From contig CAIMLX010000205.1 of NCBI GenBank assembly GCA_903842455.1, positions 1-64,000 of the forward strand: 64,000 bases of DNA, written 5' to 3'. Each line of letters begins with the position of its first letter. Position 1 is the first letter of the stretch. Below the pieces are notes generated by a model. The model worked only from the letters and a program-made list of their open reading frames with translations. It was not told where the DNA came from and ran no database searches. Both the position numbers and the translations under genes were made by a program. This DNA is from an uncultured Hyphomicrobiales bacterium. GTDB lineage: Bacteria; Pseudomonadota; Alphaproteobacteria; Rhizobiales; Devosiaceae. Positions 1-64,000 of the stretch are shown here, in pieces.

Positions 1-1401
1 GTTGTTGTAGAGGCGCTGGACCGCCTCTCGCGCGACCAAGAGGACTTGGCCGGGCTGTTCAAGCGGCTGTCCTTCGCCAACGTCGAGATCATGGCGGTGC
101 ACGACGGCAAGGCCGACGCCATGCAGGTCGGCATCCGGGGCCTCGTCTCGACGCTGTTCCTCACCGACCTGAAGCATAAAATCCGCCGGGGGATGCATGG
201 CGTAGTCCGCGATGGGCGTCACGCGGGCGGCAAAGCCTACGGCTACCGGCCGACGCCGGGACAGCCGGGGGTGATGGTGATCGATGAGGCCGAGGCGGCC
301 GTGGTACGCCGCATCTTCTCCGAGGCGCTCGCCGGGTGCCTCCCGCGCGAGATCGCCGCCGGGCTAAACGCCGACGGGATATCCCCGCCGAGGGGCTCGG
401 TGTGGAACGCCTCGACCATCGCGGGCAACGCTAAGCGTGGATATGGAATGCTCCGCAACCCGGTCTATGCCGGGAAGATCATCTGGAACAGGGTCCGCAT
501 GGTCCGCGATCCCGACACCGGCAAGCGGATCAGCCGCGCCAACGACGCGACCGAGTGGCGCGAGGCCGACGCCCCCCATCTGGCTCTGGTGAGCCGCGAG
601 GACTTCGAGGCGGCCATTGCCGCCCTCGACGGCCGCGCGAAGAAGGCCCGCGGGGGCGAGTACGTGAAGCGCCCCAAGCGCCTCCTGTCGGGACTGATCC
701 GGTGCGGGCATTGCGGGGGCGGGATGTCGATCCACGACAGGCCGAACTATCCCCCCGGCGCAATCCGCATCAAGTGCTCACGCTCGGTCGAGAGCAGCAC
801 CTGCGACAACCACCGGAAGTATCGGCTCGACAAGATCGAGGCGGCCGTGATCGAGGGGCTGAAGACTCAGCTAGCCCACCCGGAGTACCTCGCCGAGTAT
901 GTCCGGGTCTATCGGGAGGAGCGCCGCCAGGAGAGCCAGCGGGTGTCGCGCGACCGCGGGAGGATCGAGCGGCGGATCACCGATTTGACCGGCCAGCTGG
1001 ATCGCATGATGTCGCTGTTCGCGCGCGGGGTGATCTCGGCCGACGCCATCGAGGCGCAGTATGGGCCGTTGGAGACTGAGCGCAAGCATCTACGGGGCGA
1101 GTTGGCCGATCAGGACGCGCCCGACGTGATCGAGCTCCACCCGCAGGCGGTCAGCCGATACAAGGCAGCGGTCGATGATCTCGCGGGGCATCTGTCGTCG
1201 CTGGACGCCCGGATCGACGGGGGAACCATCGCGTCTTTCCGCACACTGGTGGACAGCGTCGTGATCCACGACGCGGCTGATGGCGGTGTCGAAGCCGAAG
1301 TGATTGGCCACCTCGCCGCCCTGATCGGCCGGGAGGCCGAATTGTTGGGGGGTCGTGTGGTAGCGGAGGAGGGATTTGAACCCCCGACACACGGATTATG
1401 A
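1..1401 (+). CDS. Large serine recombinase (site-specific integrase), 5' end outside window
   Basis: The reading frame is open from base 1 (VVVEALDRLSRDQEDLAGLF...), so the TTG start given in the ORF track is artificial and the N-terminal resolvase catalytic domain, including the nucleophilic serine, lies mostly upstream. What is visible is the end of the resolvase fold, the long E helix, the 'recombinase' DNA-binding domain (around KAYGYRP to NPVYAGKIIWNR), a zinc ribbon with CGHCGGG and a second Cys pair, and a C-terminal coiled-coil region. This is the architecture of phage/ICE-type large serine integrases. The last 14 residues (ending EEGFEPPTHGL) are encoded by the antisense strand of the adjacent tRNA-Met gene, as expected when an element inserts into a tRNA 3' end with its integrase at the junction. 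The family is certain; the type of element is not visible. Confidence 0.9.
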   Translation, partial: VVVEALDRLSRDQEDLAGLFKRLSFANVEIMAVHDGKADAMQVGIRGLVSTLFLTDLKHKIRRGMHGVVRDGRHAGGKAYGYRPTPGQPGVMVIDEAEAAVVRRIFSEALAGCLPREIAAGLNADGISPPRGSVWNASTIAGNAKRGYGMLRNPVYAGKIIWNRVRMVRDPDTGKRISRANDATEWREADAPHLALVSREDFEAAIAALDGRAKKARGGEYVKRPKRLLSGLIRCGHCGGGMSIHDRPNYPPGAIRIKCSRSVESSTCDNHRKYRLDKIEAAVIEGLKTQLAHPEYLAEYVRVYREERRQESQRVSRDRGRIERRITDLTGQLDRMMSLFARGVISADAIEAQYGPLETERKHLRGELADQDAPDVIELHPQAVSRYKAAVDDLAGHLSSLDARIDGGTIASFRTLVDSVVIHDAADGGVEAEVIGHLAALIGREAELLGGRVVAEEGFEPPTHGL

Positions 1402-1434
1402 TTCCGCTGCTCTAACCAACTGAGCTACTCCGCC
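1358..1434 (-). tRNA. tRNA-Met (anticodon CAT)
   Basis: On the minus strand a 77-nt cloverleaf folds cleanly. It has acceptor GGCGGAG pairing with CTCCGCT (one G-U), D-arm GCTC/GAGC, anticodon stem GCGGA/TCCGT with loop ATCATAA, T-arm GGGGG TTCAAAT CCCTC and an encoded CCA. The anticodon is CAT. The body resembles elongator tRNA-Met of rhizobia; a lysidine-modified tRNA-Ile(CAT) is less likely but is not excluded by anticodon alone. The 3' half overlaps the end of the recombinase gene on the other strand. Confidence 0.93.
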
Positions 1435-1500
1435 CCGGTACGCGGGTGGCAGAGCCGACCCTTGGGCGCGGCGCCTTCTTAGGTTTGGGTCGGGTGGGTG

Positions 1501-3417
1501 TCAAGCACTGTTGGACGGCCGCGCCGCCATCAGGGGCACCAGCCAGCAGGTGACCGCGCCTTCGCCGATCTCGCCGTGCCAGCACAGCCGGGTGGCGGGC
1601 AGCTTTTCGCCGAAGCGGGGCGACACCCAGCCGCCATCCACCCGGTCCTCGCCGGTGGAGAGGGTGATGGTGTCGGTGGGAAAATCGAGGCGCAGCAGGC
1701 GGTCGGCGCCCCGGCTCACGGTGACCGACTTGCCGGCGCTGGTGGCCACCAGCCCCTGGGCCAGCTGGAACACCAGTTCGGCGGGACGCGGCGGGCCGCC
1801 GAGCAACTGGTCGGTGACGGCAATCTTGCCCGGCTCGATCTCAAGGGTCCGCTGCACAACGCGCCCGAAGCGGCGGCGGTAACCGTCGTGCGTGGCGCGG
1901 AGCCAGGGGTGGGGGGAGGTGCCGCTTTCCTCGAGCCGCGCCTGGGCCTTCTCCGACCAGTTGAACGGGCCGGACATGCTGCTCTGGCTGCTGCCGTCGA
2001 GGTTGAGCGTGTTGTGGGCCGGCGTCGAGCGGAACCAGCGGCGCCACTCGCCGCCCGAGCCATAGAGATACGTGCCAGGATCGACCAGCACCGGTTCGCC
2101 ATCGAGGCTCAGGGTCAGCGACAGGGCGTCGGCGTGGCCATGGGCGGCGATCGACAGGTAGCCCAGCGGGCCGTGGTCAAAGGTCAGGCGCGCGTCGCGA
2201 CCGTTCTGCCGGCCGTGCCAGACGCTCAGCCCGCCATCGGCGAAGGTCGTGAGGCCGCTGTGGCGTGGGGCAGGGCGGGGGGCCGTGCCGAACACCAGGG
2301 TGCGGAAATCGCTGACCTGAGGCCCCGGTACGCGGAGATAGCCGGCGATGGCAGCCGATACCGAGCGGGGATAGTGCGGTTCGGGCTGCAGCAGGGTCAG
2401 CACCCGGCCCTCGTCGTCGTCGCCGAGTGCCGGCGCCGGCCCCTCGCCGAACCAGCCGATGAACTCGGCGAATTTTTCGAGGCGCTGGTCGAACTCGGGC
2501 GGGAACGGCCGGCCGGCCTCGCGGGCGGCGAGGGCACAGAGCAGGGCCATTTCGGCGGTGAAGGCGGCGTAGGTCGGGGTCTGCTCGGCTCCCGTTCCGT
2601 CGGGCAGGATCTGCTGCAGCGTCTCGGCGATCAGCGCGGCGCGCGCGGCCAGCGGTTCGTCGCCGCGGCTGAGGCCGATCAGGGTGAGACCGCTCAGCTC
2701 GGCGATCCGATGGTTGTTGGCCGAGGAGTGGAGCGAGGGGAAGCGGGCGAGCCAGAAGGCGCTCGCGGTGAGGATGCGGCCGAGCTGCTCGCGCGTGGCC
2801 GGTGAAAGCCGTTCGCCGAGCAGGGCGGCGGCGAACACCAGGCTGATCGCCCTCAGCGCCACCTCGATCCCCGAAGCCCAGCCGACGCCGCGGAAGGGCG
2901 GGTTTGCGTCGTACCAACTGGCGATGATGCGCTCGACGGTGGCCAGCGCCTCGGCGTCGCCGGTCAGCGCGGCGTGCGCAGCGAGCGGCATCAGCGGCTG
3001 CAGGCGGTTGATCTCCCAGACGTACTTGATATCGCCGCGGCTGCCGTCGTGGCGGAAGTCGATGTCGTGCGTGTAGGTCTCCGGCCCCGGCCACTGACCG
3101 CCGGTCACCGGGTCGAGCCGCCAGAGCGCCGCCGGAAAGCCCCGCACCTGCTCGTCAGGCCAGCGTCGCCCCAGCGCCTCGAAGCGGCCAGCGATCACTC
3201 CGGCCGCTGCCTCGGCAATGGCTGCGCGCAGCGGCGCTTCGGCTCCAAGCACTGCATCGCGAAAGCCCGGCAGGGTCGGCAGTGCCCCCGCCGCGTATCG
3301 GTCCCAGCCCTCGTGCCGGCCGCGCGAGCGGCGCGTGCGGGCCGCCTCGAGGACGCGGTGCGCCATTTCGGCGGGCTCCATCGAGCGCAGGCGATTGATG
3401 TACCAGCCGAGCTTCAC
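1501..3417 (-). CDS. Heparinase II/III family polysaccharide lyase-like protein
   Basis: A 638-residue protein with a GTG start. It has the layout of heparinase II/III-like proteins of exopolysaccharide loci: an N-terminal alpha/alpha-toroid part (about residues 90-330, containing the conserved HDIDFRHDG and KYVWEINRLQ stretches) followed by a beta-sandwich lyase domain (about 380-630, containing AHGHADALSL and the DPGTYLY segment). The His/Tyr/Asn-rich motifs are those known for acidic-polysaccharide lyases. No clear signal peptide is visible, so it may act in the cytoplasm or be exported in a non-classical way. It is divergent from the GH5 gene with a 117-base gap. It probably trims or turns over the polysaccharide made by this locus; the substrate cannot be read from sequence. 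Confidence 0.85.
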   Translation of the reverse strand: MKLGWYINRLRSMEPAEMAHRVLEAARTRRSRGRHEGWDRYAAGALPTLPGFRDAVLGAEAPLRAAIAEAAAGVIAGRFEALGRRWPDEQVRGFPAALWRLDPVTGGQWPGPETYTHDIDFRHDGSRGDIKYVWEINRLQPLMPLAAHAALTGDAEALATVERIIASWYDANPPFRGVGWASGIEVALRAISLVFAAALLGERLSPATREQLGRILTASAFWLARFPSLHSSANNHRIAELSGLTLIGLSRGDEPLAARAALIAETLQQILPDGTGAEQTPTYAAFTAEMALLCALAAREAGRPFPPEFDQRLEKFAEFIGWFGEGPAPALGDDDEGRVLTLLQPEPHYPRSVSAAIAGYLRVPGPQVSDFRTLVFGTAPRPAPRHSGLTTFADGGLSVWHGRQNGRDARLTFDHGPLGYLSIAAHGHADALSLTLSLDGEPVLVDPGTYLYGSGGEWRRWFRSTPAHNTLNLDGSSQSSMSGPFNWSEKAQARLEESGTSPHPWLRATHDGYRRRFGRVVQRTLEIEPGKIAVTDQLLGGPPRPAELVFQLAQGLVATSAGKSVTVSRGADRLLRLDFPTDTITLSTGEDRVDGGWVSPRFGEKLPATRLCWHGEIGEGAVTCWLVPLMAARPSNSA

Positions 3418-3534
3418 GCTCTACATCCCCGGTTGCGTTTGACTTTCCATACACCATCGGCGGCGAAACTCGTTTGCCGGCAACACCGTGTTCTGCGCGT
3501 GCGGTTAATGTCGTCCCCATCTCGGAGACCCGCC

Positions 3535-4773
3535 ATGCGTATCGCCATCATCGCGCTTGCCGCCGCCCTCACTGTCAGCCCCGCCATCTCGGCGCCGCTG
3601 GAGCTGAACCGGGGCGTCGCGGTGCATGAATGGCTCAACTGGTCGCCGCTCGAGCCCGATGGCAGCTACCGCTGGCCGCCCTACCGGACACAGGCGGAGT
3701 GGCTGTCGGGCGCGCGCCCGCTCAGCGACTGGGCCGCGGGAGACAAGTTCGAACTGATGCGGTCGCTCGGCTTCGACTTCGTTCGCCTCACCGTCGACCC
3801 CGGCCCGTTGCTCGCGAGCAGCGGCGAACGCCGGCAGGAGGCGCTGGCGCTGCTGGCGGACAACGCGGCGGCCGTTACCGCCTCCGGCCTGAAGGTGGTG
3901 TTCAACATCCACCCGGTGACGCAGCTCATGGCCTACAGCAATGACCTCGTGAACGGGCCGGCCAGTTCCCCCGGCGTCGCGCAGTATCGCGCGATGATTG
4001 CCGACCTTGCCGGTGCCCTTGCACCCCTCGGCACCGACAGGGTGGCGATCGAGCCCTTCAACGAGTCGGCGCATTACCCGTGTACCAGCTTCGGCGACAA
4101 CGAATGGCAGGAGATCATGGCGTCGACCGTCGCTGCCATCCGGGCGGTTTCTGTCGACATCACCATCGTCGCGACCGGCGCCTGCGGCGGCAATGTCGAT
4201 GGCGTTACCGACCTCGATCCGGGCTTCGACGATCCCAACATCCTCTACAGCTTCCACATGTACGAGCCGCACCTGTTCACCCACCAGCGCTCCGACCGGC
4301 AGGGCGATTTCGCGTCCGGCTTGCCCTGGCCGGCGAGCGAGGGGACGCCCGAGGCGGTGCGCGCCATGCTCGAAGTGCACATGCAGGCAGCCGGCGTGTC
4401 GCCCGACGAGCAGGCGCGCCAAATCGCGGTGGTGCTGCCCTACATCGACGAGTATTTCGCCGAAGGCTGGGGCGAGGCGCAGATGCGAGCGCGGGTGGGG
4501 CAGGCAGTCGATTGGGCCAAAGCCCACGGCATCCCGACCTCGCGGCTGTTCATGGGCGAGTTCGGCACGATCCTGATGTCGGACGATGGCCGCACCGGCG
4601 CCTTCAACGCCGACCGGCTGCGCTACCTCCGGACCCTCCGGACCATCGCCGAGGAATACGACATTCCATGGTCGATCTGGGAGTTCTCGAACCCCTACGG
4701 CATGAGCGTCATCGTGCCCAAAGGCCCGGCGCTGCCGGACCTCAAGATGCTGGAAGCACTGGGGCTCCGGTAG
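3535..4773 (+). CDS. Secreted glycoside hydrolase family 5 (cellulase-like)
   Basis: The ORF track extends this frame upstream, but the real start is most likely the ATG at 3535: it is preceded by GGAG and gives a typical signal peptide (MRIAIIALAAALTVSPAISA). An in-frame ATG at 3508 would add nine residues. The 412-residue product has the GH5 TIM-barrel landmarks: an early WLNW segment, the acid/base region AIEPFNES (NE motif), SFHMYEPH, and the nucleophile region FMGEFGT, then WSIWEFSNPYG. It should hydrolyse beta-glucan-type linkages in the periplasm or outside the cell. Its place inside the polysaccharide locus suggests a role in trimming or releasing the polymer, like BcsZ/ExoK-type enzymes; this is inference. 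It ends one base before the convergent CapK-like gene. Confidence 0.88.
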   Translation: MRIAIIALAAALTVSPAISAPLELNRGVAVHEWLNWSPLEPDGSYRWPPYRTQAEWLSGARPLSDWAAGDKFELMRSLGFDFVRLTVDPGPLLASSGERRQEALALLADNAAAVTASGLKVVFNIHPVTQLMAYSNDLVNGPASSPGVAQYRAMIADLAGALAPLGTDRVAIEPFNESAHYPCTSFGDNEWQEIMASTVAAIRAVSVDITIVATGACGGNVDGVTDLDPGFDDPNILYSFHMYEPHLFTHQRSDRQGDFASGLPWPASEGTPEAVRAMLEVHMQAAGVSPDEQARQIAVVLPYIDEYFAEGWGEAQMRARVGQAVDWAKAHGIPTSRLFMGEFGTILMSDDGRTGAFNADRLRYLRTLRTIAEEYDIPWSIWEFSNPYGMSVIVPKGPALPDLKMLEALGLR

Positions 4774-4774
4774 C

Positions 4775-6196
4775 TCAGTACTTGGAGATGTCGAGCCGCT
4801 GGTCGATGAAGGCCCGCTTGCCGGCGCGGCCGCACCCGAGCGACGATACCCGTTCGACGGTAAACTGGATGCGGTTCTGCGATCGCGTCTGCAGGTCGCG
4901 CGCGATGTTGTGCGCATCCTGTTCCTGACCGTCACGGGCGAGGATGTAGCGGATGGTGCAGTGACCTGGCCGGTCCTGGAAGAACTGGTACTCGTCGATG
5001 CCCTTGAAGAAGCGCGGGCTTTCCGGCGTGAAGTCGACGGTCACCAGCCGATTGCCGTCCGCGGTGATGAGGAAGCCGGGTTTGCGACGCGGTGTGAGGT
5101 CACGCACCTTGAGGCGCTGCCCGTTTGCCTCGCTGGGCAATTCGACCAGCGTGGCGCGGTCCTCGGTGTCGTATCGAATGAACGGCATGCCTGTCGACAG
5201 GAAGCCGGTGCCCACGACACGGCCTTCGACGCCGGGCGTGGTGATCGGCTGGTCGTGCTCGTCGAGCAGTTCGGCAAGGCCGTAGATCGGGTTGAAGGCG
5301 TAGACTCCGGGCTGGTCCATCAGTTCATCGGCGAAGAGAACTTTTTCGCTCAGCCCGTAGAAATGGGCGATCTTCACCTGCGGGCCGAAGGCGGCGGCGA
5401 TGGTGCGGCGCTGGTGGTCGTAGAGCGGTTCCGAGATCGGAAGCACACCCAGGATCGGCAGCTTGGGCGAGCGACCCAGGGCATGCATGTGCCGCCCCAT
5501 CACTTCGATGGCCGAGGGATAGCCATAAAGGTACTGCACGCGGTGCTTGTCGATCAGGTCCAGATACATCGACACGTGCTCCCGCGTCAGCGGGAATGCC
5601 GAGAGCCGCAGTTCGCGCAGAGCCGGCTCCCACTCGTTCAGCACCTTGCCGGTGTTGTCGATGCCGACGCCGCGCAGCACGATCTTGGAGTCGGTCTCGC
5701 TGAAGCCCGCCCGCGCCCAGCTGTCAAAGACGAACGCCATCTCCCGGCCGCTGCGGTCCTTGTCGAGATAGAACGAGAGCGGCTTTTCGCCGTTCGAGCC
5801 GCTGGTGTCGCCCTTGTCGAGGAGGCACTTCGGAACCGCCAGCATAGCGTCGCCGGCGGCGCGGATATCCTCCTTGCGCAGCACGGGGAGCATGGGCAGC
5901 TCGCCGACTTCCAGGACGGAGAAGTCGAAGTTGGGGCCGAGCGCCTCGTCGATCCGCTTGCGGTAGAACGGGCTGCCTTCATGCGCCTTGGCCATGAGGG
6001 TGCGGAGCGCGGCAAGGCTTTCGGCGCTGGCAAACGCAGCGTCGGACCTGGCGTTAGCGATGCGCCCGCGCCACTTGCGATAGGTGGAGCCGAACTTGGT
6101 CCTCGTCGGTAGCAGCGATACCAGGGGCGCCAGCGAGCGCCGAAGCTGCGTCGGGCTTCGCGCATAAGCGCCACGGGCGACATCCATCAGGCTCAT
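4775..6196 (-). CDS. CapK-like adenylate-forming enzyme (phenylacetate-CoA ligase family)
   Basis: The ATG at 6196 is preferred over the 6223 start in the track because GAGGAG lies at proper spacing before it; the product is 473 residues. It matches the PaaK/CapK branch of adenylate-forming enzymes: an N-terminal helical region, the TSGSNGEKP phosphate loop, the middle part with GYPSAIEVMGRHM and ISEPLYDHQRR, the FYGLSEKVLFA segment, and the adenylate-binding FIRYDTEDRA. Such proteins are frequent in capsule and exopolysaccharide loci and are thought to activate a carboxylic acid, but few have been characterised. The upstream FemAB-like gene ends within the ribosome binding region of this gene, so the two are coupled and may activate and then transfer an acyl or aminoacyl decoration. 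Confidence 0.82.
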   Translation of the reverse strand: MSLMDVARGAYARSPTQLRRSLAPLVSLLPTRTKFGSTYRKWRGRIANARSDAAFASAESLAALRTLMAKAHEGSPFYRKRIDEALGPNFDFSVLEVGELPMLPVLRKEDIRAAGDAMLAVPKCLLDKGDTSGSNGEKPLSFYLDKDRSGREMAFVFDSWARAGFSETDSKIVLRGVGIDNTGKVLNEWEPALRELRLSAFPLTREHVSMYLDLIDKHRVQYLYGYPSAIEVMGRHMHALGRSPKLPILGVLPISEPLYDHQRRTIAAAFGPQVKIAHFYGLSEKVLFADELMDQPGVYAFNPIYGLAELLDEHDQPITTPGVEGRVVGTGFLSTGMPFIRYDTEDRATLVELPSEANGQRLKVRDLTPRRKPGFLITADGNRLVTVDFTPESPRFFKGIDEYQFFQDRPGHCTIRYILARDGQEQDAHNIARDLQTRSQNRIQFTVERVSSLGCGRAGKRAFIDQRLDISKY

Positions 6197-6207
6197 CGCA
6201 CCGCTCC

Positions 6208-7203
6208 TCAGAAGCTCATCCATTCACTGGCGAGTTCGTACTCGACGGGATTCATCGTGCGCTTGAACCGCGCATAGCCATCGCCGTGCTTGAGGCCTCC
6301 TACATCGAATGACCTCACACCGCGTCGCTTCAGCTCGCGCATCAGGTGCCACATCAGGAAATTGCCGGCGTTGAGCTTGCGCCCCTCCGAGCCAAACCAG
6401 CCGATGTGGTATTCCGCCACATGACCGAACCGCACCACAGACATTCCGGCGAGGGGCACCCCACCGTGGATGAGCTGGAACACAGTTACATTGTGCGGCG
6501 AGGCCTCGCGCAGGGCGCGCAGCATAGCGGGGCCGGCGGCCGAGAAGTCCTTGTCTTCCATGTTCTCGAGATGACGCGTGATCATCCATTCATAGGTCTC
6601 GGCGTCGTCAGCGATCCGTAGCTCGGCTCCGGCCTTCTCGGCCGCCCGCGTGCGATTGCGGAAGGTCGAGTTGAAGCTTGCCCAAAGCTGGTCCTCGCCC
6701 ACGCTCAGGTCGATGCGGCCCGACCGCCAGCAGCTCGGGGCGCGGTAGCGATAGCCGGCCTCCCGCAGCAGCCGATCGGTCCGTTCGTTCTGATGCAGGG
6801 CGGGGGCGATCAGCAGCGGCAGCGTCCACAGCCGGCCGTAGTGGCGGCGCAGCGCCTTGTAGACGGCGACGATCTGATCATCGGAGGGGTTGGCGGCGAG
6901 GAAGATCGGTCCGCGGTTTACCCGGTTAAGCAGCTTCACGCCGAAGCGGCGCATCTGCAGCACGACCGTGAAGGCAACAGCTCGGCCATCGACCTGGAAG
7001 ACGACCCGACGGGCCGGCCAGCCTGTGGCAGCCTTGCCGACTGAGTAGGCATAGTCCTGCGGCAGATGCGGTTCCGGGGCGGCAGCGACGAGGGCATCCC
7101 ATTCGGCAGGATCATCGACAGCTCGAACGACGACTTTACTGGTCTGGATGGCATCTTTTACTGGATTGGTCAAAAATACTGACCGAGAAATATCAAATGC
7201 CAT
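6208..7203 (-). CDS. FemAB/GNAT-type acyltransferase
   Basis: A 331-residue protein with the double GNAT fold of FemAB/BioF2-like enzymes found in exopolysaccharide clusters. An N-terminal half ends near PLLIAPALHQNERTD. The C-terminal half carries FNSTFRNRTRAAEKAG, AGMSVVRFG, YHIGWFGSE, NFLMWHLMRELK and the closing FDVGGLKHGDGYARFKR. The family transfers aminoacyl or acyl groups to amino sugars or peptides; the donor and acceptor here are unknown. It is encoded between the GT4 gene (80-base gap upstream) and the CapK-like gene (coupled downstream) on the minus strand, which suggests a common operon and a polymer-modification role. Confidence 0.8.
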   Translation of the reverse strand: MAFDISRSVFLTNPVKDAIQTSKVVVRAVDDPAEWDALVAAAPEPHLPQDYAYSVGKAATGWPARRVVFQVDGRAVAFTVVLQMRRFGVKLLNRVNRGPIFLAANPSDDQIVAVYKALRRHYGRLWTLPLLIAPALHQNERTDRLLREAGYRYRAPSCWRSGRIDLSVGEDQLWASFNSTFRNRTRAAEKAGAELRIADDAETYEWMITRHLENMEDKDFSAAGPAMLRALREASPHNVTVFQLIHGGVPLAGMSVVRFGHVAEYHIGWFGSEGRKLNAGNFLMWHLMRELKRRGVRSFDVGGLKHGDGYARFKRTMNPVEYELASEWMSF

Positions 7204-7282
7204 CTAAGAGGCTCCCCCAAGCAGCAATGATCAATAAATATTGATAGCCGCAGCGACGCGATACCCAAACGTAAACTTAGCG

Positions 7283-8386
7283 TTAACGCCGGCCCGTCTT
7301 TGCGGCCTGGGCCCAGACCCGCTGCATGGTGTCGGCAAAAGGCGCGAGGTCGAGCTTGTTGCGATGCAGCGCCAGGCCGGCTTTCCCGAGGCGCTGGCGC
7401 AGCGCCGGATCGCCGACGAGTCGGGTCAGCGCTGCCGTGAGTGCATCCACGTCGCCCACCGGCACCAGCAGCCCGGTCTCGCCGTCGCGCACGATGTCGG
7501 GCACGGCGCCGACCGGCGTCGCCACCACCGCCACGCCCGAGGCCATTGCCTCGATGATGGAGAGCGGCAGGTTCTCGATGAACGAGGGCAACACGAGGAT
7601 ATCGGCGCTCGCGATCAGCTCGGCGACGCGGTCCGGGCCGACCCAGCCGGGCAGGTCCACCCGGTCGGCGAGACCGTACTCGGCTGCCTTGGCCCGTGCC
7701 GCCTCGACATTGCCGTCACCGGCGATGGTGGCGCGCCAATTCAGGTCTCGCATCCGGTTGAGGGCTTCGCCGAGTTGCGGGGTGCCCTTCTTGTCACTGA
7801 TCCGGCCAAGAAACAGGATATGCGCCCGTTCGCCGCCGCCGACATGCGGCAGGGTGGGCGGGGCCGCGGCATTTGGGATGACAATCACCCGGTCTGCCGT
7901 TTCCGGCGCCCGCGAAATGACGAAGCGCTTCCAGGTCTCGCCCAGCACGACAATCCGCGCCGCGCCGTCGAACATCCGGCGGATGCGGCGGCTGAGGAGG
8001 CTGTTGTCCGGCTTCCAGAAATTGGGGTAGCTGCCGCCGTGCAGATGCAGCACGTAGGGCACGCCAAGCGCCCGGGCCAGGCCGGCCACGATCAGCTTGC
8101 GGTGCGTGCTGCCGTTGCTGGCCAGGTTGATGTGAACCACATCGAGTTCTCCCCGCGCGCGGAGGGCCAGCATCTTGGCGAGAAAGCCCGCCAGGTAGAA
8201 TGGTGAGAGCGCCAGTGAGCCCCCGCCGCGCGTTGCACCGAACGTGGCCAGCGTCCCGCGTGGATCGCGCTCGAGTTCATCCTTCAGCGCTGCCATGACG
8301 CGGTCGATGCCGCCCTGGCCTGTCGCGGCGACGGGCGTCGCCACCAGCACGTTCAGGATTGCAGTTTTTGAAGCACGTTGCAGCAT
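7283..8386 (-). CDS. Glycosyltransferase family 4
   Basis: A 367-residue GT-B glycosyltransferase. The N-terminal acceptor domain contains the Gly-rich loop TGQGGIDRVM and HLHGGSY. The C-terminal nucleotide-sugar domain contains FLGRISDKKG, the SFIENLPLSIIEAMASG segment with the E-x7-E-like motif, and ATPVGAVPDIVRDGETGLLV. It probably transfers a sugar to the lipid-linked repeat unit on the cytoplasmic face. It is the promoter-proximal gene of the minus-strand run GT4, FemAB-like, CapK-like, and diverges from the flippase gene over a 147-base gap. Donor and linkage cannot be deduced. Confidence 0.9.
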   Translation of the reverse strand: MLQRASKTAILNVLVATPVAATGQGGIDRVMAALKDELERDPRGTLATFGATRGGGSLALSPFYLAGFLAKMLALRARGELDVVHINLASNGSTHRKLIVAGLARALGVPYVLHLHGGSYPNFWKPDNSLLSRRIRRMFDGAARIVVLGETWKRFVISRAPETADRVIVIPNAAAPPTLPHVGGGERAHILFLGRISDKKGTPQLGEALNRMRDLNWRATIAGDGNVEAARAKAAEYGLADRVDLPGWVGPDRVAELIASADILVLPSFIENLPLSIIEAMASGVAVVATPVGAVPDIVRDGETGLLVPVGDVDALTAALTRLVGDPALRQRLGKAGLALHRNKLDLAPFADTMQRVWAQAAKTGRR

Positions 8387-8533
8387 GCCATGATCTTTAC
8401 CGGCACCCGATCGGCAGGCAAAGCGAAGCCCGTCGACACGGTTTATGGCGGCATTTTAGGCAATTTGACCGGATTCATCCTGTCCCGGGATTTGGCTGGG
8501 CGGGTCGCGCGCGAAGGGTTACTCAAAGGTTAA

Positions 8534-10015
8534 ATGGCCGCTCCGGTGGCCAGTCTCGCTTCCCGAAAGCATCCGCCCTTGCTGCGTTCCACGCTCATCT
8601 ACGCCCCGGCGATCCTGCTGACCCGCATCTCGGCGCTGCTGCTGCTCGTCATCGCCACCCGGCTGATCGACCAGACCGAGTATGGCCTCCTGGCCCTCGT
8701 CGTCACGGTCGGCGAACTCTGCGATTCCGCGCTGACCAGCTGGCTGCGCATCGCGCTGCTGCGCCTCGGCGGCAAGGGGGAGATCAGCCGGGGCAGCCTC
8801 GTGCTCGCTGCCCGGGTACTGGTGGTGGCGGTGCTGCTCGGCCTCGTGCTGTCGGCCAGCGCGTCCCTTGTCGTCGCTCCCGAGCGCTGGGTCGAGTTCT
8901 CGGTGGCGGTCGGCGTCTATCTCTGCGTTGCGGCCGTCAGCCGCTTCGCGCTCACCATCCTGCAAATGCAGCAGCGGCACGGCACCTATTCGATGCTGGA
9001 GTTCGCCCGCGCCGCCCTGCAACTGGTGCTGCCCGTCGCGGCCATCTGGGTCTTCCAGGACAGCTTCCTCATGGTCTCGCTGGCCTCCTCGGCTGCGACG
9101 CTGTTCGCCGGCCTAGCGGCGCTGGCGCTGGCGCTGCGCGGCGTCGTGCCGGGGGCGTCGCGCTTCAGCTACCGCGAACTGCTGACGCTCGGGGTTCCGC
9201 TCATTGCCATGGCCATCATCGCCTTCGGTCTGAGCAGCGCCGAGCGTGTCCTGCTCAAGATCTACTACGATGCGGGCGCCGTGGCGGTCTTCGCCGCCGC
9301 CTATGCCCTGGCCCGCCAGCCCATCGATACCATCGCCAACGCCATCAACATGGGCGCCTTTCCCGAAATGGTCAGCCGCTTCGACCGGGAAGGTCCCGAG
9401 GCCGCCGCGCGCTACCTGTCGCGCCAGATGGGACTGATGGCGCAACTCGGCTTCCCCATTGCTGCCCTCCTGATCGCGCTCAGCCACGAGATCGCCGAAC
9501 TGCTGCTGCCGGTCGCGTATCATGGCCATGTCGGCGAACTGTTCCCGCTGATCGCGCTCTCGATCCTTTGCGCCAACTTCTCCAACTACGTGTTCGTCAA
9601 CGTCTACCACGCCCACAAGCGGCCCTGGCTGCTGGCGATCACGCTGACGCCTGGGGCCATCGTCACCATCGGCGCGTCGCTGGCGCTGATCCCGCACTAT
9701 GCGGCGGTCGGCGCCGCCACGGCGCTGGCGCTCGGCACCGCAACCACCCTCGTCGCCGATATCCTCGTCAGCCGCCGACTGACTCCGGTGCCGATCCCGT
9801 GGCGCGACCTCGGCGCCTCGGCGCTGGTCGCCGTTGCCGCGGGCGTCGCCGCCTGGCTCGGCTCCAGCCTTGCCGGCGACGCGTGGCCCGTCGTCAAGCT
9901 CGGCGTCGGCGGCACGGCGGGTGCACTGACCTTCCTCGCGCTGCAGTCGCTGCTCCATCCGGCCGAAACCCGGACGCTGGCCAGCACGGTGCGCGCCAAG
10001 CTCGCGCGCACCTGA
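8534..10015 (+). CDS. Oligosaccharide flippase / polysaccharide biosynthesis membrane protein
   Basis: A 493-residue multi-spanning membrane protein of the MOP (Wzx/MurJ/MATE) superfamily. Hydrophobic segments follow each other along the whole length, with TRISALLLLVIATRLIDQTEYG near the start, typical of Wzx proteins, and about 12-14 predicted helices. It most likely flips the undecaprenyl-linked repeat unit to the periplasm. It stands alone on the plus strand between two minus-strand groups, and its stop is close to a terminator shared with the convergent wecG-like gene. No adjacent Wzy polymerase is seen. Confidence 0.88.
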   Translation: MAAPVASLASRKHPPLLRSTLIYAPAILLTRISALLLLVIATRLIDQTEYGLLALVVTVGELCDSALTSWLRIALLRLGGKGEISRGSLVLAARVLVVAVLLGLVLSASASLVVAPERWVEFSVAVGVYLCVAAVSRFALTILQMQQRHGTYSMLEFARAALQLVLPVAAIWVFQDSFLMVSLASSAATLFAGLAALALALRGVVPGASRFSYRELLTLGVPLIAMAIIAFGLSSAERVLLKIYYDAGAVAVFAAAYALARQPIDTIANAINMGAFPEMVSRFDREGPEAAARYLSRQMGLMAQLGFPIAALLIALSHEIAELLLPVAYHGHVGELFPLIALSILCANFSNYVFVNVYHAHKRPWLLAITLTPGAIVTIGASLALIPHYAAVGAATALALGTATTLVADILVSRRLTPVPIPWRDLGASALVAVAAGVAAWLGSSLAGDAWPVVKLGVGGTAGALTFLALQSLLHPAETRTLASTVRAKLART

Positions 10016-10020
10016 CCCCC

Positions 10021-10049
10021 AAAACAAAAGCCCCACCGTGAGGCGGGGC
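10021..10049 (-). terminator. Intrinsic terminator of the wecB-wecC-wecG run
   Basis: An 8-bp stem with one mismatch (GCCCCgCC / GGtGGGGC) is followed, on the minus strand, by TTTTGTTTT. It lies directly after the stop of the wecG-like gene and in the convergent gap with the flippase gene. The T tract makes it directional for minus-strand transcripts. Confidence 0.75.
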
Positions 10050-10078
10050 AGTCGGCTGCATGGGATTGTGGAAGTGAT

Positions 10079-10873
10079 CTACTTGCGGGCCTGCCCGCGC
10101 GAGCGCAGCGCCCGCCACAGCAGCACTGCGTAGGCCGTGTTGGTCTCGTAGTAGCGGCGCCACAGCCGGCCCGGCTCCTGCAGCACGCGATACAGCCACT
10201 CGAGGCCGACGGCCTGCACCAGCCGCGGCGCCCGGCTCACCTTGCCGCCATAGACGTCGAAGCTGCCGCCCACGCCCATCACGAAATTCGGCAGCAGGTG
10301 CTGGCGGTGCTTCTTGAGGAAACGCTCCTTGCGCGGCGTCGGCATGGCGACAAACAGGCAGTCGGCGCCCGAGGCGTTGATGCCGTCGATCACTTCGGCC
10401 TCCTGCTCGGGCTTGAAATAGCCGTCGTGCCGGCCGGCAACCTCGAGCGTCGGGTATTCCTGGCGCAGCCGCTCGACCACGGCGGCCAGCACATGCGGCT
10501 CCGCCCCCAGCAGGTACGGCCGGAACCCGCGCTCGGCGCAGAGCCGGAACAGGTTCTCCATGATGTCGACACCGGCGACCCGCTCGGGCACTTCGATGCC
10601 CAGCAGCCGTGCGCCCCACATCACGCCCGCCCCATCGATATTGATCAGGTCGGCGCTGGTGACGTCCTCGTGGAGTTCGGCGTTCTTTTGCATGGTGACG
10701 AGCTTGGCCACGTTCACCACGGTATGGTGCATGGGCTTGCGCAGCGTCATCGCCTCGTCGGCGAGGTCGAGCGTTTCGGCCATGGTGAGCAGGTGCAGCG
10801 GCGCACCGAGAAACTCGGCGCGTCGCGAGGCGAGCAGCGGATGGAATTCCCAGCCGAAAGCGTGTGTGTTCAT
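10079..10873 (-). CDS. WecG/TagA/CpsF family glycosyltransferase (GT26)
   Basis: A 264-residue GT26 enzyme with the family hallmarks: TVVNVAKLV near residue 50, the DLINIDGAGVMWGARLLG region, RPYLLGA, AGRHDGYF, the FVAMPTPRKERFL core and a C-terminal EWLYRVLQEPGRLWRRYY tail typical of membrane-surface-binding TagA/WecG. Members add ManNAc(A) or hexoses to an undecaprenyl-linked first sugar. Its start codon overlaps the stop of the UDP-ManNAc dehydrogenase gene (ATGA), so transfer of ManNAcA made by WecB-WecC is a reasonable inference. The polyprenyl acceptor would come from the initiating transferase encoded at 18.5 kb. Confidence 0.88.
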   Translation of the reverse strand: MNTHAFGWEFHPLLASRRAEFLGAPLHLLTMAETLDLADEAMTLRKPMHHTVVNVAKLVTMQKNAELHEDVTSADLINIDGAGVMWGARLLGIEVPERVAGVDIMENLFRLCAERGFRPYLLGAEPHVLAAVVERLRQEYPTLEVAGRHDGYFKPEQEAEVIDGINASGADCLFVAMPTPRKERFLKKHRQHLLPNFVMGVGGSFDVYGGKVSRAPRLVQAVGLEWLYRVLQEPGRLWRRYYETNTAYAVLLWRALRSRGQARK

Positions 10874-12216
10874 GCGGCGCGGTCCGTGGCTCGGCGCAGC
10901 GGGTGCGGCACCAGCCGGGCTTCGCGCGACTTGTTGCCTTCGATTCGGGCATCCGGCTTCTTGGCCTTCTTCCAGGTCCAGAGCCCGCGGGTGTCGATCA
11001 GCTGCTTGTCCTTGAGCGCCTCGGGATCGATCAGCCCGAACTGGCGGTGGTCGACCAGCAGCACCACGATGTCGGCCCTGTCGATCGCGCTCAGCGCATC
11101 GGTGAAGGTGATGCCGAGGTTCTGAAGTTCATGCGGCAACGCCTGGGTGTGCGGTTCGGCGGCGATCAGCCTGATATTCGGTACCTCGGCCAGCAGCTTT
11201 ACAACCTCCACGGCCGGGCTCTCGCGCAGGTCGTCGATGTTGGGTTTGAAGCTGAGGCCGAGGCATGCGACCGTCTGCGTCCGGGTCGGGTCCAGCACCG
11301 CTTCGATGTCTCGCACGACAGCGAAGGGCCGATCTGAATTGATGCGCCGCGCCGCGCTCATCAGGCGCGTGCTGTCCGGGGCGGCGTCGATGATGAAATA
11401 GGGATCCACTGCGATGCAGTGACCGCCGACGCCGGGGCCGGGCTGCAGGATGTTCACCCGCGGGTGCCGGTTGGCGAGGTCGATCACCTCCCACACGTTC
11501 AGCGACAGGTCCTGGCACACCGCAGCCAGTTCGTTGGCGAAGGCGATGTTGACGTCGCGGAAGGCGTTTTCGGTCAGCTTCACCAGCTCGGCGCTCTCGG
11601 CCGAGGTGATGAACAGGTCGCCGCCGACGAACTTGCCGTAAAGCTCCACCGTCCGCGTCGACGAGGCCTGCGACAGCCCGCCGATCGAGCGGTCGTTGTT
11701 GATCAGTTCGGTCAGAACCTTGCCCGGCAGTACCCGCTCGGGGGAGTAGGCGACGAGCACATCGGCCTTCTCGGCGTGGATGTGCGGGAATTTCAGGTCC
11801 GGGCGCATCTCGGCGAGGACGGCGGTCATGCGGCGCGTGGTGCCGACCGGCGAGGTCGATTCCAGCACCACGAGGTCGCCCTTCTTCAGCACCGGGGCGA
11901 TACTCCGCGCCGCCGACAGCACGTAGGAAATATCGGGCTTGTGGTCGTGGGTGATCGGCGTGGGGACCGCGATCACGAACGCGTCGGCGGGCTGTGGCGT
12001 GGTGAAGGCGCGCAGCTTGCCGTTCGCCACCACCTTCTGGATCAGCCCGTCGAGGTCCGGCTCGACGATGTGGATCTCGCCGCGGTTGACCTTCTCGACC
12101 ACCCCGGGGTTGACGTCGATGCCGATCACGTCGAGCCCGCGGCTCGCGAAAATGGCGCAGGTGGGCAGGCCGATATAGCCCATGCCGATGACGGAAACGG
12201 TGTTGATCTCAGACAC
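10870..12216 (-). CDS. wecC: UDP-N-acetyl-D-mannosamine dehydrogenase-like (nucleotide-sugar dehydrogenase)
   Basis: The track starts at 12279, but the likely start is the GTG at 12216 (MSEINTVSVIGMG): it has a GAGGT site and lies seven bases after the wecB stop. The 448-residue product has the Rossmann motif GMGYIGLP, ESTSPVGTT, the catalytic-cysteine motif GPGVGGHCIAVDPYF and the C-terminal UDP-binding domain with GLSFKPNIDDLRESPA. The family oxidises UDP-ManNAc to UDP-ManNAcA in two NAD-dependent steps. The neighbouring epimerase supports this substrate over UDP-Glc. Confidence 0.9.
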   Translation of the reverse strand: MSEINTVSVIGMGYIGLPTCAIFASRGLDVIGIDVNPGVVEKVNRGEIHIVEPDLDGLIQKVVANGKLRAFTTPQPADAFVIAVPTPITHDHKPDISYVLSAARSIAPVLKKGDLVVLESTSPVGTTRRMTAVLAEMRPDLKFPHIHAEKADVLVAYSPERVLPGKVLTELINNDRSIGGLSQASSTRTVELYGKFVGGDLFITSAESAELVKLTENAFRDVNIAFANELAAVCQDLSLNVWEVIDLANRHPRVNILQPGPGVGGHCIAVDPYFIIDAAPDSTRLMSAARRINSDRPFAVVRDIEAVLDPTRTQTVACLGLSFKPNIDDLRESPAVEVVKLLAEVPNIRLIAAEPHTQALPHELQNLGITFTDALSAIDRADIVVLLVDHRQFGLIDPEALKDKQLIDTRGLWTWKKAKKPDARIEGNKSREARLVPHPLRRATDRAA

Positions 12217-12223
12217 ATTGACC

Positions 12224-13378
12224 TCAGGCGTGGCGCAGCAGTTCTTCGACGATCCGGGCACTGGCCCGGCCGTCGCCATAGGGGTTGTGGGGTTCGGCCA
12301 TGCCGCGATACGCCGCCGGGTCGTCCAGCAGGCGTGTCGCGTTGGCGACGATCATTTCGACATCGGTGCCGACCAGCCGGGCCGTGCCGGCGGCGACGCC
12401 CTCGGGGCGCTCGGTGTTCTCGCGCATCACCAGCACGGGCTTGCCGAGCGACGGTGCCTCTTCCTGCACGCCACCGCTATCGGTCAGCACCAGGTAGCTG
12501 CGCTTCTGCAGGTAGAGGAACGGCAGATAGTCCTGCGGGTCGATCAGGTGGATGTTCGGCACGCTGCCGATCTCCGCCGCGACCACGCCGCGCACGTTCG
12601 GATTGGGGTGTACCGGGTAGACGATCTGCACGTCACCGCGTGTCGCCAGCTGCTTGAGCGCGGCGCAGATGCGGCCGATGCCGCCGTCGAAATTCTCGCG
12701 CCGATGACCGGTGACGAGGATCAGCTTCTTGTCCCGATCAAGGAACGGGAAGCGGGAGGCCAATTCGGCGCTCACGGTGTCATCCGCGTCGATCGAGTCC
12801 GAAAAATGCAGCAGCGTATCGATCACGGTGTTGCCCGTGACGAAGATCGCGTCGGGGTTCTTGCCCTCGCGGATCAGGTTGTCGCGCGCTGCCACCGTCG
12901 GCGCGAAATGCCAGGTCGCGATGTTGCCGGCGATCAGCCGATTCAGCTCCTCGGGGAAGGGGCTGTCGATATTGTGGCTGCGCAGCCCCGCCTCGATATG
13001 GGCTACGGGCACGCGCTTGTAGAAGGCGGCGAGCGCGGCGGTCATCGCAGTGGTGGTGTCGCCCTGTACCATGACGATGTCGGGCTGCGACTTTTCAAGC
13101 ACTGCTTCCATGCCCTTGAGCACCCTGGCAGTGACGTCGAACAGTGTCTGCCCGTGCGACATGACGTCGAGATCGTAGTCGACCGGCATGCCGGTGAGCG
13201 CGATCACGCTGTCCACCATCTCGCGATGCTGGGCGGTGACGCAGATCTCGGCATGGATGTGCGGGCTCCTGATCGCCGCCATGGCGACCGGGAAGCATTT
13301 CAGCGCTTCAGGGCGCGTGCCGAACACGATCAGCAGCTTCAGCCGGCGGGGGCGCTCTGGCAGCGAATGGAAGTTCAT
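12224..13378 (-). CDS. wecB: UDP-N-acetylglucosamine 2-epimerase, non-hydrolysing
   Basis: A 384-residue protein with the complete set of non-hydrolysing epimerase motifs: FGTRPEALK, MVQGDTTTAM, HIEAGLRS, LVTGHRRENFDGG, YPVHPNPNV, and LTDSGGVQEEAPSLGKPVLVM. It interconverts UDP-GlcNAc and UDP-ManNAc in the cytoplasm and feeds the dehydrogenase that follows seven bases later. It is the first gene of the wecB-wecC-wecG-like run. The upstream 209-base gap to the divergent GINT1-like gene is AT-richer than its surroundings and probably holds both promoters. Confidence 0.93.
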   Translation of the reverse strand: MNFHSLPERPRRLKLLIVFGTRPEALKCFPVAMAAIRSPHIHAEICVTAQHREMVDSVIALTGMPVDYDLDVMSHGQTLFDVTARVLKGMEAVLEKSQPDIVMVQGDTTTAMTAALAAFYKRVPVAHIEAGLRSHNIDSPFPEELNRLIAGNIATWHFAPTVAARDNLIREGKNPDAIFVTGNTVIDTLLHFSDSIDADDTVSAELASRFPFLDRDKKLILVTGHRRENFDGGIGRICAALKQLATRGDVQIVYPVHPNPNVRGVVAAEIGSVPNIHLIDPQDYLPFLYLQKRSYLVLTDSGGVQEEAPSLGKPVLVMRENTERPEGVAAGTARLVGTDVEMIVANATRLLDDPAAYRGMAEPHNPYGDGRASARIVEELLRHA

Positions 13379-13587
13379 GGCCTCGGGTCCATTCAGTCGA
13401 TCCGGACGCTGCTTTCAGCTATCCTCGAAAAGCATCCTACCTGCCTCGGGCGTTCCAGTGGTGCTCTCCCTTAATATATGCTTAATGCTGTGACCGCATT
13501 TACCGTAGCTACCTTCAGTTGTTGTTTGCAACGAAACAGTTCGGCTAAGGGTCTTGCGTCGCTAACGAGGGGATTAGTTTCAATTTT

Positions 13588-15018
13588 ATGCAAATTTTAA
13601 TTAATCTATACTCAGACACTGCCCGACGCTGGCAGCTTGAACTGTTGAAGCGGCTTGAGCGTGCCGGCCACACTGTCCTCATTTCACATGGTGGACCGGC
13701 CCCCACCGAGCGCGCGCTGGCGGCGATCCTCGCCATCGAGAGCGGCCGCCCCCCCTCGCTGCTATCCTTGCGGCCCGTGCCGGCTGCACGGCCCGGCAAG
13801 GCCGACCTCGTCGTCGATCTCACCGGCGCCGCAGGGCAGGGGGAGACACCCACCCTGGCGCTGTCCTTTGCCGGCCAGATGCAGCTCGGCGCCGGTCTGG
13901 CGCAGATGGTCGGGCGGCGTGAGCTGCCCGAGATCGTCGCCTGGCTCGATGGCGCCGCCGTCGGCCGCGCCCGCCCGATGATCGGTGACCGCGTCTGGCT
14001 CACCCACGGCGCGTCCGACCTCCTCGCCGGCGCCATCGGCCTCGTCGAGCAGTGCGTGGCACGCTTCGCGACCGCTCAGCTCAACCCGTTGCCCGAGCCG
14101 GTCCGCCTGCCGCGCCAGCGCTCTGGCTCCGACCTGCTGCTGCGCTACCTGCCCAATCTTGCCGCCGGGCTGATCGGTCGCCGGATCCACCGCCTCCGCA
14201 ACCGCCCCTTCTACTGGCAGACTGCGTACCGTCGCCTTGAAGGTCAGGGCGTCGCCGGGGACGGGTCGTTGTCGGGCGCGCCCTTCGCGCTGCTGCCCGA
14301 CGATGGCAAACGCTTCTTCGCCGATCCCTTCGTCATCGAGCACGAGGGCCGCACCTTCCTGTTCGTCGAGGAGTTCCCCTACGAGCTGGCGCGCGGCGTC
14401 ATCTCGGTGGCCGAACTCGGCCCCGATGGCCAGTTCGGCATGCCCAGGCAGGTGCTGGTCGAGCCGCACCACCTTAGCTACCCGCAGGTGTTTGCGCTGG
14501 GCGGCGAGGTCTGGATGATCCCCGAAACCAGCACTGCCCGCGAGGTCGTGCTCTACCGGGCCGAGGCATTCCCGGGCCGCTGGGTCCGCCACGCCACCCT
14601 CATCGCCGATCGCGAGATCTCAGACGCCACGCTGCTCGAGCGCGATGGCCGCTTCTGGCTGTTTGGCACCGAGCGCCAGTCGCAGGGCAACCCCTCCGAC
14701 ACCATGGTGGTGTTCAGCGCCGACCGCCTCGAGGGCCCGTGGCTGCCGCACCCGATGAACCCGGTGCTGATCGATCGCAGCGCGGCCCGCCCGGGCGGCG
14801 CATTCGTCCGTCACGGCGAGAAACTGTTCCTGCCGGTGCAGGATGGGACGCGCTCCTATGGCGGCGGCCTCGGCCTCGCTGAACTGGTCGAACTGGACCA
14901 GCAGCGCGTCCGCTTCGCGGCGCCGCAGCCGGTGCGGCCGGGAAAGGCCTGGGACCGGAGAGGCATCCACACGCTCAATCGCGCGGGCGGCATCGAAGTC
15001 ATCGACAGTGCCGGCTGA
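13588..15018 (+). CDS. GINT1-like five-bladed beta-propeller protein of polysaccharide loci
   Basis: A 476-residue protein. The first ~150 residues resemble a formyltransferase-like Rossmann part (MQILINLYSD..., FAGQMQLGAGLA). The C-terminal ~280 residues contain FADPFVIEHEGRTFLFVEEFPY, SYPQVFALGGEVWMIPET, and DATLLERDGRFWLFGTE. Evenly spaced D-x-F/W-x-x-E blades like these occur in the glucosamine inositolphosphorylceramide transferase 1 (GINT1)-like family and in GH43-like propellers. Similar genes are common in rhizobial exopolysaccharide clusters, but I know of no biochemical proof of function there. It could be a glycosyltransferase or a polymer-modifying enzyme. It is divergent from wecB. 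Confidence 0.6.
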   Translation: MQILINLYSDTARRWQLELLKRLERAGHTVLISHGGPAPTERALAAILAIESGRPPSLLSLRPVPAARPGKADLVVDLTGAAGQGETPTLALSFAGQMQLGAGLAQMVGRRELPEIVAWLDGAAVGRARPMIGDRVWLTHGASDLLAGAIGLVEQCVARFATAQLNPLPEPVRLPRQRSGSDLLLRYLPNLAAGLIGRRIHRLRNRPFYWQTAYRRLEGQGVAGDGSLSGAPFALLPDDGKRFFADPFVIEHEGRTFLFVEEFPYELARGVISVAELGPDGQFGMPRQVLVEPHHLSYPQVFALGGEVWMIPETSTAREVVLYRAEAFPGRWVRHATLIADREISDATLLERDGRFWLFGTERQSQGNPSDTMVVFSADRLEGPWLPHPMNPVLIDRSAARPGGAFVRHGEKLFLPVQDGTRSYGGGLGLAELVELDQQRVRFAAPQPVRPGKAWDRRGIHTLNRAGGIEVIDSAG

Positions 15019-15109
15019 GCTTAACCAAGAAACCCCATTCCCGCCGCGCCCGCAGGGGCTTGGTATATAAAGACCTAACGGCCGAACTTCCCCAACGAGG
15101 CGTTATCGC

Positions 15110-16669
15110 ATGTCCGACATTGCAGACAGGCCCGACACTGTGAACCGCTCCGGCGCCCGCGCCTTCGCGCGCCTCGACACCAGCATGATCGGCATGCGCC
15201 GCCCCATTGGCGCCGCCGAGCCGGTCGCCCGCGCCGCCCCCGCCAATGATGCTGCGCCCATCGCGGCCGCACCCGTCGAGACCATCACGCTCAACAAGGT
15301 CGGCGATTTTCTCGAGCTCGATTTCGGCCGCCTCTTCACCTGGCTGGGTCGCGGCATGCTGCTGGGGCTGATCCTCGCGATCATCGGCGGCATTGCGGGC
15401 GGCATCTACGCCGTGGTCGCGACGCCGAAATACACCGTCTCCACCGACCTCCTGATCGATCCGGCCAACCTGCAGGTGGTCCCCGACGACCTGTTCCAGC
15501 AGTCGGGGCAGGTCGACAGCGCGCTGCTCAACGCCGGCAGCAAGTTCCGCGTCATGACCTCGGGCAATGTGCTGACGCGCGTCGTCGATGAACTCGACCT
15601 GGCCGCCGACAAGGAGTTCTACAACCCTGATCCCGGCTTCTCGCTCGGGTCGCTGCTGCCCGGCTCCGGCGACAAGGTCGAGCCGAACCCGCAGCTCGCG
15701 GCACTCGGCGCGCTGACCAAGCGCGTCACTGCCAAGGCCGACGACAAGAGCTTCGTCGCGACGCTGTTCGTTTCATCGGAGAGCCCCGAAAAGTCGATCC
15801 GTATCTCCGACGCCATCGTCCGCTCGTTCCAGACCGAACTTGCCACCGCCGAGTCGCAGGGCGCCTCGCGCACCGCCGACGCGCTGAACGACCGGCTCAA
15901 CGAGCTCAAGGCCAACGTCAAGGTCACCGAGGAGAAGGTCGAGGCCTACAAGCGCGCCAACAACCTCGCCGCCAGCTCCGGCGAGCTGGTCAGCAACCAG
16001 ACCCTTACCCAGCTCAACGCCCAGGTGGTCGAAGCGCAGGCCCGCGTCATCGCCGCCCAGTCGGCCTATGACGAGCTGGTCGCAGCCGGCGCCAGCGCCG
16101 ACACCCAGGGTTCGGCCAGCCTCGTGGCGCTCCGCAGCCAGGTGGCGGGGCTGCGCTCGCAGCTCGACGCCCAGTCCACCGTCTATGGTCCGCGCCACCC
16201 CACCATTGTACGGCTCACCACCGAGCTTGCCGCAGCTCAGGCCGAGCTGTCGGCCGAACTCGGCCGCATCGTCGCCGCCGCGAAGGTCGCGCTCGACGAG
16301 GCGACATCCGGTCTCGCGGCGCTCACTGCGCGTGCCGATGCGCTCAAGACCAACGTCTTTGCCGACAACGAAGCGCTCGTAGCGCTGCGTGAACTCGAGC
16401 GCGACGCTGCCTCCGCGACCACCATCTACGAGGCCTTCCTCAGCCGCGCCAAGCAGGTGGCCGAGCGCGAGCAGATCGACACGACCAACATCCGCGTCAT
16501 CTCCACCGCCGTGCCGCCCGCCGCCCGCGCATGGCCGCCGCGTTCGGTGGTGATGGTCGGTGCGGGTGCTGCGGCCGGGTTTGTGCTCGCCATGCTGGTC
16601 GCCGTGATCCTCGGCATCCGCCGCGACCTGCGGCAGGCCGCGCCTGCCCGTCGCGCTGCCGCGGCCTGA
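15110..16669 (+). CDS. Wzz/GumC-type polysaccharide chain-length/export protein
   Basis: A 519-residue inner-membrane polysaccharide co-polymerase. After a Pro/Ala-rich cytoplasmic leader of about 80 residues comes a first membrane helix (GMLLGLILAIIGGIAGGIYAV). A periplasmic Wzz domain starts at TPKYTVSTDLLIDPANLQVV, followed by a long coiled coil (about residues 260-440). A GNVR-like segment leads to a second membrane helix (VVMVGAGAAAGFVLAMLVAVIL). There is no Walker A, so it lacks the Wzc-type tyrosine kinase domain. It should set chain length and link polymerisation to export. The GT4 gene starts two bases after its stop. Confidence 0.88.
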   Translation: MSDIADRPDTVNRSGARAFARLDTSMIGMRRPIGAAEPVARAAPANDAAPIAAAPVETITLNKVGDFLELDFGRLFTWLGRGMLLGLILAIIGGIAGGIYAVVATPKYTVSTDLLIDPANLQVVPDDLFQQSGQVDSALLNAGSKFRVMTSGNVLTRVVDELDLAADKEFYNPDPGFSLGSLLPGSGDKVEPNPQLAALGALTKRVTAKADDKSFVATLFVSSESPEKSIRISDAIVRSFQTELATAESQGASRTADALNDRLNELKANVKVTEEKVEAYKRANNLAASSGELVSNQTLTQLNAQVVEAQARVIAAQSAYDELVAAGASADTQGSASLVALRSQVAGLRSQLDAQSTVYGPRHPTIVRLTTELAAAQAELSAELGRIVAAAKVALDEATSGLAALTARADALKTNVFADNEALVALRELERDAASATTIYEAFLSRAKQVAEREQIDTTNIRVISTAVPPAARAWPPRSVVMVGAGAAAGFVLAMLVAVILGIRRDLRQAAPARRAAAA

Positions 16670-16671
16670 TC

Positions 16672-17790
16672 GTGCTGCCACGGCGCCTGATCTTCCACGT
16701 CCCCACGCTTGGGGGCGGCGGCGCCGAGCGCGTCTTCGTGCTGATGGCCAATGCGCTGGCCGCGCGGGGCCATGAGGTGACGCTCTTCACCTGGAACGCC
16801 GGCGGCCCCAATGCCGCCCTGCGCTCCGATGCGGTGCATCTCGTCGACCTCGACATCCCGGTCACCGGCGGCGGTTTCGGCAAGCCGCGGACGCTGGCGG
16901 GCCTGTGGCGCAGCGCCCAGTTCTACCGCCGGCAGCAACCCGACGCGGTGTTCAGCGGCCCGGAGTTTGCCAACCTCGTTACCGCGCTGGCGCTCACGCT
17001 GGGCCTGACACCAGCGAAATTCTTCCCCAGCTTCCACGCCGCCGCCTCGATCCCGTCCAAAGATCTCGGCTCGAAGCTCGCCGCCCGCCTCGCCGCGCTG
17101 GTCGCCACCCGCGCCACGACGCTCATCGCCGTATCGGCCGGCATCGGGCGCGACCTGCTGGCCCGCGGCGTGCCCGAGGGCAAGGTTGCCGTCATCCACA
17201 ACCCGCTACCGCCCGGTATCCATGACGGGGCCACTCGCCGCTATCCGTGGCACGCCGAGCTCGCAGCGCTGGGGCAGGGGCCGGTCATCGTCACCGCCGG
17301 CCGCCTGACCGCGGTCAAGGACCACAGGACGCTGCTCGCCGCCTTCGCGCAACTGCGTGCCACCCGCCCGGCCCGCCTCGTGCTCTTCGGCGACGGCCCG
17401 CTCCGCTCCGAGCTCGTGGCCGAAGCCGAGCGCCTCGGCATTGCGGGCTCCACGCTGTTTGCCGGCTATGTCAACGATCCGGCCGCCTGCTACGCCGTCG
17501 CCGACCTGTTCGCCCTCAGTTCGGTCAGCGAAGGTTTTGGCAACGTGCTGATCGAAGCCATGGCGGCCGGAGTGCCCGTCGTCTCCACCGATGCGCCGCA
17601 TGGCCCGCGCGAGATCCTCGAGGATGGTGCCCTGGGGCCGCTGGTACCGGTGGGCGATGCCGCCGCGCTTGCCGCTGCGATGGCCAAGACACTCGATGAT
17701 CCGACCCCTGCCGCCGCGCTCAAGGCGCGCGGCGCCGACTTCGAAATCGACGTGATCGCAGATCGTTACGAGGCGTTGCTGGAGTTCTGA
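16672..17790 (+). CDS. Glycosyltransferase family 4
   Basis: The track start at 16531 lies inside the Wzz-like gene; I place the start at GTG 16672, two bases after that gene's stop, giving 372 residues beginning MLPRRLIFHVPTLGGGGAERV. The GGGGAERV loop, the VTAGRLTAVKDHRTLL segment, LVLFGDGPLRSEL and SSVSEGFGNVLIEAMAAGVPVVSTD are classic GT4 signatures. It is translationally coupled to the chain-length gene, so it probably acts on the same repeat unit. Donor and acceptor are unknown. Confidence 0.9.
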   Translation: MLPRRLIFHVPTLGGGGAERVFVLMANALAARGHEVTLFTWNAGGPNAALRSDAVHLVDLDIPVTGGGFGKPRTLAGLWRSAQFYRRQQPDAVFSGPEFANLVTALALTLGLTPAKFFPSFHAAASIPSKDLGSKLAARLAALVATRATTLIAVSAGIGRDLLARGVPEGKVAVIHNPLPPGIHDGATRRYPWHAELAALGQGPVIVTAGRLTAVKDHRTLLAAFAQLRATRPARLVLFGDGPLRSELVAEAERLGIAGSTLFAGYVNDPAACYAVADLFALSSVSEGFGNVLIEAMAAGVPVVSTDAPHGPREILEDGALGPLVPVGDAAALAAAMAKTLDDPTPAAALKARGADFEIDVIADRYEALLEF

Positions 17791-17791
17791 G

Positions 17792-18292
17792 TCAGCGCCG
17801 TTCGCGGCCTTCGCCGAACAGCGGAATGACGTTGCCGTTGCGGACGGGCGCCATGCCCGAAGCCTCGAACAGCGTCACCATCGGCCCGTTGCCGACGGCC
17901 ACTTCGCGCGCCGGCGCGCAGAGCGCATCCACCACGGCCAGCAGGCGGCCCGGCGCTACCGGCTTTTGCAGCACGTCATCGATCCCGGCCGCGAGGAGCG
18001 GGCGATGGAACGGCGATGGTGTCTGGGTAAGCGCCACGATGGCGAAGTCGTCGCTCGCGAGCCGCACATGCGAGCGCAGGCCCCGGGCGATGTCGATGGC
18101 GGGAGCCCCCGGCAGTTCGGTATCGAGCACGACCAGGTCGACCGGCGTCAGGCGCAGGTAGGTGGTCAGCGCCTCGATGCCCTCGAACGTCGCGACCTTG
18201 TGGCCGCCATCGATCTCCAGCGCCCGGGCGAGAATCCCCGCCAGCGCGGGGTTGGCGGCAAGCATGGCGACGGACAGGGGACGTGAGGGCAT
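17792..18292 (-). CDS. Stand-alone receiver-domain protein with degenerate acidic pocket
   Basis: The ATG at 18292 (GGAG six bases upstream) is preferred to the track start at 18331; the product is 166 residues. It is a single receiver fold: phosphoacceptor candidate Asp57 in VVLDTELPG, the VALTQT switch strand and the LQKPV lysine. The usual acidic pair at the end of strand 1 is replaced (MLAANPAL), which should impair Mg binding and phosphorylation. A 45-residue tail without a recognisable output domain follows. It is convergent with the GT4 gene (one base apart) and divergent from the initiating glycosyltransferase, so it may tune polysaccharide synthesis; this is inference from position only. 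Confidence 0.72.
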   Translation of the reverse strand: MPSRPLSVAMLAANPALAGILARALEIDGGHKVATFEGIEALTTYLRLTPVDLVVLDTELPGAPAIDIARGLRSHVRLASDDFAIVALTQTPSPFHRPLLAAGIDDVLQKPVAPGRLLAVVDALCAPAREVAVGNGPMVTLFEASGMAPVRNGNVIPLFGEGRERR

Positions 18293-18498
18293 GGACGGCT
18301 CCGCAGTTAACAGGGTCTTAACATGCGTCACGCAGCGGCGCCCGATCGTCCTTCCGACATCCTTAACGTCCGGGTGCCCGTCGCGCCGCCGCCGTTAACT
18401 GCGTCTTAACCTCCCCGTCGCGACTCCCGCGATCCCGTGCTAGCCAGACTCGCGGGCTGAAAAAATTCAGCATTGCCAACAATTTGAGGCAATTCTTC

Positions 18499-19953
18499 AT
18501 GGTCGAGGAACAGGTTGGCTACTCCGGACGGATCGAGCGGCGACGCCATCCGCGACAGGTCTCCAACAGCGCCTCGCTAAGCTGGTCGCTGGCGCTGGCC
18601 GAGGGTGCGGTGGCCAGCCTCGTCATGCTGCTTCCCGCGCTCACCTACCACCTCGTGATGCAGGTGCCGTTCAGCAGCGTGCCCTACGGGCTGTATGCTG
18701 GCTATGCCCTGCTGGTCGGCGCCGTCTACTCCGGCCTCAGTTTTTTCACCGCCGGCAGGTACCTGTCGCGCACGACGCCGGGCCAGTCGATCATCGCCGA
18801 CGCGGCGCTGGGCTGGACCGCCGCCTTCGCGGTGGCGCTGTTTGCGTCCTTCCTCCTCGGCTTTGCCGATGAATTGTCGCGCGTTTCGCTCACCGCCGCC
18901 TACATCATTGGCGTTCCCGTCCTGCTGGTCACCCGCAATGCCGCCTACGCGGCTATGGCGGGACGGATCAGGGAAGGGCGGCTGCAATACCAGAAGGTGG
19001 CGATTGTCGGCGAGCGTACCGACGTCCTGCGGTTCCTGCTGAACGGTCACCTCTTGAAGTCAGGCTATCAGCTGGCGGGAACGCTCTACCTCGAGGATGT
19101 CCGCGACGAGGGTGGCCGCGTCAATGAGGCGGCGCTGGTCGAGTTCGCGCAGCGCTGGCTGGCCCAGGGCGCCGAAAATCTTGTCCTCGTCGGCAGCATC
19201 GGCGATATCGATGGCCTCGAGCGGCTGTCGGCGGCGCTCAAGCGCTTCGCCATCAACGCGGTCTGCGCTCCCGCCACCGAAAACGCGAGTTTCAAGTTCC
19301 TCGACGTCGTGCCGATCGGCCCGAACAACGCCATCCGTTTCCTGCGCAAGCCGATGGGCGATGGCGCGGTGTTCCTGAAGCGCGTCTTCGACCTGTCGGG
19401 CGCCATTGCCGGGCTGGTGCTGCTGGCGCCGCTGTTTGCCGTCGTGGCGCTGTGGATCAAGCTCGACAGCCCCGGGTCGGTCTTCTACCGGCAGGAGCGT
19501 CGCGGCTTCAACGGCGAGACCTTCCACATCTGGAAGTTCCGCTCGATGACAGTGGCCGAGTCCGGCCGGCAGATGACGCAGGTCCGTGCCGGGGACAAGC
19601 GCATCACCCGCATTGGCGCCTTCATCCGCCGCACCTCGATCGACGAGCTGCCTCAGCTGATCAACGTGCTGCGCGGCGAAATGAGCCTCGTCGGCCCGCG
19701 CCCCCATGCCATCATGCACGACGACGAGTTTGGCCATCAGCTGGCGCAGTATGCGCACCGCCAGCGCATCAAGCCCGGCATCACCGGCTGGGCTCAGGTC
19801 AACGGCTTCCGGGGTGAGACCTCTACCATGGAGCAGGTCCAGGGTCGTACCGAGCATGACCTCTACTACGTCGAGAACTGGTCGATCTTTCTCGACTGCT
19901 GGATCGTGCTGCTGACAGTGTTCTCGCCCAAGACGAGACGCAACGCGGTCTGA
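18499..19953 (+). CDS. Polyprenyl glycosylphosphotransferase (WcaJ/ExoY type), initiating EPS synthesis
   Basis: The ATG at 18499 has GAGG nine bases upstream and is chosen over the TTG at 18484; the product is 484 residues. The N-terminal half has four or five membrane helices and a CoA-binding-like Rossmann domain (VAIVGERTDVLRFL). The C-terminal catalytic domain starts with FLKRVFDLSGAIAGLVLLAPLF and carries the family motifs KFRSM, RRTSIDELPQLINVLRGEMSLVGPRP and KPGITGWAQVNGFRG. It transfers a hexose-1-phosphate, probably glucose-1-P or galactose-1-P, to undecaprenyl phosphate. The length and N-terminal helices match WcaJ rather than the short ExoY form. Confidence 0.92.
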   Translation: MVEEQVGYSGRIERRRHPRQVSNSASLSWSLALAEGAVASLVMLLPALTYHLVMQVPFSSVPYGLYAGYALLVGAVYSGLSFFTAGRYLSRTTPGQSIIADAALGWTAAFAVALFASFLLGFADELSRVSLTAAYIIGVPVLLVTRNAAYAAMAGRIREGRLQYQKVAIVGERTDVLRFLLNGHLLKSGYQLAGTLYLEDVRDEGGRVNEAALVEFAQRWLAQGAENLVLVGSIGDIDGLERLSAALKRFAINAVCAPATENASFKFLDVVPIGPNNAIRFLRKPMGDGAVFLKRVFDLSGAIAGLVLLAPLFAVVALWIKLDSPGSVFYRQERRGFNGETFHIWKFRSMTVAESGRQMTQVRAGDKRITRIGAFIRRTSIDELPQLINVLRGEMSLVGPRPHAIMHDDEFGHQLAQYAHRQRIKPGITGWAQVNGFRGETSTMEQVQGRTEHDLYYVENWSIFLDCWIVLLTVFSPKTRRNAV

Positions 19954-19967
19954 TCAGTCCGGGTCCG

Positions 19968-20159
19968 TCACTCCGGCCCATCCTCGAGCCAGCGGTCATA
20001 TTCCCGCGCGCGACGATGCTGCTCGAGGGCCCTGAGGTAATATTCATCGTGGCGGCCGTGCGGCCGACCATCCTGTTCCCACAGGAAATACGCGGTCTTG
20101 CGCACCGCTTCGATGAAGTGATCGTCCTCCTCGGGAACCTGGCTTACCTCGTCGCTCAT
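19968..20159 (-). CDS. Small DUF2934 protein
   Basis: The start is placed at ATG 20159 because the track extension upstream has no family similarity. The 63-residue acidic product contains FIEAVRKTAYFLWEQDGRPHGRHDEYYLRA, which is the DUF2934 core (helix followed by WE-x-DGRP-x-G). Such proteins are common in rhizobia and have no known biochemical role. It is convergent with the initiating glycosyltransferase, with a 14-base gap. Confidence 0.8.
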   Translation of the reverse strand: MSDEVSQVPEEDDHFIEAVRKTAYFLWEQDGRPHGRHDEYYLRALEQHRRAREYDRWLEDGPE

Positions 20160-20439
20160 CGCTGGCCTCGAATGCTCATGCTGGTCAACGCCAGCAGCCG
20201 GTGCCGGTTGCAGCGGTCGTCTGGCACCAACACCGCAGCTACGACGAAAGTCACGTCCCGTTTGGCGCATATGTGCCTTGAACCAAACGCAAATCAGGCC
20301 CAAAGAAATCATTCCTCTGGTTCACCTTCGGGCCAAGTCCGGCCGCCGCATGAGGCGGCGAGGGCGGGCCATTCGCGATGTCGGGATACCCAAATTGAGC
20401 TCGGAAGCTCCACGCAGCGCCTACTCGCCTGGCGATGCA

Positions 20440-22242
20440 ATGATCCATGTTCGTGCCGTGCAGCAAGCCGGGGGACGCACCACCCTGTGGCGCATCATGG
20501 CGCTCACCTGGCGCCACCCGTGGATGGTGATCATCACCATCGCCTCCACCATCATCGCCTCGACCCTCCAACTGGTCGTACCGCGCCTGCTCGGCATGGC
20601 CGTCGACCAGGCGGCCGGCCTGCTCGATGGGGTGAGGGCGGCGGACGCCCTGTGGACCACCGCGCTGGTGCTGTTCGCCGTGTCGGTGGGCCGTGGCATC
20701 TTCACCATGAGCCAGAACTACTATGGCGAAGCGGTCGGCCACCACACCGCCTACGAACTGCGCCTCGCGGTCTACGAGAAGATCCAGCGGCTCAGCTTTT
20801 CCTACCATGACCGGGTGCATACCGGCGACCTGATCACCGTGGGCATGCTCGACCTCGAGGGCGTGCGCATGTTCTTTGCCACCGGCGTGCTGCGCGTCAT
20901 CCTTCTCGGCATCCTGATCGGCGTCGGCGCCGCGATGATGATTTCCACCGACTGGCTGCTGGGCCTCCTGGCGCTCAGCTTCGCGCCGTTCGTGGGGTGG
21001 AGTTCGTCGGTGGCGCAGTTGCGCCTCCGCGCCACCTGGCTGACGCTGCAGGAGAAGCTGCAGAACCTGTCGCGCGTCATGGAAGAAAACCTGGGTGGCA
21101 TCCGGGTGGTGCGGGCCTTTGCGGCCCAGAAGCACGAGATGGACAAATACGACGTCGCTTCCGATGCGGCCCTCAAGCTGACCCATGAGCGCGTGAACAT
21201 CCGCGTGCGGTCCACCTCGATGATGAACTTCTCGTTCCTGCTGTCGATGACCCTGGTGCTCTGGGTCGGCGGCGAGAAGGTCACTTCCGGCGAGATGACC
21301 GTCGGCACGCTCGCCTCGTTCCTCACCTTCATGACCATCCTGCAGATGCCGGTCCGCCAGCTCGGGCTGATGGTCAACTCGTTCGCCCGCGCGTCCACCT
21401 GCGGCAACCGCCTCTTCGACTTCCTCGACCTCGACCTCGAGATCAAGGACGAGCCGGGCGCCAAGCCGCTCAAGGTCACCGAGGGCACGCTGCGCTTCGA
21501 GAACGTCGAGTTCGCCTACCCATCGGCACCGTTCCGCCCGGTACTGTCGGGCGTGTCGTTCGAAGGCCGCAAGGGTGAGACCATCGGCATCGTCGGCAAG
21601 CCGGGCTCGGGCAAGTCGACCATCGCCCACCTCATCCCGCGCTTCTACGACGTCACCGGTGGCCGCGTGACCATCGACGGGCAGGATGTGCGGGCCGTCA
21701 CCCTTGGCAGCCTGCGTCAGGCCGTGGCCGTGGTGCAGCAGGACAGCTTCCTGTTCACCACCAACATCGAGAACAACATCGCCTATGGCGATCCATGGGC
21801 GAAGGAAAGCCGGATCGCCCGGGCGTCGGAGTTCGCGCAGCTCCACAACTACATCATCGGGCTCCCCACAGGTTACGAGACCATCGTGGGCGAACGCGGC
21901 GTGTCGCTCTCGGGCGGCCAGCGCCAGCGCCTGAACATCGCCCGCTCGCTGATGCTGCGCCCCTCCGTGATGGTGTTCGACGACAGTACCGCCGCCGTCG
22001 ATGCCGGCACCGAGCAGCGCATCCGCACCGCGATGAAGCGCTTCGCCAGGGATCGCGTCACCATCATCATCTCGCATCGGCTGAGTTCGCTGATGCACGC
22101 CGACCAGATCATGTTCATCGACGAGGGCAGGATCGTCGAGCGCGGGACCCATGCCGAGCTGCTCGAACTCGGCGGCCGCTACCGGGCACTCTACGACCTG
22201 CAGGTGAAGCCTGGCGACGACGCCCTGGAGGCTGCAGAATGA
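20440..22242 (+). CDS. ABC exporter half-transporter, subunit A (degenerate NBD)
   Basis: The start is uncertain: ATG 20440 (MIHVRAVQQ) gives 600 residues; an ATG at 20350 would add 30. The N-terminal part has six membrane helices of the ABC exporter fold (TLWRIMALTWRHPWMVI...). The nucleotide-binding domain has Walker A GKPGSGKST, a canonical signature LSGGQRQR and Walker B VMVFDDST, in which the catalytic glutamate is replaced by Asp. Its stop overlaps the start of subunit B (ATGA), so the two are a coupled heterodimer of the BmrCD/TM287-288/LmrCD type. The substrate may be a lipid, drug or glycan; the neighbouring polysaccharide locus does not decide it. Confidence 0.88.
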   Translation: MIHVRAVQQAGGRTTLWRIMALTWRHPWMVIITIASTIIASTLQLVVPRLLGMAVDQAAGLLDGVRAADALWTTALVLFAVSVGRGIFTMSQNYYGEAVGHHTAYELRLAVYEKIQRLSFSYHDRVHTGDLITVGMLDLEGVRMFFATGVLRVILLGILIGVGAAMMISTDWLLGLLALSFAPFVGWSSSVAQLRLRATWLTLQEKLQNLSRVMEENLGGIRVVRAFAAQKHEMDKYDVASDAALKLTHERVNIRVRSTSMMNFSFLLSMTLVLWVGGEKVTSGEMTVGTLASFLTFMTILQMPVRQLGLMVNSFARASTCGNRLFDFLDLDLEIKDEPGAKPLKVTEGTLRFENVEFAYPSAPFRPVLSGVSFEGRKGETIGIVGKPGSGKSTIAHLIPRFYDVTGGRVTIDGQDVRAVTLGSLRQAVAVVQQDSFLFTTNIENNIAYGDPWAKESRIARASEFAQLHNYIIGLPTGYETIVGERGVSLSGGQRQRLNIARSLMLRPSVMVFDDSTAAVDAGTEQRIRTAMKRFARDRVTIIISHRLSSLMHADQIMFIDEGRIVERGTHAELLELGGRYRALYDLQVKPGDDALEAAE

Positions 22243-24146
22243 CCGAAGCCGCGCTCAACACCGACGACGAAAGCGAAGACCGCCGCCGCCGCCCGCCGCG
22301 CGCCGTGGTCGGCTCCTCGCTCGACAAGGAAGAGGAGATCTTCGGCAAGGTCTACGACCCCAAGATCGTCCGTCGCATCTGGGCCTTCGTAAAGCCCTAC
22401 CAGAAGCAGATCTACATCTCGGTCGCCGCGGTGCTGATCTTCACGCTCACCCAGCTCGCCCTGCCGCTGATCATCCGCTTCGCCATCGACAACGGCATGA
22501 CGGCGGGCGGCGGCGGCCGTACGGTGCTGCTGTGGGCCATCGTCGGCTTCTTCGCCACCATCCTCATCAACTACGCAGCGAGCTACGTGCAGGAAACGGT
22601 GGTCGGCAAGGCCGCCGAAAACGTGCTGTTCGACATGCGGCGCGCCATGTTCAGGCACCTGCAGCACGTCTCGCTGAGCTGGATGGACAAGACCGAGGTC
22701 GGTCGCCTGATGTCGCGCCTGATGGGCGACGTGAACTCGATGCAGGAGTTCCTCGAAACCTCGGTGCTGTCGGTCGGCGACATCGTGCTGCTGTTCGGCA
22801 TCATCGGCGTGCTGCTGTGGCTCGATCCGATGCTCGGCCTCGTCACCATGGCGACCATGCCGATCCTGTTCATCGTCCGGCTGTTCTGGCTGCCGCCGGC
22901 CAAGCAGAGCTTCATGGACGCGCACCACACCAACTCGGCCGCCAACGGTGCGCTCGCTGAAGGCATCAACGGCGTCCGCACCGTGCAGAGCCTCGATCGT
23001 CAGCAGGTGAACTTCCACCTCTACGAGGAAAAGGCCCACTCGAACCTCCGCAACCACCTGCGCGCCGCCAAGTTCGCCCAGGTGATGGTGCCGATCGTCG
23101 ATACGCTCACCGGCATCTCGATGGCCACCGTCATCGTGCTCGGCGGCCAGATGGTGCTCGGGCGCCAGCTTGACGTCGGCGTCATGGTGGCGTTCCTGTT
23201 CTACATCCAGCGCTTCTTCGATCCCATCCGCTCGCTGACCATGCAGTATTCGGTGTTCCAGCGGGCCATGAGCTCGGGCCAGCGCATCACCGAAGTGCTC
23301 GACGTGCCGGTCTCCATCGCCGACAAGCCGGACGCGCAGACGCTGACCTACGACATGGATGGCTCGGTCGAGTTCAAGGATGTCACCTTCGGCTATCGCA
23401 AGGGCCAGCCGGTGCTGAAGAATGTCAGCTTCCGCGTCAACCCGGGCGAGACGGTCGCGCTTGTCGGCCCAACCGGCTCGGGCAAGTCGAGCTGCATGTC
23501 GCTCGTCCACCGCTTCTACGACGTCTGGGAGGGTTCGGTGACGGTGGGCGGCCACGACGTCCGCGACGTGACCCAGGAGTCGCTCGGCGACCAGGTGGCC
23601 ATGGTGCTGCAGGAGCCGTTCCTGTTCACCGGCACGGTGCTCGAGAACATCCGCTACCACAAGACATCAGCCACCCGCGAGCAGGTGGTCGATGCCGCCA
23701 AGGCCGTCGGCGCACACGATTTCATTGTCTCGATGGCCGATGGCTACGATACCAAGATCGAGCAGCGCGGCGGCAACCTGTCGCTCGGCCAGCGCCAGCT
23801 GATCAGCTTCGCCCGGGCCCTGGTGGCCGATGCGAAAATCCTCGTCCTCGACGAGGCGACGGCGAACATCGACAGCTACACCGAGATGCTGATCCAGAAG
23901 GCGCTGCGAAAACTCCTCGAAGGCCGCACCGGCCTCGTCATCGCGCACCGCCTCGCCACCATCCGCGGCGCCGACCGCATCATCGTGCTGCAGAACGGCG
24001 AGATGCTGGAATCGGGCAACCACGACCAGCTGATGCAGAAGCAGGGCCTCTACTCCAAGCTCTACACCATGAACTACTCAAGCTTCGACGACCTGCCCGA
24101 AAGCGCCGAGGACCAGGCCGCGACGGCGGTGGGCAAGGCGACCTAA
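22239..24146 (+). CDS. ABC exporter half-transporter, subunit B (consensus catalytic Glu)
   Basis: Starts with the ATGA overlap at 22239; 635 residues. A 50-residue charged leader is followed by six membrane helices and an NBD with Walker A GPTGSGKSS and Walker B ILVLDEATAN (intact catalytic Glu). The signature is LSLGQRQL, where the second Gly is replaced by Leu. Together with subunit A this yields one consensus and one degenerate ATP site, as in other heterodimeric type IV exporters. A GC-rich palindrome (GGCCGG/CCGGCC, 24147-24163) follows the stop but lacks a T tract. Confidence 0.9.
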   Translation: MTEAALNTDDESEDRRRRPPRAVVGSSLDKEEEIFGKVYDPKIVRRIWAFVKPYQKQIYISVAAVLIFTLTQLALPLIIRFAIDNGMTAGGGGRTVLLWAIVGFFATILINYAASYVQETVVGKAAENVLFDMRRAMFRHLQHVSLSWMDKTEVGRLMSRLMGDVNSMQEFLETSVLSVGDIVLLFGIIGVLLWLDPMLGLVTMATMPILFIVRLFWLPPAKQSFMDAHHTNSAANGALAEGINGVRTVQSLDRQQVNFHLYEEKAHSNLRNHLRAAKFAQVMVPIVDTLTGISMATVIVLGGQMVLGRQLDVGVMVAFLFYIQRFFDPIRSLTMQYSVFQRAMSSGQRITEVLDVPVSIADKPDAQTLTYDMDGSVEFKDVTFGYRKGQPVLKNVSFRVNPGETVALVGPTGSGKSSCMSLVHRFYDVWEGSVTVGGHDVRDVTQESLGDQVAMVLQEPFLFTGTVLENIRYHKTSATREQVVDAAKAVGAHDFIVSMADGYDTKIEQRGGNLSLGQRQLISFARALVADAKILVLDEATANIDSYTEMLIQKALRKLLEGRTGLVIAHRLATIRGADRIIVLQNGEMLESGNHDQLMQKQGLYSKLYTMNYSSFDDLPESAEDQAATAVGKAT

Positions 24147-24246
24147 GGCCGGCGCAACCGGCCATATGCGTCACCACACGTATGTATAGTTCCGGCTGCG
24201 CAGTCTGATTCTTCGTGCCCTTCTGTATTGGGGCATGGAGGGTAAG

Positions 24247-25825
24247 ATGAACCGAAGAGAGATATTCCGGGTTGCTGGCGCCGCTGCCGCTGCGAGTGTT
24301 GCCTATCCTGCAGGCGCGCTTGCTCAGGATCCTGCACAGGCGCTGCAGGAGGGGGCTTATTACCCCCTTAGCGATAAGGTACGGCAGGATTTCGAGGAGT
24401 TGCTGGCTCGACAGGAATCTAAGGCGACCGCTTTTGGCTTTCGCGAGGCGGAGCGCGTTCCGGTCGATACACTGGACCGTTACCTGATGTGGTCCCTCTA
24501 CGCGATGGACGCCACGGCGACCGACCATGTTCCCACCAATCCCGACATCCCGGAGCCTCCGCAACGGTTCGGCAACCAGTTGGGGCCGCATCGCTCGGCG
24601 CGGGCCATGGCCATCGCGCATGTGGCTATGTTCGAGGCCATGAATGCCGTCACGCCGCGCTACACATCATATGTGGGGCAGCCCGCCGTCAGCGCGCCGG
24701 TCAGCATGGATGCGGCCATCGCCTGGGCGGCGCATGATGCGCTCATTGCGCTCTGCCCGTTCCAGCAGTCACGCATCTCGGCTTTGCTGGCGGACGATCT
24801 CATCCGCATTCCCGGCTATCAGGCTGATCCTGTTCTCGCCGCGCGCTCGCGCGACCTGGGCAAGAATGCCGCCGCTGCGATCGTCGCGCTGCGTGCCAAT
24901 GACGGCTCGGCGCACCGGGAGCCCGAGGTCGGGGTCGACTTCACGCCACTCGGGACGCCCGGGGCGTGGGCCATCGATCCAATATTCTCGACCACGGTGG
25001 CGTTGGGCGCGCGCTGGCGGGAGGTGACGCCATTCGTGCTGATGTCGGCCGACCAGTTCCGGCCCATGCCGCCACCCGCCCTCGACACGCCGGGCCTATG
25101 CGGCCGCCTACAACGAGGTGAAGCGTATGGGGGGTGATCCCGAGAAGGGTACCGCGACCGAGCGGCGCGACTTCGAGGCGTTCGAGGGCCTGTTCTGGGC
25201 TTTTGACGGCACGCCGGGCCTCTGCGCCCCGCCGCGGCTCTACAACAAGATCGCCCACGACGTGGCCATTCAGAAGGGCATGCGCGATCCTCTCGACATG
25301 GCCCGCCTCCTGGCCGTGCTCAATGTCGCCATGGCCGATGCGGCGATTTCCGCATGGGAGGCGAAGTGGGAATATCAGTTCTGGCGCCCAGTGACCGCCA
25401 TCCGCCAGGCCGACGCCACGCTCAACCCCGATACGGTCGCCGATCCGGACTACACGCCGCTCGGGGCTCCTGCCACCAACGGTCGTGGGCCGAACTTCAC
25501 CCCGCCATTCCCTGCTTATCCGTCAGGACATGCGGTCTTTGGCGGGGCTATGGCGCAGGTGCTGCGCAACTACTATCCCGACGAGGCCGAGCAGTATTTC
25601 ACCTTCGTGTCGGACGAGTACAACGGCCAGAACCTCGGCGTTGGTGACACAGCCCCGCGGCCCCGCATGCCCCAGTCGTTCGTCTCCTTCGCCCATGCGG
25701 AGTATGTCAACGCCCGCAGCCGTATCTTCCTCGGCATCCATTTCAACTTCGATGCATCCGCGGGTATCGAACAGGGCAAGCAGATCGGTCAGTTCGTGGT
25801 GGACAACGCTTTCCGTCCGGTCTGA
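24247..25825 (+). pseudogene. Vanadium-dependent haloperoxidase, interrupted by a single-base frameshift
   Basis: Two consecutive ORFs (24247-25137 and the frame continuing to 25825) are pieces of one gene. The first has a Tat-like leader (MNRREIFRVAG...) and the N-terminal helical domain. The second continues with RAYAAAYNEVKRMGG, WRPVTAIRQAD, the vanadate-binding PSGHAVFGG and the RSRIFLGIHFNFD segment with the second Arg/His pair. Reading across the joint, frame 1 ends PPALDT and the next frame resumes RAYAAAYN, so one extra C or G in the run near 25089-25093 explains the break. The start at 24247 has GGAGGG five bases upstream. It is either a recent pseudogene or a sequencing error. An intact enzyme would be periplasmic and act on halides or as an acid phosphatase-like protein. 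Confidence 0.85.
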
Positions 25826-25849
25826 GCAACGGCACGTGCAGTGCGCAGA

Positions 25850-25890
25850 AGACGTCTCCGTGTCCGGCCCGACACGGAGACGTTTCTTCC
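25850..25890 (+). terminator. Strong intrinsic terminator after the haloperoxidase gene
   Basis: A perfect 13-bp inverted repeat (ACGTCTCCGTGTC and its complement, arms 25852-25864 and 25871-25883) with a 6-base loop is followed by TTTCTT. It separates the haloperoxidase from the S66 peptidase gene. Confidence 0.85.
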
Positions 25891-25955
25891 TCGGCGGATA
25901 GCGCGTCTGCGGACCTTTGGCAGCCGGCGGCACCGAATCCCTGTACCCCTACGGG

Positions 25956-26873
25956 ATGAACACCCCCATCTTCCCCGCGCCCCTCCGCCCCGGCGACCTC
26001 ATTCGTTTCGTCTCGCCCGCCAGCAGCCCGACGCGGGATGATGTCGAGGCCAGCGCCGATCTCCTTCGGGACATGGGCTACGTCGTCGATTATGGCCGCA
26101 ACGCCTTCAACAAGCTCAACTACCTCGCTGGCACCGACGACGAGCGCCTCGCGGACCTCGGCGAGGCCATGCGTGACCCGAAGGTCCGCGCCATCTTCGC
26201 CACCAAGGGCGGCAAGGGCTCCTACCGCATCGCCGAGCGCCTCGATTTCGATGCCGCCCGGCGCGACCCGAAGTTCCTCGTGGGGTTCTCCGACATCACG
26301 GCGCTCCACCTGGCGATGTTGCGGCATGGGGCAGGGGGCAGCGTGCACGGTGCCCTGCGCGGCGACCTCCGCGACAGCAGCGGCAGCGCCCATGGCCCAT
26401 CGCTCACCGAACTGCTGACCGCCAGTGGTCCGGTTAGCATCGCCGCCCAGTCCGGCGAACCCACGGCTGCGCTCAGCAATGGCCGCTCCGCCATCGGCCC
26501 GCTGATCGGCGGCAACCTCGACATGGTCACCACCTGCGCCGGCTGGGCCTTGCCGCCGCTCGATGGCGCCATCCTGCTACTCGAGGCCGTCGGCATGTTT
26601 CTCGGGGCGATCGACCGGCAACTCACCCTGCTGCGCAAGGGCGGGCACCTCGATGGCGTCGCCGGCATTGCCCTCGGGCAGTTCACCGACATCAACCCCT
26701 CAGGCAGCTGGACCATCGTCGACCTGCTCCGCCAGCACTTCGAACCCCTCGACGTCCCCATCCTCGGTGGCTTGCCGCTCGGCCATGGCGAAAACTCGGA
26801 GAGCTTTCCGCTTGGCTACCTGACCCGGCTCGACGGGGCAGCGGGCACGCTCACCGCGCGCATGGCTCCGTGA
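25956..26873 (+). CDS. Peptidase S66 family (LD-carboxypeptidase / MccF-like)
   Basis: The track start is a TTG at 25917; the ATG at 25956 is the more likely start, giving 305 residues. The S66 landmarks are present: RPGDLIRFVSPASS at the N-terminus, the nucleophile elbow KGGKGSYRIAERL (Ser about residue 89), VGFSDITALHLAML, a Glu in ILLLEAVG, and the C-terminal His motif LPLGHGENSESFPLG. Members cleave the L,D bond of muropeptide tetrapeptides for recycling in the cytoplasm, or inactivate microcin C-like compounds. The elbow has GGKGS instead of the commoner GGYGS/T, so LdcA activity is not assured. Confidence 0.86.
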   Translation: MNTPIFPAPLRPGDLIRFVSPASSPTRDDVEASADLLRDMGYVVDYGRNAFNKLNYLAGTDDERLADLGEAMRDPKVRAIFATKGGKGSYRIAERLDFDAARRDPKFLVGFSDITALHLAMLRHGAGGSVHGALRGDLRDSSGSAHGPSLTELLTASGPVSIAAQSGEPTAALSNGRSAIGPLIGGNLDMVTTCAGWALPPLDGAILLLEAVGMFLGAIDRQLTLLRKGGHLDGVAGIALGQFTDINPSGSWTIVDLLRQHFEPLDVPILGGLPLGHGENSESFPLGYLTRLDGAAGTLTARMAP

Positions 26874-26980
26874 CCATCGTACGGCTATCGCGCGGCGCGG
26901 TTTTTCGCTAACTCGTGCCGCTCCATACGCATGTCACCAGCCGCGCCCATAGTGGCGGTTGAAACCGGACGCCCAATCGC

Positions 26981-28603
<1,623 letters not shown>

Positions 28604-28625
28604 TCATTTTTCAAGGAGGAACCTC

Positions 28626-29465
28626 ATGGCGGCACTACCGCACCACACGCTCAACGACGGCACCACACTGCCGGCCGTCGGCCTCGGCACCTACGCCCTG
28701 CGCGGCATCCCCGGCGCCGCCTCGATGGCCGATGCGCTGAGGGCAGGATACCGCCTGCTCGATTCCGCCGTGAACTATGAGAACGAAGGCGCCGTCGGCA
28801 ATGCCGTCCGGATGTCGGGCGTGCCGCGCGAGGAGATCCGCGTTACCTCGAAGCTCCCCGGCCGCCACCACAAGAAGCCCAATGTCACCTGGGCCATCGA
28901 GGAATCGCTGCTGCGCTCCGGCCTCGACTATCTCGACCTCTACCTGATCCACTGGCCCAACCCGAGCCAGCAGCTGTTCGTCGAAGCCTGGGAAGGCATG
29001 ATCGAAGCCCGCGAGCGCGGTCTCGTCCGCTCCATCGGCGTCTCCAACTTCCTGCCCGAGCATCTCGACGAGCTGATCGCCAAAACCGGCGTCACCCCCA
29101 GCGTCAACCAGGTCGAGCTCCACCCCTATTTCAACCAGCCCGAGCAGCGCGCCGCCGACAAGGCCCGCGGCATCCTCACCCAGGCCTGGACCCCCATCGG
29201 CAAGGGCACCGCGCTCCTCACCGAAGCGCCGGTCGTCGCCGCCGCTGAAAAGCACGGTCGCACCCCGGCGCAGGTCGTGCTGCGCTGGCACTTCCAGCTC
29301 GGCGTGCTGCCGATCCCGAAATCCGCCAACGCCGCCCGCCAGGCCGAAAACCTGGATATCACCGGCTTCGCACTCGACGACGCCGACATGGCCGCCATCG
29401 GCACGCTCACCCGCGCCGACGGCCGCCTGTTCGACGGCGACCCGCGCACGCACGAAGAGTTCTGA
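28626..29465 (+). CDS. Aldo/keto reductase (AKR5-like)
   Basis: The true start is ATG 28626 with a strong AAGGAGGA site; the product is 279 residues. The AKR barrel shows the catalytic tetrad: Asp and Tyr in LLDSAVNYENE, Lys in VTSKLPGR and His in LYLIHWPNP. The family signatures SIGVSNFLPEHL and the NADPH-binding end VLPIPKSANAARQAEN are also present. It resembles 2,5-diketo-gluconate reductases, but the physiological carbonyl substrate is unknown. Co-transcription with the ABC-F gene is possible (short gap). Confidence 0.92.
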   Translation: MAALPHHTLNDGTTLPAVGLGTYALRGIPGAASMADALRAGYRLLDSAVNYENEGAVGNAVRMSGVPREEIRVTSKLPGRHHKKPNVTWAIEESLLRSGLDYLDLYLIHWPNPSQQLFVEAWEGMIEARERGLVRSIGVSNFLPEHLDELIAKTGVTPSVNQVELHPYFNQPEQRAADKARGILTQAWTPIGKGTALLTEAPVVAAAEKHGRTPAQVVLRWHFQLGVLPIPKSANAARQAENLDITGFALDDADMAAIGTLTRADGRLFDGDPRTHEEF

Positions 29466-29484
29466 GCGGTAACAAGATTACGTC

Positions 29485-29515
29485 TTGAAGCTCTAGCGGC
29501 TAGAGGTTGTATGTG
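29485..29515 (+). promoter_or_regulatory. MerR-family (ZntR/CadR-type) promoter-operator of zntA
   Basis: A -35 box TTGAAG (29485-29490) and a -10-like TATGTG (29510-29515) are separated by 19 bases, the long spacer typical of MerR-regulated promoters. The spacer holds the dyad CTCTAG-CGG-CTAGAG, which extends to AA-x-CTCTAG / CTAGAG-x-TT. The expected transcription start, about base 29522, leaves room for the GGAG before the GTG at 29544 but none before the TTG at 29529, which decides the zntA start. Confidence 0.8.
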
Positions 29516-29543
29516 AGGGGCTCCTGATTTGACGGAGCCTCTC

Positions 29544-31673
29544 GTGGCCAGCAGCATCGACACCCGCTTCCGCATCACCGGCATGGATTGCGCCGCCTGC
29601 GCCACCAAGGTGGAGGCGGCAACGCGCCGTGTCAGCGGCGTCGAGACCGTCTCCGTCTCGGTGACGGCCGGCACCATGACCGTCCGCCATGCCGGCGCCG
29701 ACCTCGCGCAGATCGCCCGCAAGGTGACCGAAGCCGGCTACGGCGCGTCACCGATCCCGGCGCACCGGCCCGACCCGCACGATCATGCCCACGACCACGA
29801 GGACGGCCCCTGGTACGCCATCCATAAGGCCCGGCTGACGCTGCTCTGCGGGCTTGCCGTCGCCCTCGCCTTCGTCGGCTCGTGGATCGTCCCGGCGTGG
29901 AGCGGCTGGATCTTCGCCGCCGCCATGCTGGTCGGCCTCGTGCCGATCGCCCGCCGCGCCATGATCGGCGCCATCAACGGCGCACCCTTCACCATCGAGA
30001 CGCTGATGACCGTCGCCGCCCTCGGCGCCGTCGTCATTGGCGCCAGCGAGGAGGCGGCCGTCGTCGTCATCCTGTTCCTCGTCGGTGAGCTGCTCGAGGG
30101 CATCGCCACCGGCCGGGCCCGCGCCAGCATCCGCAACCTCGCGACCCTCGTGCCCCGCACCGCGCTGCTCGAAACCGACGGCGCCACCAGCGAAGTCCCG
30201 GCCGAAAGCCTTGCCGTCGGCAGCCTGATCCTCGTCCGCCCCGGCGACCGCATCGCCGCCGACGGCACCATCGCCAGCGGCGACAGCGCCATCGACGAAG
30301 CCCCGGTCACCGGCGAATCCGTGCCGAAGCGCAAGGGGCAGGGCGACGCGGTGTTCGCCGGCACCATCAACCACGATGGCACGCTGCGTGTCCGCGTCAC
30401 CGCCGCGGCGGCCGACAACACCATCTCGCGCATCATCCGCCTCGTCGAGGAAGCGCAGGAATCGAAGGCGCCTACCGAGCGCTTCATCGAGCGCTTCGCC
30501 CGCTGGTACACGCCGGGCGTGATGGTGGTCGCGGCGCTGGTGGCCGTCCTGCCGCCGCTGCTGATGGGCGGTGCCTGGAGCGAGTGGGTCTACAAGGGCC
30601 TCGCCGTGCTGCTGATCGGCTGCCCGTGCGCCCTCGTCATCTCCACCCCGGCGGCCATCGCCGCGGCCCTGTCGGCGGGCGCCCGGCGTGGCCTGCTGCT
30701 GAAGGGTGGCGCGGTGCTCGAACGGCTCGGAAAGGTCGATATGGTCGCCCTCGACAAGACCGGCACCCTCACCGAGGGCAAGCCGCAGGTGACCGACATC
30801 GTCGCGCTTGGCCGCACCGAGGCCGAAGTGCTGCGCCTCGCCGCCGCGCTCGAGGCCGGCTCCAGCCACCCGCTCGCCACCGCCATCCTCGCCCGCGCCG
30901 CCGCGCGCAACATCCCGGTCATCGCCGCCCTCGACGGCGGCGCCATCGGTGGCAAGGGCGTCACCGGCACCGTCGGCAAGAGTGCTCTCTTCCTCGGCTC
31001 GCCTAGGGCCGCCGCCGAGCGCACCACGCTCCCGGCCGACCTCACCGCCCGCATCGCCGCATTCAACGACGAGGGAAAGTCTGTCTCCGTCCTGCTGATC
31101 GACAACGAGGTTGCCGGCGCCATCGCCATGCGCGACGAGCCGCGCCCCGACGCCAAGGCCGGCCTCGATGCCCTCCGCGCGCTCGGCGCCGAGGTCGTCA
31201 TGCTCACCGGCGACAACGTCCGCACCGCCACCGCCATCGCGGCTCAGCTCGGCATCGAGCCGCGCGCCGAGCTGCTGCCCGCCGACAAGCAGCGCATCGT
31301 CAACGAACTGAAGGCCAGCGGCAGGGTCGTCGCGAAGGTCGGCGACGGCATCAACGATGCCCCGGCGCTCGCCGCTGCCGATATCGGCATCGCCATGGGC
31401 GGCGGCACCGACGTGGCGCTCGAAACTGCCGATGCCGCCGTGCTGCATGGCCGCGTCCTCGACATCGCCAACATGATCGGCCTGTCGCGCGCCACCATGG
31501 CCAACATCTTGCAGAACATCACGATTTCGTTGGGCCTGAAGGTGTTCTTCCTCGTCACCACGGTGATCGGCGTCACCGGCCTCTGGCCCGCCATCCTCGC
31601 CGATACCGGGGCCACCGTGCTGGTCACCGCCAACGCCATGCGGCTGCTCGGCTGGAAGGGCATACGGAACTGA
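29544..31673 (+). CDS. zntA: Zn/Cd/Pb-translocating P1B-type ATPase
   Basis: Start GTG 29544 (GGAG six bases upstream); 709 residues. An N-terminal heavy-metal-associated domain carries GMDCAAC (Cys16, Cys19), followed by a His/Asp-rich linker (HRPDPHDHAHDHEDG) that may bind Zn. The P-type core has TGES, the transmembrane CPC motif (IGCPCALVIS), DKTGTLT, a phosphorylation/ATP domain and GDGINDAPALAAADIG. The final helices contain SLGLKVFF and ILADTGATVLV, the Lys and Asp positions that mark the Zn/Cd/Pb-selective P1B-2 group. It exports divalent metal from the cytoplasm. Regulation by a MerR-type activator is indicated by the promoter; no merR gene is in the window. Confidence 0.93.
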   Translation: MASSIDTRFRITGMDCAACATKVEAATRRVSGVETVSVSVTAGTMTVRHAGADLAQIARKVTEAGYGASPIPAHRPDPHDHAHDHEDGPWYAIHKARLTLLCGLAVALAFVGSWIVPAWSGWIFAAAMLVGLVPIARRAMIGAINGAPFTIETLMTVAALGAVVIGASEEAAVVVILFLVGELLEGIATGRARASIRNLATLVPRTALLETDGATSEVPAESLAVGSLILVRPGDRIAADGTIASGDSAIDEAPVTGESVPKRKGQGDAVFAGTINHDGTLRVRVTAAAADNTISRIIRLVEEAQESKAPTERFIERFARWYTPGVMVVAALVAVLPPLLMGGAWSEWVYKGLAVLLIGCPCALVISTPAAIAAALSAGARRGLLLKGGAVLERLGKVDMVALDKTGTLTEGKPQVTDIVALGRTEAEVLRLAAALEAGSSHPLATAILARAAARNIPVIAALDGGAIGGKGVTGTVGKSALFLGSPRAAAERTTLPADLTARIAAFNDEGKSVSVLLIDNEVAGAIAMRDEPRPDAKAGLDALRALGAEVVMLTGDNVRTATAIAAQLGIEPRAELLPADKQRIVNELKASGRVVAKVGDGINDAPALAAADIGIAMGGGTDVALETADAAVLHGRVLDIANMIGLSRATMANILQNITISLGLKVFFLVTTVIGVTGLWPAILADTGATVLVTANAMRLLGWKGIRN

Positions 31674-31764
31674 AAGTCGCACCCGACCCTTCTTGACCCG
31701 CCCGGCGACCTTCGGCAGGTATTTTAGGCAAGAGCCTGCGAATGCGACGGGCAGGGGGAGGCCG

Positions 31765-32364
31765 ATGCGGATCACGCTGAGCTACACGATGTTGACGGGC
31801 CGCATCGAGCGCCAGCTCGACAGCGAAGCCGAGCTCGTCGTCGCGCTGCGGGAACTGGGCGGAGCCGGTGCGAGCGACTTTTCGGTCAATCTGATCGACG
31901 CTCCGTCAGCGCAGCCCGCCGCTGCCCCCCCGCAGCTACCGCCGCCGGTCCGTCAGATCGATCCGTCGAGCCAGTCGATCAGCCTCGTCGACGCGCGCCG
32001 CCCAGATCGCCCGATCATCTACGTCAATCGCGGCTTCGAATTCCTCACCGGCTACTCGCGCGACGAGTGCATGGGTCGCAACTGCCGTTTCCTGCAGGGG
32101 CCGGACACCGATCGATCGACTGTCGACCGCATCCGACACGCCTCACACCACGGCGAAGAGCTGATCGTCGACCTGCTCAACTATCGCAAGAACGGCACCA
32201 CCTTCTGGAACCGCCTGTCGCTGCAGCCGGTGCGCAACGCCACTGGCGAACTGACCCACATCATCGGCATCCAGTCCGACATCACCCACATGCTGGCCCT
32301 GCAGGAGACGATGGTCGAGTGGGCGATGGACCTCGGCCGAGGGTCAGGTAAGGGCGACGCCTGA
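31765..32364 (+). CDS. Short LOV-domain (blue-light PAS) protein
   Basis: The start is ATG 31765 after GGGGAG (the track start 24 codons earlier lacks a site); 199 residues. An N-terminal stretch of about 65 residues, ending in a Pro/Ala-rich linker, precedes a LOV core with GRNCRFLQG (photoactive Cys107), then RKNGTTFWNRLSLQPV and the Gln-containing strand GIQSDIT. All residues needed for FMN photoadduct formation are there. A short C-terminal helix (J-alpha-like) ends the protein and no kinase, HTH or cyclase domain is attached. It must signal by dimerisation or partner binding. Confidence 0.88.
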   Translation: MRITLSYTMLTGRIERQLDSEAELVVALRELGGAGASDFSVNLIDAPSAQPAAAPPQLPPPVRQIDPSSQSISLVDARRPDRPIIYVNRGFEFLTGYSRDECMGRNCRFLQGPDTDRSTVDRIRHASHHGEELIVDLLNYRKNGTTFWNRLSLQPVRNATGELTHIIGIQSDITHMLALQETMVEWAMDLGRGSGKGDA

Positions 32365-32423
32365 GCCAGATCAATGCGGCTCGCCCACCCGGTGCTATTC
32401 TGGAATCCAACCCGGAGGGCAGT

Positions 32424-32825
32424 ATGCTCGAATACAGCATCGAAGCGAAGCGACTTGGCGAGGGCGGCAGCATCGCCACGGCCCGCGAGGCAACCGTCGA
32501 ACTCGACACCACCCTGGCCGGCCGTCTCGATGCCCTCAACCCGGTCGAGTTGCTGCTCGCGTCGCTGTCGGCCTGCATGCTGAAAGGCGTCGAGCGCGCC
32601 GCGCCGATGCTCAAGTTCCAGTTCCGGTCCGCCAGCGTAAAACTCCATGCCGTCCGCCAGGACGCCCCGCCCCGCCTCATCTCGATCGACTACCAGTTGA
32701 CCATCGACACCGACGAACCCGACCGGCGGCTCGAACTGCTGCACCTCAACGTCATCAAGTACGGCACCATCTCGAACACGCTCGGGCCTGCAGTGGCGAT
32801 ATCGGGGACGGTCAGCCGGGCCTGA
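32424..32825 (+). CDS. OsmC-like family protein
   Basis: A 133-residue protein with GGAGG upstream of ATG 32424. NPVELLLASLSACMLKGVERAA is the central helix of the OsmC/Ohr fold. Only the Cys of SACM is present where Ohr enzymes have the first redox Cys; I do not see a clear second catalytic Cys, so peroxidase activity is doubtful and it belongs to the OsmC-like group of unknown reaction. It lies 59 bases downstream of the LOV gene on the same strand. Confidence 0.83.
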   Translation: MLEYSIEAKRLGEGGSIATAREATVELDTTLAGRLDALNPVELLLASLSACMLKGVERAAPMLKFQFRSASVKLHAVRQDAPPRLISIDYQLTIDTDEPDRRLELLHLNVIKYGTISNTLGPAVAISGTVSRA

Positions 32826-32898
32826 TCCGGCCGCCATCACATTTTCCCCACACAAATCAGCGAGGCGTGCCACAATCTCAACGGCACGGGGGCATGGC

Positions 32899-35800
32899 AT
32901 GGCCAATCTCGACGAACTGCGCAGCCGCATCCGCGCCAACCTCTTCGCCAACGAGGCGGAGACGGTGGCGCGCCTCACCGCCGAGGCAGACCTGACGCCC
33001 GAGGCGCGGGCACAGATCGGCGAAGTCGCGGAGCAGCTCGTCGAAAAGGTCCGCTCCAGCGGCTCGCCCGGCATGCTGGAATCCTTCCTCGGCGAGTATT
33101 CGCTCTCCACCGAGGAGGGGATTGCGCTGATGTGCCTCGCCGAGGCGCTGCTGCGGGTGCCCGACACCGCCACCATCGATGACCTGATCGAGGACAAGAT
33201 CGCCCCCAGCCGCTGGCAGGAGCATCTCGATCGCGCCAACTCCCCGCTGGTCAATGTCAGCACGCTGGCGCTCACCCTCACCGGGCAGGTGCTGCGCGAC
33301 AAGGGCGAGGGCATTGCCGGCATCATCAAGGGCTTCGTGCAGCGCATCGGCGAGCCGGTGATCCGCTCGGCCGTCATGCAGGCGATGAAGATCCTCGGCA
33401 GCCAGTTCGTCCTCGGCCGCGACATCGAGGAGGCCACCCGCATCGCCCGCAAGGCCGAGCGCGACGGCTACACCTATTCCTACGACATGCTGGGCGAAGC
33501 CGCCCGCACCGAGGCCGACGCCAAGCGCTATCGTGCGGCTTACGCCGAGGCGATCGCCGTGCTCGCCACACGCGCCACCGCAGGCAGCGTCCGCGACAAC
33601 CCCGGCGTGTCGGTAAAGCTCTCGGCGCTACACCCGCGCTACGAGTTCATGAAGCGCGACCGCGTCATGGCCGAACTGGTCGACCGCACCCTTGCCCTCG
33701 CCATGATGGCGCGCGGCGCCAACATGGGCTTCAACATCGATGCCGAGGAGGCCGACCGCCTCGACCTCAGCCTCGATGTCATCGCCGCCGTGCTCGCCGA
33801 CGAGCGCCTGAGCGGCTGGGACGGCTTCGGCATTGTGGTGCAGGCCTATGGTCAGCGCGCCGGCTATGTCATCGACTGGATCGAGGCGCTGGCCGAAAAG
33901 CTCGACCGCCGCATCATGGTGCGCCTCGTCAAGGGCGCCTACTGGGACACCGAGATCAAGCGCGCCCAGGTGCTCGGGCTCCCCGGCTTCCCGGTGTTCA
34001 CCCGCAAGCCGGCGACCGATGTCAGCTACATCGCCAACGCCCGCCGCATGCTGTCGAAGACCGATCGCATCTACCCGCAGTTCGCCACCCACAACGCCCA
34101 CACCACCGCGGCCATCCTGCACCTCGCCGAGGTGCTGAAGGTCGAGCGCAACCAGTTCGAGTTCCAGCGCCTGCACGGCATGGGCGAACGCCTGCATACC
34201 ATCCTCACCGACGCGCACCGCAGCCGCACCCGCATCTATGCGCCGGTCGGCCGGCACGCCGATCTGCTCGCCTATCTCGTCCGCCGTCTGCTCGAAAACG
34301 GCGCCAACGGCTCGTTCGTCAACCTGATCGCCGACCGCGACGTGCCGGCGCGCGAGGTGGTCGCCGACCCGTTCGACGCCGTCGGAGCCGCCGTCGCCCG
34401 CATCAAGGCACCCGCCGACCTGTTCGCGCCCACCCGCACCAACTCGGCCGGCTTCGAGCTGACCGACCCGGTGGCCGTCGAAAAGCTGCTCGCCGAGCGG
34501 CAGGAGTTTGCCAACGCGACCTCGCTTTGGTCCGCTGCCTCCGTCGCGCAGGTGCATGGGGAGGTCGGCGAGCATTTCCGCATCGAGAACCCCGCCAACG
34601 GTAATCTCGTCGGCGAGGCCATCGGCGCCGGCCCGCAGACCATCGACCTCGCCATCGCCAATGCCCGCGACGCCGCGGCCGGGTGGTCCGCACGTCCCGT
34701 CGCCGAGCGGGCGCTGCTGCTCCGGCAGGTCGCCGACCTCTACGAGGCCAATGCCACCGAGCTTTACGCGCTTTGCACCCGCGAGGCCGGCAAGACCCTT
34801 TCCGATGCCGTCGGCGAAGTCCGCGAGGCGGTCGATTTTCTCCGCTACTATGCTGCGGAAGCCGAGGTCGAGCCCGAGGTTCGCCGGCCGCTCGGCATCG
34901 TTACCGCCATCTCGCCGTGGAATTTCCCGCTGTCGATCTTCACCGGCCAGATCGCCGCGGCGCTCGTTACCGGCAACACCGTCCTCGCCAAGCCCGCCGA
35001 GGCGACGCCCCTGATCGCCGCCCGCGCCGTGCAGCTGATGTACGATGCCGGCATCCCCGCGGATGTGGTCCAGTTGCTCCCCGGCTCGGGCAAGGTCGTC
35101 GGCAACGCGCTCACGTCCGATCCGCGTATCGACGGGGTCGTCTTCACCGGCTCGCTCCAGACCGCCAAGTTCATCGATGCCGCCATGGCCGACCACCTCG
35201 CGCCGAGCGCGCCGCTGATCGCCGAAACCGGCGGCCTCAACGCCATGATCGTCGATTCCACCGCGCTGCCCGAGCAGGCGGTGCGCGACATCCTCGCCTC
35301 CGCCTTCCAGTCAGCCGGCCAGCGCTGCTCGGCACTGCGCATCCTCTACCTGCAGGAGGACACGGCGCCCAAGACGCTCGAAATGCTCTATGGCGCCATG
35401 GACGAGCTGAAGGTCGGCGACCCCTGGGCCTTCGACACCGATCTCGGCCCGGTCATCGACCTCAGGGCGAAGCAGCGCTTCGAGGCCTATATCGACGAGT
35501 TCGCCGCCCGCGAGGCCGTCCTCCACCGCCTGCCGACGCCGGGGCAGGGCACCTACGTCGCCCCCGTCGTCCTCAAGGTCTCCGGCATCGCCGAGATGAA
35601 GGAAGAAATCTTCGGCCCGGTCCTCCACGTCGCGACCTTCAAGTCGGGCGAACTCGACGCGGTCGTTGCCGCCATCAACGCCGCCGGTTACGGCCTCACC
35701 TTCGGCCTCCACACCCGCATCGACTCGCGGGTCGATCACGTCGCGTCGTCGATCCGCGCCGGCAACATCTACGTCAACCGCAACCAGATCGGCGCCGTCG

Positions 35801-36453
35801 TCGGCTCGCAGCCCTTCGGCGGCGAAGGCGCCTCCGGCACCGGCCCCAAGGCCGGCGGCCCCAACTACCTCAAGCGCTTCTGGCGCCCGCACGAGCGCTT
35901 CGTGCCCTCCACCGGCGTCAACCCGCTGCAGGGCATCTCCATCGGCTACGCCATCGCCGCCGTGGATCAGGTGAAGCTTGCGGTCGAGCAGGTCGGCATC
36001 ATTCCGGCCGAACAGCAGATGCCCGGCCCCACCGGCGAGAGCAACACGCTCCACACCTGGCCGCGCGGCGTCGTCCTCTGCCTCGGCCCCGATACCGCCA
36101 GCGCCCGCCAGCAGGCCGATCTCGCCCTCAATCAAGGCAACGGCGTCCTCGTCATCGCCCCCGGCGCGGTGAAAATCGCCGCCGAACTCGGCACCAACGG
36201 CGAACCCATCGGCGGCGTCGACAAGAAACTCGCCCCCGCCGCCATCGAAGCCGGCCTCTTCGTCGACGCGGTGATGCACTTCGGCACCGAAGCCGACCTC
36301 AAACCCTGGCGCCAAGCCCTCGCCCGCCGCGACGGCCCCCTCATCCCGCTGATCACCCGCCCCAGCGAAGCCGAACACCTGATCCGCGAACGCCACGTGT
36401 GCATCGACACGACCGCCAGCGGCGGGAACGCGGAGTTGCTGGCGGGGCAGTGA
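32899..36453 (+). CDS. putA: Bifunctional proline dehydrogenase / delta-1-pyrroline-5-carboxylate dehydrogenase
   Basis: A 1184-residue PutA. The N-terminal helical arm begins directly (MANLDELRSRIRANLF), without the ribbon-helix-helix DNA-binding domain of trifunctional enterobacterial PutA. The proline dehydrogenase barrel (about residues 180-450) contains NPGVSVKLSALHPRYE, LVKGAYWDTEIKRAQ and YPQFATHNAHT. The P5C dehydrogenase (about 500-980) contains TAISPWNFPLSIFTGQ, AETGGLNAMIVD and the catalytic Cys in FQSAGQRCSALR. The remaining ~190 residues correspond to the extra C-terminal aldehyde-dehydrogenase-like domain of type B PutA. It oxidises proline to glutamate with substrate channelling. 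It cannot self-regulate through DNA binding. Confidence 0.95.
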   Translation: MANLDELRSRIRANLFANEAETVARLTAEADLTPEARAQIGEVAEQLVEKVRSSGSPGMLESFLGEYSLSTEEGIALMCLAEALLRVPDTATIDDLIEDKIAPSRWQEHLDRANSPLVNVSTLALTLTGQVLRDKGEGIAGIIKGFVQRIGEPVIRSAVMQAMKILGSQFVLGRDIEEATRIARKAERDGYTYSYDMLGEAARTEADAKRYRAAYAEAIAVLATRATAGSVRDNPGVSVKLSALHPRYEFMKRDRVMAELVDRTLALAMMARGANMGFNIDAEEADRLDLSLDVIAAVLADERLSGWDGFGIVVQAYGQRAGYVIDWIEALAEKLDRRIMVRLVKGAYWDTEIKRAQVLGLPGFPVFTRKPATDVSYIANARRMLSKTDRIYPQFATHNAHTTAAILHLAEVLKVERNQFEFQRLHGMGERLHTILTDAHRSRTRIYAPVGRHADLLAYLVRRLLENGANGSFVNLIADRDVPAREVVADPFDAVGAAVARIKAPADLFAPTRTNSAGFELTDPVAVEKLLAERQEFANATSLWSAASVAQVHGEVGEHFRIENPANGNLVGEAIGAGPQTIDLAIANARDAAAGWSARPVAERALLLRQVADLYEANATELYALCTREAGKTLSDAVGEVREAVDFLRYYAAEAEVEPEVRRPLGIVTAISPWNFPLSIFTGQIAAALVTGNTVLAKPAEATPLIAARAVQLMYDAGIPADVVQLLPGSGKVVGNALTSDPRIDGVVFTGSLQTAKFIDAAMADHLAPSAPLIAETGGLNAMIVDSTALPEQAVRDILASAFQSAGQRCSALRILYLQEDTAPKTLEMLYGAMDELKVGDPWAFDTDLGPVIDLRAKQRFEAYIDEFAAREAVLHRLPTPGQGTYVAPVVLKVSGIAEMKEEIFGPVLHVATFKSGELDAVVAAINAAGYGLTFGLHTRIDSRVDHVASSIRAGNIYVNRNQIGAVVGSQPFGGEGASGTGPKAGGPNYLKRFWRPHERFVPSTGVNPLQGISIGYAIAAVDQVKLAVEQVGIIPAEQQMPGPTGESNTLHTWPRGVVLCLGPDTASARQQADLALNQGNGVLVIAPGAVKIAAELGTNGEPIGGVDKKLAPAAIEAGLFVDAVMHFGTEADLKPWRQALARRDGPLIPLITRPSEAEHLIRERHVCIDTTASGGNAELLAGQ

Positions 36454-36471
36454 GGCGGTGTCTGTTGCCTG

Positions 36472-36534
36472 GGTCCTCCACCGCAAAGCGGGGGAGGGGG
36501 ACCAGACGAAGTCTGGTGGAGGGGGCGGCACCGG
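36472..36534. repeat. Dispersed palindromic intergenic repeat, copy 1
   Basis: A GC-rich element built from a CCACCGC...GCGG-type hairpin, a GGGGGA run and the hairpin CCAGAC-GAA-GTCTGG. Its reverse complement aligns closely with the element at 56731-56793 and with the inverted one at 56819-56885, so it is a family of intergenic repeats. It sits just after putA. Confidence 0.75.
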
Positions 36535-36550
36535 CACTACGGCTGCACGA

Positions 36551-36710
36551 AACGTCCCCTCACCCGGCGCTTCGCGCCACCCTCTCCCTCAAGGGGAGAG
36601 GGGCAATAGTGGCTGAAGAGCGGGCTTGAGAGCGGGCTTGTGCACCTCTTGCCCTTCTCCCCTTGAGGGAGAAGGTGGCGAGGCGGAGCCGAGACGGATG
36701 AGGGGACGTT
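36551..36710. repeat. Large imperfect inverted repeat between convergent genes
   Basis: Left arm 36551-36606 and right arm 36649-36710 are inverted copies of the same ~56-base sequence. Both contain CTCTCCCTCAAGGGGAGA-like palindromes and a GTCCCCTCA end. The 42-base loop contains a perfect tandem duplication of AGAGCGGGCTTG (36617-36640). It can form a very long hairpin and may terminate both putA and the convergent sugar ABC operon. No gene is present in 36454-36721. Confidence 0.75.
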
Positions 36711-36721
36711 CAGCAGTCCTG

Positions 36722-37794
<1,073 letters not shown>

Positions 37795-37795
<1 letters not shown>

Positions 37796-38874
37796 CAGCG
37801 GAACTCCTCGGGCAGCCAACTGCCGTATTTCGGATGGGTCGGGGTGACCGGGAACGACACTTCCTCGCGCGTTTCCGACGAGTGGTAGAACGCCGTGACG
37901 ATCTCCAGCGCGCGCCGGGAATCCCGGCTGGTCACCGGCAGCGGCGCCTTGCCTTCGAGGGCGTCGTGGAACAGCCGCATCTGCGTTTCGAACCGGCTCG
38001 GCACGTCCACCCAGTTGGCGAGCAGCGCGTCGATCGCCGCCTTCGTGGCGTCGTTGCGCGGCAGGATTGTCCAGATCGCCTTGCCCGGATTATAGGCCTC
38101 GTGGTCGCTCTCGATGGTGACGTTCTCGAACATCAGCCGGATGCGCGAGATCTCGTCGGCCGAGCCCAGCGTCGCCGTGAAGCTCGCGAGCGCGCCACTC
38201 TCCATCTCCAGCGAGGCGGAAATGCAGTCCTCGACCTCGATGTCGTTCACCCGCGTCGCCACCCGCCCGAACAGGCTCTTCGGCTCGCCCATCAGGTAGG
38301 TGAAGATGTCGTGCGGATGGATGGCGTGCGTCATCAGCACGCCGCCCAGTTCGGTCTTCCACTTGCCGCGCCACGGCACCGCATAATAATCCGGCCCGCG
38401 CCGCCACAGCGTCTCGACGGTCCCCACATATGGCTTCCCGGCGATGCCGGCGTCGATGATTTTCTTCGCCTGCTGGATGCCGTTGCCGAACCGGTACTGG
38501 AACACCGGCATCAGCATGCCCTTGGACTTCGACTCCTCGGCGATCACCTCGTCGACCTCGGCCAGCGAACCCACCAGCGGCTTCTCGCAGATCACGTGCT
38601 TGCCGGCCCTGAGCGCCGCCATCACCATGGGGTAGTGCACCATCGGCGGGGTGCACACATCGATGATGTCGAGGTCATCCATCGCCAGCAGGTCGTCGAA
38701 ATTCTCGACCCGCCGCTCGATCCCGAACTCGTCCGCCAGCTTGTTTCGCCTGTTCGCATCGAGGTCGCAGATGGCGATGACCTTGTAGAGGTCCGAGTTG
38801 GTCGCGTAGCCCTCGACGATGTGGCTGCGTCCGATGCCGCCGCCGACCACGGCGACCGTGTAAATCCTGCTCAT
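37795..38874 (-). CDS. Gfo/Idh/MocA family oxidoreductase (second in operon)
   Basis: Start ATG 38874 overlaps the preceding gene's stop (ATGA); 359 residues. A Rossmann domain (VAVVGGGIGRSHIVEGYA), the EKP motif in HVICEKPLVGSLAE, and the C-terminal barrel with GKWKTELGGVLMTHAIHPHDIFTYLMGEPKS identify an NAD(P)-dependent sugar dehydrogenase-like enzyme. The conserved His of THAIHPHD is the usual catalytic or substrate residue. It lies between another Gfo/Idh/MocA gene and the ATPase gene, so it probably oxidises the imported carbohydrate or its product. The substrate is unknown. Confidence 0.88.
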
Positions 38875-39887
38875 TGCTGCCACACCGTGCCGCGCTCGGC
38901 CAATTCCTGGGCCTTGAGGGCCAGTTCCATTGCGTTGAAGGCCCGCGCCTGCGGCATCGCCGTCTCGGTGCGGTCGTGAATGTCGGCAATCAGCTGCCGC
39001 GGATAGGGCAGGTCGACGCCGGAGCAGTCGATGTGCTGCGTGCCCTTGCCATCGACGAGGAACAGGTGGTCCTTCCCCTCGCGCCCGGCGATGTCGATGT
39101 ATTTGCGGAGCTCGATATAGCCCTCGGTGCCCAGAATGGTCAGCCGCCCGTCACCCCATGTCGGCAGGCCCGCCGGGGTAAACCAGTCCACCCGCACATA
39201 GCCGGTGGTCGTCGGCGTCCTCAGGTGCATGTCGCCGATGTCCTGCAGTCCCGGCTTTCCCGGATTGCCGCGGTTGTTCACGGTGGCCGAGATCACCTCG
39301 GCCTCCATTGCGCCCGAAAAGAACAGGAACTGCTCGCACTGGTGCGAGCCGATATCGGTCAGGATGCCGCCATAGCGCTTGCGGTCGAAAAACCAGTCGG
39401 GCCGCGAGTTGTTGCGGATCGCGTGCGGCCCCAGCCCCACCGTATGCACCACCTGTCCGATGGCGCCCGCCTGTACCAGTTCCCCGGCCTTCACCGTCGA
39501 GCGCGTCTCGAAATGCTCGGAGTAGCACACCGAGTAGATTCGCCCGGTCTCGGCCTGCACGGCCTTCAGTTCGGCGAGCTGCGCCAGCGAGGTCATCCCC
39601 GGCTTGTCGCTCATCACGTCCTTGCCGTGCCGCATCGCCGCAATCGACACTTCGGCCCGCTCATTCAGGATGGACGCCGTCGTCACCAGCGCAATCGACT
39701 TGTCCTCGAGGATGGTCCGCCGGTCAGCCACCCGCTTGGCCTGCGGGTACTTCTGGCCGAACGGCACGGCGAGGTCGTCCTCCGGCGCGTAAAACGCAAC
39801 CAGCACCGCCCCCTCCCGCAGCAGGCATTCGACCTGCCCGCAGATATGGCTGTGGTTGAGGCCGATGGCGGCAAACTTGATGGTCAT
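38871..39887 (-). CDS. Gfo/Idh/MocA family oxidoreductase (first in operon)
   Basis: A 338-residue protein with the N-terminal Rossmann fold (FAAIGLNHSHICGQVECLL). It has DKPGMTSLAQL in place of the usual EKP; the variant D-K-P keeps the lysine. The C-terminal domain has KRYGGILTDIGSHQCEQFLFFSG, with the GGxxxDxGxH pattern. It is divergent from the second copy, so the pair is not a recent duplication. It follows the permease gene by 61 bases and overlaps the next gene by four. Its role is presumed to be carbohydrate oxidation. Confidence 0.87.
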   Translation of the reverse strand: MTIKFAAIGLNHSHICGQVECLLREGAVLVAFYAPEDDLAVPFGQKYPQAKRVADRRTILEDKSIALVTTASILNERAEVSIAAMRHGKDVMSDKPGMTSLAQLAELKAVQAETGRIYSVCYSEHFETRSTVKAGELVQAGAIGQVVHTVGLGPHAIRNNSRPDWFFDRKRYGGILTDIGSHQCEQFLFFSGAMEAEVISATVNNRGNPGKPGLQDIGDMHLRTPTTTGYVRVDWFTPAGLPTWGDGRLTILGTEGYIELRKYIDIAGREGKDHLFLVDGKGTQHIDCSGVDLPYPRQLIADIHDRTETAMPQARAFNAMELALKAQELAERGTVWQQ

Positions 39888-39948
39888 GGTGGATTACTCA
39901 GTCAGAAGAACTGGGGCCGGGCCGGCGTTAGGGCAGGGGACAAGCGCC

Positions 39949-40845
39949 TCACCGCTTCATCCCCGTCGTCGCAATTCCTTCGATCAGCAAGCGCTGGAAG
40001 AACAGGAAGAACAAGAAGATCGGGACGAGCGACAGCACGCTCATCGCGAACAGCCCGCCATAATCCGATTGTCCGGTGGAGTCGGTGAAGGTGCGCAGCC
40101 CCAGCATCACGGTGTAGTCGCGCAGTTCGCTCAGGTAGATCAGCGGCCCGAAGAAATCGTCCCAGGTCCAGATGAAGGTGAAGATGGCGGCGGTGGCCAG
40201 CACCGGGGTCGAGAGCGGCAGCATGATCTTCCAGTAGATGCGCCACGGCCCGGCACCGTCCATGCGCGCTGCCTCGTCGAGTTCCTTGGGGATGCCGCGG
40301 AAGAACTGCACCATCAGGAAGATGAAGAACGCATCGGCCGCGAGGAATTTCGGCACGATCAGCGGCAGGAAGGTGTTCACCCAGCCCAGGTTCAGGAACA
40401 GCACATATTGCGGGATCAGCGTCACCTGGTAGGGCAACATCAGCGTCATCAGCATCATGGCGAACCAGAACTTCCGGCCGCGGAACTCGAGGCGCGCAAA
40501 GGCGAAGGCGGCGAGCGAACAGGCCGCGACGTTGCCGATCACGCTGAGGATCGAGATGACGAACGAGTTGGCGAAGAACGTGCCGAACCCCACCTGCAGC
40601 CCGTTCCAGCCGCGCGGGTAGGAATCGAGGTCCCAGCTCGTCGACGGCAGCACCGAAATCCCCGAGGTGAAGATCTCGTTCTCCGGCCGGAACGACGATG
40701 CCAGCAGCCACAGCAGCGGGTAGAGCATCAGGATCGACGCGCCGATCAGCAGCAGGTGCGCCACCACCGAGAACACCCGCCGGCGCAGCCGACGGCTGGC
40801 GTCGTCTTCGGTCACCACCGTCAGGCGCTGCACATCAGTCGTCAT
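39949..40845 (-). CDS. Carbohydrate ABC transporter permease (MalG type)
   Basis: A 298-residue membrane protein with six helices, beginning after a short cytoplasmic leader. The cytoplasmic coupling loop EAARMDGAGPWRIYWKIMLPLSTP is the EAA motif of type I importers. It pairs with the MalF-like subunit, whose stop it overlaps by 11 bases. It forms the transmembrane pore for the sugar taken up by this operon. Confidence 0.93.
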   Translation of the reverse strand: MTTDVQRLTVVTEDDASRRLRRRVFSVVAHLLLIGASILMLYPLLWLLASSFRPENEIFTSGISVLPSTSWDLDSYPRGWNGLQVGFGTFFANSFVISILSVIGNVAACSLAAFAFARLEFRGRKFWFAMMLMTLMLPYQVTLIPQYVLFLNLGWVNTFLPLIVPKFLAADAFFIFLMVQFFRGIPKELDEAARMDGAGPWRIYWKIMLPLSTPVLATAAIFTFIWTWDDFFGPLIYLSELRDYTVMLGLRTFTDSTGQSDYGGLFAMSVLSLVPIFLFFLFFQRLLIEGIATTGMKR

Positions 40846-41782
40846 AGTGCACCCAGAACTTCGAGGTGAAGAAGGAGAAGGCGGTGAACACGGCGACGAT
40901 GGCTAGCAGCACCCAGGCCAGCGCGCTGGCATAGCCCATGCGGAAGAAGCTGAACGCCTCGTTGTAGAGGTACAGCGTGTAGAACAGCGTCGAGTTGATC
41001 GGACTGCCCGTACCGCCCGAGATGATGAAGGCCGGGGTGAAGCTCTTGAAACCCTCGATGGTCTGGATGATGGCGTTGAAGAACACCACCGGGGTCAGCA
41101 TCGGCAGCGTGATCTTCCAGAATACCCGCCACTTGCTGGCGCCCTCGAGCGAGGCAGCCTCATACATATCCTGTGGAATTGACCGCAGGCCGGCAAGGAA
41201 GATGATCATTGGCGAGCCGAACTGCCAGATCGACAGCACGATCAGCGTCCAGAGCGAGTAGTTGGGGTTGGAGATCCAGCTCGGGCCGACAATGCCGAAC
41301 AGGGCGAGGAACTGGTTGACGAGGCCGTCACCGGCAAAGATCTGCCGCCACAGGATGGCGATGGCGACCGAAGCGCCGAGCAGGCTCGGCAGGTAGAACA
41401 GCGCCCGATAGAGCGGCAGGCCGCGCATGCCCCGGTTCAGCAGCAGCGCTACGCCGAGCGCAAAGGCCAGCTTCAGCGGTACCGAGAAGATGACGAAGAA
41501 CATCGTCACCCGCATCGAGGCGACGAAGTTCCGGTCGTTGGTGAACATGCGGATGTAGTTGTCGAGCCCGGCCCAGCGCGGCGCCGTCAGCAGGTCGAAA
41601 TGCGTGAAGCTCAGGTAGAGCGAGGTGATGATCGGCCCGATGGTCAGGCCGAAGAAGCCGATGAACCACGGCAGCAGGAACAGGTAGCCGGGGGCGTGGT
41701 TTTCCCACGCCCGCGACCAGATTGATGAGCCGACCGCGCCGCCCTTGATGCGTGCGCTGGCAGAAATGGACTGCGCGGTCAT
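40835..41782 (-). CDS. Carbohydrate ABC transporter permease (MalF type)
   Basis: Start ATG 41782 (MTAQSISASARIKGG), after the stop of the binding-protein gene at 41796; 315 residues rather than the 339 of the track. Six membrane helices, with YLFLLPWFIGFFGLTIGPIITSLYLSF first, and the EAA loop EAASLEGASKWRVFWKITLPMLTP. It is the short MalF form without a large periplasmic loop, usual in rhizobial CUT1 transporters. It is coupled to the MalG-like gene. Confidence 0.92.
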   Translation of the reverse strand: MTAQSISASARIKGGAVGSSIWSRAWENHAPGYLFLLPWFIGFFGLTIGPIITSLYLSFTHFDLLTAPRWAGLDNYIRMFTNDRNFVASMRVTMFFVIFSVPLKLAFALGVALLLNRGMRGLPLYRALFYLPSLLGASVAIAILWRQIFAGDGLVNQFLALFGIVGPSWISNPNYSLWTLIVLSIWQFGSPMIIFLAGLRSIPQDMYEAASLEGASKWRVFWKITLPMLTPVVFFNAIIQTIEGFKSFTPAFIISGGTGSPINSTLFYTLYLYNEAFSFFRMGYASALAWVLLAIVAVFTAFSFFTSKFWVHYDD

Positions 41783-41795
41783 CTGCCGGATCCGA

Positions 41796-43094
41796 TCAGG
41801 CGGCGCCGCGCTCGAGCACGGCAGCCGCTTCGGTGACGAAGAACTTGCCGGCATCTTCGGCGGTGCGAGCGCCGAAGGCCACTTCCTGGCTGATGACGCG
41901 CAGCAGCGACACGTCGATCTCGCCGGCAGCAGCCGGCGGCGGCGGCGGCAGTGCTCCGAGAAGGTCGCCGAGGTTCGCCACGAAGTTGAGCGCGATCTGG
42001 TCCTTCTCGTTCAGCATTGGGGCGACGACGTCGCGCACTGCGGAGACGCACGGGATGCCACGCTCGACGCCGAGCACCTTGCCGGCTTCCGGGTCGTTGA
42101 CGAAGAAGCTCAGGTAGGCCGCTGCGGCCTCCTTGTTGGACGACGAACCGCCCACCGAGAAGAACATCGACGGCTTGCGGTAGTGGCCGCCACCGACGCC
42201 CGGCGCGATGCGCGGGTAGCTGGTGATGGTCAGGTCGTCCTGCACGAGCGTCTGGTAGGCGACGAGCTGGTTCGAGTTCGACGGCATCATTGCCGCCTTG
42301 CCCAGGATCACCATGGTGTTTTCCAGCGGGCCGTTGGTATCGAGCGCCTGGGTCTCGGCGTCGACGCAGACGCCGTCGGCGCGCATCTGGCTCCACAGTG
42401 TGAACCACTCGATCGCCTCGGCCTCGGTGAAACCGAGCTTGCCTTCGGCGGTATAGAGCGCGAGGCCCTTCTGGCGCAGCCAGTTGTCGAGCATCGGTTC
42501 GGAGCCCGAGCCGTCGGCAATGACCTTCATGCCGCCGCGGATGTTCTTGGACTTGAACGCCTCGCCCATGGCGCGGATGTCGTCATAGGTGGTGTCGCGG
42601 TTCGGCGGCTCGACGCCGGCCTCGGCGAACGCGGCGAGGTTCACCAGCTGCGCCACCGAATTGGCGCCAAGGCTCACGCCGTAAAGCTTGCCGTCAACCT
42701 TGCCGCCTTCGAGCTGGTCGGCATCGAAGTCGCTGAGATTGAGGGCCGAGCCGACGAACTCATCCAGCGGTGCGATCGCGTTGCGACGCGCGTATTCGAC
42801 GATGAACCGGTAGTCCATCTGCACGATGTCCGGCGAGTTGCCGCCGGCGGTTTCGGTCGCGAGCTTCGGCCAGTAGTCGCCCCAGCCGAGGAAGCTGCTC
42901 TCGACGTCGTTGCCGCTCGCGGCGGTGTAGAGCGCGTTCACGCCGTTGGTGCGGTCGGCGCGGGCCTGGCCGCCCCAGAACAGCTGGCGCAGGCGGTTCT
43001 CCTGGGCCAGCGCGGCGGCTGGCGAGAGCGCCGCGGCGCCGAGCAGCGCCGTCGTGCCCAGCAGGAATTGACGTCTGTCGAGTGACATACCCAT
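41796..43094 (-). CDS. Extracellular solute-binding protein of a CUT1-type sugar ABC transporter
   Basis: A 432-residue protein with a Tat-type signal (LDRRQFLLG plus hydrophobic stretch, cleavage near AAALAQ) and GGAGGA before ATG 43094. The mature part has the family 1 solute-binding fold: VNALYTAASGN, SPDIVQMDYRFIVEYA and NGPLENTMVILGKAAMMPSNSNQ, then a Pro-rich stretch near the C-terminus. It delivers a carbohydrate to the MalF/MalG-like permease. It is the first gene of the operon; a TetR-type operator lies about 80 bases upstream. Confidence 0.9.
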   Translation of the reverse strand: MGMSLDRRQFLLGTTALLGAAALSPAAALAQENRLRQLFWGGQARADRTNGVNALYTAASGNDVESSFLGWGDYWPKLATETAGGNSPDIVQMDYRFIVEYARRNAIAPLDEFVGSALNLSDFDADQLEGGKVDGKLYGVSLGANSVAQLVNLAAFAEAGVEPPNRDTTYDDIRAMGEAFKSKNIRGGMKVIADGSGSEPMLDNWLRQKGLALYTAEGKLGFTEAEAIEWFTLWSQMRADGVCVDAETQALDTNGPLENTMVILGKAAMMPSNSNQLVAYQTLVQDDLTITSYPRIAPGVGGGHYRKPSMFFSVGGSSSNKEAAAAYLSFFVNDPEAGKVLGVERGIPCVSAVRDVVAPMLNEKDQIALNFVANLGDLLGALPPPPPAAAGEIDVSLLRVISQEVAFGARTAEDAGKFFVTEAAAVLERGAA

Positions 43095-43176
43095 GAAAGT
43101 CCTCCCAATTCTCTCCCTCGGGGGGCGTCACGCCGTCCCGAACCCGTTTGGTCCTGCGCTCTTGTATGGCGCTAAA

Positions 43177-43191
43177 TAACCAACTGGTTAC
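43177..43191. promoter_or_regulatory. Operator A, probable TetR site upstream of the sugar ABC operon
   Basis: TAACCAACTGGTTAC contains the palindrome TAACCA-AC-TGGTTA. It shares 13 of 15 positions with operator B (44206-44220) on the far side of the tetR gene. It is 83 bases upstream of the binding-protein start, and a TTGACA (minus strand, 43221-43216) lies just upstream of it, so bound repressor would block that promoter. I do not see a convincing -10. Confidence 0.72.
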
Positions 43192-43350
43192 AACCTTGGT
43201 ATGGTATCGCAGCGCTGTCAACCCACCCCGCGTGCCGCCCGCCGGGCTATTAGCGGTGGCAGAACTTCGTGGTCCATGCGCGCACAAAGCGGCGACATCG
43301 CGCGACATCGGCGCAGTTTCGACGCGAGTTTGGTACAGATTCGCCGGGGG

Positions 43351-44034
43351 TCAGCGGCGGGCGCGAAGGTAGTCGATCACCATCTGCACGGCCTGCGCCT
43401 CGCGGTCCTGGATCAGCGCGAACTCGCTGAGGTCACGGCCGAAAACCACGCTCAGCGTCGACATGTTGGAGACGTAGAAGTAGCACAGCGAGATGATCGA
43501 GATGTAGAGCTGCATCGGATCGACGTCGGTGCGGAAGGTGCCTTCGGCGTGGCCGCGCTTCACGATATCCCGCAGTTCGGCGACGATCGGCGAACGGATT
43601 TCGTCGACGTTCTTGATCTTCTTGACGAAACGGGCGTTCTGCAGGTTTTCCACCGAGAGAAGCCGCGGAAACCACGGGTTGGCGAGGAAGTGCCGGAAGG
43701 TGAACCGGATGATCCGGTCCACTGCCTCGATAGGATCATACTGGCTGATCCGCAGCTCGCGCTCGCCGCGCCGGATCTCCTGGTAGGCGTCGAGCAGCAC
43801 CGCCTCGTACAGCGCTTCCTTGTTGCCGAAATAGTGATAGAGCAGCCGCTTGTTGGCCTTGGCGCGGTCGGCGATGGCGTCGACCCGGGCGCCGTTGAAG
43901 CCCTGCTCGCAGAACTCGTCGCGCGCCGCCTTCAATATCGAGGCCTTGGTCTTTTCCGCGTCGCGCGGGCGCACCGGCGCCACCGGGCTTACCCGGTTTC
44001 GCGGCCTGGCCGTCGCCACATCGTCGCTCGACAT
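43351..44034 (-). CDS. TetR/AcrR family transcriptional regulator of the sugar module
   Basis: A 227-residue regulator. After a 25-residue basic leader comes the TetR HTH: TKASILKAARDEFCEQGFNGARVDAIADRAKANKRLLYHYFGNKEALYEAVL. The C-terminal ligand-binding half is helical and contains FLANPWFPRLLSVENLQNARF. It lies between the transporter operon and the plus-strand catabolic operon, and both are preceded by the same operator sequence. It therefore probably represses both and perhaps itself. The inducer is likely the imported sugar or a metabolite. Confidence 0.9.
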   Translation of the reverse strand: MSSDDVATARPRNRVSPVAPVRPRDAEKTKASILKAARDEFCEQGFNGARVDAIADRAKANKRLLYHYFGNKEALYEAVLLDAYQEIRRGERELRISQYDPIEAVDRIIRFTFRHFLANPWFPRLLSVENLQNARFVKKIKNVDEIRSPIVAELRDIVKRGHAEGTFRTDVDPMQLYISIISLCYFYVSNMSTLSVVFGRDLSEFALIQDREAQAVQMVIDYLRARR

Positions 44035-44205
44035 CTTATCCCCTCAGCCCAAAATCTGGCGCATGCTCCGTCCGGTGCCGCAATCGCCACGCTGGCAATA
44101 GCAGGGGAGGGAGCGTGTTTGAATATGATCGAGCATTTACATTGGAATTCACCCGGCAAGCCGCCGGGCCGCCTTGACGCTGCACCCTAGTCGCTTGTAA
44201 GCAAG

Positions 44206-44220
44206 TAACCAACCAGTTAC
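44206..44220. promoter_or_regulatory. Operator B, probable TetR site upstream of the catabolic operon
   Basis: TAACCAACCAGTTAC lies 23 bases before the start of the Gfo/Idh/MocA gene at 44244, in the divergent gap with tetR. It matches operator A at 13 of 15 positions and has GTAAC/GTTAC ends. Its closeness to the start codon suggests it overlaps or follows the transcription start. Confidence 0.72.
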
Positions 44221-44243
44221 AAAAATCGATACCGGAGGGGAAG

Positions 44244-45398
44244 ATGGCCGAGCGTCGGCTGGGGCTGATCATGCATGGCGTGACCGGCCGCATGGGGTAC
44301 AATCAACATCTGGTGCGCTCCATCCTCGCCATCCGCGAGCAGGGCGGCGTGGTGCTGTCGAACGGCGACCGGCTGGTCGTCGACCCGATCATCGTCGGCC
44401 GGGATCGCGATAAGATTCAGGCACTTGCGGCAAAGCACAACATCGCTCGCTGGAGCACCGACCTCGAAGCGGCGCTCGCCAATCCGGACGACACGGTGTT
44501 CTTCGACGCCGGCACCACCCAGATGCGCGCCACCCTCCTCGGCCGCGCCATCGACGCGGGCAAGCACGTATACTGCGAGAAGCCGGTCTCCGACGACCTG
44601 CACTCGGCCGTCGCCCTCGCAAAGAAGGCGAAATCGGCGGGAATCAAGCACGGCGTGGTGCAGGACAAGCTGTTCCTGCCCGGCCTCCTCAAGCTCAAGC
44701 TGCTCCGCGATTCAGGCTTCTTCGGCCGTATCCTGTCGGTGCGCGGCGAGTTCGGCTACTGGGTGTTCGAGGGCGACTGGGGCCAGCCGGCGCAGCGCCC
44801 GAGCTGGAACTACCGCACTGCCGATGGCGGCGGCATCATCCTCGACATGCTCTGCCACTGGCGCTACGTGCTCGATAACCTGTTCGGCGAGGTTCAGGCC
44901 GTAAGCTGCCTTGGCGCCACGCATATTCCGCAGCGCGTCGACGAGAAGGGCAACACCTACACCGCCGATGCGGACGATGCGGCCTACGCCACCTTCCAAC
45001 TGGCTGGCGGCGCCGTCGCCCACATCAATTCCAGCTGGGACGTCCGCGTCCGCCGCGACGACCTCGTCACGTTCCAGGTCGATGGCACCCACGGCTCCGC
45101 CGTCGCCGGCCTCCACAAGTGCTTCACCCAGCACAGGGTGAACACCCCCAAACCCGTCTGGAATCCGGACGAGCCAAGCAAGTTCAACTTCTTCGACCAG
45201 TGGGAAGAGGTGCCGGAAAACTACCCGGCGCAGAACGGCTTCAAGGCGCAGTGGGAGATGTTCCTGAAGCACGTCGCCGAGTACGCGCCGTGGCCCTACG
45301 GCCTCGAAGCCGGCGCTAAGGGCGTGCAGCTCGCCATGCTCGGCCTGCAGAGCTGGAAGGAACGCCGCTGGCTCGATGTCCCGGCGCTGGGCCTGTGA
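44244..45398 (+). CDS. Gfo/Idh/MocA family oxidoreductase (catabolic operon)
   Basis: A 384-residue enzyme with CCGGAGGGG before ATG 44244. It has an N-terminal Rossmann fold that starts unusually (LGLIMHGVTGRMGYNQHLVRSI), the EKP motif in HVYCEKPVSDDLHSA, and a substrate domain with RTADGGGIILDMLCHWRYVLDNLFG. It is longer and distinct from the two enzymes of the transporter operon. It forms one transcription unit with the DUF993 gene (3-base gap) and the TIM-barrel gene. A dehydrogenase step on an imported sugar is the likely role. Confidence 0.87.
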   Translation: MAERRLGLIMHGVTGRMGYNQHLVRSILAIREQGGVVLSNGDRLVVDPIIVGRDRDKIQALAAKHNIARWSTDLEAALANPDDTVFFDAGTTQMRATLLGRAIDAGKHVYCEKPVSDDLHSAVALAKKAKSAGIKHGVVQDKLFLPGLLKLKLLRDSGFFGRILSVRGEFGYWVFEGDWGQPAQRPSWNYRTADGGGIILDMLCHWRYVLDNLFGEVQAVSCLGATHIPQRVDEKGNTYTADADDAAYATFQLAGGAVAHINSSWDVRVRRDDLVTFQVDGTHGSAVAGLHKCFTQHRVNTPKPVWNPDEPSKFNFFDQWEEVPENYPAQNGFKAQWEMFLKHVAEYAPWPYGLEAGAKGVQLAMLGLQSWKERRWLDVPALGL

Positions 45399-45401
45399 GC
45401 G

Positions 45402-46565
45402 ATGGAAATCGCGCTCCCCAACCCTGATCGCTCGATCTCGGCGTACCGACTCACCGGCACGCCGATCCCCTTCGTGCGCCACGCGGCGACCGACTTCCCG
45501 CGCATCGCCTATGCCGCGGCGCACGTGGTCGCCGACCCGCTGGCCAGCAACGACCCCTGGCTCACTCCGGCCATCGACTGGGACACGACGCTGCAATTCC
45601 GCCACCGCCTCTGGGACCTCGGCCTCGGTGTGGCCGAGGCGATGGACACCGCCCAGCGCGGAATGGGGCTGACCTGGACCGATGCGCAGGAACTGATCCG
45701 CCGCGCCCAGTCCGAAGCCCGCACCCGCACCGATGGCCTCATCGCCTATGGCGCCGGCACCGACCACCTGACGCCCGGCCCGAACGTTACTATCGACGAC
45801 GTCATTCGCGCCTACGAGGAGCAGGTCGACTTCGTCGAGGGGCAGGGCGGCCGGGTTATCCTCATGGCGTCGCGCGCCCTCAAGGTGGCCGCCCGGTCAC
45901 CCGACGACTACGCCCGAGTTTATGGCCGCATCCTCAGCCAGGTGCGGCAGCCGGTCATCCTCCACTGGCTGGGCGAAATGTTCGACCCGGCGCTCGAAGG
46001 CTACTGGGGCCAGCCCACACACGAGGCGGCCATGGACGTCTGCCTCGACGTCATCGCCGCCCACGCCGACAAGGTGGATGGCATCAAGATTTCGCTGCTG
46101 AGCAAGGAAAAAGAGATCGCCATGCGCCGCCGCCTGCCGGCATCGGTTCGCATGTATACCGGCGACGATTTCAACTATGCCGAACTGATCGCCGGCGACG
46201 AGCAGGGGCACTCCGACGCGCTGCTCGGGATCTTCGACGCCATCGCCCCGGCCGCTTCCGCCGCGCTCGCCGCTCTCGGCCGTGGCAGCGACAACGAGTT
46301 CTTCGAGCTGCTCGAACCTACCGTGCCGCTCAGCCGCCACATCTTTGCGGCGCCCACCCGTTTCTACAAGACCGGCGTCGTCTTCCTCGCCTATCTCAAC
46401 GGCTTGCAGGACCACTTCGCCATGATCGGTGGCCAGCAATCGACCCGCTCGCTGCAGCATCTCAGCGAACTGTTCCGCCTCGCCGACAAGGCCCGCGTCC
46501 TCGCCGATCCCGCCCTCGCCATCGACCGCATGAAGCGCGTCCTCGCCGTCCACGGGGTGACATGA
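45402..46565 (+). CDS. DUF993 protein (putative dihydrodipicolinate synthase-like TIM barrel)
   Basis: A 387-residue protein of the DUF993 family. Recognisable parts are GMGLTWTDAQELIRRAQSEA, GLIAYGAGTDHLTPG, VILMASRALKVAARSPDDY, VILHWLGEMFDPALEGYWG, and DKVDGIKISLLSKEKE. The HWLGEMFD and KISLL segments fit a DHDPS-like class I aldolase barrel, with Lys in GIKISLL as the Schiff-base candidate. The reaction has not been established to my knowledge. It is tightly packed between a Gfo/Idh/MocA dehydrogenase and a TIM-barrel isomerase (4-base ATGA overlap downstream). This suggests a retro-aldol or elimination step after oxidation. Confidence 0.8.
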   Translation: MEIALPNPDRSISAYRLTGTPIPFVRHAATDFPRIAYAAAHVVADPLASNDPWLTPAIDWDTTLQFRHRLWDLGLGVAEAMDTAQRGMGLTWTDAQELIRRAQSEARTRTDGLIAYGAGTDHLTPGPNVTIDDVIRAYEEQVDFVEGQGGRVILMASRALKVAARSPDDYARVYGRILSQVRQPVILHWLGEMFDPALEGYWGQPTHEAAMDVCLDVIAAHADKVDGIKISLLSKEKEIAMRRRLPASVRMYTGDDFNYAELIAGDEQGHSDALLGIFDAIAPAASAALAALGRGSDNEFFELLEPTVPLSRHIFAAPTRFYKTGVVFLAYLNGLQDHFAMIGGQQSTRSLQHLSELFRLADKARVLADPALAIDRMKRVLAVHGVT

Positions 46566-47392
46566 GCAAGGGCCAGCTCTCGATGAACCTCGCGACCCTG
46601 CGGAACGGCTCGACCTTTCCGCAGATGATCGACGACTGCCTCCGACACGGCGTCACGGCCATCTCCCCCTGGCGCGACCAGGTGGCCTCTGTCGGTCTCG
46701 CCGAAGCGGCCAGCATCGTCCGCAGCAACAACCTGCGCGTCACCGGCCTCTGCCGCGGCGGCATGTTCCCCGCCGATACCCCGGCCGGCCGACAGGCCAA
46801 TATCGACGACAACCTGCGTGCCATCGACGAAGCGGCTGCGCTGGGGGCGGACTGCCTTGTCCTCGTCGTCGGCGGCCTCCCGGGCTCGTCGAAGGACATT
46901 GCCGGCGCGCGCCAGATGGTGGCCGATGGTATCGCCGCCATGCTGCCGCACGCCCGGGCCTCCGGCGTCCCGCTCGCCATCGAGCCGCTGCATCCGATGT
47001 ACGCCGCCGACCGCGCCTGCGTGAACACCATCGACCAGGCGCTCGACATTGCCGGCCAGCTCGGGGAGGGTGTCGGCGTCGCCATCGACGTCTACCACGT
47101 CTGGTGGGACCCCAACCTCGCTGCGGCCATCGCCCGCGCCGGCCGCGAAAACCGCATCTTCGCGCACCACATCTGCGACTGGCTGGTGCCCACCACAGAT
47201 ATGCTGCTCGATCGCGGCATGATGTGCGACGGCGTCATCGACCTCCGGTCGATCCGCGCGATGATCGAGGCCGCCGGTTACCACGGCCCGCAGGAAGTCG
47301 AGATTTTCTCCCGCGACAACTGGTGGAAGCGCCCGGGCGACGAGGTCGTCCGGACGTGCGTCGAACGGTTCGAGGCCGTCTGTCAGGCATAG
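46562..47392 (+). CDS. Sugar phosphate isomerase/epimerase-like TIM-barrel protein
   Basis: A 276-residue AP-endonuclease-2 superfamily barrel. Metal-binding and active-site stretches are LAIEPLHPMY (Glu), GVGVAIDVYHVWWDPNL (Asp, His), IFAHHICDW (His) and GPQEVEIFSRDNWW (Glu), matching the Glu-Asp-His-Glu pattern of xylose-isomerase-like enzymes. Its start overlaps the DUF993 stop (ATGA). Its end overlaps the convergent M15 peptidase by ten bases. It likely performs an isomerisation, epimerisation or beta-elimination in the same pathway. Confidence 0.86.
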   Translation: MSKGQLSMNLATLRNGSTFPQMIDDCLRHGVTAISPWRDQVASVGLAEAASIVRSNNLRVTGLCRGGMFPADTPAGRQANIDDNLRAIDEAAALGADCLVLVVGGLPGSSKDIAGARQMVADGIAAMLPHARASGVPLAIEPLHPMYAADRACVNTIDQALDIAGQLGEGVGVAIDVYHVWWDPNLAAAIARAGRENRIFAHHICDWLVPTTDMLLDRGMMCDGVIDLRSIRAMIEAAGYHGPQEVEIFSRDNWWKRPGDEVVRTCVERFEAVCQA

Positions 47393-47997
47393 GGCTGCCC
47401 GGCCTCGAAAAGGCGCCGGGTTGCGGCCACGCTCCGCCCGGTCGGAAGCTGGTAGTGCGGCACGTCCGGCAAGGACGACCAGTCTCCTCCCCATTCGAGC
47501 GCGAGCGGACGCGCCAGTGCCCCCAGCCGGCGGTACGCGTCGATCTCGGCTGCCGTATCCCCGTTGAGATACTGGCCCTCTGCGTCGAACAGCCCGATAT
47601 CCCACGCAATGCCGAAATTGTGGTTGGATTGCCCGCCCCGCGCATTTGTCACCCGCGGACCGGCATTCCCGTATCGCCCCTGCGCGTGGAGCCGATCCTG
47701 CTCCGCGTAGGACCGTGTCCCCGAAACCAGCCGGGCGACTAATCCGCCTTCCCTCGCCAGCGCCAGCAGCCTGCGGGCGGCCATCTGCGCCTTGAGGTGC
47801 AGTCCGGCCAGTACCCGCTCGCTGCGTGCCTCGAATTCGCCGAGCGCCCTGAGCCCGGCGCCGCGGCGCTCGAACTCGGCGTCCGCCGCTTCGGTCAGTG
47901 GCCCCCAGCGGCCATCGAGTGTTCCGCCATAAAGCCCCTGCGCCTTCAGCAGGCGCTGGTGAAAGATAACGTCGTCCCCGAACAGATGTCGGCTCAT
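47383..47997 (-). CDS. M15 family peptidase (L-alanyl-D-glutamate/VanY-like)
   Basis: A 204-residue protein without signal peptide. The N-terminal ~80 residues (VIFHQRLLKAQGLYGGTLDGRWGPLTEAADAEF) resemble a peptidoglycan-binding helical repeat. The C-terminal domain has SGTRSYAEQD, the zinc motif SNHNFGIAWDIGLFD and the closing GGDWSSLPDVPHYQL with the third His. This fits M15C endolysin-type peptidases such as T5 Lys, but there are no phage genes around it. It cuts peptidoglycan stem peptides if it reaches the periplasm. Confidence 0.83.
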   Translation of the reverse strand: MSRHLFGDDVIFHQRLLKAQGLYGGTLDGRWGPLTEAADAEFERRGAGLRALGEFEARSERVLAGLHLKAQMAARRLLALAREGGLVARLVSGTRSYAEQDRLHAQGRYGNAGPRVTNARGGQSNHNFGIAWDIGLFDAEGQYLNGDTAAEIDAYRRLGALARPLALEWGGDWSSLPDVPHYQLPTGRSVAATRRLFEAGQPYA

Positions 47998-48142
47998 GCT
48001 CCAATCCCCGCGACCCCATCGTCGCCCTGGGATTGTCGCGGTGTCGGGAGGTGCGGGGATTACTCGCTATCCGACTTGCTTCCAGCTTGCGCCCGGCGCG
48101 AGCCCGATTAATGTGCGCCACCAAATGGAAGAGGGAATTCCC

Positions 48143-49132
48143 ATGCATATTCTGATCATCGGGGCGGCCGGCATGGTCGGCCGCAAGCTCACCTCGGCGC
48201 TGGTCGCGGCCGGCGAGGTTGGCGGCAACCCGATCGGGCGCCTGACGCTCGCCGACGTGGTGGTGCCCAGCGCGCCAGCCGGCTTCACCGGTAAGGTCGA
48301 AACGCTCGCCTCCGACCTGTCGGCACCGGGCGCTGCCGCAGCGCTCGTCGCCTCACGCCCCGACCTGATCTACCACCTCGCCGCCATCGTTTCGGGCGAG
48401 GCCGAAGCCGATTTCGAGAAGGGCTACCGCATCAATCTCGACGGCATGCGCTACCTGCTCGAGGCCATCCGTCTCGAAGGCATGCGGGAAGCCTACAAGC
48501 CGCGGCTGGTCTTCACCTCGTCGATCGCCGTGTTCGGCGCGCCCTATCCCGAGGTGATCGAAGACGAGTTCTTCACCACCCCGCTCACCAGCTACGGCAC
48601 GCAGAAGGCAATTTGCGAGCTGCTGCTCAACGACTATTCCCGCAAGGGCTTCGTCGACGGCGTCGGCATTCGCCTGCCGACCATCTCGATCCGCCCCGGC
48701 AAGCCGAATGCGGCGGCGTCGGGGTTCTTCTCCAACATCCTGCGCGAGCCGCTGTCAGGGCTGGAGGCAGTTCTGCCCGTCTCCAAGGATGTGCGCCACT
48801 GGTTCGCCAGCCCTCGCGCCGCCATCGGCTTCCTGATGCATGCAGCCGAACTCGACACCTCGCTGCTCGGCTGGCGCCGGTCGCTGTCGGCGCCGGGTCT
48901 CTCCGCCACCGTCGGCGAGGAGATCGAGGCCCTGCGCCGGGTGGCGGGCGATAAGGCCGTGGCGCTGATCAAGGACGTGCCGGACGCCCGGATCATCTCG
49001 ATGGTCGATGGCTGGCCGAAGAATTTTTCGACCAAGCGCGCCGAGTCCCTCGGCTTCCGGGCCGAAAAGACCTTCGACGAGATCATCCGCATTCACATCG
49101 AAGACGAACTCAACGGCAAGATCGGCGGTTGA
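48143..49132 (+). CDS. denD: NAD-dependent epimerase/dehydratase family, D-erythronate dehydrogenase-like
   Basis: Start ATG 48143 (AGAGGGA upstream; ATG 48125 also possible), 329 residues. An SDR-extended enzyme with GAAGMVGRKL, a hydrophobic YHLAAIVSGEAEADFEKGYRIN segment, the catalytic YGTQK and a C-terminal substrate domain containing RLPTISIRPGKPNAAASGFFSNI. This combination fits the DenD group, which oxidises D-erythronate at C2 in tetronate catabolism. No DenK/OtnC partners are adjacent, so the gene symbol is tentative. Confidence 0.75.
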   Translation: MHILIIGAAGMVGRKLTSALVAAGEVGGNPIGRLTLADVVVPSAPAGFTGKVETLASDLSAPGAAAALVASRPDLIYHLAAIVSGEAEADFEKGYRINLDGMRYLLEAIRLEGMREAYKPRLVFTSSIAVFGAPYPEVIEDEFFTTPLTSYGTQKAICELLLNDYSRKGFVDGVGIRLPTISIRPGKPNAAASGFFSNILREPLSGLEAVLPVSKDVRHWFASPRAAIGFLMHAAELDTSLLGWRRSLSAPGLSATVGEEIEALRRVAGDKAVALIKDVPDARIISMVDGWPKNFSTKRAESLGFRAEKTFDEIIRIHIEDELNGKIGG

Positions 49133-49150
49133 TCAGGCGATGGCTGCCGC

Positions 49151-50062
49151 TCAGCGGCGCGGCAGCCACTTCTTTTCGACCTTGCACACCATGGTGTAGG
49201 CGGGGTCGTAGACGTTGCCGACTTCGTAGCGCACGACCTGGCCGAGCAGGTGGCTCGCGGCGGTGCGCGACAGGCCGTAGTCGGCCATCAGCCAGTTGAA
49301 CATGTCGTTGGTGGCGTGCTGGAGGGCCTGATCGAGCGGACGGGCATTGCCGACCGAGAAGATCTCGCGCTCGTTCTCGCCACGCGGCCACACCAGCTTC
49401 TTGCCCTTTTCGACCGTCAGGCGAACCTCGACCTCGTAGCTGGTCTCGACGCCGGTGCCGACGATCTCGCCGTCGCCCTGAACGGCGTGGCAATCACCGA
49501 GGAAGAACAGGGCGCCGGTGGCCGACACCGGGAACCACACTGTCGCGCCGGGGCCGAAGCCGCGATAGTCCATGTTGCCGCCATTCTCGGCGCTGGTCGC
49601 GGTCGAGAATGCCTGGCCGAGGCCGGGGGCGACTCCGAAGCAGCCGATCATCGGCTCGAGCGGCAGCACCAGATGTTCGAGGCCGGGGACGGGCGGCGAC
49701 AGCTGCAGGGTGCCGCCCTGCCGGTCGATGGACCAGTTGGCCTTTTCGCGCGACGGCAGGTCGCGCACGGTTTCCGGATCGACGACGTTGGCGGCGAGCG
49801 ACGAGCGGGTCCAGCCGGTGGCGCGGTTGGGCGTCATGCGCAGGATCTCGACCTTCAGGGCATCGCCCGGCTCGGCGGTCTCGACGAAGATCGGGCCATT
49901 CATCGGATTGGGACCCTGGCTGACCTGAACCCCGTCCTTGTCGGCACCGGCGGCATCAAGGGTTTCGGTGATCACCGTATCGCCCGAGGCGACGGTGAAG
50001 GCTGGCGGGCGGGTGCCGAGCACGTTGTGCCAGTGGTCGGCGACGAAGCGGTGGGTAGCCAT
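49151..50062 (-). CDS. Acetamidase/formamidase family protein
   Basis: Start ATG 50062 (MATHRFVADHWHNVLG), 303 residues. The FmdA/AmdA fold motifs are present: GPNPMNGPIFVETAEPGDALKVEIL, PMIGCFGVAPG, NGGNMDYRGFGPGATVWFPV, and LFFLGDCHAVQGDGEIVGTGVET. The metal/catalytic residues of the family are in HDC-type segments such as FLGDCHA. It hydrolyses short aliphatic amides to acid and ammonia; the exact substrate is unknown. It follows the Fe-ADH gene after a 109-base gap that contains a hairpin. Confidence 0.88.
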   Translation of the reverse strand: MATHRFVADHWHNVLGTRPPAFTVASGDTVITETLDAAGADKDGVQVSQGPNPMNGPIFVETAEPGDALKVEILRMTPNRATGWTRSSLAANVVDPETVRDLPSREKANWSIDRQGGTLQLSPPVPGLEHLVLPLEPMIGCFGVAPGLGQAFSTATSAENGGNMDYRGFGPGATVWFPVSATGALFFLGDCHAVQGDGEIVGTGVETSYEVEVRLTVEKGKKLVWPRGENEREIFSVGNARPLDQALQHATNDMFNWLMADYGLSRTAASHLLGQVVRYEVGNVYDPAYTMVCKVEKKWLPRR

Positions 50063-50131
50063 GAAGTCAATCTCCCTCGGATGCCAAGGGGTAGCGAGCG
50101 GACGGGGGCTTGTCATCCCCCGCCAAAGGCG

Positions 50132-50161
50132 AACGGCCGGATGCGGAGCATCCGGACCGTT
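50132..50161 (-). terminator. Hairpin between Fe-ADH and acetamidase genes
   Basis: Inverted repeat AACGGCCGGATGC / GCATCCGGACCGTT with one bulged base and a 3-base loop. It lies ten bases after the Fe-ADH stop. It has no T tract, so it may be a weak terminator or an RNA-stabilising structure that lowers downstream expression. Confidence 0.5.
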
Positions 50162-50171
50162 GGCAGTGGAA

Positions 50172-51299
50172 TCAGCCCATCGCGGCTTCGAGCAGGGCCC
50201 GGTAGTCGGCTGCGCTTGCGACGCGCGGATTGGTGGCGTGGCTATGATCGGCGAGCCCACGCTCGATCACCCAGTCGAAATGGTCTTCGCGCACGCCCAG
50301 CACCCGCAATCCCTTGGGGACACCAAGGCGGGCATTCAGAGCATCGAGTTCGTTCGCGACATTGGCGGAGTCGGGCAGGCCCAGGGCGGCCTTCAACTGC
50401 CCGAGCTTGCCGGCGATCTCCGGCGCGTTGAAGCGCACCACCGGGGGCATGATAATGGCGTTGAGCGTGCCGTGGTGCAGCGACACATCCTTCAGCCCGC
50501 CGAGCGCATGGCTGAGGGCGTGCACCGCGCCGAGGCCCTTCTGGAAGGCGAGGCCGCCCATCAAGGCGCCCATCAGCATCTCGGTGCGGGCGCCAAGGTT
50601 TTTGCCGTCGGTGCAGGCGGTCTCGATGTTGCGCCAGATGCGCCCGGCGCCGTCGAGGGCGATGGCTTCGGCCGGCGGGTTGTACCGCGGCGAGCAGAGC
50701 GTCTCGATGCAGTGGCTCAGCGCATCGAGGCCAGTTGCTGCGGTGAGGCCGGGCGGCAGGCCGAGCGTCAGTTCGGGGTCCGAGATGGAGCGCTTCGGGA
50801 TCAGGTGCGGGCTGATGAAGCCGAGCTTGCGGCCATCATCGAGCGTCAGCAGCGCGGCGCGGCCGACTTCGGCGCCGGTGCCGGCGGTGGTGGGGATGGC
50901 GATGACCGGCGCCACCTTGTCGGTGATGCGGGCGAGGCCGCCGTAGATCATGGCGTACTGCTCGAGCGGGCCGTCATGGGTCGCGAGCAGGGCGACGCCC
51001 TTGGCGAGGTCGATCGGCGAGCCGCCGCCGAGCGCCACGATGCCATCGCAGTCCTCTGCCTTGTACATCGCCAGCGCGGCAAGCACCGCGGACTCGGTCG
51101 GGTTGGGCGGGGTGTCGAGAAAGACGGGCGTGCCCGTTGGGAGGTGTGCGGTGGCCTTCGCGACCAGCCCTGCAGCCTGCACGCCCTTGTCGGCGACCAG
51201 CAAGGGCCGGCGCATGCCGAACTCCCCCGTGGCCTCTGCCAGGCTCGCGATCGCGCCCGGACCAAACTCGATGCCGGTGAGGTAGGCAATTCTGCTCAT
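50172..51299 (-). CDS. Iron-containing alcohol dehydrogenase
   Basis: A 375-residue group III alcohol dehydrogenase. It has the NAD-binding [11 protein letters not shown] and [15 protein letters not shown], and the iron ligands Asp/His in [10 protein letters not shown], His in [10 protein letters not shown] and His in SLHHGTLN. Members reduce or oxidise primary alcohols, lactaldehyde, 4-hydroxybutyrate or maleylacetate; the sequence does not tell which. It probably forms a loose operon with the acetamidase gene downstream. Confidence 0.9.
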
Positions 51300-51389
51300 T
51301 GGCGTTTCCTCCCATGGTGACGCGGCACGACCTTAAGGCCGTTTATGCGTAGTGCAGCAAGCCTTTAGTTCAACTCGAGCCCGTCGCCG

Positions 51390-51749
51390 CTAGCCGTTTG
51401 CCAGTTTGATCAGGATGTCGGCGTGGCAGGGCGTCCCGGGCCTGCACCAGCAGGCGAGGTTCTGACCGCCCAGTTCGCGCCGGATGGTGTCGAGGCTCGG
51501 GGGATCGCCGGGCGACAGGGCAGGGTCAAGCGCACCCTGTAGCCAGTCGCTCGCCATGGCGACGGCCTTTGCCTGCGCGGCGGCGCGGTCGAGGCCGTAG
51601 GTCTTGGCGATATCGTCGATCGAGAACGGATTGCCCCATGGGCCAGGGCGGGTCACCAGCTTTGCCGGCAGGCCGTTGAGAGCCTGCGAGGCCTGCTGCA
51701 GGTTGAAGCCGGCCCGGCGCGACACCTGCATGCGGACCGGGCGGGCCAT
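51390..51749 (-). CDS. DUF4326 protein
   Basis: The track start at 51800 is inside the upstream gene; ATG 51749 overlaps that gene's stop (TGATG) and gives 119 residues. The core VTRPGPWGNPFSI and the C-terminal LGGQNLACWCRPGTPCHADILIKLA define DUF4326. The Cys-x-Cys...Cys-His cluster suggests a metal or nucleic-acid-binding function, but none has been shown. It is translationally coupled to the TRIC-like channel gene. Confidence 0.85.
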   Translation of the reverse strand: MARPVRMQVSRRAGFNLQQASQALNGLPAKLVTRPGPWGNPFSIDDIAKTYGLDRAAAQAKAVAMASDWLQGALDPALSPGDPPSLDTIRRELGGQNLACWCRPGTPCHADILIKLANG

Positions 51750-52369
51750 CAGTGCAAGTCTTTCTTGTCGTAGACGAATTTCGGCATCTGCACCTTCCAC
51801 ACGATGGCGGCGACGCGGAGCCCGAAGCCGATGGCGATGGTGGCGAGAATGACGATGTCCTGCGGCAGGCCGCTCTGCAGGCCGAGATAATAGAGCACCC
51901 CGGCAACAATCGAGACGGTGGCGTAGAGCTCGGAGGCGAAGACCAGCGGGACGTCGTTGCAGAGGATGTCGCGGGCGATGCCGCCGACGATCCCGGTCAT
52001 CATGCCGGAGACGATGACGATGATCGGCGGCTGGCCCATGGTCAGCGCCACGTTGCAGCCGATGATGGTGAACACCACGAGACCCACCGCGTCGAGCAAC
52101 AGGAAGGGCCAGCGCAGCGCGTCCATGAAGCGGGCGAGGGCGATGGTGACGAAGGCGGCGGCGCAGCAGATCAGCAGCAGGTAGGGGTTCTCGACCCAGG
52201 TCAGAGGGTAGTGGCCGAGGACCACGTCGCGGAAGCTGCCGCCGCCGAGCGCCGTGACACAGGCGAGGACGCAGACGCCGAACCAGTCCATCTTGCGACG
52301 GCCGGCAGCGAGCGCGGCCGTCATCGCTTCGGCGGTAATGGCTATGTAGAAAATGACCTCAAGCAGCAT
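51749..52369 (-). CDS. TRIC-family (UPF0126) membrane protein
   Basis: A 206-residue protein with seven hydrophobic helices and an internal duplication. The glycine-rich signature CVTALGGGSFRDVVLGHYP in the first half is mirrored by MMTGIVGGIARDILCNDVP in the second. This is the bacterial trimeric intracellular cation channel family (YicG-like). It probably conducts K+ or transports a small solute such as glycine in the inner membrane. Confidence 0.9.
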   Translation of the reverse strand: MLLEVIFYIAITAEAMTAALAAGRRKMDWFGVCVLACVTALGGGSFRDVVLGHYPLTWVENPYLLLICCAAAFVTIALARFMDALRWPFLLLDAVGLVVFTIIGCNVALTMGQPPIIVIVSGMMTGIVGGIARDILCNDVPLVFASELYATVSIVAGVLYYLGLQSGLPQDIVILATIAIGFGLRVAAIVWKVQMPKFVYDKKDLH

Positions 52370-52409
52370 GCGAAACCCCGCAATCTCGGGGTTTGACTAG
52401 AGCAGAGGC

Positions 52410-52811
52410 TTACTCCGCCGTCGACTGGATGGTGATGATCTTCACTTCGGAGTCGCTGCAGGCGTCGTCGAGACAGATCTCGCTCATCCAGACCTGGCCG
52501 TCGCCGAACATGGCGCCTTCGGCGTTGACGAACAGCTCGTTGAAGGACTGGTCGGCGATGGCGCCGGCGATCTCGGGGGTGACGATGGCGGCGTAGTGCC
52601 CGGCGAACTCCCCGGCGTCTCCGACCACCATCGGTTCGCCGTCGGCGACGACCTCGATGGGGTAGCTGACCCAGTCGGCGAAGGAGGTGCTGTCACCCTC
52701 GGCGACAGCCTGCTGGATGGCGTCGAAGGCCTGGCGGTAGGTGTCGGGAGACTGGGCGAAGACGCTGGTGGTTGCGAGGGCAAAGAGGGCGGCGGCAATG
52801 AGACGAGACAT
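52410..52811 (-). CDS. Small secreted protein of unknown function
   Basis: The start is placed at ATG 52811, which opens a clean signal peptide (MSRLIAAALFALATTSVFAQ); 133 residues. The mature ~113-residue acidic protein begins SPDTYRQAFDAIQQAVAEGD and contains AFDAIQQA, WVSYPIEVV and a C-terminal Cys pair (EICLDDACSD) that may form a disulfide. The pattern of an amphipathic helix followed by short strands recalls NTF2-like folds, but I cannot assign a family with confidence. Confidence 0.7.
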   Translation of the reverse strand: MSRLIAAALFALATTSVFAQSPDTYRQAFDAIQQAVAEGDSTSFADWVSYPIEVVADGEPMVVGDAGEFAGHYAAIVTPEIAGAIADQSFNELFVNAEGAMFGDGQVWMSEICLDDACSDSEVKIITIQSTAE

Positions 52812-52900
52812 CTGAAATCGGGCTCCGCTAAAATCGGGTGGGCACAGTTCGAACATTGTGATGAACGCTACGACATCCATTTCTGAACGGATTCTGAACG

Positions 52901-53524
52901 ATGCGTAAGCCGCAAAGCATGAAGGCGCTGGAAGAACTTGGCCGGATTCGTCTCAGCAAAAACTTCTTCATGCGCGATTTTCTCCACTCGGAGATTTCGC
53001 AGTTCTATTCGATCCCCAACATACCAGATGACCCCGACCTCGCGATAGAGGCGGGCACGCGGCTGTGCGAGGAGCTGCTGGAGCCGCTGATGGCGCGGTT
53101 CGGGCGGCTCTCGATCCGGTCGGCATTCCGATCAAAGGCCGTCAACGATTTCGGCAACAGGAATGGCCTGAACTGCGCCCGGAACGAGGCCAACTATGCC
53201 GGCCACATCTGGGATGAACGTGATGTGGCGGGCAGGACGGGCGCGACCGCCTGCATCATCGTGCATGCCCTCATCCCCTACTACGAGGCCACCGGGCGCT
53301 GGGAAGCGCTGGCGTGGTGGGTGCACGACCACCTGCCGTACCATGACCTTGAGTTCTTCCCGCGGTTTGCGGCGGTGAACGTCACCTGGCGCGAAATGCC
53401 GGATCGACGCATCTACTCCTATATCCCGCCACGACGCGGCTGGCTGACCAAGCAGGGCATGTCGAATGCCGTGGGTTCGCACGAAGCCGAGTATGCGGAG
53501 TGGATCGACTCGTTGTCGAGTTGA
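52901..53524 (+). CDS. M15A-like (DUF882-type) peptidase-fold protein
   Basis: A 207-residue protein without signal peptide. The N-terminal half (SKNFFMRDFLHSEISQFYSIPN ... RLCEELLEPLMARFGRLSIRSAFRS) follows the usual pattern of M15A-type zinc D,D-carboxypeptidases. Possible zinc ligands are His and Asp in AGHIWDERD and a later His in VHDHLPYHDLEF. The ligand spacing is not canonical, so enzymatic activity is uncertain. The mannonate dehydratase gene follows 50 bases later. Confidence 0.55.
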   Translation: MRKPQSMKALEELGRIRLSKNFFMRDFLHSEISQFYSIPNIPDDPDLAIEAGTRLCEELLEPLMARFGRLSIRSAFRSKAVNDFGNRNGLNCARNEANYAGHIWDERDVAGRTGATACIIVHALIPYYEATGRWEALAWWVHDHLPYHDLEFFPRFAAVNVTWREMPDRRIYSYIPPRRGWLTKQGMSNAVGSHEAEYAEWIDSLSS

Positions 53525-53574
53525 CAGGTTTCGGGCCGCCCTCTAGCACCGCCTGACATACTCGGGAGGAGAAG

Positions 53575-54789
53575 ATGCGGCACACCTGGCGCTGGTTTGG
53601 CCCCAAGGATCTGGCCAAGATCGACGACATCGTGCAGGCGGGCGCCGAGGGTGTGGTCACTGCGCTTCACCACGTCCCCAACGGGATGGTGTGGTCGCCC
53701 GAAGAGATCGCGAAGCGGCAGGCGGAAATCCGCGTGCGCTCGGATGGCGCGGCGTCGGGCCTCGAGTGGGAGGTGATCGAAAGCCTGCCGGTTTCCGAAG
53801 ACATCAAGAAGCAGAAGGGCGACTGGCGCCAGCATATTGAGACCTACAAGACGAGCCTGCGGAACGTCGCGAAGGCCGGGCTCGAGGTGGTGTGCTACAA
53901 CTTCATGCCGGTGATCGACTGGACGCGCACGGACCTCCGCTACCAGGTGAGCCATGGCGGCACCTGCATGCGCTTCGACATCTACGATTTCGCGGCCTTC
54001 GACATCCATGTGCTGAAGCGCAATGCGGCGATCCACGACTTTTCGGTGGAGGTGGTCGAGGAAGCCGAGCGGCGGTTCGCGCGGATGGATGAGGCGGCGC
54101 AGCAGGCGCTGGCGCGCAACATCACCATGGGCCTGCCGGGCTCGACCGAGAGCCTGACGCTCGACGACGTGCGGGCGCACCTTGCCGAGTATGGCCACAT
54201 TTCGGCCGACCAACTCAGGCAGCATTTCATCGATTTCCTCACCGAGATCATCCCGGTGGCGGAAGAGGTCGGGGTGCGGATGTGCTGCCACCCGGACGAC
54301 CCGCCGTTCGAACTGCTCGGCCTGCCGCGCATCATGTCGACGGCGGCCGACTACCGGAAGATCCTTGGCGCGGTCGACAGCCCGGCGAACGGGATGACGC
54401 TCTGCTCGGGCTCGCTGGGCGCGCGGCCGGACAACGAACTGCCGGCGATCATGAGCGAGTTCGGCGCCAAGGTGCACTTCTTGCACCTGCGGAACGTGAA
54501 GCGGGACAGCGACGCGATCGCCGGATCGTTCTACGAGGCCGAGCACCTGGGCGGCGACACCGACATGGTGGCGTTGATCGCGGCGATCCTTACCGAGGAA
54601 TCGCGGCGGCGCCAGCAGGGCCGCAAGGACCACCAGATCCCGATGCGGCCGGACCATGGGCAGGACATTCTCGACGACCTGCAGCGCCGGGCCCAGCCGG
54701 GCTACCCGACGATCGGCCGGCTGAAGGGCCTCGCGGAGCTGCGCGGCGTGGAACGAGCCCTGAGCCATAGCCAGTTCGGCATCGTCTGA
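53575..54789 (+). CDS. uxuA: Mannonate dehydratase
   Basis: A 404-residue TIM-barrel enzyme with GGGAGGAG before ATG 53575. UxuA signatures are MRHTWRWFGPKD, GVVTALHHVPNG, EVVCYNFMPVIDWTRTDL, VRMCCHPDDPPFELLGLPRI, and MTLCSGSLGARPDNEL. They end with HFLHLRNVKR and the RPDHGQDI metal-binding stretch. It dehydrates D-mannonate to 2-keto-3-deoxygluconate in hexuronate (glucuronate) catabolism. No other uxu/uxa genes are adjacent. A strong terminator follows. Confidence 0.96.
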   Translation: MRHTWRWFGPKDLAKIDDIVQAGAEGVVTALHHVPNGMVWSPEEIAKRQAEIRVRSDGAASGLEWEVIESLPVSEDIKKQKGDWRQHIETYKTSLRNVAKAGLEVVCYNFMPVIDWTRTDLRYQVSHGGTCMRFDIYDFAAFDIHVLKRNAAIHDFSVEVVEEAERRFARMDEAAQQALARNITMGLPGSTESLTLDDVRAHLAEYGHISADQLRQHFIDFLTEIIPVAEEVGVRMCCHPDDPPFELLGLPRIMSTAADYRKILGAVDSPANGMTLCSGSLGARPDNELPAIMSEFGAKVHFLHLRNVKRDSDAIAGSFYEAEHLGGDTDMVALIAAILTEESRRRQQGRKDHQIPMRPDHGQDILDDLQRRAQPGYPTIGRLKGLAELRGVERALSHSQFGIV

Positions 54790-54811
54790 ACTCGACGCGT
54801 CGCATCAACCG

Positions 54812-54848
54812 GCCCGCTACCTGCGACAAAGCAGGTGGCGGGCTTTTT
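54812..54848 (+). terminator. Intrinsic terminator of uxuA
   Basis: A 13-bp stem GCCCGCTACCTGC / GCAGGTGGCGGGC with one G-T pair, a six-base loop and five T residues directly after. It lies 23 bases downstream of the uxuA stop. Confidence 0.9.
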
Positions 54849-54860
54849 CTCGTCCGGCGC

Positions 54861-54888
54861 TTGACACTCATAGCTGATGGGCTATGAG
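54861..54888 (+). promoter_or_regulatory. Promoter with ArsR-type dyad upstream of the arsR-like operon
   Basis: TTGACA (54861-54866), a 16-base spacer and TATGAG (54883-54888) form a plausible sigma-70 promoter. The perfect dyad CTCATAGC-N6-GCTATGAG spans spacer and -10, and further CCATAGCC and GGTATGG half sites follow before the start codon. The ATAGC half site repeated in both directions is the arrangement expected for a small ArsR-type autorepressor. Confidence 0.7.
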
Positions 54889-54915
54889 TAAGCCATAGCC
54901 AACGGGGTATGGATA

Positions 54916-55242
54916 GTGGCGCCCGAAGCGCAGGACCTTTTGTTCAGATCGCTTTCCGATCCGACGCGGCGCGGGCTGTTCGAGCGGCTGTGCCGCGAGG
55001 GCGAGCTTTCGGTTGTGGCCCTGACGGCGAAGGCCGGGGTGTCGCAACCGGTGGTCTCCAAGCACCTCGGGGTGCTGCGGGACGCCGGGCTGGTGACGGG
55101 GCGGCACGAGGGGCGCGAGACGCGATATTCGGCGCGGCCCGAGGCGCTGCGGCCACTGGTGGACTGGACCAAGGATATGGCCGGCTTCTGGGAAGGCCGG
55201 TTCGACGATCTCGAAAACCTCTTGCGAAGGATGGACCAATGA
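54916..55242 (+). CDS. ArsR/SmtB-type HTH regulator (SdpR-like)
   Basis: Start GTG 54916; 108 residues. The winged helix is evident: FRSLSDPTRRGLFERLCREGELSVVALTAKAGVSQPVVSKHLGVLRDAGLVTGRHEGRETRYSARPEAL. No metal-binding Cys/His cluster is present, so it belongs to the non-metal group usually found with AHSA1/SRPBCC genes. It leads an operon that ends in such a gene. Its stop overlaps the next start (ATGA). Confidence 0.92.
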   Translation: MAPEAQDLLFRSLSDPTRRGLFERLCREGELSVVALTAKAGVSQPVVSKHLGVLRDAGLVTGRHEGRETRYSARPEALRPLVDWTKDMAGFWEGRFDDLENLLRRMDQ

Positions 55243-55442
55243 GCAGGTTGATCAGGCAGTGCCACCGGTGGATTTCGGCGCTGTTCGTCGTGACGGTCAT
55301 CATCACCACTGTGGCACTAGCTCAGCCGGAGCCGATCGTCTGGGTATCGTACATGCCGCTGCTCCCGCTGCTCCTCTTGCTGGTGACGGGGCTCTACCTT
55401 TTCGTGCTGCCCTATGCGCAACGCTGGCGGGCGCGGGGTTAG
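55239..55442 (+). CDS. Small two-helix membrane protein
   Basis: A 67-residue protein starting at the ATGA overlap with the arsR-like gene. It has two hydrophobic helices (ISALFVVTVIITTVALA and MPLLPLLLLLVTGLYLFVLPY) with a short periplasmic loop and a basic C-terminus (AQRWRARG). It resembles small transmembrane proteins found in arsR-AHSA1 operons, but I cannot name a function. Confidence 0.75.
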   Translation: MSRLIRQCHRWISALFVVTVIITTVALAQPEPIVWVSYMPLLPLLLLLVTGLYLFVLPYAQRWRARG

Positions 55443-55446
55443 GTCG

Positions 55447-55905
55447 ATGGCGAAGAAGTCAGCCGGCAGGCCGGGGATCGACGCGCCGTGGCAGGCGCCC
55501 ACCGAGGTGGTGCGGCTTTCGGGCGGCAACCCGCAGGTGCCGCTGGGGTTTGGCGAGGAGCCGGTACGCTGGTTCATCGCGGCGATGCCCGGCTGGCAGA
55601 GCGCCATGGGAAAACGGCTCGATGCTCTGATCACGTCAGCTGCCCCGGGCGTGATGAAGGCGGTGAAGTGGAACACGCCGATGTACGGCATGGAACTCGA
55701 CCACTATTTCGCAGGGTTCCATTGCTTTGACCGCTACATCAAGGTCAGCTTCAATTCCGGGGCGCTGCTCGATCCGATGCCGCCGGGGACGTCGAAGCAG
55801 GCGAAGGTGCGCTACCTCGATATCCACGAGGGCGATCCGCTCGACGAGGCGCAGTTCAAGGACTGGGTGAAGCAGGCGAGCCAGTTGCCGGGGGACAAGC
55901 TGTGA
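55447..55905 (+). CDS. DUF1801 family protein
   Basis: Start ATG 55447, four bases after the previous stop; 152 residues. The YdhG/DUF1801 fold is recognisable from AMPGWQSAMGKRLDALITSAAPGVMKAVKWNTPMYGMELDHYFAGFHCFDRYIKVSFNSGALLDP. This family has no proven reaction but constantly co-occurs with AHSA1-like proteins. It is one of two DUF1801-like genes in this operon; the two share the WN-P and K-x-x-F patterns but are clearly diverged. Confidence 0.82.
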   Translation: MAKKSAGRPGIDAPWQAPTEVVRLSGGNPQVPLGFGEEPVRWFIAAMPGWQSAMGKRLDALITSAAPGVMKAVKWNTPMYGMELDHYFAGFHCFDRYIKVSFNSGALLDPMPPGTSKQAKVRYLDIHEGDPLDEAQFKDWVKQASQLPGDKL

Positions 55906-55915
55906 GGACGGGACG

Positions 55916-56296
55916 ATGAGTGACGCGGAACGGGAGATCGACAACCGGATCGGCCAGCTCGGCGGCTGGCGTGGCACCAAGCTCGCCAAGGTGCGCGAAC
56001 TTGTGAAGCAGGCGCTGCCGGACGTGGTCGAGGAGTGGAAGTGGGAGAACCCGGTCTGGAACAAGGACGGGATCATCTGCACCGGCGAGGCCTACAAGGC
56101 GGCGATCAAGTTGACCTTTCCAAAAGGCGCGTCGCTGAAGGACCCGAAGCGGCTGTTCAACTCGAGCCTTGAAGGGGCGACGCGCCGGGCTCTCGACATC
56201 AAGGAGGCCGACGAGATCGACGAGGCCGGGCTCATGGCGCTGTTCGTGGAGGCGGCGGAGCTGAACGCCGCGACTGCGCAGGCGAAGAAGAAGTGA
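55916..56296 (+). CDS. DUF1801 family protein (second copy)
   Basis: A 126-residue protein 10 bases after the first DUF1801 gene. Key parts are LAKVRELVKQALPDVVEEWKWENPVWNKDGIICTGEAYKAAIKLTFPKGASLKDPKRLFNSSLEG, the typical DUF1801 sheet. The C-terminus is Ala/Lys-rich. Its stop overlaps the GTG start of the SRPBCC gene (GTGA). Confidence 0.85.
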   Translation: MSDAEREIDNRIGQLGGWRGTKLAKVRELVKQALPDVVEEWKWENPVWNKDGIICTGEAYKAAIKLTFPKGASLKDPKRLFNSSLEGATRRALDIKEADEIDEAGLMALFVEAAELNAATAQAKKK

Positions 56297-56709
56297 GGGC
56301 GCCCGCCGACGCGCCTGAAATCCGCTCGGTGGTGGTGGAGCGCGAGATGCCGTTTCCTCCCGCGCGGATCTGGCGGGCGCTGACCCAGCCACACCTGATC
56401 GCCGAGTGGCTGCTGCAATCGGACTTCGCGCCCGTGGTGGGGCGCGACTTCAAGTTCACGCAGGAGTGGGGCGCCATTGACTGCCGAGTGACCGAGGTCG
56501 AGCTGGAGCGTTCGCTTGCCTATACCTGGGCAGCGTTCGGGCTCGAGAGCACCGTCACGTGGACGCTGACGCCGACCGGGCAAGGGACGCGGCTGCGGAT
56601 GGAGCAGGTTGGGTTCCGGCGGGACCAGGAAGAGGCGTTCCGCGGGGCACGGGCGGCCTGGACAGGGTACTTTGGGCAGTTGGAGAGTGTGGTTTCCGCG
56701 GTGGCGTAG
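56293..56709 (+). CDS. SRPBCC/AHSA1-like protein
   Basis: Start GTG 56293 overlapping the previous stop; 138 residues. It is an activator-of-Hsp90-ATPase-1-like START fold: RSVVVEREMPFPPARIWRALTQPHLIAEWLLQSDF, VTEVELERSLAYTW, VTWTLTPTGQGTRLRMEQVGF and the C-terminal helix WTGYFGQLESVV. Such proteins bind hydrophobic ligands; in ArsR-linked operons the physiological role is unknown. Confidence 0.9.
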   Translation: MRAPADAPEIRSVVVEREMPFPPARIWRALTQPHLIAEWLLQSDFAPVVGRDFKFTQEWGAIDCRVTEVELERSLAYTWAAFGLESTVTWTLTPTGQGTRLRMEQVGFRRDQEEAFRGARAAWTGYFGQLESVVSAVA

Positions 56710-56730
56710 GGCACTCGTGCAGGCAAACTG

Positions 56731-56793
56731 CCGATGCCGCCCCCTCCACCACCCTTCGGGCGGTCCCCCTCCCCCGCTTCGCAGGGGAGGACC
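56731..56793. repeat. Dispersed palindromic intergenic repeat, copy 2
   Basis: Begins CCGATGCCGCCCCCTCCACC, contains a CTTCG-centred hairpin, a TCCCCCTCCCCCGC run, and ends GGAGGACC. It aligns with the reverse complement of copy 1 near putA. It lies between the AHSA1-like gene and the convergent deacylase gene. Confidence 0.75.
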
Positions 56794-56818
56794 GAGGTCG
56801 GGGCACTGACGTCGCCGG

Positions 56819-56885
56819 GGTCTTCCCCCGTGAAACGGGGGAAGGGGACCATCCGAAGGATGGTGAAGGGGGCGGTACCAATACC
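56819..56885. repeat. Dispersed palindromic intergenic repeat, copy 3 (inverted relative to copy 2)
   Basis: Starts GGTCTTCCCCC and ends GGGGGCGGTACC. Its reverse complement matches copy 2 over most of its length, including the ACCATCC-TTC-GGATGGT hairpin. Copies 2 and 3 face each other across 25 bases, so the pair can form a large cruciform in the convergent gap. No gene is seen in 56710-56901. Confidence 0.75.
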
Positions 56886-56901
56886 GTGCGCGCGGACGAC
56901 C

Positions 56902-58044
56902 TCAGTCTTCCAGCAGGTACGCGCCCTTGCGGCTGGGTAGAACCGTGGTGCCGACGATCTTCATGATGGACGTGCCGCGGGGGGCGTATTTCTGCATGCG
57001 GCGGCTCAGCACCAGGCCGTCGGTGCCGGCGAGGATCGGGGTGCGGGCCATGAAGGCTTCGGGACCATCCAAAGCGATGAGGTCGGCGACGGGCTGGCCC
57101 TTGCTGACGCGCTCGCCCAGTTCGACGCGGTAGGCGACGAGGCCGGGTCGGTCGGTGCGGATGATCTCGGTGGCTTCGAGCGGCGTGGCCTCGGCGATGC
57201 GGGCGGGTGGCGTGCCGGCGTCGGCGTCGATCAGGTTGCGGCCGCAGAGGAAGCCCCAGAGGCGGCGGGCGTCGTCGGCGCCGAGGGGGTCGAAGACGTC
57301 GGCCTGGCCGCGGTATTCAAGCGTGGCGGTGGCGCTCGCCATCGGGACGGGCTTGCCCGGATTGGCCTGCGCCACCTTGCGGTAGAGCTGGGGCAGCACT
57401 TCATCGAACGAGCCACCACCGGAATCGGAGGCGGTGAGGGTGGCCGCGGCCCCCATCCAGTCGGCCAGGTCCTGCAGTTCGGGCATCAACTCGGGCGAGG
57501 TGAAGATGTGGATCAGCGAGTCGTCGTCGCAGTGGAGGTCGAGCACGAACTCCGCATCGTGCGCTTCCTTGAGGACGATCAGGCGCAACTGCTCGGCGGC
57601 GGTGCGCGGCTGCTGGGCATCGATCCAGCGCGACACGGCGGTGCGGATCAGGTTGACGTTGAAGACTTCATCGTCGCTGAGGCGGCCCGAGAGCTGGCTG
57701 CGGATCAACGAGAAGAGGTCGGGCCAGCGGCGGTTGAAATTGACGCCGGTATTGGTGTCGTAGCGGCCGATATGGTGGCGCAGCGACTGCTGGCCGAGCC
57801 CGAACGGGTTGACTGCCGGCATGACGACGAAGCGGGCGCGGAGCAGGCCCTGGTCGTCGGCCTGGCGCAGCATCGGCAGCAGGTGGTGCAGCACCATGGT
57901 GCCGGGATGCTCGTCGGCGTGGAGGGCGGCCTGGAGGTGCACTTTCTCCGGCGCGTTCTCCGGGCCGACAACGTAGTAGGTGAACTCGGTGGTGGTGCCC
58001 GGGGTATCGCCGCGCAGCGGCACCGTCTTGCGTTCGAAGCTCAC
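56902..58044 (-). CDS. Succinylglutamate desuccinylase/aspartoacylase family deacylase
   Basis: A 380-residue M14-like zinc enzyme without signal peptide. Zinc ligands are in AALHADEHPGTM (H-x-x-E) and EFVLDLHCDDDS (His). NPFGLGQQSLRHHIGRYDTNTGVNFNRRWPDL carries the substrate Arg/Asn region, and a Glu in TATLEYRG is the catalytic candidate. The C-terminal domain (from about residue 290) has a biotinyl-like strand pattern. It is the last gene of the amino-acid ABC operon (14-base gap), suggesting that an N-acylated amino acid or an opine-like compound is imported and deacylated. Confidence 0.85.
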   Translation of the reverse strand: MSFERKTVPLRGDTPGTTTEFTYYVVGPENAPEKVHLQAALHADEHPGTMVLHHLLPMLRQADDQGLLRARFVVMPAVNPFGLGQQSLRHHIGRYDTNTGVNFNRRWPDLFSLIRSQLSGRLSDDEVFNVNLIRTAVSRWIDAQQPRTAAEQLRLIVLKEAHDAEFVLDLHCDDDSLIHIFTSPELMPELQDLADWMGAAATLTASDSGGGSFDEVLPQLYRKVAQANPGKPVPMASATATLEYRGQADVFDPLGADDARRLWGFLCGRNLIDADAGTPPARIAEATPLEATEIIRTDRPGLVAYRVELGERVSKGQPVADLIALDGPEAFMARTPILAGTDGLVLSRRMQKYAPRGTSIMKIVGTTVLPSRKGAYLLED

Positions 58045-58058
58045 TATCTACCTCAGTG

Positions 58059-58802
58059 TCAGGCGCGGGTGAGGCTGAATTTCAGCGGCCGGGCTCCCGG
58101 CATATGCCGCATCAAATGGCGGTACACGAGTCCGAACACGAAGAAAACTGCCAGCGAAACGGCGAGGAAGTAGGCGGCGGCCACCGAGAAGTGCAGCACC
58201 GAGTTGTAGTCGCGCTGGAACAGGTCGTTGGCTTGGCTCATCAGGTCGCGCTGCCCGTCGATCACCGGCAGGGTGAAGTAGACGAGCGCTGTGGCGTGGA
58301 ACAGGAACACTACCTCGTTGGTGTAGGCTGGCCAGGCGAGGCGGATGACATGGGGCCAGATGATGCGCCGGAAACGCTCCGACCGCCCCATGCCGAAGGC
58401 CTTTGCCGCTTCGACTTCGCCCTTGGGCACGGCGCGCAGGGCGCCGTGGAGGATTTCGGCCGTGTAGGCTGTGGTGTTGAGGGCGAGGATCAGCGGGCCG
58501 AGGAAAAGCGGGTTCAGCACCAGCCAGTCGATGCCGAGCGGTTTCCAGACACTCAGGTTCAGCGCCAGCGCCAGCGAGTAGAGCATGAACAGCTGGATGA
58601 AGAACGGGGAGCCGCGGAAGGCGTAGATGTAGCCGCCGCAGAGGTTTGCCACTAGCCGGTTGTTCGAGTTCCGGCCCAGCATCACCAGCACGGCCAGCCC
58701 GAACCCCACCGGGATCGAGGCGAAAGCGAAGTAGAGGTTGAACACCGTGGCGCGACCTAGGATCGCCACGTCCACCAGGATGGCTTCGAGCAGCCCGGTC
58801 AT
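58059..58802 (-). CDS. Polar amino-acid ABC transporter permease (HisM/ArtM/OccM-like)
   Basis: Start ATG 58802 overlaps the upstream permease stop (ATGA); 247 residues, not the 410 of the track. Five membrane helices, with YIYAFRGSPFFIQLFMLYSLALAL and the coupling loop EVEAAKAFGMGRSERFRRIIWPHVIRLAWPAY, are typical of PAAT-family permeases. It forms a heterodimer with the preceding permease. Confidence 0.92.
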   Translation of the reverse strand: MTGLLEAILVDVAILGRATVFNLYFAFASIPVGFGLAVLVMLGRNSNNRLVANLCGGYIYAFRGSPFFIQLFMLYSLALALNLSVWKPLGIDWLVLNPLFLGPLILALNTTAYTAEILHGALRAVPKGEVEAAKAFGMGRSERFRRIIWPHVIRLAWPAYTNEVVFLFHATALVYFTLPVIDGQRDLMSQANDLFQRDYNSVLHFSVAAAYFLAVSLAVFFVFGLVYRHLMRHMPGARPLKFSLTRA

Positions 58803-59602
58803 ACGCGTTCCGCCATCGGCATGCCGCGCGACGCCCACCGGGTGATGGCGGCGAAGGCCTTTTCGGACAGGTAGGTCACGAGGATGTAGAACAGCAGCAG
58901 CGCCAGATAGTAGCCCCAGCGCCAGTCGCCGTGAATGACGCCGGCGGTGCGGCTGAAGTTGGGGGCTCCCAGCAGGTTGGCGCCGCGCACGATATCGGTG
59001 ATCTGCAGCAGCGACAGCAGCGAGGTCGCCTTGATCAGCAGCAGCCAGCAATTGGACAGGCCGGGCAGGGCGTAGACCCACATCTGCCGGATATGCACCC
59101 GGCTCAACACCTGCCAGTTGGTCATGCCGAAGGCGCGGGCCGCTTCGAGCTGGCCGCGGGGCACGCTGTTGAGCGCGCCGGAAATGACGTTGGCGGTGAA
59201 GGCGCCGTAGACGATGCCGAGCGAGACGGAGGCCAGCAGCAGGTATTCGCCGGTGCCGAGGAACCAGTTGGCCTCGGGGCAGGGTGGCCACACGCCCGCG
59301 CCGCCGCCGGCGGGGCAGGCGCTCTGGGCGATGACAAGCTCGACCAGTTGCTCGAAGGCGAGTGGGAAGAATATGAAGAACAGCACGTCCGGGACGCCGC
59401 GGACCATGTTGATGTAGATGGTGCCCAGGAGCTTGAGCGGCGGCAGGCTGGAATTGCGCAGCGCGGCGCCGCCAATTCCGAACAGCAGGGCGAAGGCGCC
59501 GCCCAGCAGGGCAGCGATCACCGTGTACTGGAAGCTGGCGTACCAGTTCAGATGTCGGCCGTTCGTCAGGTACGAAACCCAGAACTCGAACGTCTCGGTC
59601 AT
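58799..59602 (-). CDS. Polar amino-acid ABC transporter permease (HisQ/OccQ-like)
   Basis: A 267-residue membrane protein. NMVRGVPDVLFFIFFPLAFEQLVE, the periplasmic loop with CPAGGGAGVWPPCPEA (two Cys, possible disulfide) and the EAA-type loop QLEAARAFGMTNWQVLSRVHIRQMWVYALPG identify it as HisQ/OccQ type. The extended loop is usual in the opine/arginine/histidine subgroup. It lies between the binding-protein and second permease genes. Confidence 0.92.
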   Translation of the reverse strand: MTETFEFWVSYLTNGRHLNWYASFQYTVIAALLGGAFALLFGIGGAALRNSSLPPLKLLGTIYINMVRGVPDVLFFIFFPLAFEQLVELVIAQSACPAGGGAGVWPPCPEANWFLGTGEYLLLASVSLGIVYGAFTANVISGALNSVPRGQLEAARAFGMTNWQVLSRVHIRQMWVYALPGLSNCWLLLIKATSLLSLLQITDIVRGANLLGAPNFSRTAGVIHGDWRWGYYLALLLFYILVTYLSEKAFAAITRWASRGMPMAERV

Positions 59603-59661
59603 TGAGCCCCCGGGCGGCAGGTGGCGACGGGGCAGGTTGCTGCCCCGCCGTCAGTGTCGGA

Positions 59662-60417
59662 TCAGTTCACGTAGAACGGGCCCTTGCGCGTCGGGAAGTG
59701 CTTGGCGATCAGCGCATCGATGGTGCCGTCGGCCTTGGCGGCAGCGAGGGCCTCGTCGAGCTTGGCGAGCAGTTCGGTGTCGGCCTTGCGGAGGCCGGCG
59801 CCGACGCCGCCACCGATGGCGACGGTGACGTCGCTGGTCTTGAGGGCGCCGCCCGAGTTGGCGACGGCTTCATCGATATACGAGCTGTCGGCGAGGATCA
59901 CGTCGATGTTGCCGGCCATCAGGTCAGCCAGCGCGTTCGAGGCGGTGTCGAAGGTCAGGAGGGTGTTGCCGGTGGCGAAGTTCTCGGTGGCATAGGCATC
60001 CTGAATGGTGCCGGTCTGGGTACCGATCTTGACGCCGGTGAGGTTGGCGGGATCGACCGTGGCCGACTCCAGCATCATGAAGCCCGAGGCCTCCGGCGGA
60101 GAGTAGTCGGCGGTGAAGTTGATGGCTTCCTTGCGCTCGTCGGTGATCGACATGCCGGCGGCGATGACGTCGTAGTTGCCGGCGTTGAGGTTCGGGATGA
60201 TGGTGTCCCAGGCGGTCTGCACGAAGGTGCATTCGAGGCCGGTGCGCTTGCACAGCTCGTTCATCACGTCGATGTCGAGGCCGGCGAGGTTGCCGTCCGC
60301 ATTGACGTAGTTCCAGGGCTCATAGGCACCCTCGGTGCCGATGCGGATCGCCTGGGCGTTGGCAGCGGTCGAGAACAGGGCGACTGCAATAGCAGCGACT
60401 GCAATTAGCTTCTTCAT
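59662..60417 (-). CDS. Periplasmic amino-acid-binding protein (family 3, HisJ/ArgT/OccT-like)
   Basis: A 251-residue protein with a Sec signal (MKKLIAVAAIAVALFSTAANA). The mature fold shows IRIGTEGAYEPWNYVNADGNLAGLDIDVMNELCKRTGLECTFV, WDTIIPNLNAGNYDVIAAGMSITDERKEAINFT and GVKIGTQTGTIQDAY. These match the amino-acid-binding pocket of the polar amino-acid family, including the Arg-free SITDERK segment. Basic amino acids, ectoine-like or opine-like ligands are all possible. Confidence 0.92.
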   Translation of the reverse strand: MKKLIAVAAIAVALFSTAANAQAIRIGTEGAYEPWNYVNADGNLAGLDIDVMNELCKRTGLECTFVQTAWDTIIPNLNAGNYDVIAAGMSITDERKEAINFTADYSPPEASGFMMLESATVDPANLTGVKIGTQTGTIQDAYATENFATGNTLLTFDTASNALADLMAGNIDVILADSSYIDEAVANSGGALKTSDVTVAIGGGVGAGLRKADTELLAKLDEALAAAKADGTIDALIAKHFPTRKGPFYVN

Positions 60418-60562
60418 TTAACGGGGTCTCTCCAGGATACGAGCTGGCATGAGGAGGTGCCGGCCGGGGTTAGTTCCCACGAAAACCGCGGGCATAGACT
60501 TCATGCTTAGCGGATTTTACCGGTTGGTCAATATTGCGTCACCAAACGCGATCATGGCGCAA

Positions 60563-61339
60563 TCAGGTGTGATCGGCGGCGCGGAGGAACTGCTGCAGCC
60601 GCCTCGACTTCGGAGCGTCGAAGACTTCGGCGGGGGTGCCCTCTTCCTCGATCTTGCCGAGGTGCAGGAACACCACTTTGTGGGCGATGGTGCGGGCGAG
60701 GTCCATGTCGTGGGTGACAAGGATCATGGTGCGCCCCTCCTCGGCGAGGAGGCGGATCACCCGCACCACCTCGACTTCGAGCTCGGGGTCGAGGGCGGAG
60801 GTCGGCTCGTCGAACAGCATCACGCGGGGGTTGATGCAGAGGGCGCGGGCGATGGCGGCGCGCTGCTGCTGGCCGCCGGAGAGCTGGCTGGGGTAGTTCG
60901 CCGCCTTGTCGAGGATACCGACCTTGCCGAGCATTTCCAGCGCCGCAGCCTCGACCTCGACCTTGTCGCGCTTCTGCACGTGGAGCGGCGCTTCCATGAC
61001 GTTGCCAAGCACCGACATGTGGCTCCACAGGTTGAACTGCTGGAACACCATGCCCAGTTCGGAGCGGATGCGGCGGATCTGCCCTTCGTCGGCCGGATGG
61101 CGGTTCGGTGGCTTGCCGGACAGGCGGATAGCCTCGCCGCCGATCTTGACGCTGCCCTGTTCGGGCACTTCGAGCATGTTGATGCAGCGCAGCAGCGTCG
61201 ATTTGCCGGAGCCGGAGGAGCCGATCAGGGCGACCACCTCGCCCTCGTGCGCGGTGAGCGACACGCCCTTGAGCACTTCAAGCGGCCCGTAGGACTTGTG
61301 GAGATTGTCGATTTCGACGACGGGCGCGGCGTTCTGCAT
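60563..61339 (-). CDS. Amino-acid ABC transporter ATP-binding subunit (HisP/OccP-like)
   Basis: Start ATG 61339 (MQNAAPVVEIDNLHKSYG), 258 residues; the track extension upstream is rejected because it runs through the predicted small-RNA terminator. Walker A GSSGSGKST, Q-loop VFQQFNLWSHM, LSGGQQQRAAIARAL and LFDEPTSALDPELE, with the HisP-type insertion SGKPPNRHPADEGQIRRIRSE. It is the first gene of the five-gene operon and is followed by a 145-base gap before the binding-protein gene, which may hold a second promoter. Confidence 0.92.
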   Translation of the reverse strand: MQNAAPVVEIDNLHKSYGPLEVLKGVSLTAHEGEVVALIGSSGSGKSTLLRCINMLEVPEQGSVKIGGEAIRLSGKPPNRHPADEGQIRRIRSELGMVFQQFNLWSHMSVLGNVMEAPLHVQKRDKVEVEAAALEMLGKVGILDKAANYPSQLSGGQQQRAAIARALCINPRVMLFDEPTSALDPELEVEVVRVIRLLAEEGRTMILVTHDMDLARTIAHKVVFLHLGKIEEEGTPAEVFDAPKSRRLQQFLRAADHT

Positions 61340-61403
61340 GTCGTCCAGCAATGCCGATGTGGGGCGGCCAAGGCAAGCAAATTGCGGACTGTAGGGGACG
61401 CCG

Positions 61404-61537
61404 AAAAGAAGCGACCCCGATCGCGAGATCGGGGCCGCCGCATTCTCGAACCGCGGACCCGGCAGGGACGGCCCGAGTTTCGTGCTCTGGCTAGAAGGAC
61501 CGTCCGCGACGGGACAGACCAGCAGCGAGATGTTGTC
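61404..61537 (-). ncRNA. Candidate EcfG-dependent small RNA next to phyR (GsrN-like)
   Basis: This predicted ~130-nt transcript lies in the 310-base gap between phyR and the amino-acid ABC operon. It begins a few bases after a perfect GGAAC-N16-CGTT EcfG promoter (61569-61545, minus strand). It ends at an excellent intrinsic terminator: a 12-bp stem with one G-U pair (61438-61411) and TTCTTTT. It is downstream of the phyR terminator, so it is a separate unit. No ORF of credible length or ribosome site is present. Pairable segments GGACGG and CCGTCC suggest an internal hairpin with pyrimidine-rich loops. Caulobacter GsrN is a sigma-T-dependent small RNA and the natural comparison; sequence homology is untested. 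It could alternatively be a leader of the ABC operon with an attenuator. Confidence 0.55.
61411..61438 (-). terminator. Intrinsic terminator of the predicted small RNA
   Basis: Minus-strand stem GCGGCCCCGATC / GATCGGGGTCGC with a TCGC tetraloop and TTCTTTT immediately after. It is 72 bases upstream of the ABC ATPase start, a position that suits the end of an independent short transcript. Confidence 0.85.
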
Positions 61538-61544
61538 AGAGGCT

Positions 61545-61569
61545 AACGGGGAGACGGGCGGGTGGTTCC
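61545..61569 (-). promoter_or_regulatory. EcfG-type promoter of the predicted small RNA
   Basis: On the minus strand GGAAC (61569-61565), a spacer of exactly 16 bases and CGTT (61548-61545) match the alphaproteobacterial general-stress sigma factor consensus fully. It points away from phyR and is not followed by a nearby start codon. Confidence 0.75.
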
Positions 61570-61595
61570 AGTGCTGCACCTAGTGTTGCAGCACA

Positions 61596-61622
61596 AGAAA
61601 AAGGCCGGGCAACTGCCCGGCC
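61596..61622 (-). terminator. Intrinsic terminator of phyR
   Basis: Minus-strand hairpin GGCCGGGC-AGTT-GCCCGGCC followed by TTTTTCTT, 28 bases after the phyR stop. A second palindrome (GTGCTGCA/TGCAGCAC, 61571-61594) lies directly behind it. Confidence 0.9.
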
Positions 61623-61649
61623 TGAAGTGGTTGCATGGGAAACTGTCGT

Positions 61650-62444
61650 TCACGCTGCGGCGCGTGAGCCTTCGTCGAAGAAGAGAGCCTGGCTGATCAG
61701 AGCCTTCACCATGTCGGGGTTGAACGGCTTGGTAACGAGGAAGGTCGGCTCGGGGCGCTCGCCGGTCAGCAGACGCTCGGGGAAAGCGGTGATGAAGATC
61801 ACCGGGATCGGATGGGCGTGGAGGATGTCGTTGACCGCGTCGATACCCGAGGACCCGTCGGCGAGCTGAATGTCGGCGAGGATCATGCGCGGCTTGGTCT
61901 TGTGGTAAAGCGCCACGGCTTCCTTGTGGGTGCGGGCGATCCCGACCACGCGGTGGCCAAGGCCCTCGACCATCTGCTCGATATCCATTGCAATGAGCGG
62001 CTCGTCCTCGATGATGAGGATGTCGGTTGCCACCTGCCGGGAAATCTCCTGGCTGGCCTCGTCAAGCAGCGTCGCGAAGCTGCCCGAGTCTACACTCAGG
62101 ATTTCCGCGGCCTCGTCGTGGGCGAAACCTTCCACCGACACCAGCAGGAAAGCCTGCCGGGCGCGGGGGGTGAGGTTGAGAAGATTGGCGGCGGCGCGGC
62201 TTTCCCAAGGGAAGCTCGACACCGGGTCCGGCACCTTCACGGCAGTGCTCGAGAACATGGTCGAGAACAGCCGGTACAGCGAGATCCGGTCGTTGCTCGC
62301 TTCGGGGAAGATCGAGAGATCGGCGATCAGCGCTTCGAGCGCCGCGGCCACGTAGGCGTCCCCCGAGGTTTGCGAGCCCGTAACCGCACGCGCGAAACGG
62401 CGCAGGTACGGAAGATGCGGGGCGATCCGCGTGGACAATGACAT
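61650..62444 (-). CDS. phyR: General stress response regulator PhyR (sigma-like anti-anti-sigma factor)
   Basis: A 264-residue protein. Residues 1-135 form a sigma-factor-like domain (sigma2/sigma4 mimic, with NLLNLTPRARQAFLLVSVEGFAHDEAAEIL). Residues 140-260 form a receiver with acidic residues in LIIEDEPLIAMD, phosphoacceptor Asp191 in ADIQLADG, FITAFPE and the VTKPF lysine. Phosphorylated PhyR binds NepR and frees EcfG. It is divergent from nepR-ecfG, and a perfect EcfG promoter lies about 46 bases upstream, so it is positively autoregulated. The cognate HWE/HisKA2 kinase is not in this window. Confidence 0.97.
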   Translation of the reverse strand: MSLSTRIAPHLPYLRRFARAVTGSQTSGDAYVAAALEALIADLSIFPEASNDRISLYRLFSTMFSSTAVKVPDPVSSFPWESRAAANLLNLTPRARQAFLLVSVEGFAHDEAAEILSVDSGSFATLLDEASQEISRQVATDILIIEDEPLIAMDIEQMVEGLGHRVVGIARTHKEAVALYHKTKPRMILADIQLADGSSGIDAVNDILHAHPIPVIFITAFPERLLTGERPEPTFLVTKPFNPDMVKALISQALFFDEGSRAAA

Positions 62445-62489
62445 TTATGCACTACTCCCTTGACGCTTCGGCAGCTTACCACGGGCTAA

Positions 62490-62514
62490 AACGGGCGCGT
62501 CAAAATAAGGTTCC
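62490..62514 (-). promoter_or_regulatory. EcfG-type promoter of phyR
   Basis: Minus-strand GGAAC (62514-62510), 16-base spacer, CGTT (62493-62490). The predicted start leaves a leader of about 40 bases that carries AAGGGAG before the phyR ATG. Confidence 0.88.
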
Positions 62515-62523
62515 AGCCGCCTC

Positions 62524-62548
62524 GGAACTTTTTTGCCGGCGCTGCATT
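62524..62548 (+). promoter_or_regulatory. EcfG-type promoter of nepR-ecfG
   Basis: GGAAC (62524-62528), 16-base spacer, CATT (62545-62548), one mismatch to the CGTT -10. It lies back to back with the phyR promoter; the two GGAAC boxes are nine bases apart. It would give positive autoregulation of the sigma factor. Confidence 0.75.
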
Positions 62549-62602
62549 AACAAGTGCGCGGTGGAACTGGGGCGTCAAATTTCTGCTGTGGGGCAAGGGC
62601 AT

Positions 62603-62806
62603 ATGCGAGACAAGAAGACAATGAACGATATGAGCAGCATCAGGCGGCTACAGGAAGATGGGCTGGGTCCGAACTCGGACATCGGCAACAAGTTGCGCGC
62701 GCTCTATGGCGCCGTGCAGGAAGAGGGTATCCCGAACCAGCTTCTCGACCTGCTTGACCGCCTCGACGAAGTCGAACGGCAGAGCAAGTCCGGCAAGGAC
62801 GAGTGA
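62603..62806 (+). CDS. nepR: Anti-sigma factor NepR
   Basis: The track frame begins at 62438, overlapping phyR, but the real start is within ATG 62603 (AAGGG upstream), 62621 or 62630; 62603 gives 67 residues. The conserved NepR core is present: NSDIGNKLRALYGAVQEEGIPNQLLDLLDRLDE, two amphipathic helices that clamp EcfG or PhyR. It keeps EcfG inactive without stress. The stop is four bases before the ecfG start, so the two are coupled. Confidence 0.95.
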   Translation: MRDKKTMNDMSSIRRLQEDGLGPNSDIGNKLRALYGAVQEEGIPNQLLDLLDRLDEVERQSKSGKDE

Positions 62807-62810
62807 GGCC

Positions 62811-63398
62811 ATGGCTCTTCCAAGCACTATTGCCGGCGCCACGTCCCGCCCCGAGACACCGACCTTCAAGCGCGAGCTGCTCGCTACCCTGCCAAGCCTG
62901 CGGGCCTTTGCGGTGTCGCTGTCGGGTCGGCACGACAAGGCCGATGACCTGGTGCAGGACACGGTGATGAAGGCCTGGGCCAAGCAGGACAGTTTCGAGC
63001 TCGGCACCAACATCAAGGCGTGGCTGTTCACCATCCTGCGCAACGAGTTCTACAGCCAGATGCGCAAGCGCGGCCGGGAGGTGCAGGACACCGACGGGGC
63101 GTTCACCGAGCGCATGGCCGTGCACCCCAGCCAGTACGGCATCGTCGACCTCAACGACTTCCGCAAGGCGCTCGACAAGCTGCCGGACGACCAGCGCGAA
63201 GCGGTGATCCTCATCGGAGCCTCCGGCTTTTCGTACGAAGAAGCAGCGGAAATCTGCCATTGCGCCATCGGCACGATGAAGAGCCGGGTCAGCCGGGCGC
63301 GCACCAAGCTGCAGGAACTGCTGCAGGTTGCCGGCGAATCCGACTACGGCCCGGATGCGGTCTCGGCGCAGGTGACTTCTACTCCCAACCTCAGCTGA
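62811..63398 (+). CDS. ecfG: General stress ECF sigma factor EcfG
   Basis: Start ATG 62811 (GAGG upstream), 195 residues. Region 2 comprises FKRELLATLPSLRAFAVSLSGRHDKADDLVQDTVMKAWAKQDSFELGTNIKAWLFTILRNEFYS; region 4 comprises ALDKLPDDQREAVILIGASGFSYEEAAEICHCAIGTMKSRVSRARTKLQELL. This is the ECF15 (EcfG) group. It directs RNA polymerase to GGAAC/CGTT promoters, three of which are visible around this locus. Its stop overlaps the stop of the convergent receiver gene in the palindrome TCAGCTGA. Confidence 0.97.
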   Translation: MALPSTIAGATSRPETPTFKRELLATLPSLRAFAVSLSGRHDKADDLVQDTVMKAWAKQDSFELGTNIKAWLFTILRNEFYSQMRKRGREVQDTDGAFTERMAVHPSQYGIVDLNDFRKALDKLPDDQREAVILIGASGFSYEEAAEICHCAIGTMKSRVSRARTKLQELLQVAGESDYGPDAVSAQVTSTPNLS

Positions 63399-63750
63399 TA
63401 CGAGCTTTCGCGGCGTCGCAGGCAAGCTTCAAGCGTGCGGCGTCGAACGGCTTTTCAAGCGGCTGGGCATGCGGAAAGTTAGACAGCGACGCCTTGTCTG
63501 CCGACATCACCACGGTAGGAAGGCCAGCCTGAACCAGCCGCTGCGTCAGGGCCACAACTGCCGGCGCCCCCAGTTTCGCTTCGACCAGGGCAAGGTGGAA
63601 GCGCGTGGGGTCGACGGTATGCCCTTCGGCTTCGCTGACGCTGCGGTAGTGGGTGACTTCGACCGGGCAATCCTCCGAGAGCACGTACTCGATGTCGAGC
63701 GCGAGCAGTGTCTCTTCCTCGATGATGAGGATGCAGTGGGTTGAGGGCAT
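63391..63750 (-). CDS. Stand-alone pseudo-receiver protein next to ecfG
   Basis: The start is taken at ATG 63750 (MPSTHCILIIEEE), 119 residues; ATG 63786 would add 12. It has the receiver fold with acidic residues in LIIEEETLLALD and the conserved lysine in LEKPFD. The phosphoacceptor position is occupied by Glu57 (LALVEAKLG) instead of Asp. Such Asp-to-Glu receivers cannot be phosphorylated normally and may mimic the active state. Its location, tail to tail with ecfG, suggests a role in the stress response, as single-domain receivers modulate this pathway in other alphaproteobacteria. Confidence 0.8.
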   Translation of the reverse strand: MPSTHCILIIEEETLLALDIEYVLSEDCPVEVTHYRSVSEAEGHTVDPTRFHLALVEAKLGAPAVVALTQRLVQAGLPTVVMSADKASLSNFPHAQPLEKPFDAARLKLACDAAKARIS

Positions 63751-63897
63751 GGCAGGTCCGTGACGCGGGTGGAACCCGGCATGCATAACGGCCGCTCACC
63801 ATCGGTCATTTAAAAAAGACACTCTGCAAGCGGGCAACCGGCGGACATCGGCTGGCGTTGACGACAGAATTAAGCAAGGAATCGGCAGAACCAAACC

Positions 63898-64000
63898 GTG
63901 AGCGACGTCCTGTCATCTTCCCTGACTCCCGCAACTTCCACTGCAAGGCGCGTGCCTTGCGAAATGTGCCTGCTGAGAAGCAATCCGAACTTCCGGGCGT
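63898..64000 (+). CDS. Start of a probable Crp/Fnr-type regulator, truncated by window end
   Basis: From GTG 63898 an open frame runs to the window edge (too short for the ORF track). The 34 visible residues include VPCEMCLLRSNPNFRA; a C-x-x-C-x-L-R...F-R pattern is common at the N-terminus of alphaproteobacterial Crp/Fnr regulators. AAGGAA lies about 20 bases upstream, somewhat far. The assignment rests on this one motif. Confidence 0.42.
   Translation, partial: MSDVLSSSLTPATSTARRVPCEMCLLRSNPNFRA

Follow-up and report, generated by a model that had tools for sequence, protein, structure and literature searches.

Gene order and predicted transcript at the phyR locus

In the window, the 64,000-nucleotide stretch of DNA analysed here, the general stress locus comprises phyR, encoding the anti-anti-sigma response regulator (61650–62444, minus strand; assigned by Pfam and PDB relatives), and, on the plus strand, nepR for the anti-sigma factor (62603–62806; Pfam NepR) and ecfG for an ECF sigma factor (62811–63398; Pfam sigma-70 regions 2 and 4). 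An EcfG box was located upstream of phyR by motif scan (62490–62514, minus strand). Beside ecfG, a 131-aa ORF (63391–63786, minus strand) reads like a response-regulator receiver domain and has no Pfam match. Downstream of phyR, the minus strand carries, in order, the phyR terminator (61602–61623, from a terminator scan), a perfect EcfG box, a gap with no supported ORF, a strong terminator, and an ABC transporter ATPase gene (60563–61339; Pfam), the last being the first gene of a downstream amino-acid ABC operon and lying outside the unit considered here.

The EcfG-type promoter box of the unit, GGAAC-N16-CGTT (GGAACCACCCGCCCGTCTCCCCGTT; 61545–61569, minus strand), is orthologous to the promoter of a DUF1328 gene in related species. 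The unit ends in an intrinsic terminator with a TTCTTTT tail (61403–61439, minus strand; terminator scan and alignment), the stem of which (61439–61410) comprises 13 pairs by the scan's count, nine of them G-C. Both elements had been pointed out in a preliminary description of the locus and were found again at these positions, the stem having been given there as 12 bp. Together they predict a transcript of ~135 nt (61404–61538, minus strand), its start placed ~7 nt past CGTT and its 3' end within the T-run. The fold of this predicted transcript outscores those of all 200 of 200 shuffled sequences (z −3.3). An Rfam search at the RNA gave no family above the gathering score; the sub-threshold matches (SorY, SorX and suhB) all fall on the phyR terminator.

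On motif count alone the EcfG box is unremarkable. The window contains two perfect boxes, one upstream of phyR and the other at the RNA unit, against 1.1 expected, a count within chance (31 of 100 shuffles reach two). It is the comparison with relatives, rather than this count, that makes the box convincing: a box occupies the equivalent site in 10 of the 10 species that carry the conserved hairpin described below, for which chance is no explanation. The description of the gap as ORF-free calls for one qualification. No supported ORF is present, but in the window the frame of the ABC ATPase runs open from 61339 past the entire RNA, as far as a GTG at 61579. It closes sooner in G012, the sister species, so the open frame across the RNA does not mark a conserved coding region. 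Automated annotation could nevertheless call a spurious 338-aa protein from it and so mask the RNA.

Probable origin of the unit from a DUF1328 gene

A DNA search of 40 related genomes identified the sister species G012, with 83% identity over the whole stretch, and a core of ~47 bases at the hairpin and terminator in eight further species of the genus. The genus is judged to be Devosia from two named records, Devosia sp. Root413D1 and a Devosia MAG, each matching one of the species; these were the two Devosia records returned, along with chance matches in unrelated taxa, by a scan of named genomes for the core, its pattern covering a two-base loop variant only and so providing no census. The core lies downstream of phyR in all ten species. 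In eight of these, the EcfG box is followed by an intact ORF of 54–55 aa, assigned to DUF1328 by Pfam (52.9 bits), then by the hairpin and finally by the terminator. The window and G012 lack the ORF but keep promoter, hairpin and terminator, and the window species' own genome contains no DUF1328 match above the Pfam cut-off. The place where relatives have the 5' UTR and DUF1328 ORF is occupied by a fast-changing leader (61478–61544, minus strand; defined by alignment and the G012 comparison), within which 27 nt (61505–61531, minus strand) are probably a remnant of the last DUF1328 codons. Among 2000 shuffles each, 21 (window) and 12 (G012) attain the summed alignment score for this ORF end.

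The arrangement of phyR, EcfG box and DUF1328 gene extends beyond the genus to others in the family, and beyond the family to others in the order, which argues that the ORF is ancestral and was lost in the window lineage. In the other genera examined, a terminator comes soon after the DUF1328 ORF, without the hairpin. A phyR tree places the window species and G012 together, adjoined by G009, which has lost the entire unit; the eight ORF-plus-hairpin species lie beside this group, and G016, in which the DUF1328 ORF is present without the hairpin, branches just outside. This tree fits a single hairpin gain and a single ORF loss, which would be the simplest history. As a matter of history alone, the comparisons allow high confidence that the RNA unit is orthologous to the DUF1328 unit and has lost its ORF.

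The relatives also bear on an alternative raised in the preliminary description, by which the unit serves the amino-acid ABC operon as a leader or attenuator under EcfG control. The ABC ATPase gene is indeed next on the same strand in the window and G012, but in G015, G001 and G017 a convergent CsbD gene intervenes between the hairpin-terminator and the ABC gene, so that the idea fails as a rule and appears very improbable. Several relatives (L068, L070, L073) have a convergent CsbD-family gene with its own EcfG box beyond the hairpin unit; such a gene is absent downstream of the unit in the window and G012.

A gene for a DUF1328 small membrane protein immediately downstream of phyR, preceded by an EcfG box, is widespread in Hyphomicrobiales (loci L067–L074, L076, L084–L090, L092, L095–L097 and L100, and, in other families, L259, L260, L262–L265, L268 and L270) and has the look of a core component of the general stress locus that has gone unstudied. 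In G007 (L077, 129–296, plus strand), a strongly diverged DUF1328-like ORF (MLYHAMMFLAATLVAGVVGFAGIPGT...) stands behind an EcfG box at the same site and is perhaps on its way to loss. A distant alphaproteobacterium, G556, has an EcfG-type box before a DUF1328-like gene ~6.5 kb from phyR (L221, 784–545, minus strand), so EcfG control of the DUF1328 family may be old.

Conservation of the hairpin after ORF loss

The probable functional core of the RNA is a conserved 33-nt hairpin (CTCGGGCCGTCCCTGCCGGGTCCGCGGTTCGAG; 61445–61477, minus strand), delineated by search, alignment and covariation. It stands just before the terminator in ten species, with one strong copy per genome and only downstream of phyR. 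A dispersed palindromic repeat is ruled out by this single strong copy. No hairpin copies were found outside the Devosia clade, weak matches to the hairpin model outside the genus (E 0.002–0.05) being treated as chance. Its inner sequence is nearly constant across the ten species, with no variation in GTCC and GCCGGGTCCGCG or in the stretch GCCGGGUCCGCG, and all hairpin cells pair. Alignment of the region downstream of phyR, which had been suggested as a way to find compensatory changes, reveals two hairpin pairs changed on both sides and five more in the terminator; this pairing and its two-sided changes are rarely matched by shuffled controls. A search for complementarity between the inner sequence and the phyR and nepR leaders gave no consistent signal in the 10 genomes.

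The position of the hairpin, always directly before the terminator and fused to it in the fold, would suit a purely cis-acting element with no role in trans, for instance one that stabilises the mRNA, marks a site for processing or belongs to a composite terminator. Such a restricted role is improbable given that the window and G012 have no coding sequence left to serve, that other genera finish the DUF1328 gene with a plain terminator, and that invariant letters fall in the inner loop and bulge, not just at pairing positions.

The window and G012 also permit a comparison of rates among the parts of the unit. Between them, 0 of 33 hairpin positions, 1 of 41 terminator positions and 1 of 25 box positions have changed, compared with 10 of 67 in the leader and 7 of 24 in the spacer before the box; phyR diverges by ~0.18 changes per site. 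Fisher tests against the leader give p 0.028 for the hairpin and p 0.003 for hairpin plus terminator (1 of 74). That the hairpin has changed more slowly is the strongest sign of a function retained by the RNA once the ORF had gone; the evidence is moderate, since it comes from a single pair of ORF-less genomes and the p value for the hairpin alone is modest. The expectation that close relatives would retain promoter and terminator holds for all ten hairpin-carrying species but not for six other species of the genus, from which the whole unit is absent, making the RNA dispensable in the genus.

The main rival reading starts from such losses. It takes the unit for a decaying relic, in which promoter, hairpin and terminator still yield a short RNA that is functionless and bound to erode: the DUF1328 ORF is already gone, relatives have dropped the entire unit with nothing evidently taking its place, and the terminator may persist merely to block transcription into neighbouring genes. 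An unchanged hairpin beside a leader, a spacer and a phyR gene that have all diverged speaks against this reading, as does an EcfG box that is intact in both the window and G012, and simple decay is considered unlikely. Retention of both the stress promoter and the conserved hairpin after coding loss suggests instead that the RNA probably still does something. The likeliest identity of the unit is a ~135-nt EcfG-driven sRNA, a 3'-UTR RNA that has outlived its own coding sequence, with the hairpin as its probable active part; a functional EcfG-driven sRNA of DUF1328-unit origin is given a probability of about 0.6. The earlier proposal of a discrete, EcfG-promoted and terminator-bounded transcript at the phyR locus thus gains support from conservation, as a predicted transcript.

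Relation to GsrN and other stress RNAs

The preliminary description had further suggested that the RNA may be the Hyphomicrobiales counterpart of GsrN. GsrN is a sigma-T-dependent sRNA of Caulobacter, and predictions of GsrN-like RNAs near phyR extend to Rhizobiaceae, Brucella and others (PMC5869019). GsrN of the Caulobacteraceae type base-pairs with G-rich RNAs, the katG leader among them. The proposed covariance-model check went against this suggestion. With a model (R2) built from 18 Caulobacteraceae GsrN sequences, the window RNA scores 11.1 bits, compared with 93–111 bits for six held-out GsrN genes, a low score by which it fails the defining test of GsrN; over 19 genomes of the genus the model found nothing above chance (best 23 bits, E 0.1). 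The combination of a long 5' stem, an exposed C7-9 loop and a CGATGAT segment that characterises GsrN of the Caulobacteraceae type is not found in the window RNA. Looser published criteria for GsrN-like RNAs are a near-consensus EcfG box, nearness to phyR-nepR-ecfG, intergenic transcription and an exposed C-rich 5' loop (PMC5869019). In promoter and position the unit agrees with these: its box is perfect and kept in ten species, and it lies directly downstream of phyR. Its 5' loop is CGUCGC and its conserved hairpin loop UGCC, neither giving the C-rich 5' loop.

The window RNA thus resembles GsrN and GsrN-like RNAs in its EcfG-type box, its site at phyR-nepR-ecfG, a similar length on the order of 100 nt and an intrinsic terminator (PMC5869019), and in a Caulobacteraceae genome (locus L219) GsrN likewise follows phyR on the same strand. 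Divergence from a common GsrN ancestor is nonetheless scarcely credible: besides the gap in model scores, the Devosia RNA shows no sequence match, has no C-run loop exposed at its 5' end, is conserved in its 3' half, and derives from a DUF1328 message instead.

RNAs derived from messages provide another comparison, among them those of Rhodobacter sphaeroides, where one source is the DUF1127 gene ccaF1. CcsR1-4 (from ccaF1) and UdsC are 3'-UTR-derived sRNAs (PMC8625941, PMC9779115) that share with the Devosia RNA a conserved 3'-UTR RNA of a stress-induced small-protein gene, use of the mRNA's alternative-sigma promoter, and an end at the terminator. The sequences are unrelated, and in the Rhodobacter cases RNase E cuts the sRNA free from a message that still has its ORF, whereas the window has lost the ORF, leaving the promoter joined to the RNA. 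In eight relatives the element lies between stop codon and terminator, as expected of a 3'-UTR sRNA; the window no longer has the ORF. If ORF-bearing Devosia release such an RNA from the 3' UTR, this would parallel CcsR1-4 and UdsC (PMC8625941). SgrS/SgrT (PMC4021124) offers a similar layout, a single stress-induced transcript in which a small ORF comes first and a conserved RNA element stands ahead of the terminator; in both, the protein part is less conserved than the RNA part. Sequence, regulator and protein are unrelated, and base pairing has been demonstrated for SgrS but only proposed for the Devosia RNA.

The most probable course of events begins with an ancestral EcfG-driven DUF1328 gene downstream of phyR, as is common in much of Hyphomicrobiales. 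In one Devosia lineage its message probably gained a 3'-UTR hairpin, and in the lineage of the window and G012 a deletion then probably removed the bulk of the ORF together with the ribosome-binding site, fusing the EcfG promoter to the last DUF1328 codons and the 3' UTR. When, under stress, phosphorylated PhyR pulls NepR off EcfG, EcfG RNA polymerase would be expected to make ~135 nt, stopping at 61439–61403. The product would most likely be a regulatory sRNA that works through the conserved hairpin and its invariant GTCC and GCCGGGTCCGCG, the inner sequence acting through base pairing or protein binding. In ORF-bearing relatives, the hairpin element would either be set free from the DUF1328 mRNA or work as part of it. 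Support at the sequence level comes from synteny, hairpin conservation, absence of the ORF and a hairpin that has changed less quickly than the leader since the ORF was lost; transcription by EcfG is predicted from box and locus, as are the expression of the RNA, its EcfG dependence, its exact ends and its regulatory mode from the features described above. The fuller proposal, in which a message became a regulatory RNA when a 3'-UTR hairpin with its own function took over the unit after the coding deletion, leaving Devosia with a general-stress sRNA that occupies the place of GsrN without being related to it, stands at roughly even odds.

Should the RNA be made and working, relatives with and without the ORF would constitute a ready comparison for the birth of sRNAs from messages. 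If the proposal is true, the spot downstream of phyR houses unrelated stress RNAs in different lineages, so that the published way of recognising GsrN-like RNAs outside Caulobacteraceae, by position and EcfG box (PMC5869019), can lump RNAs of different origins. The DUF1328 protein encoded beside phyR is an unstudied, likely EcfG target in many Hyphomicrobiales.
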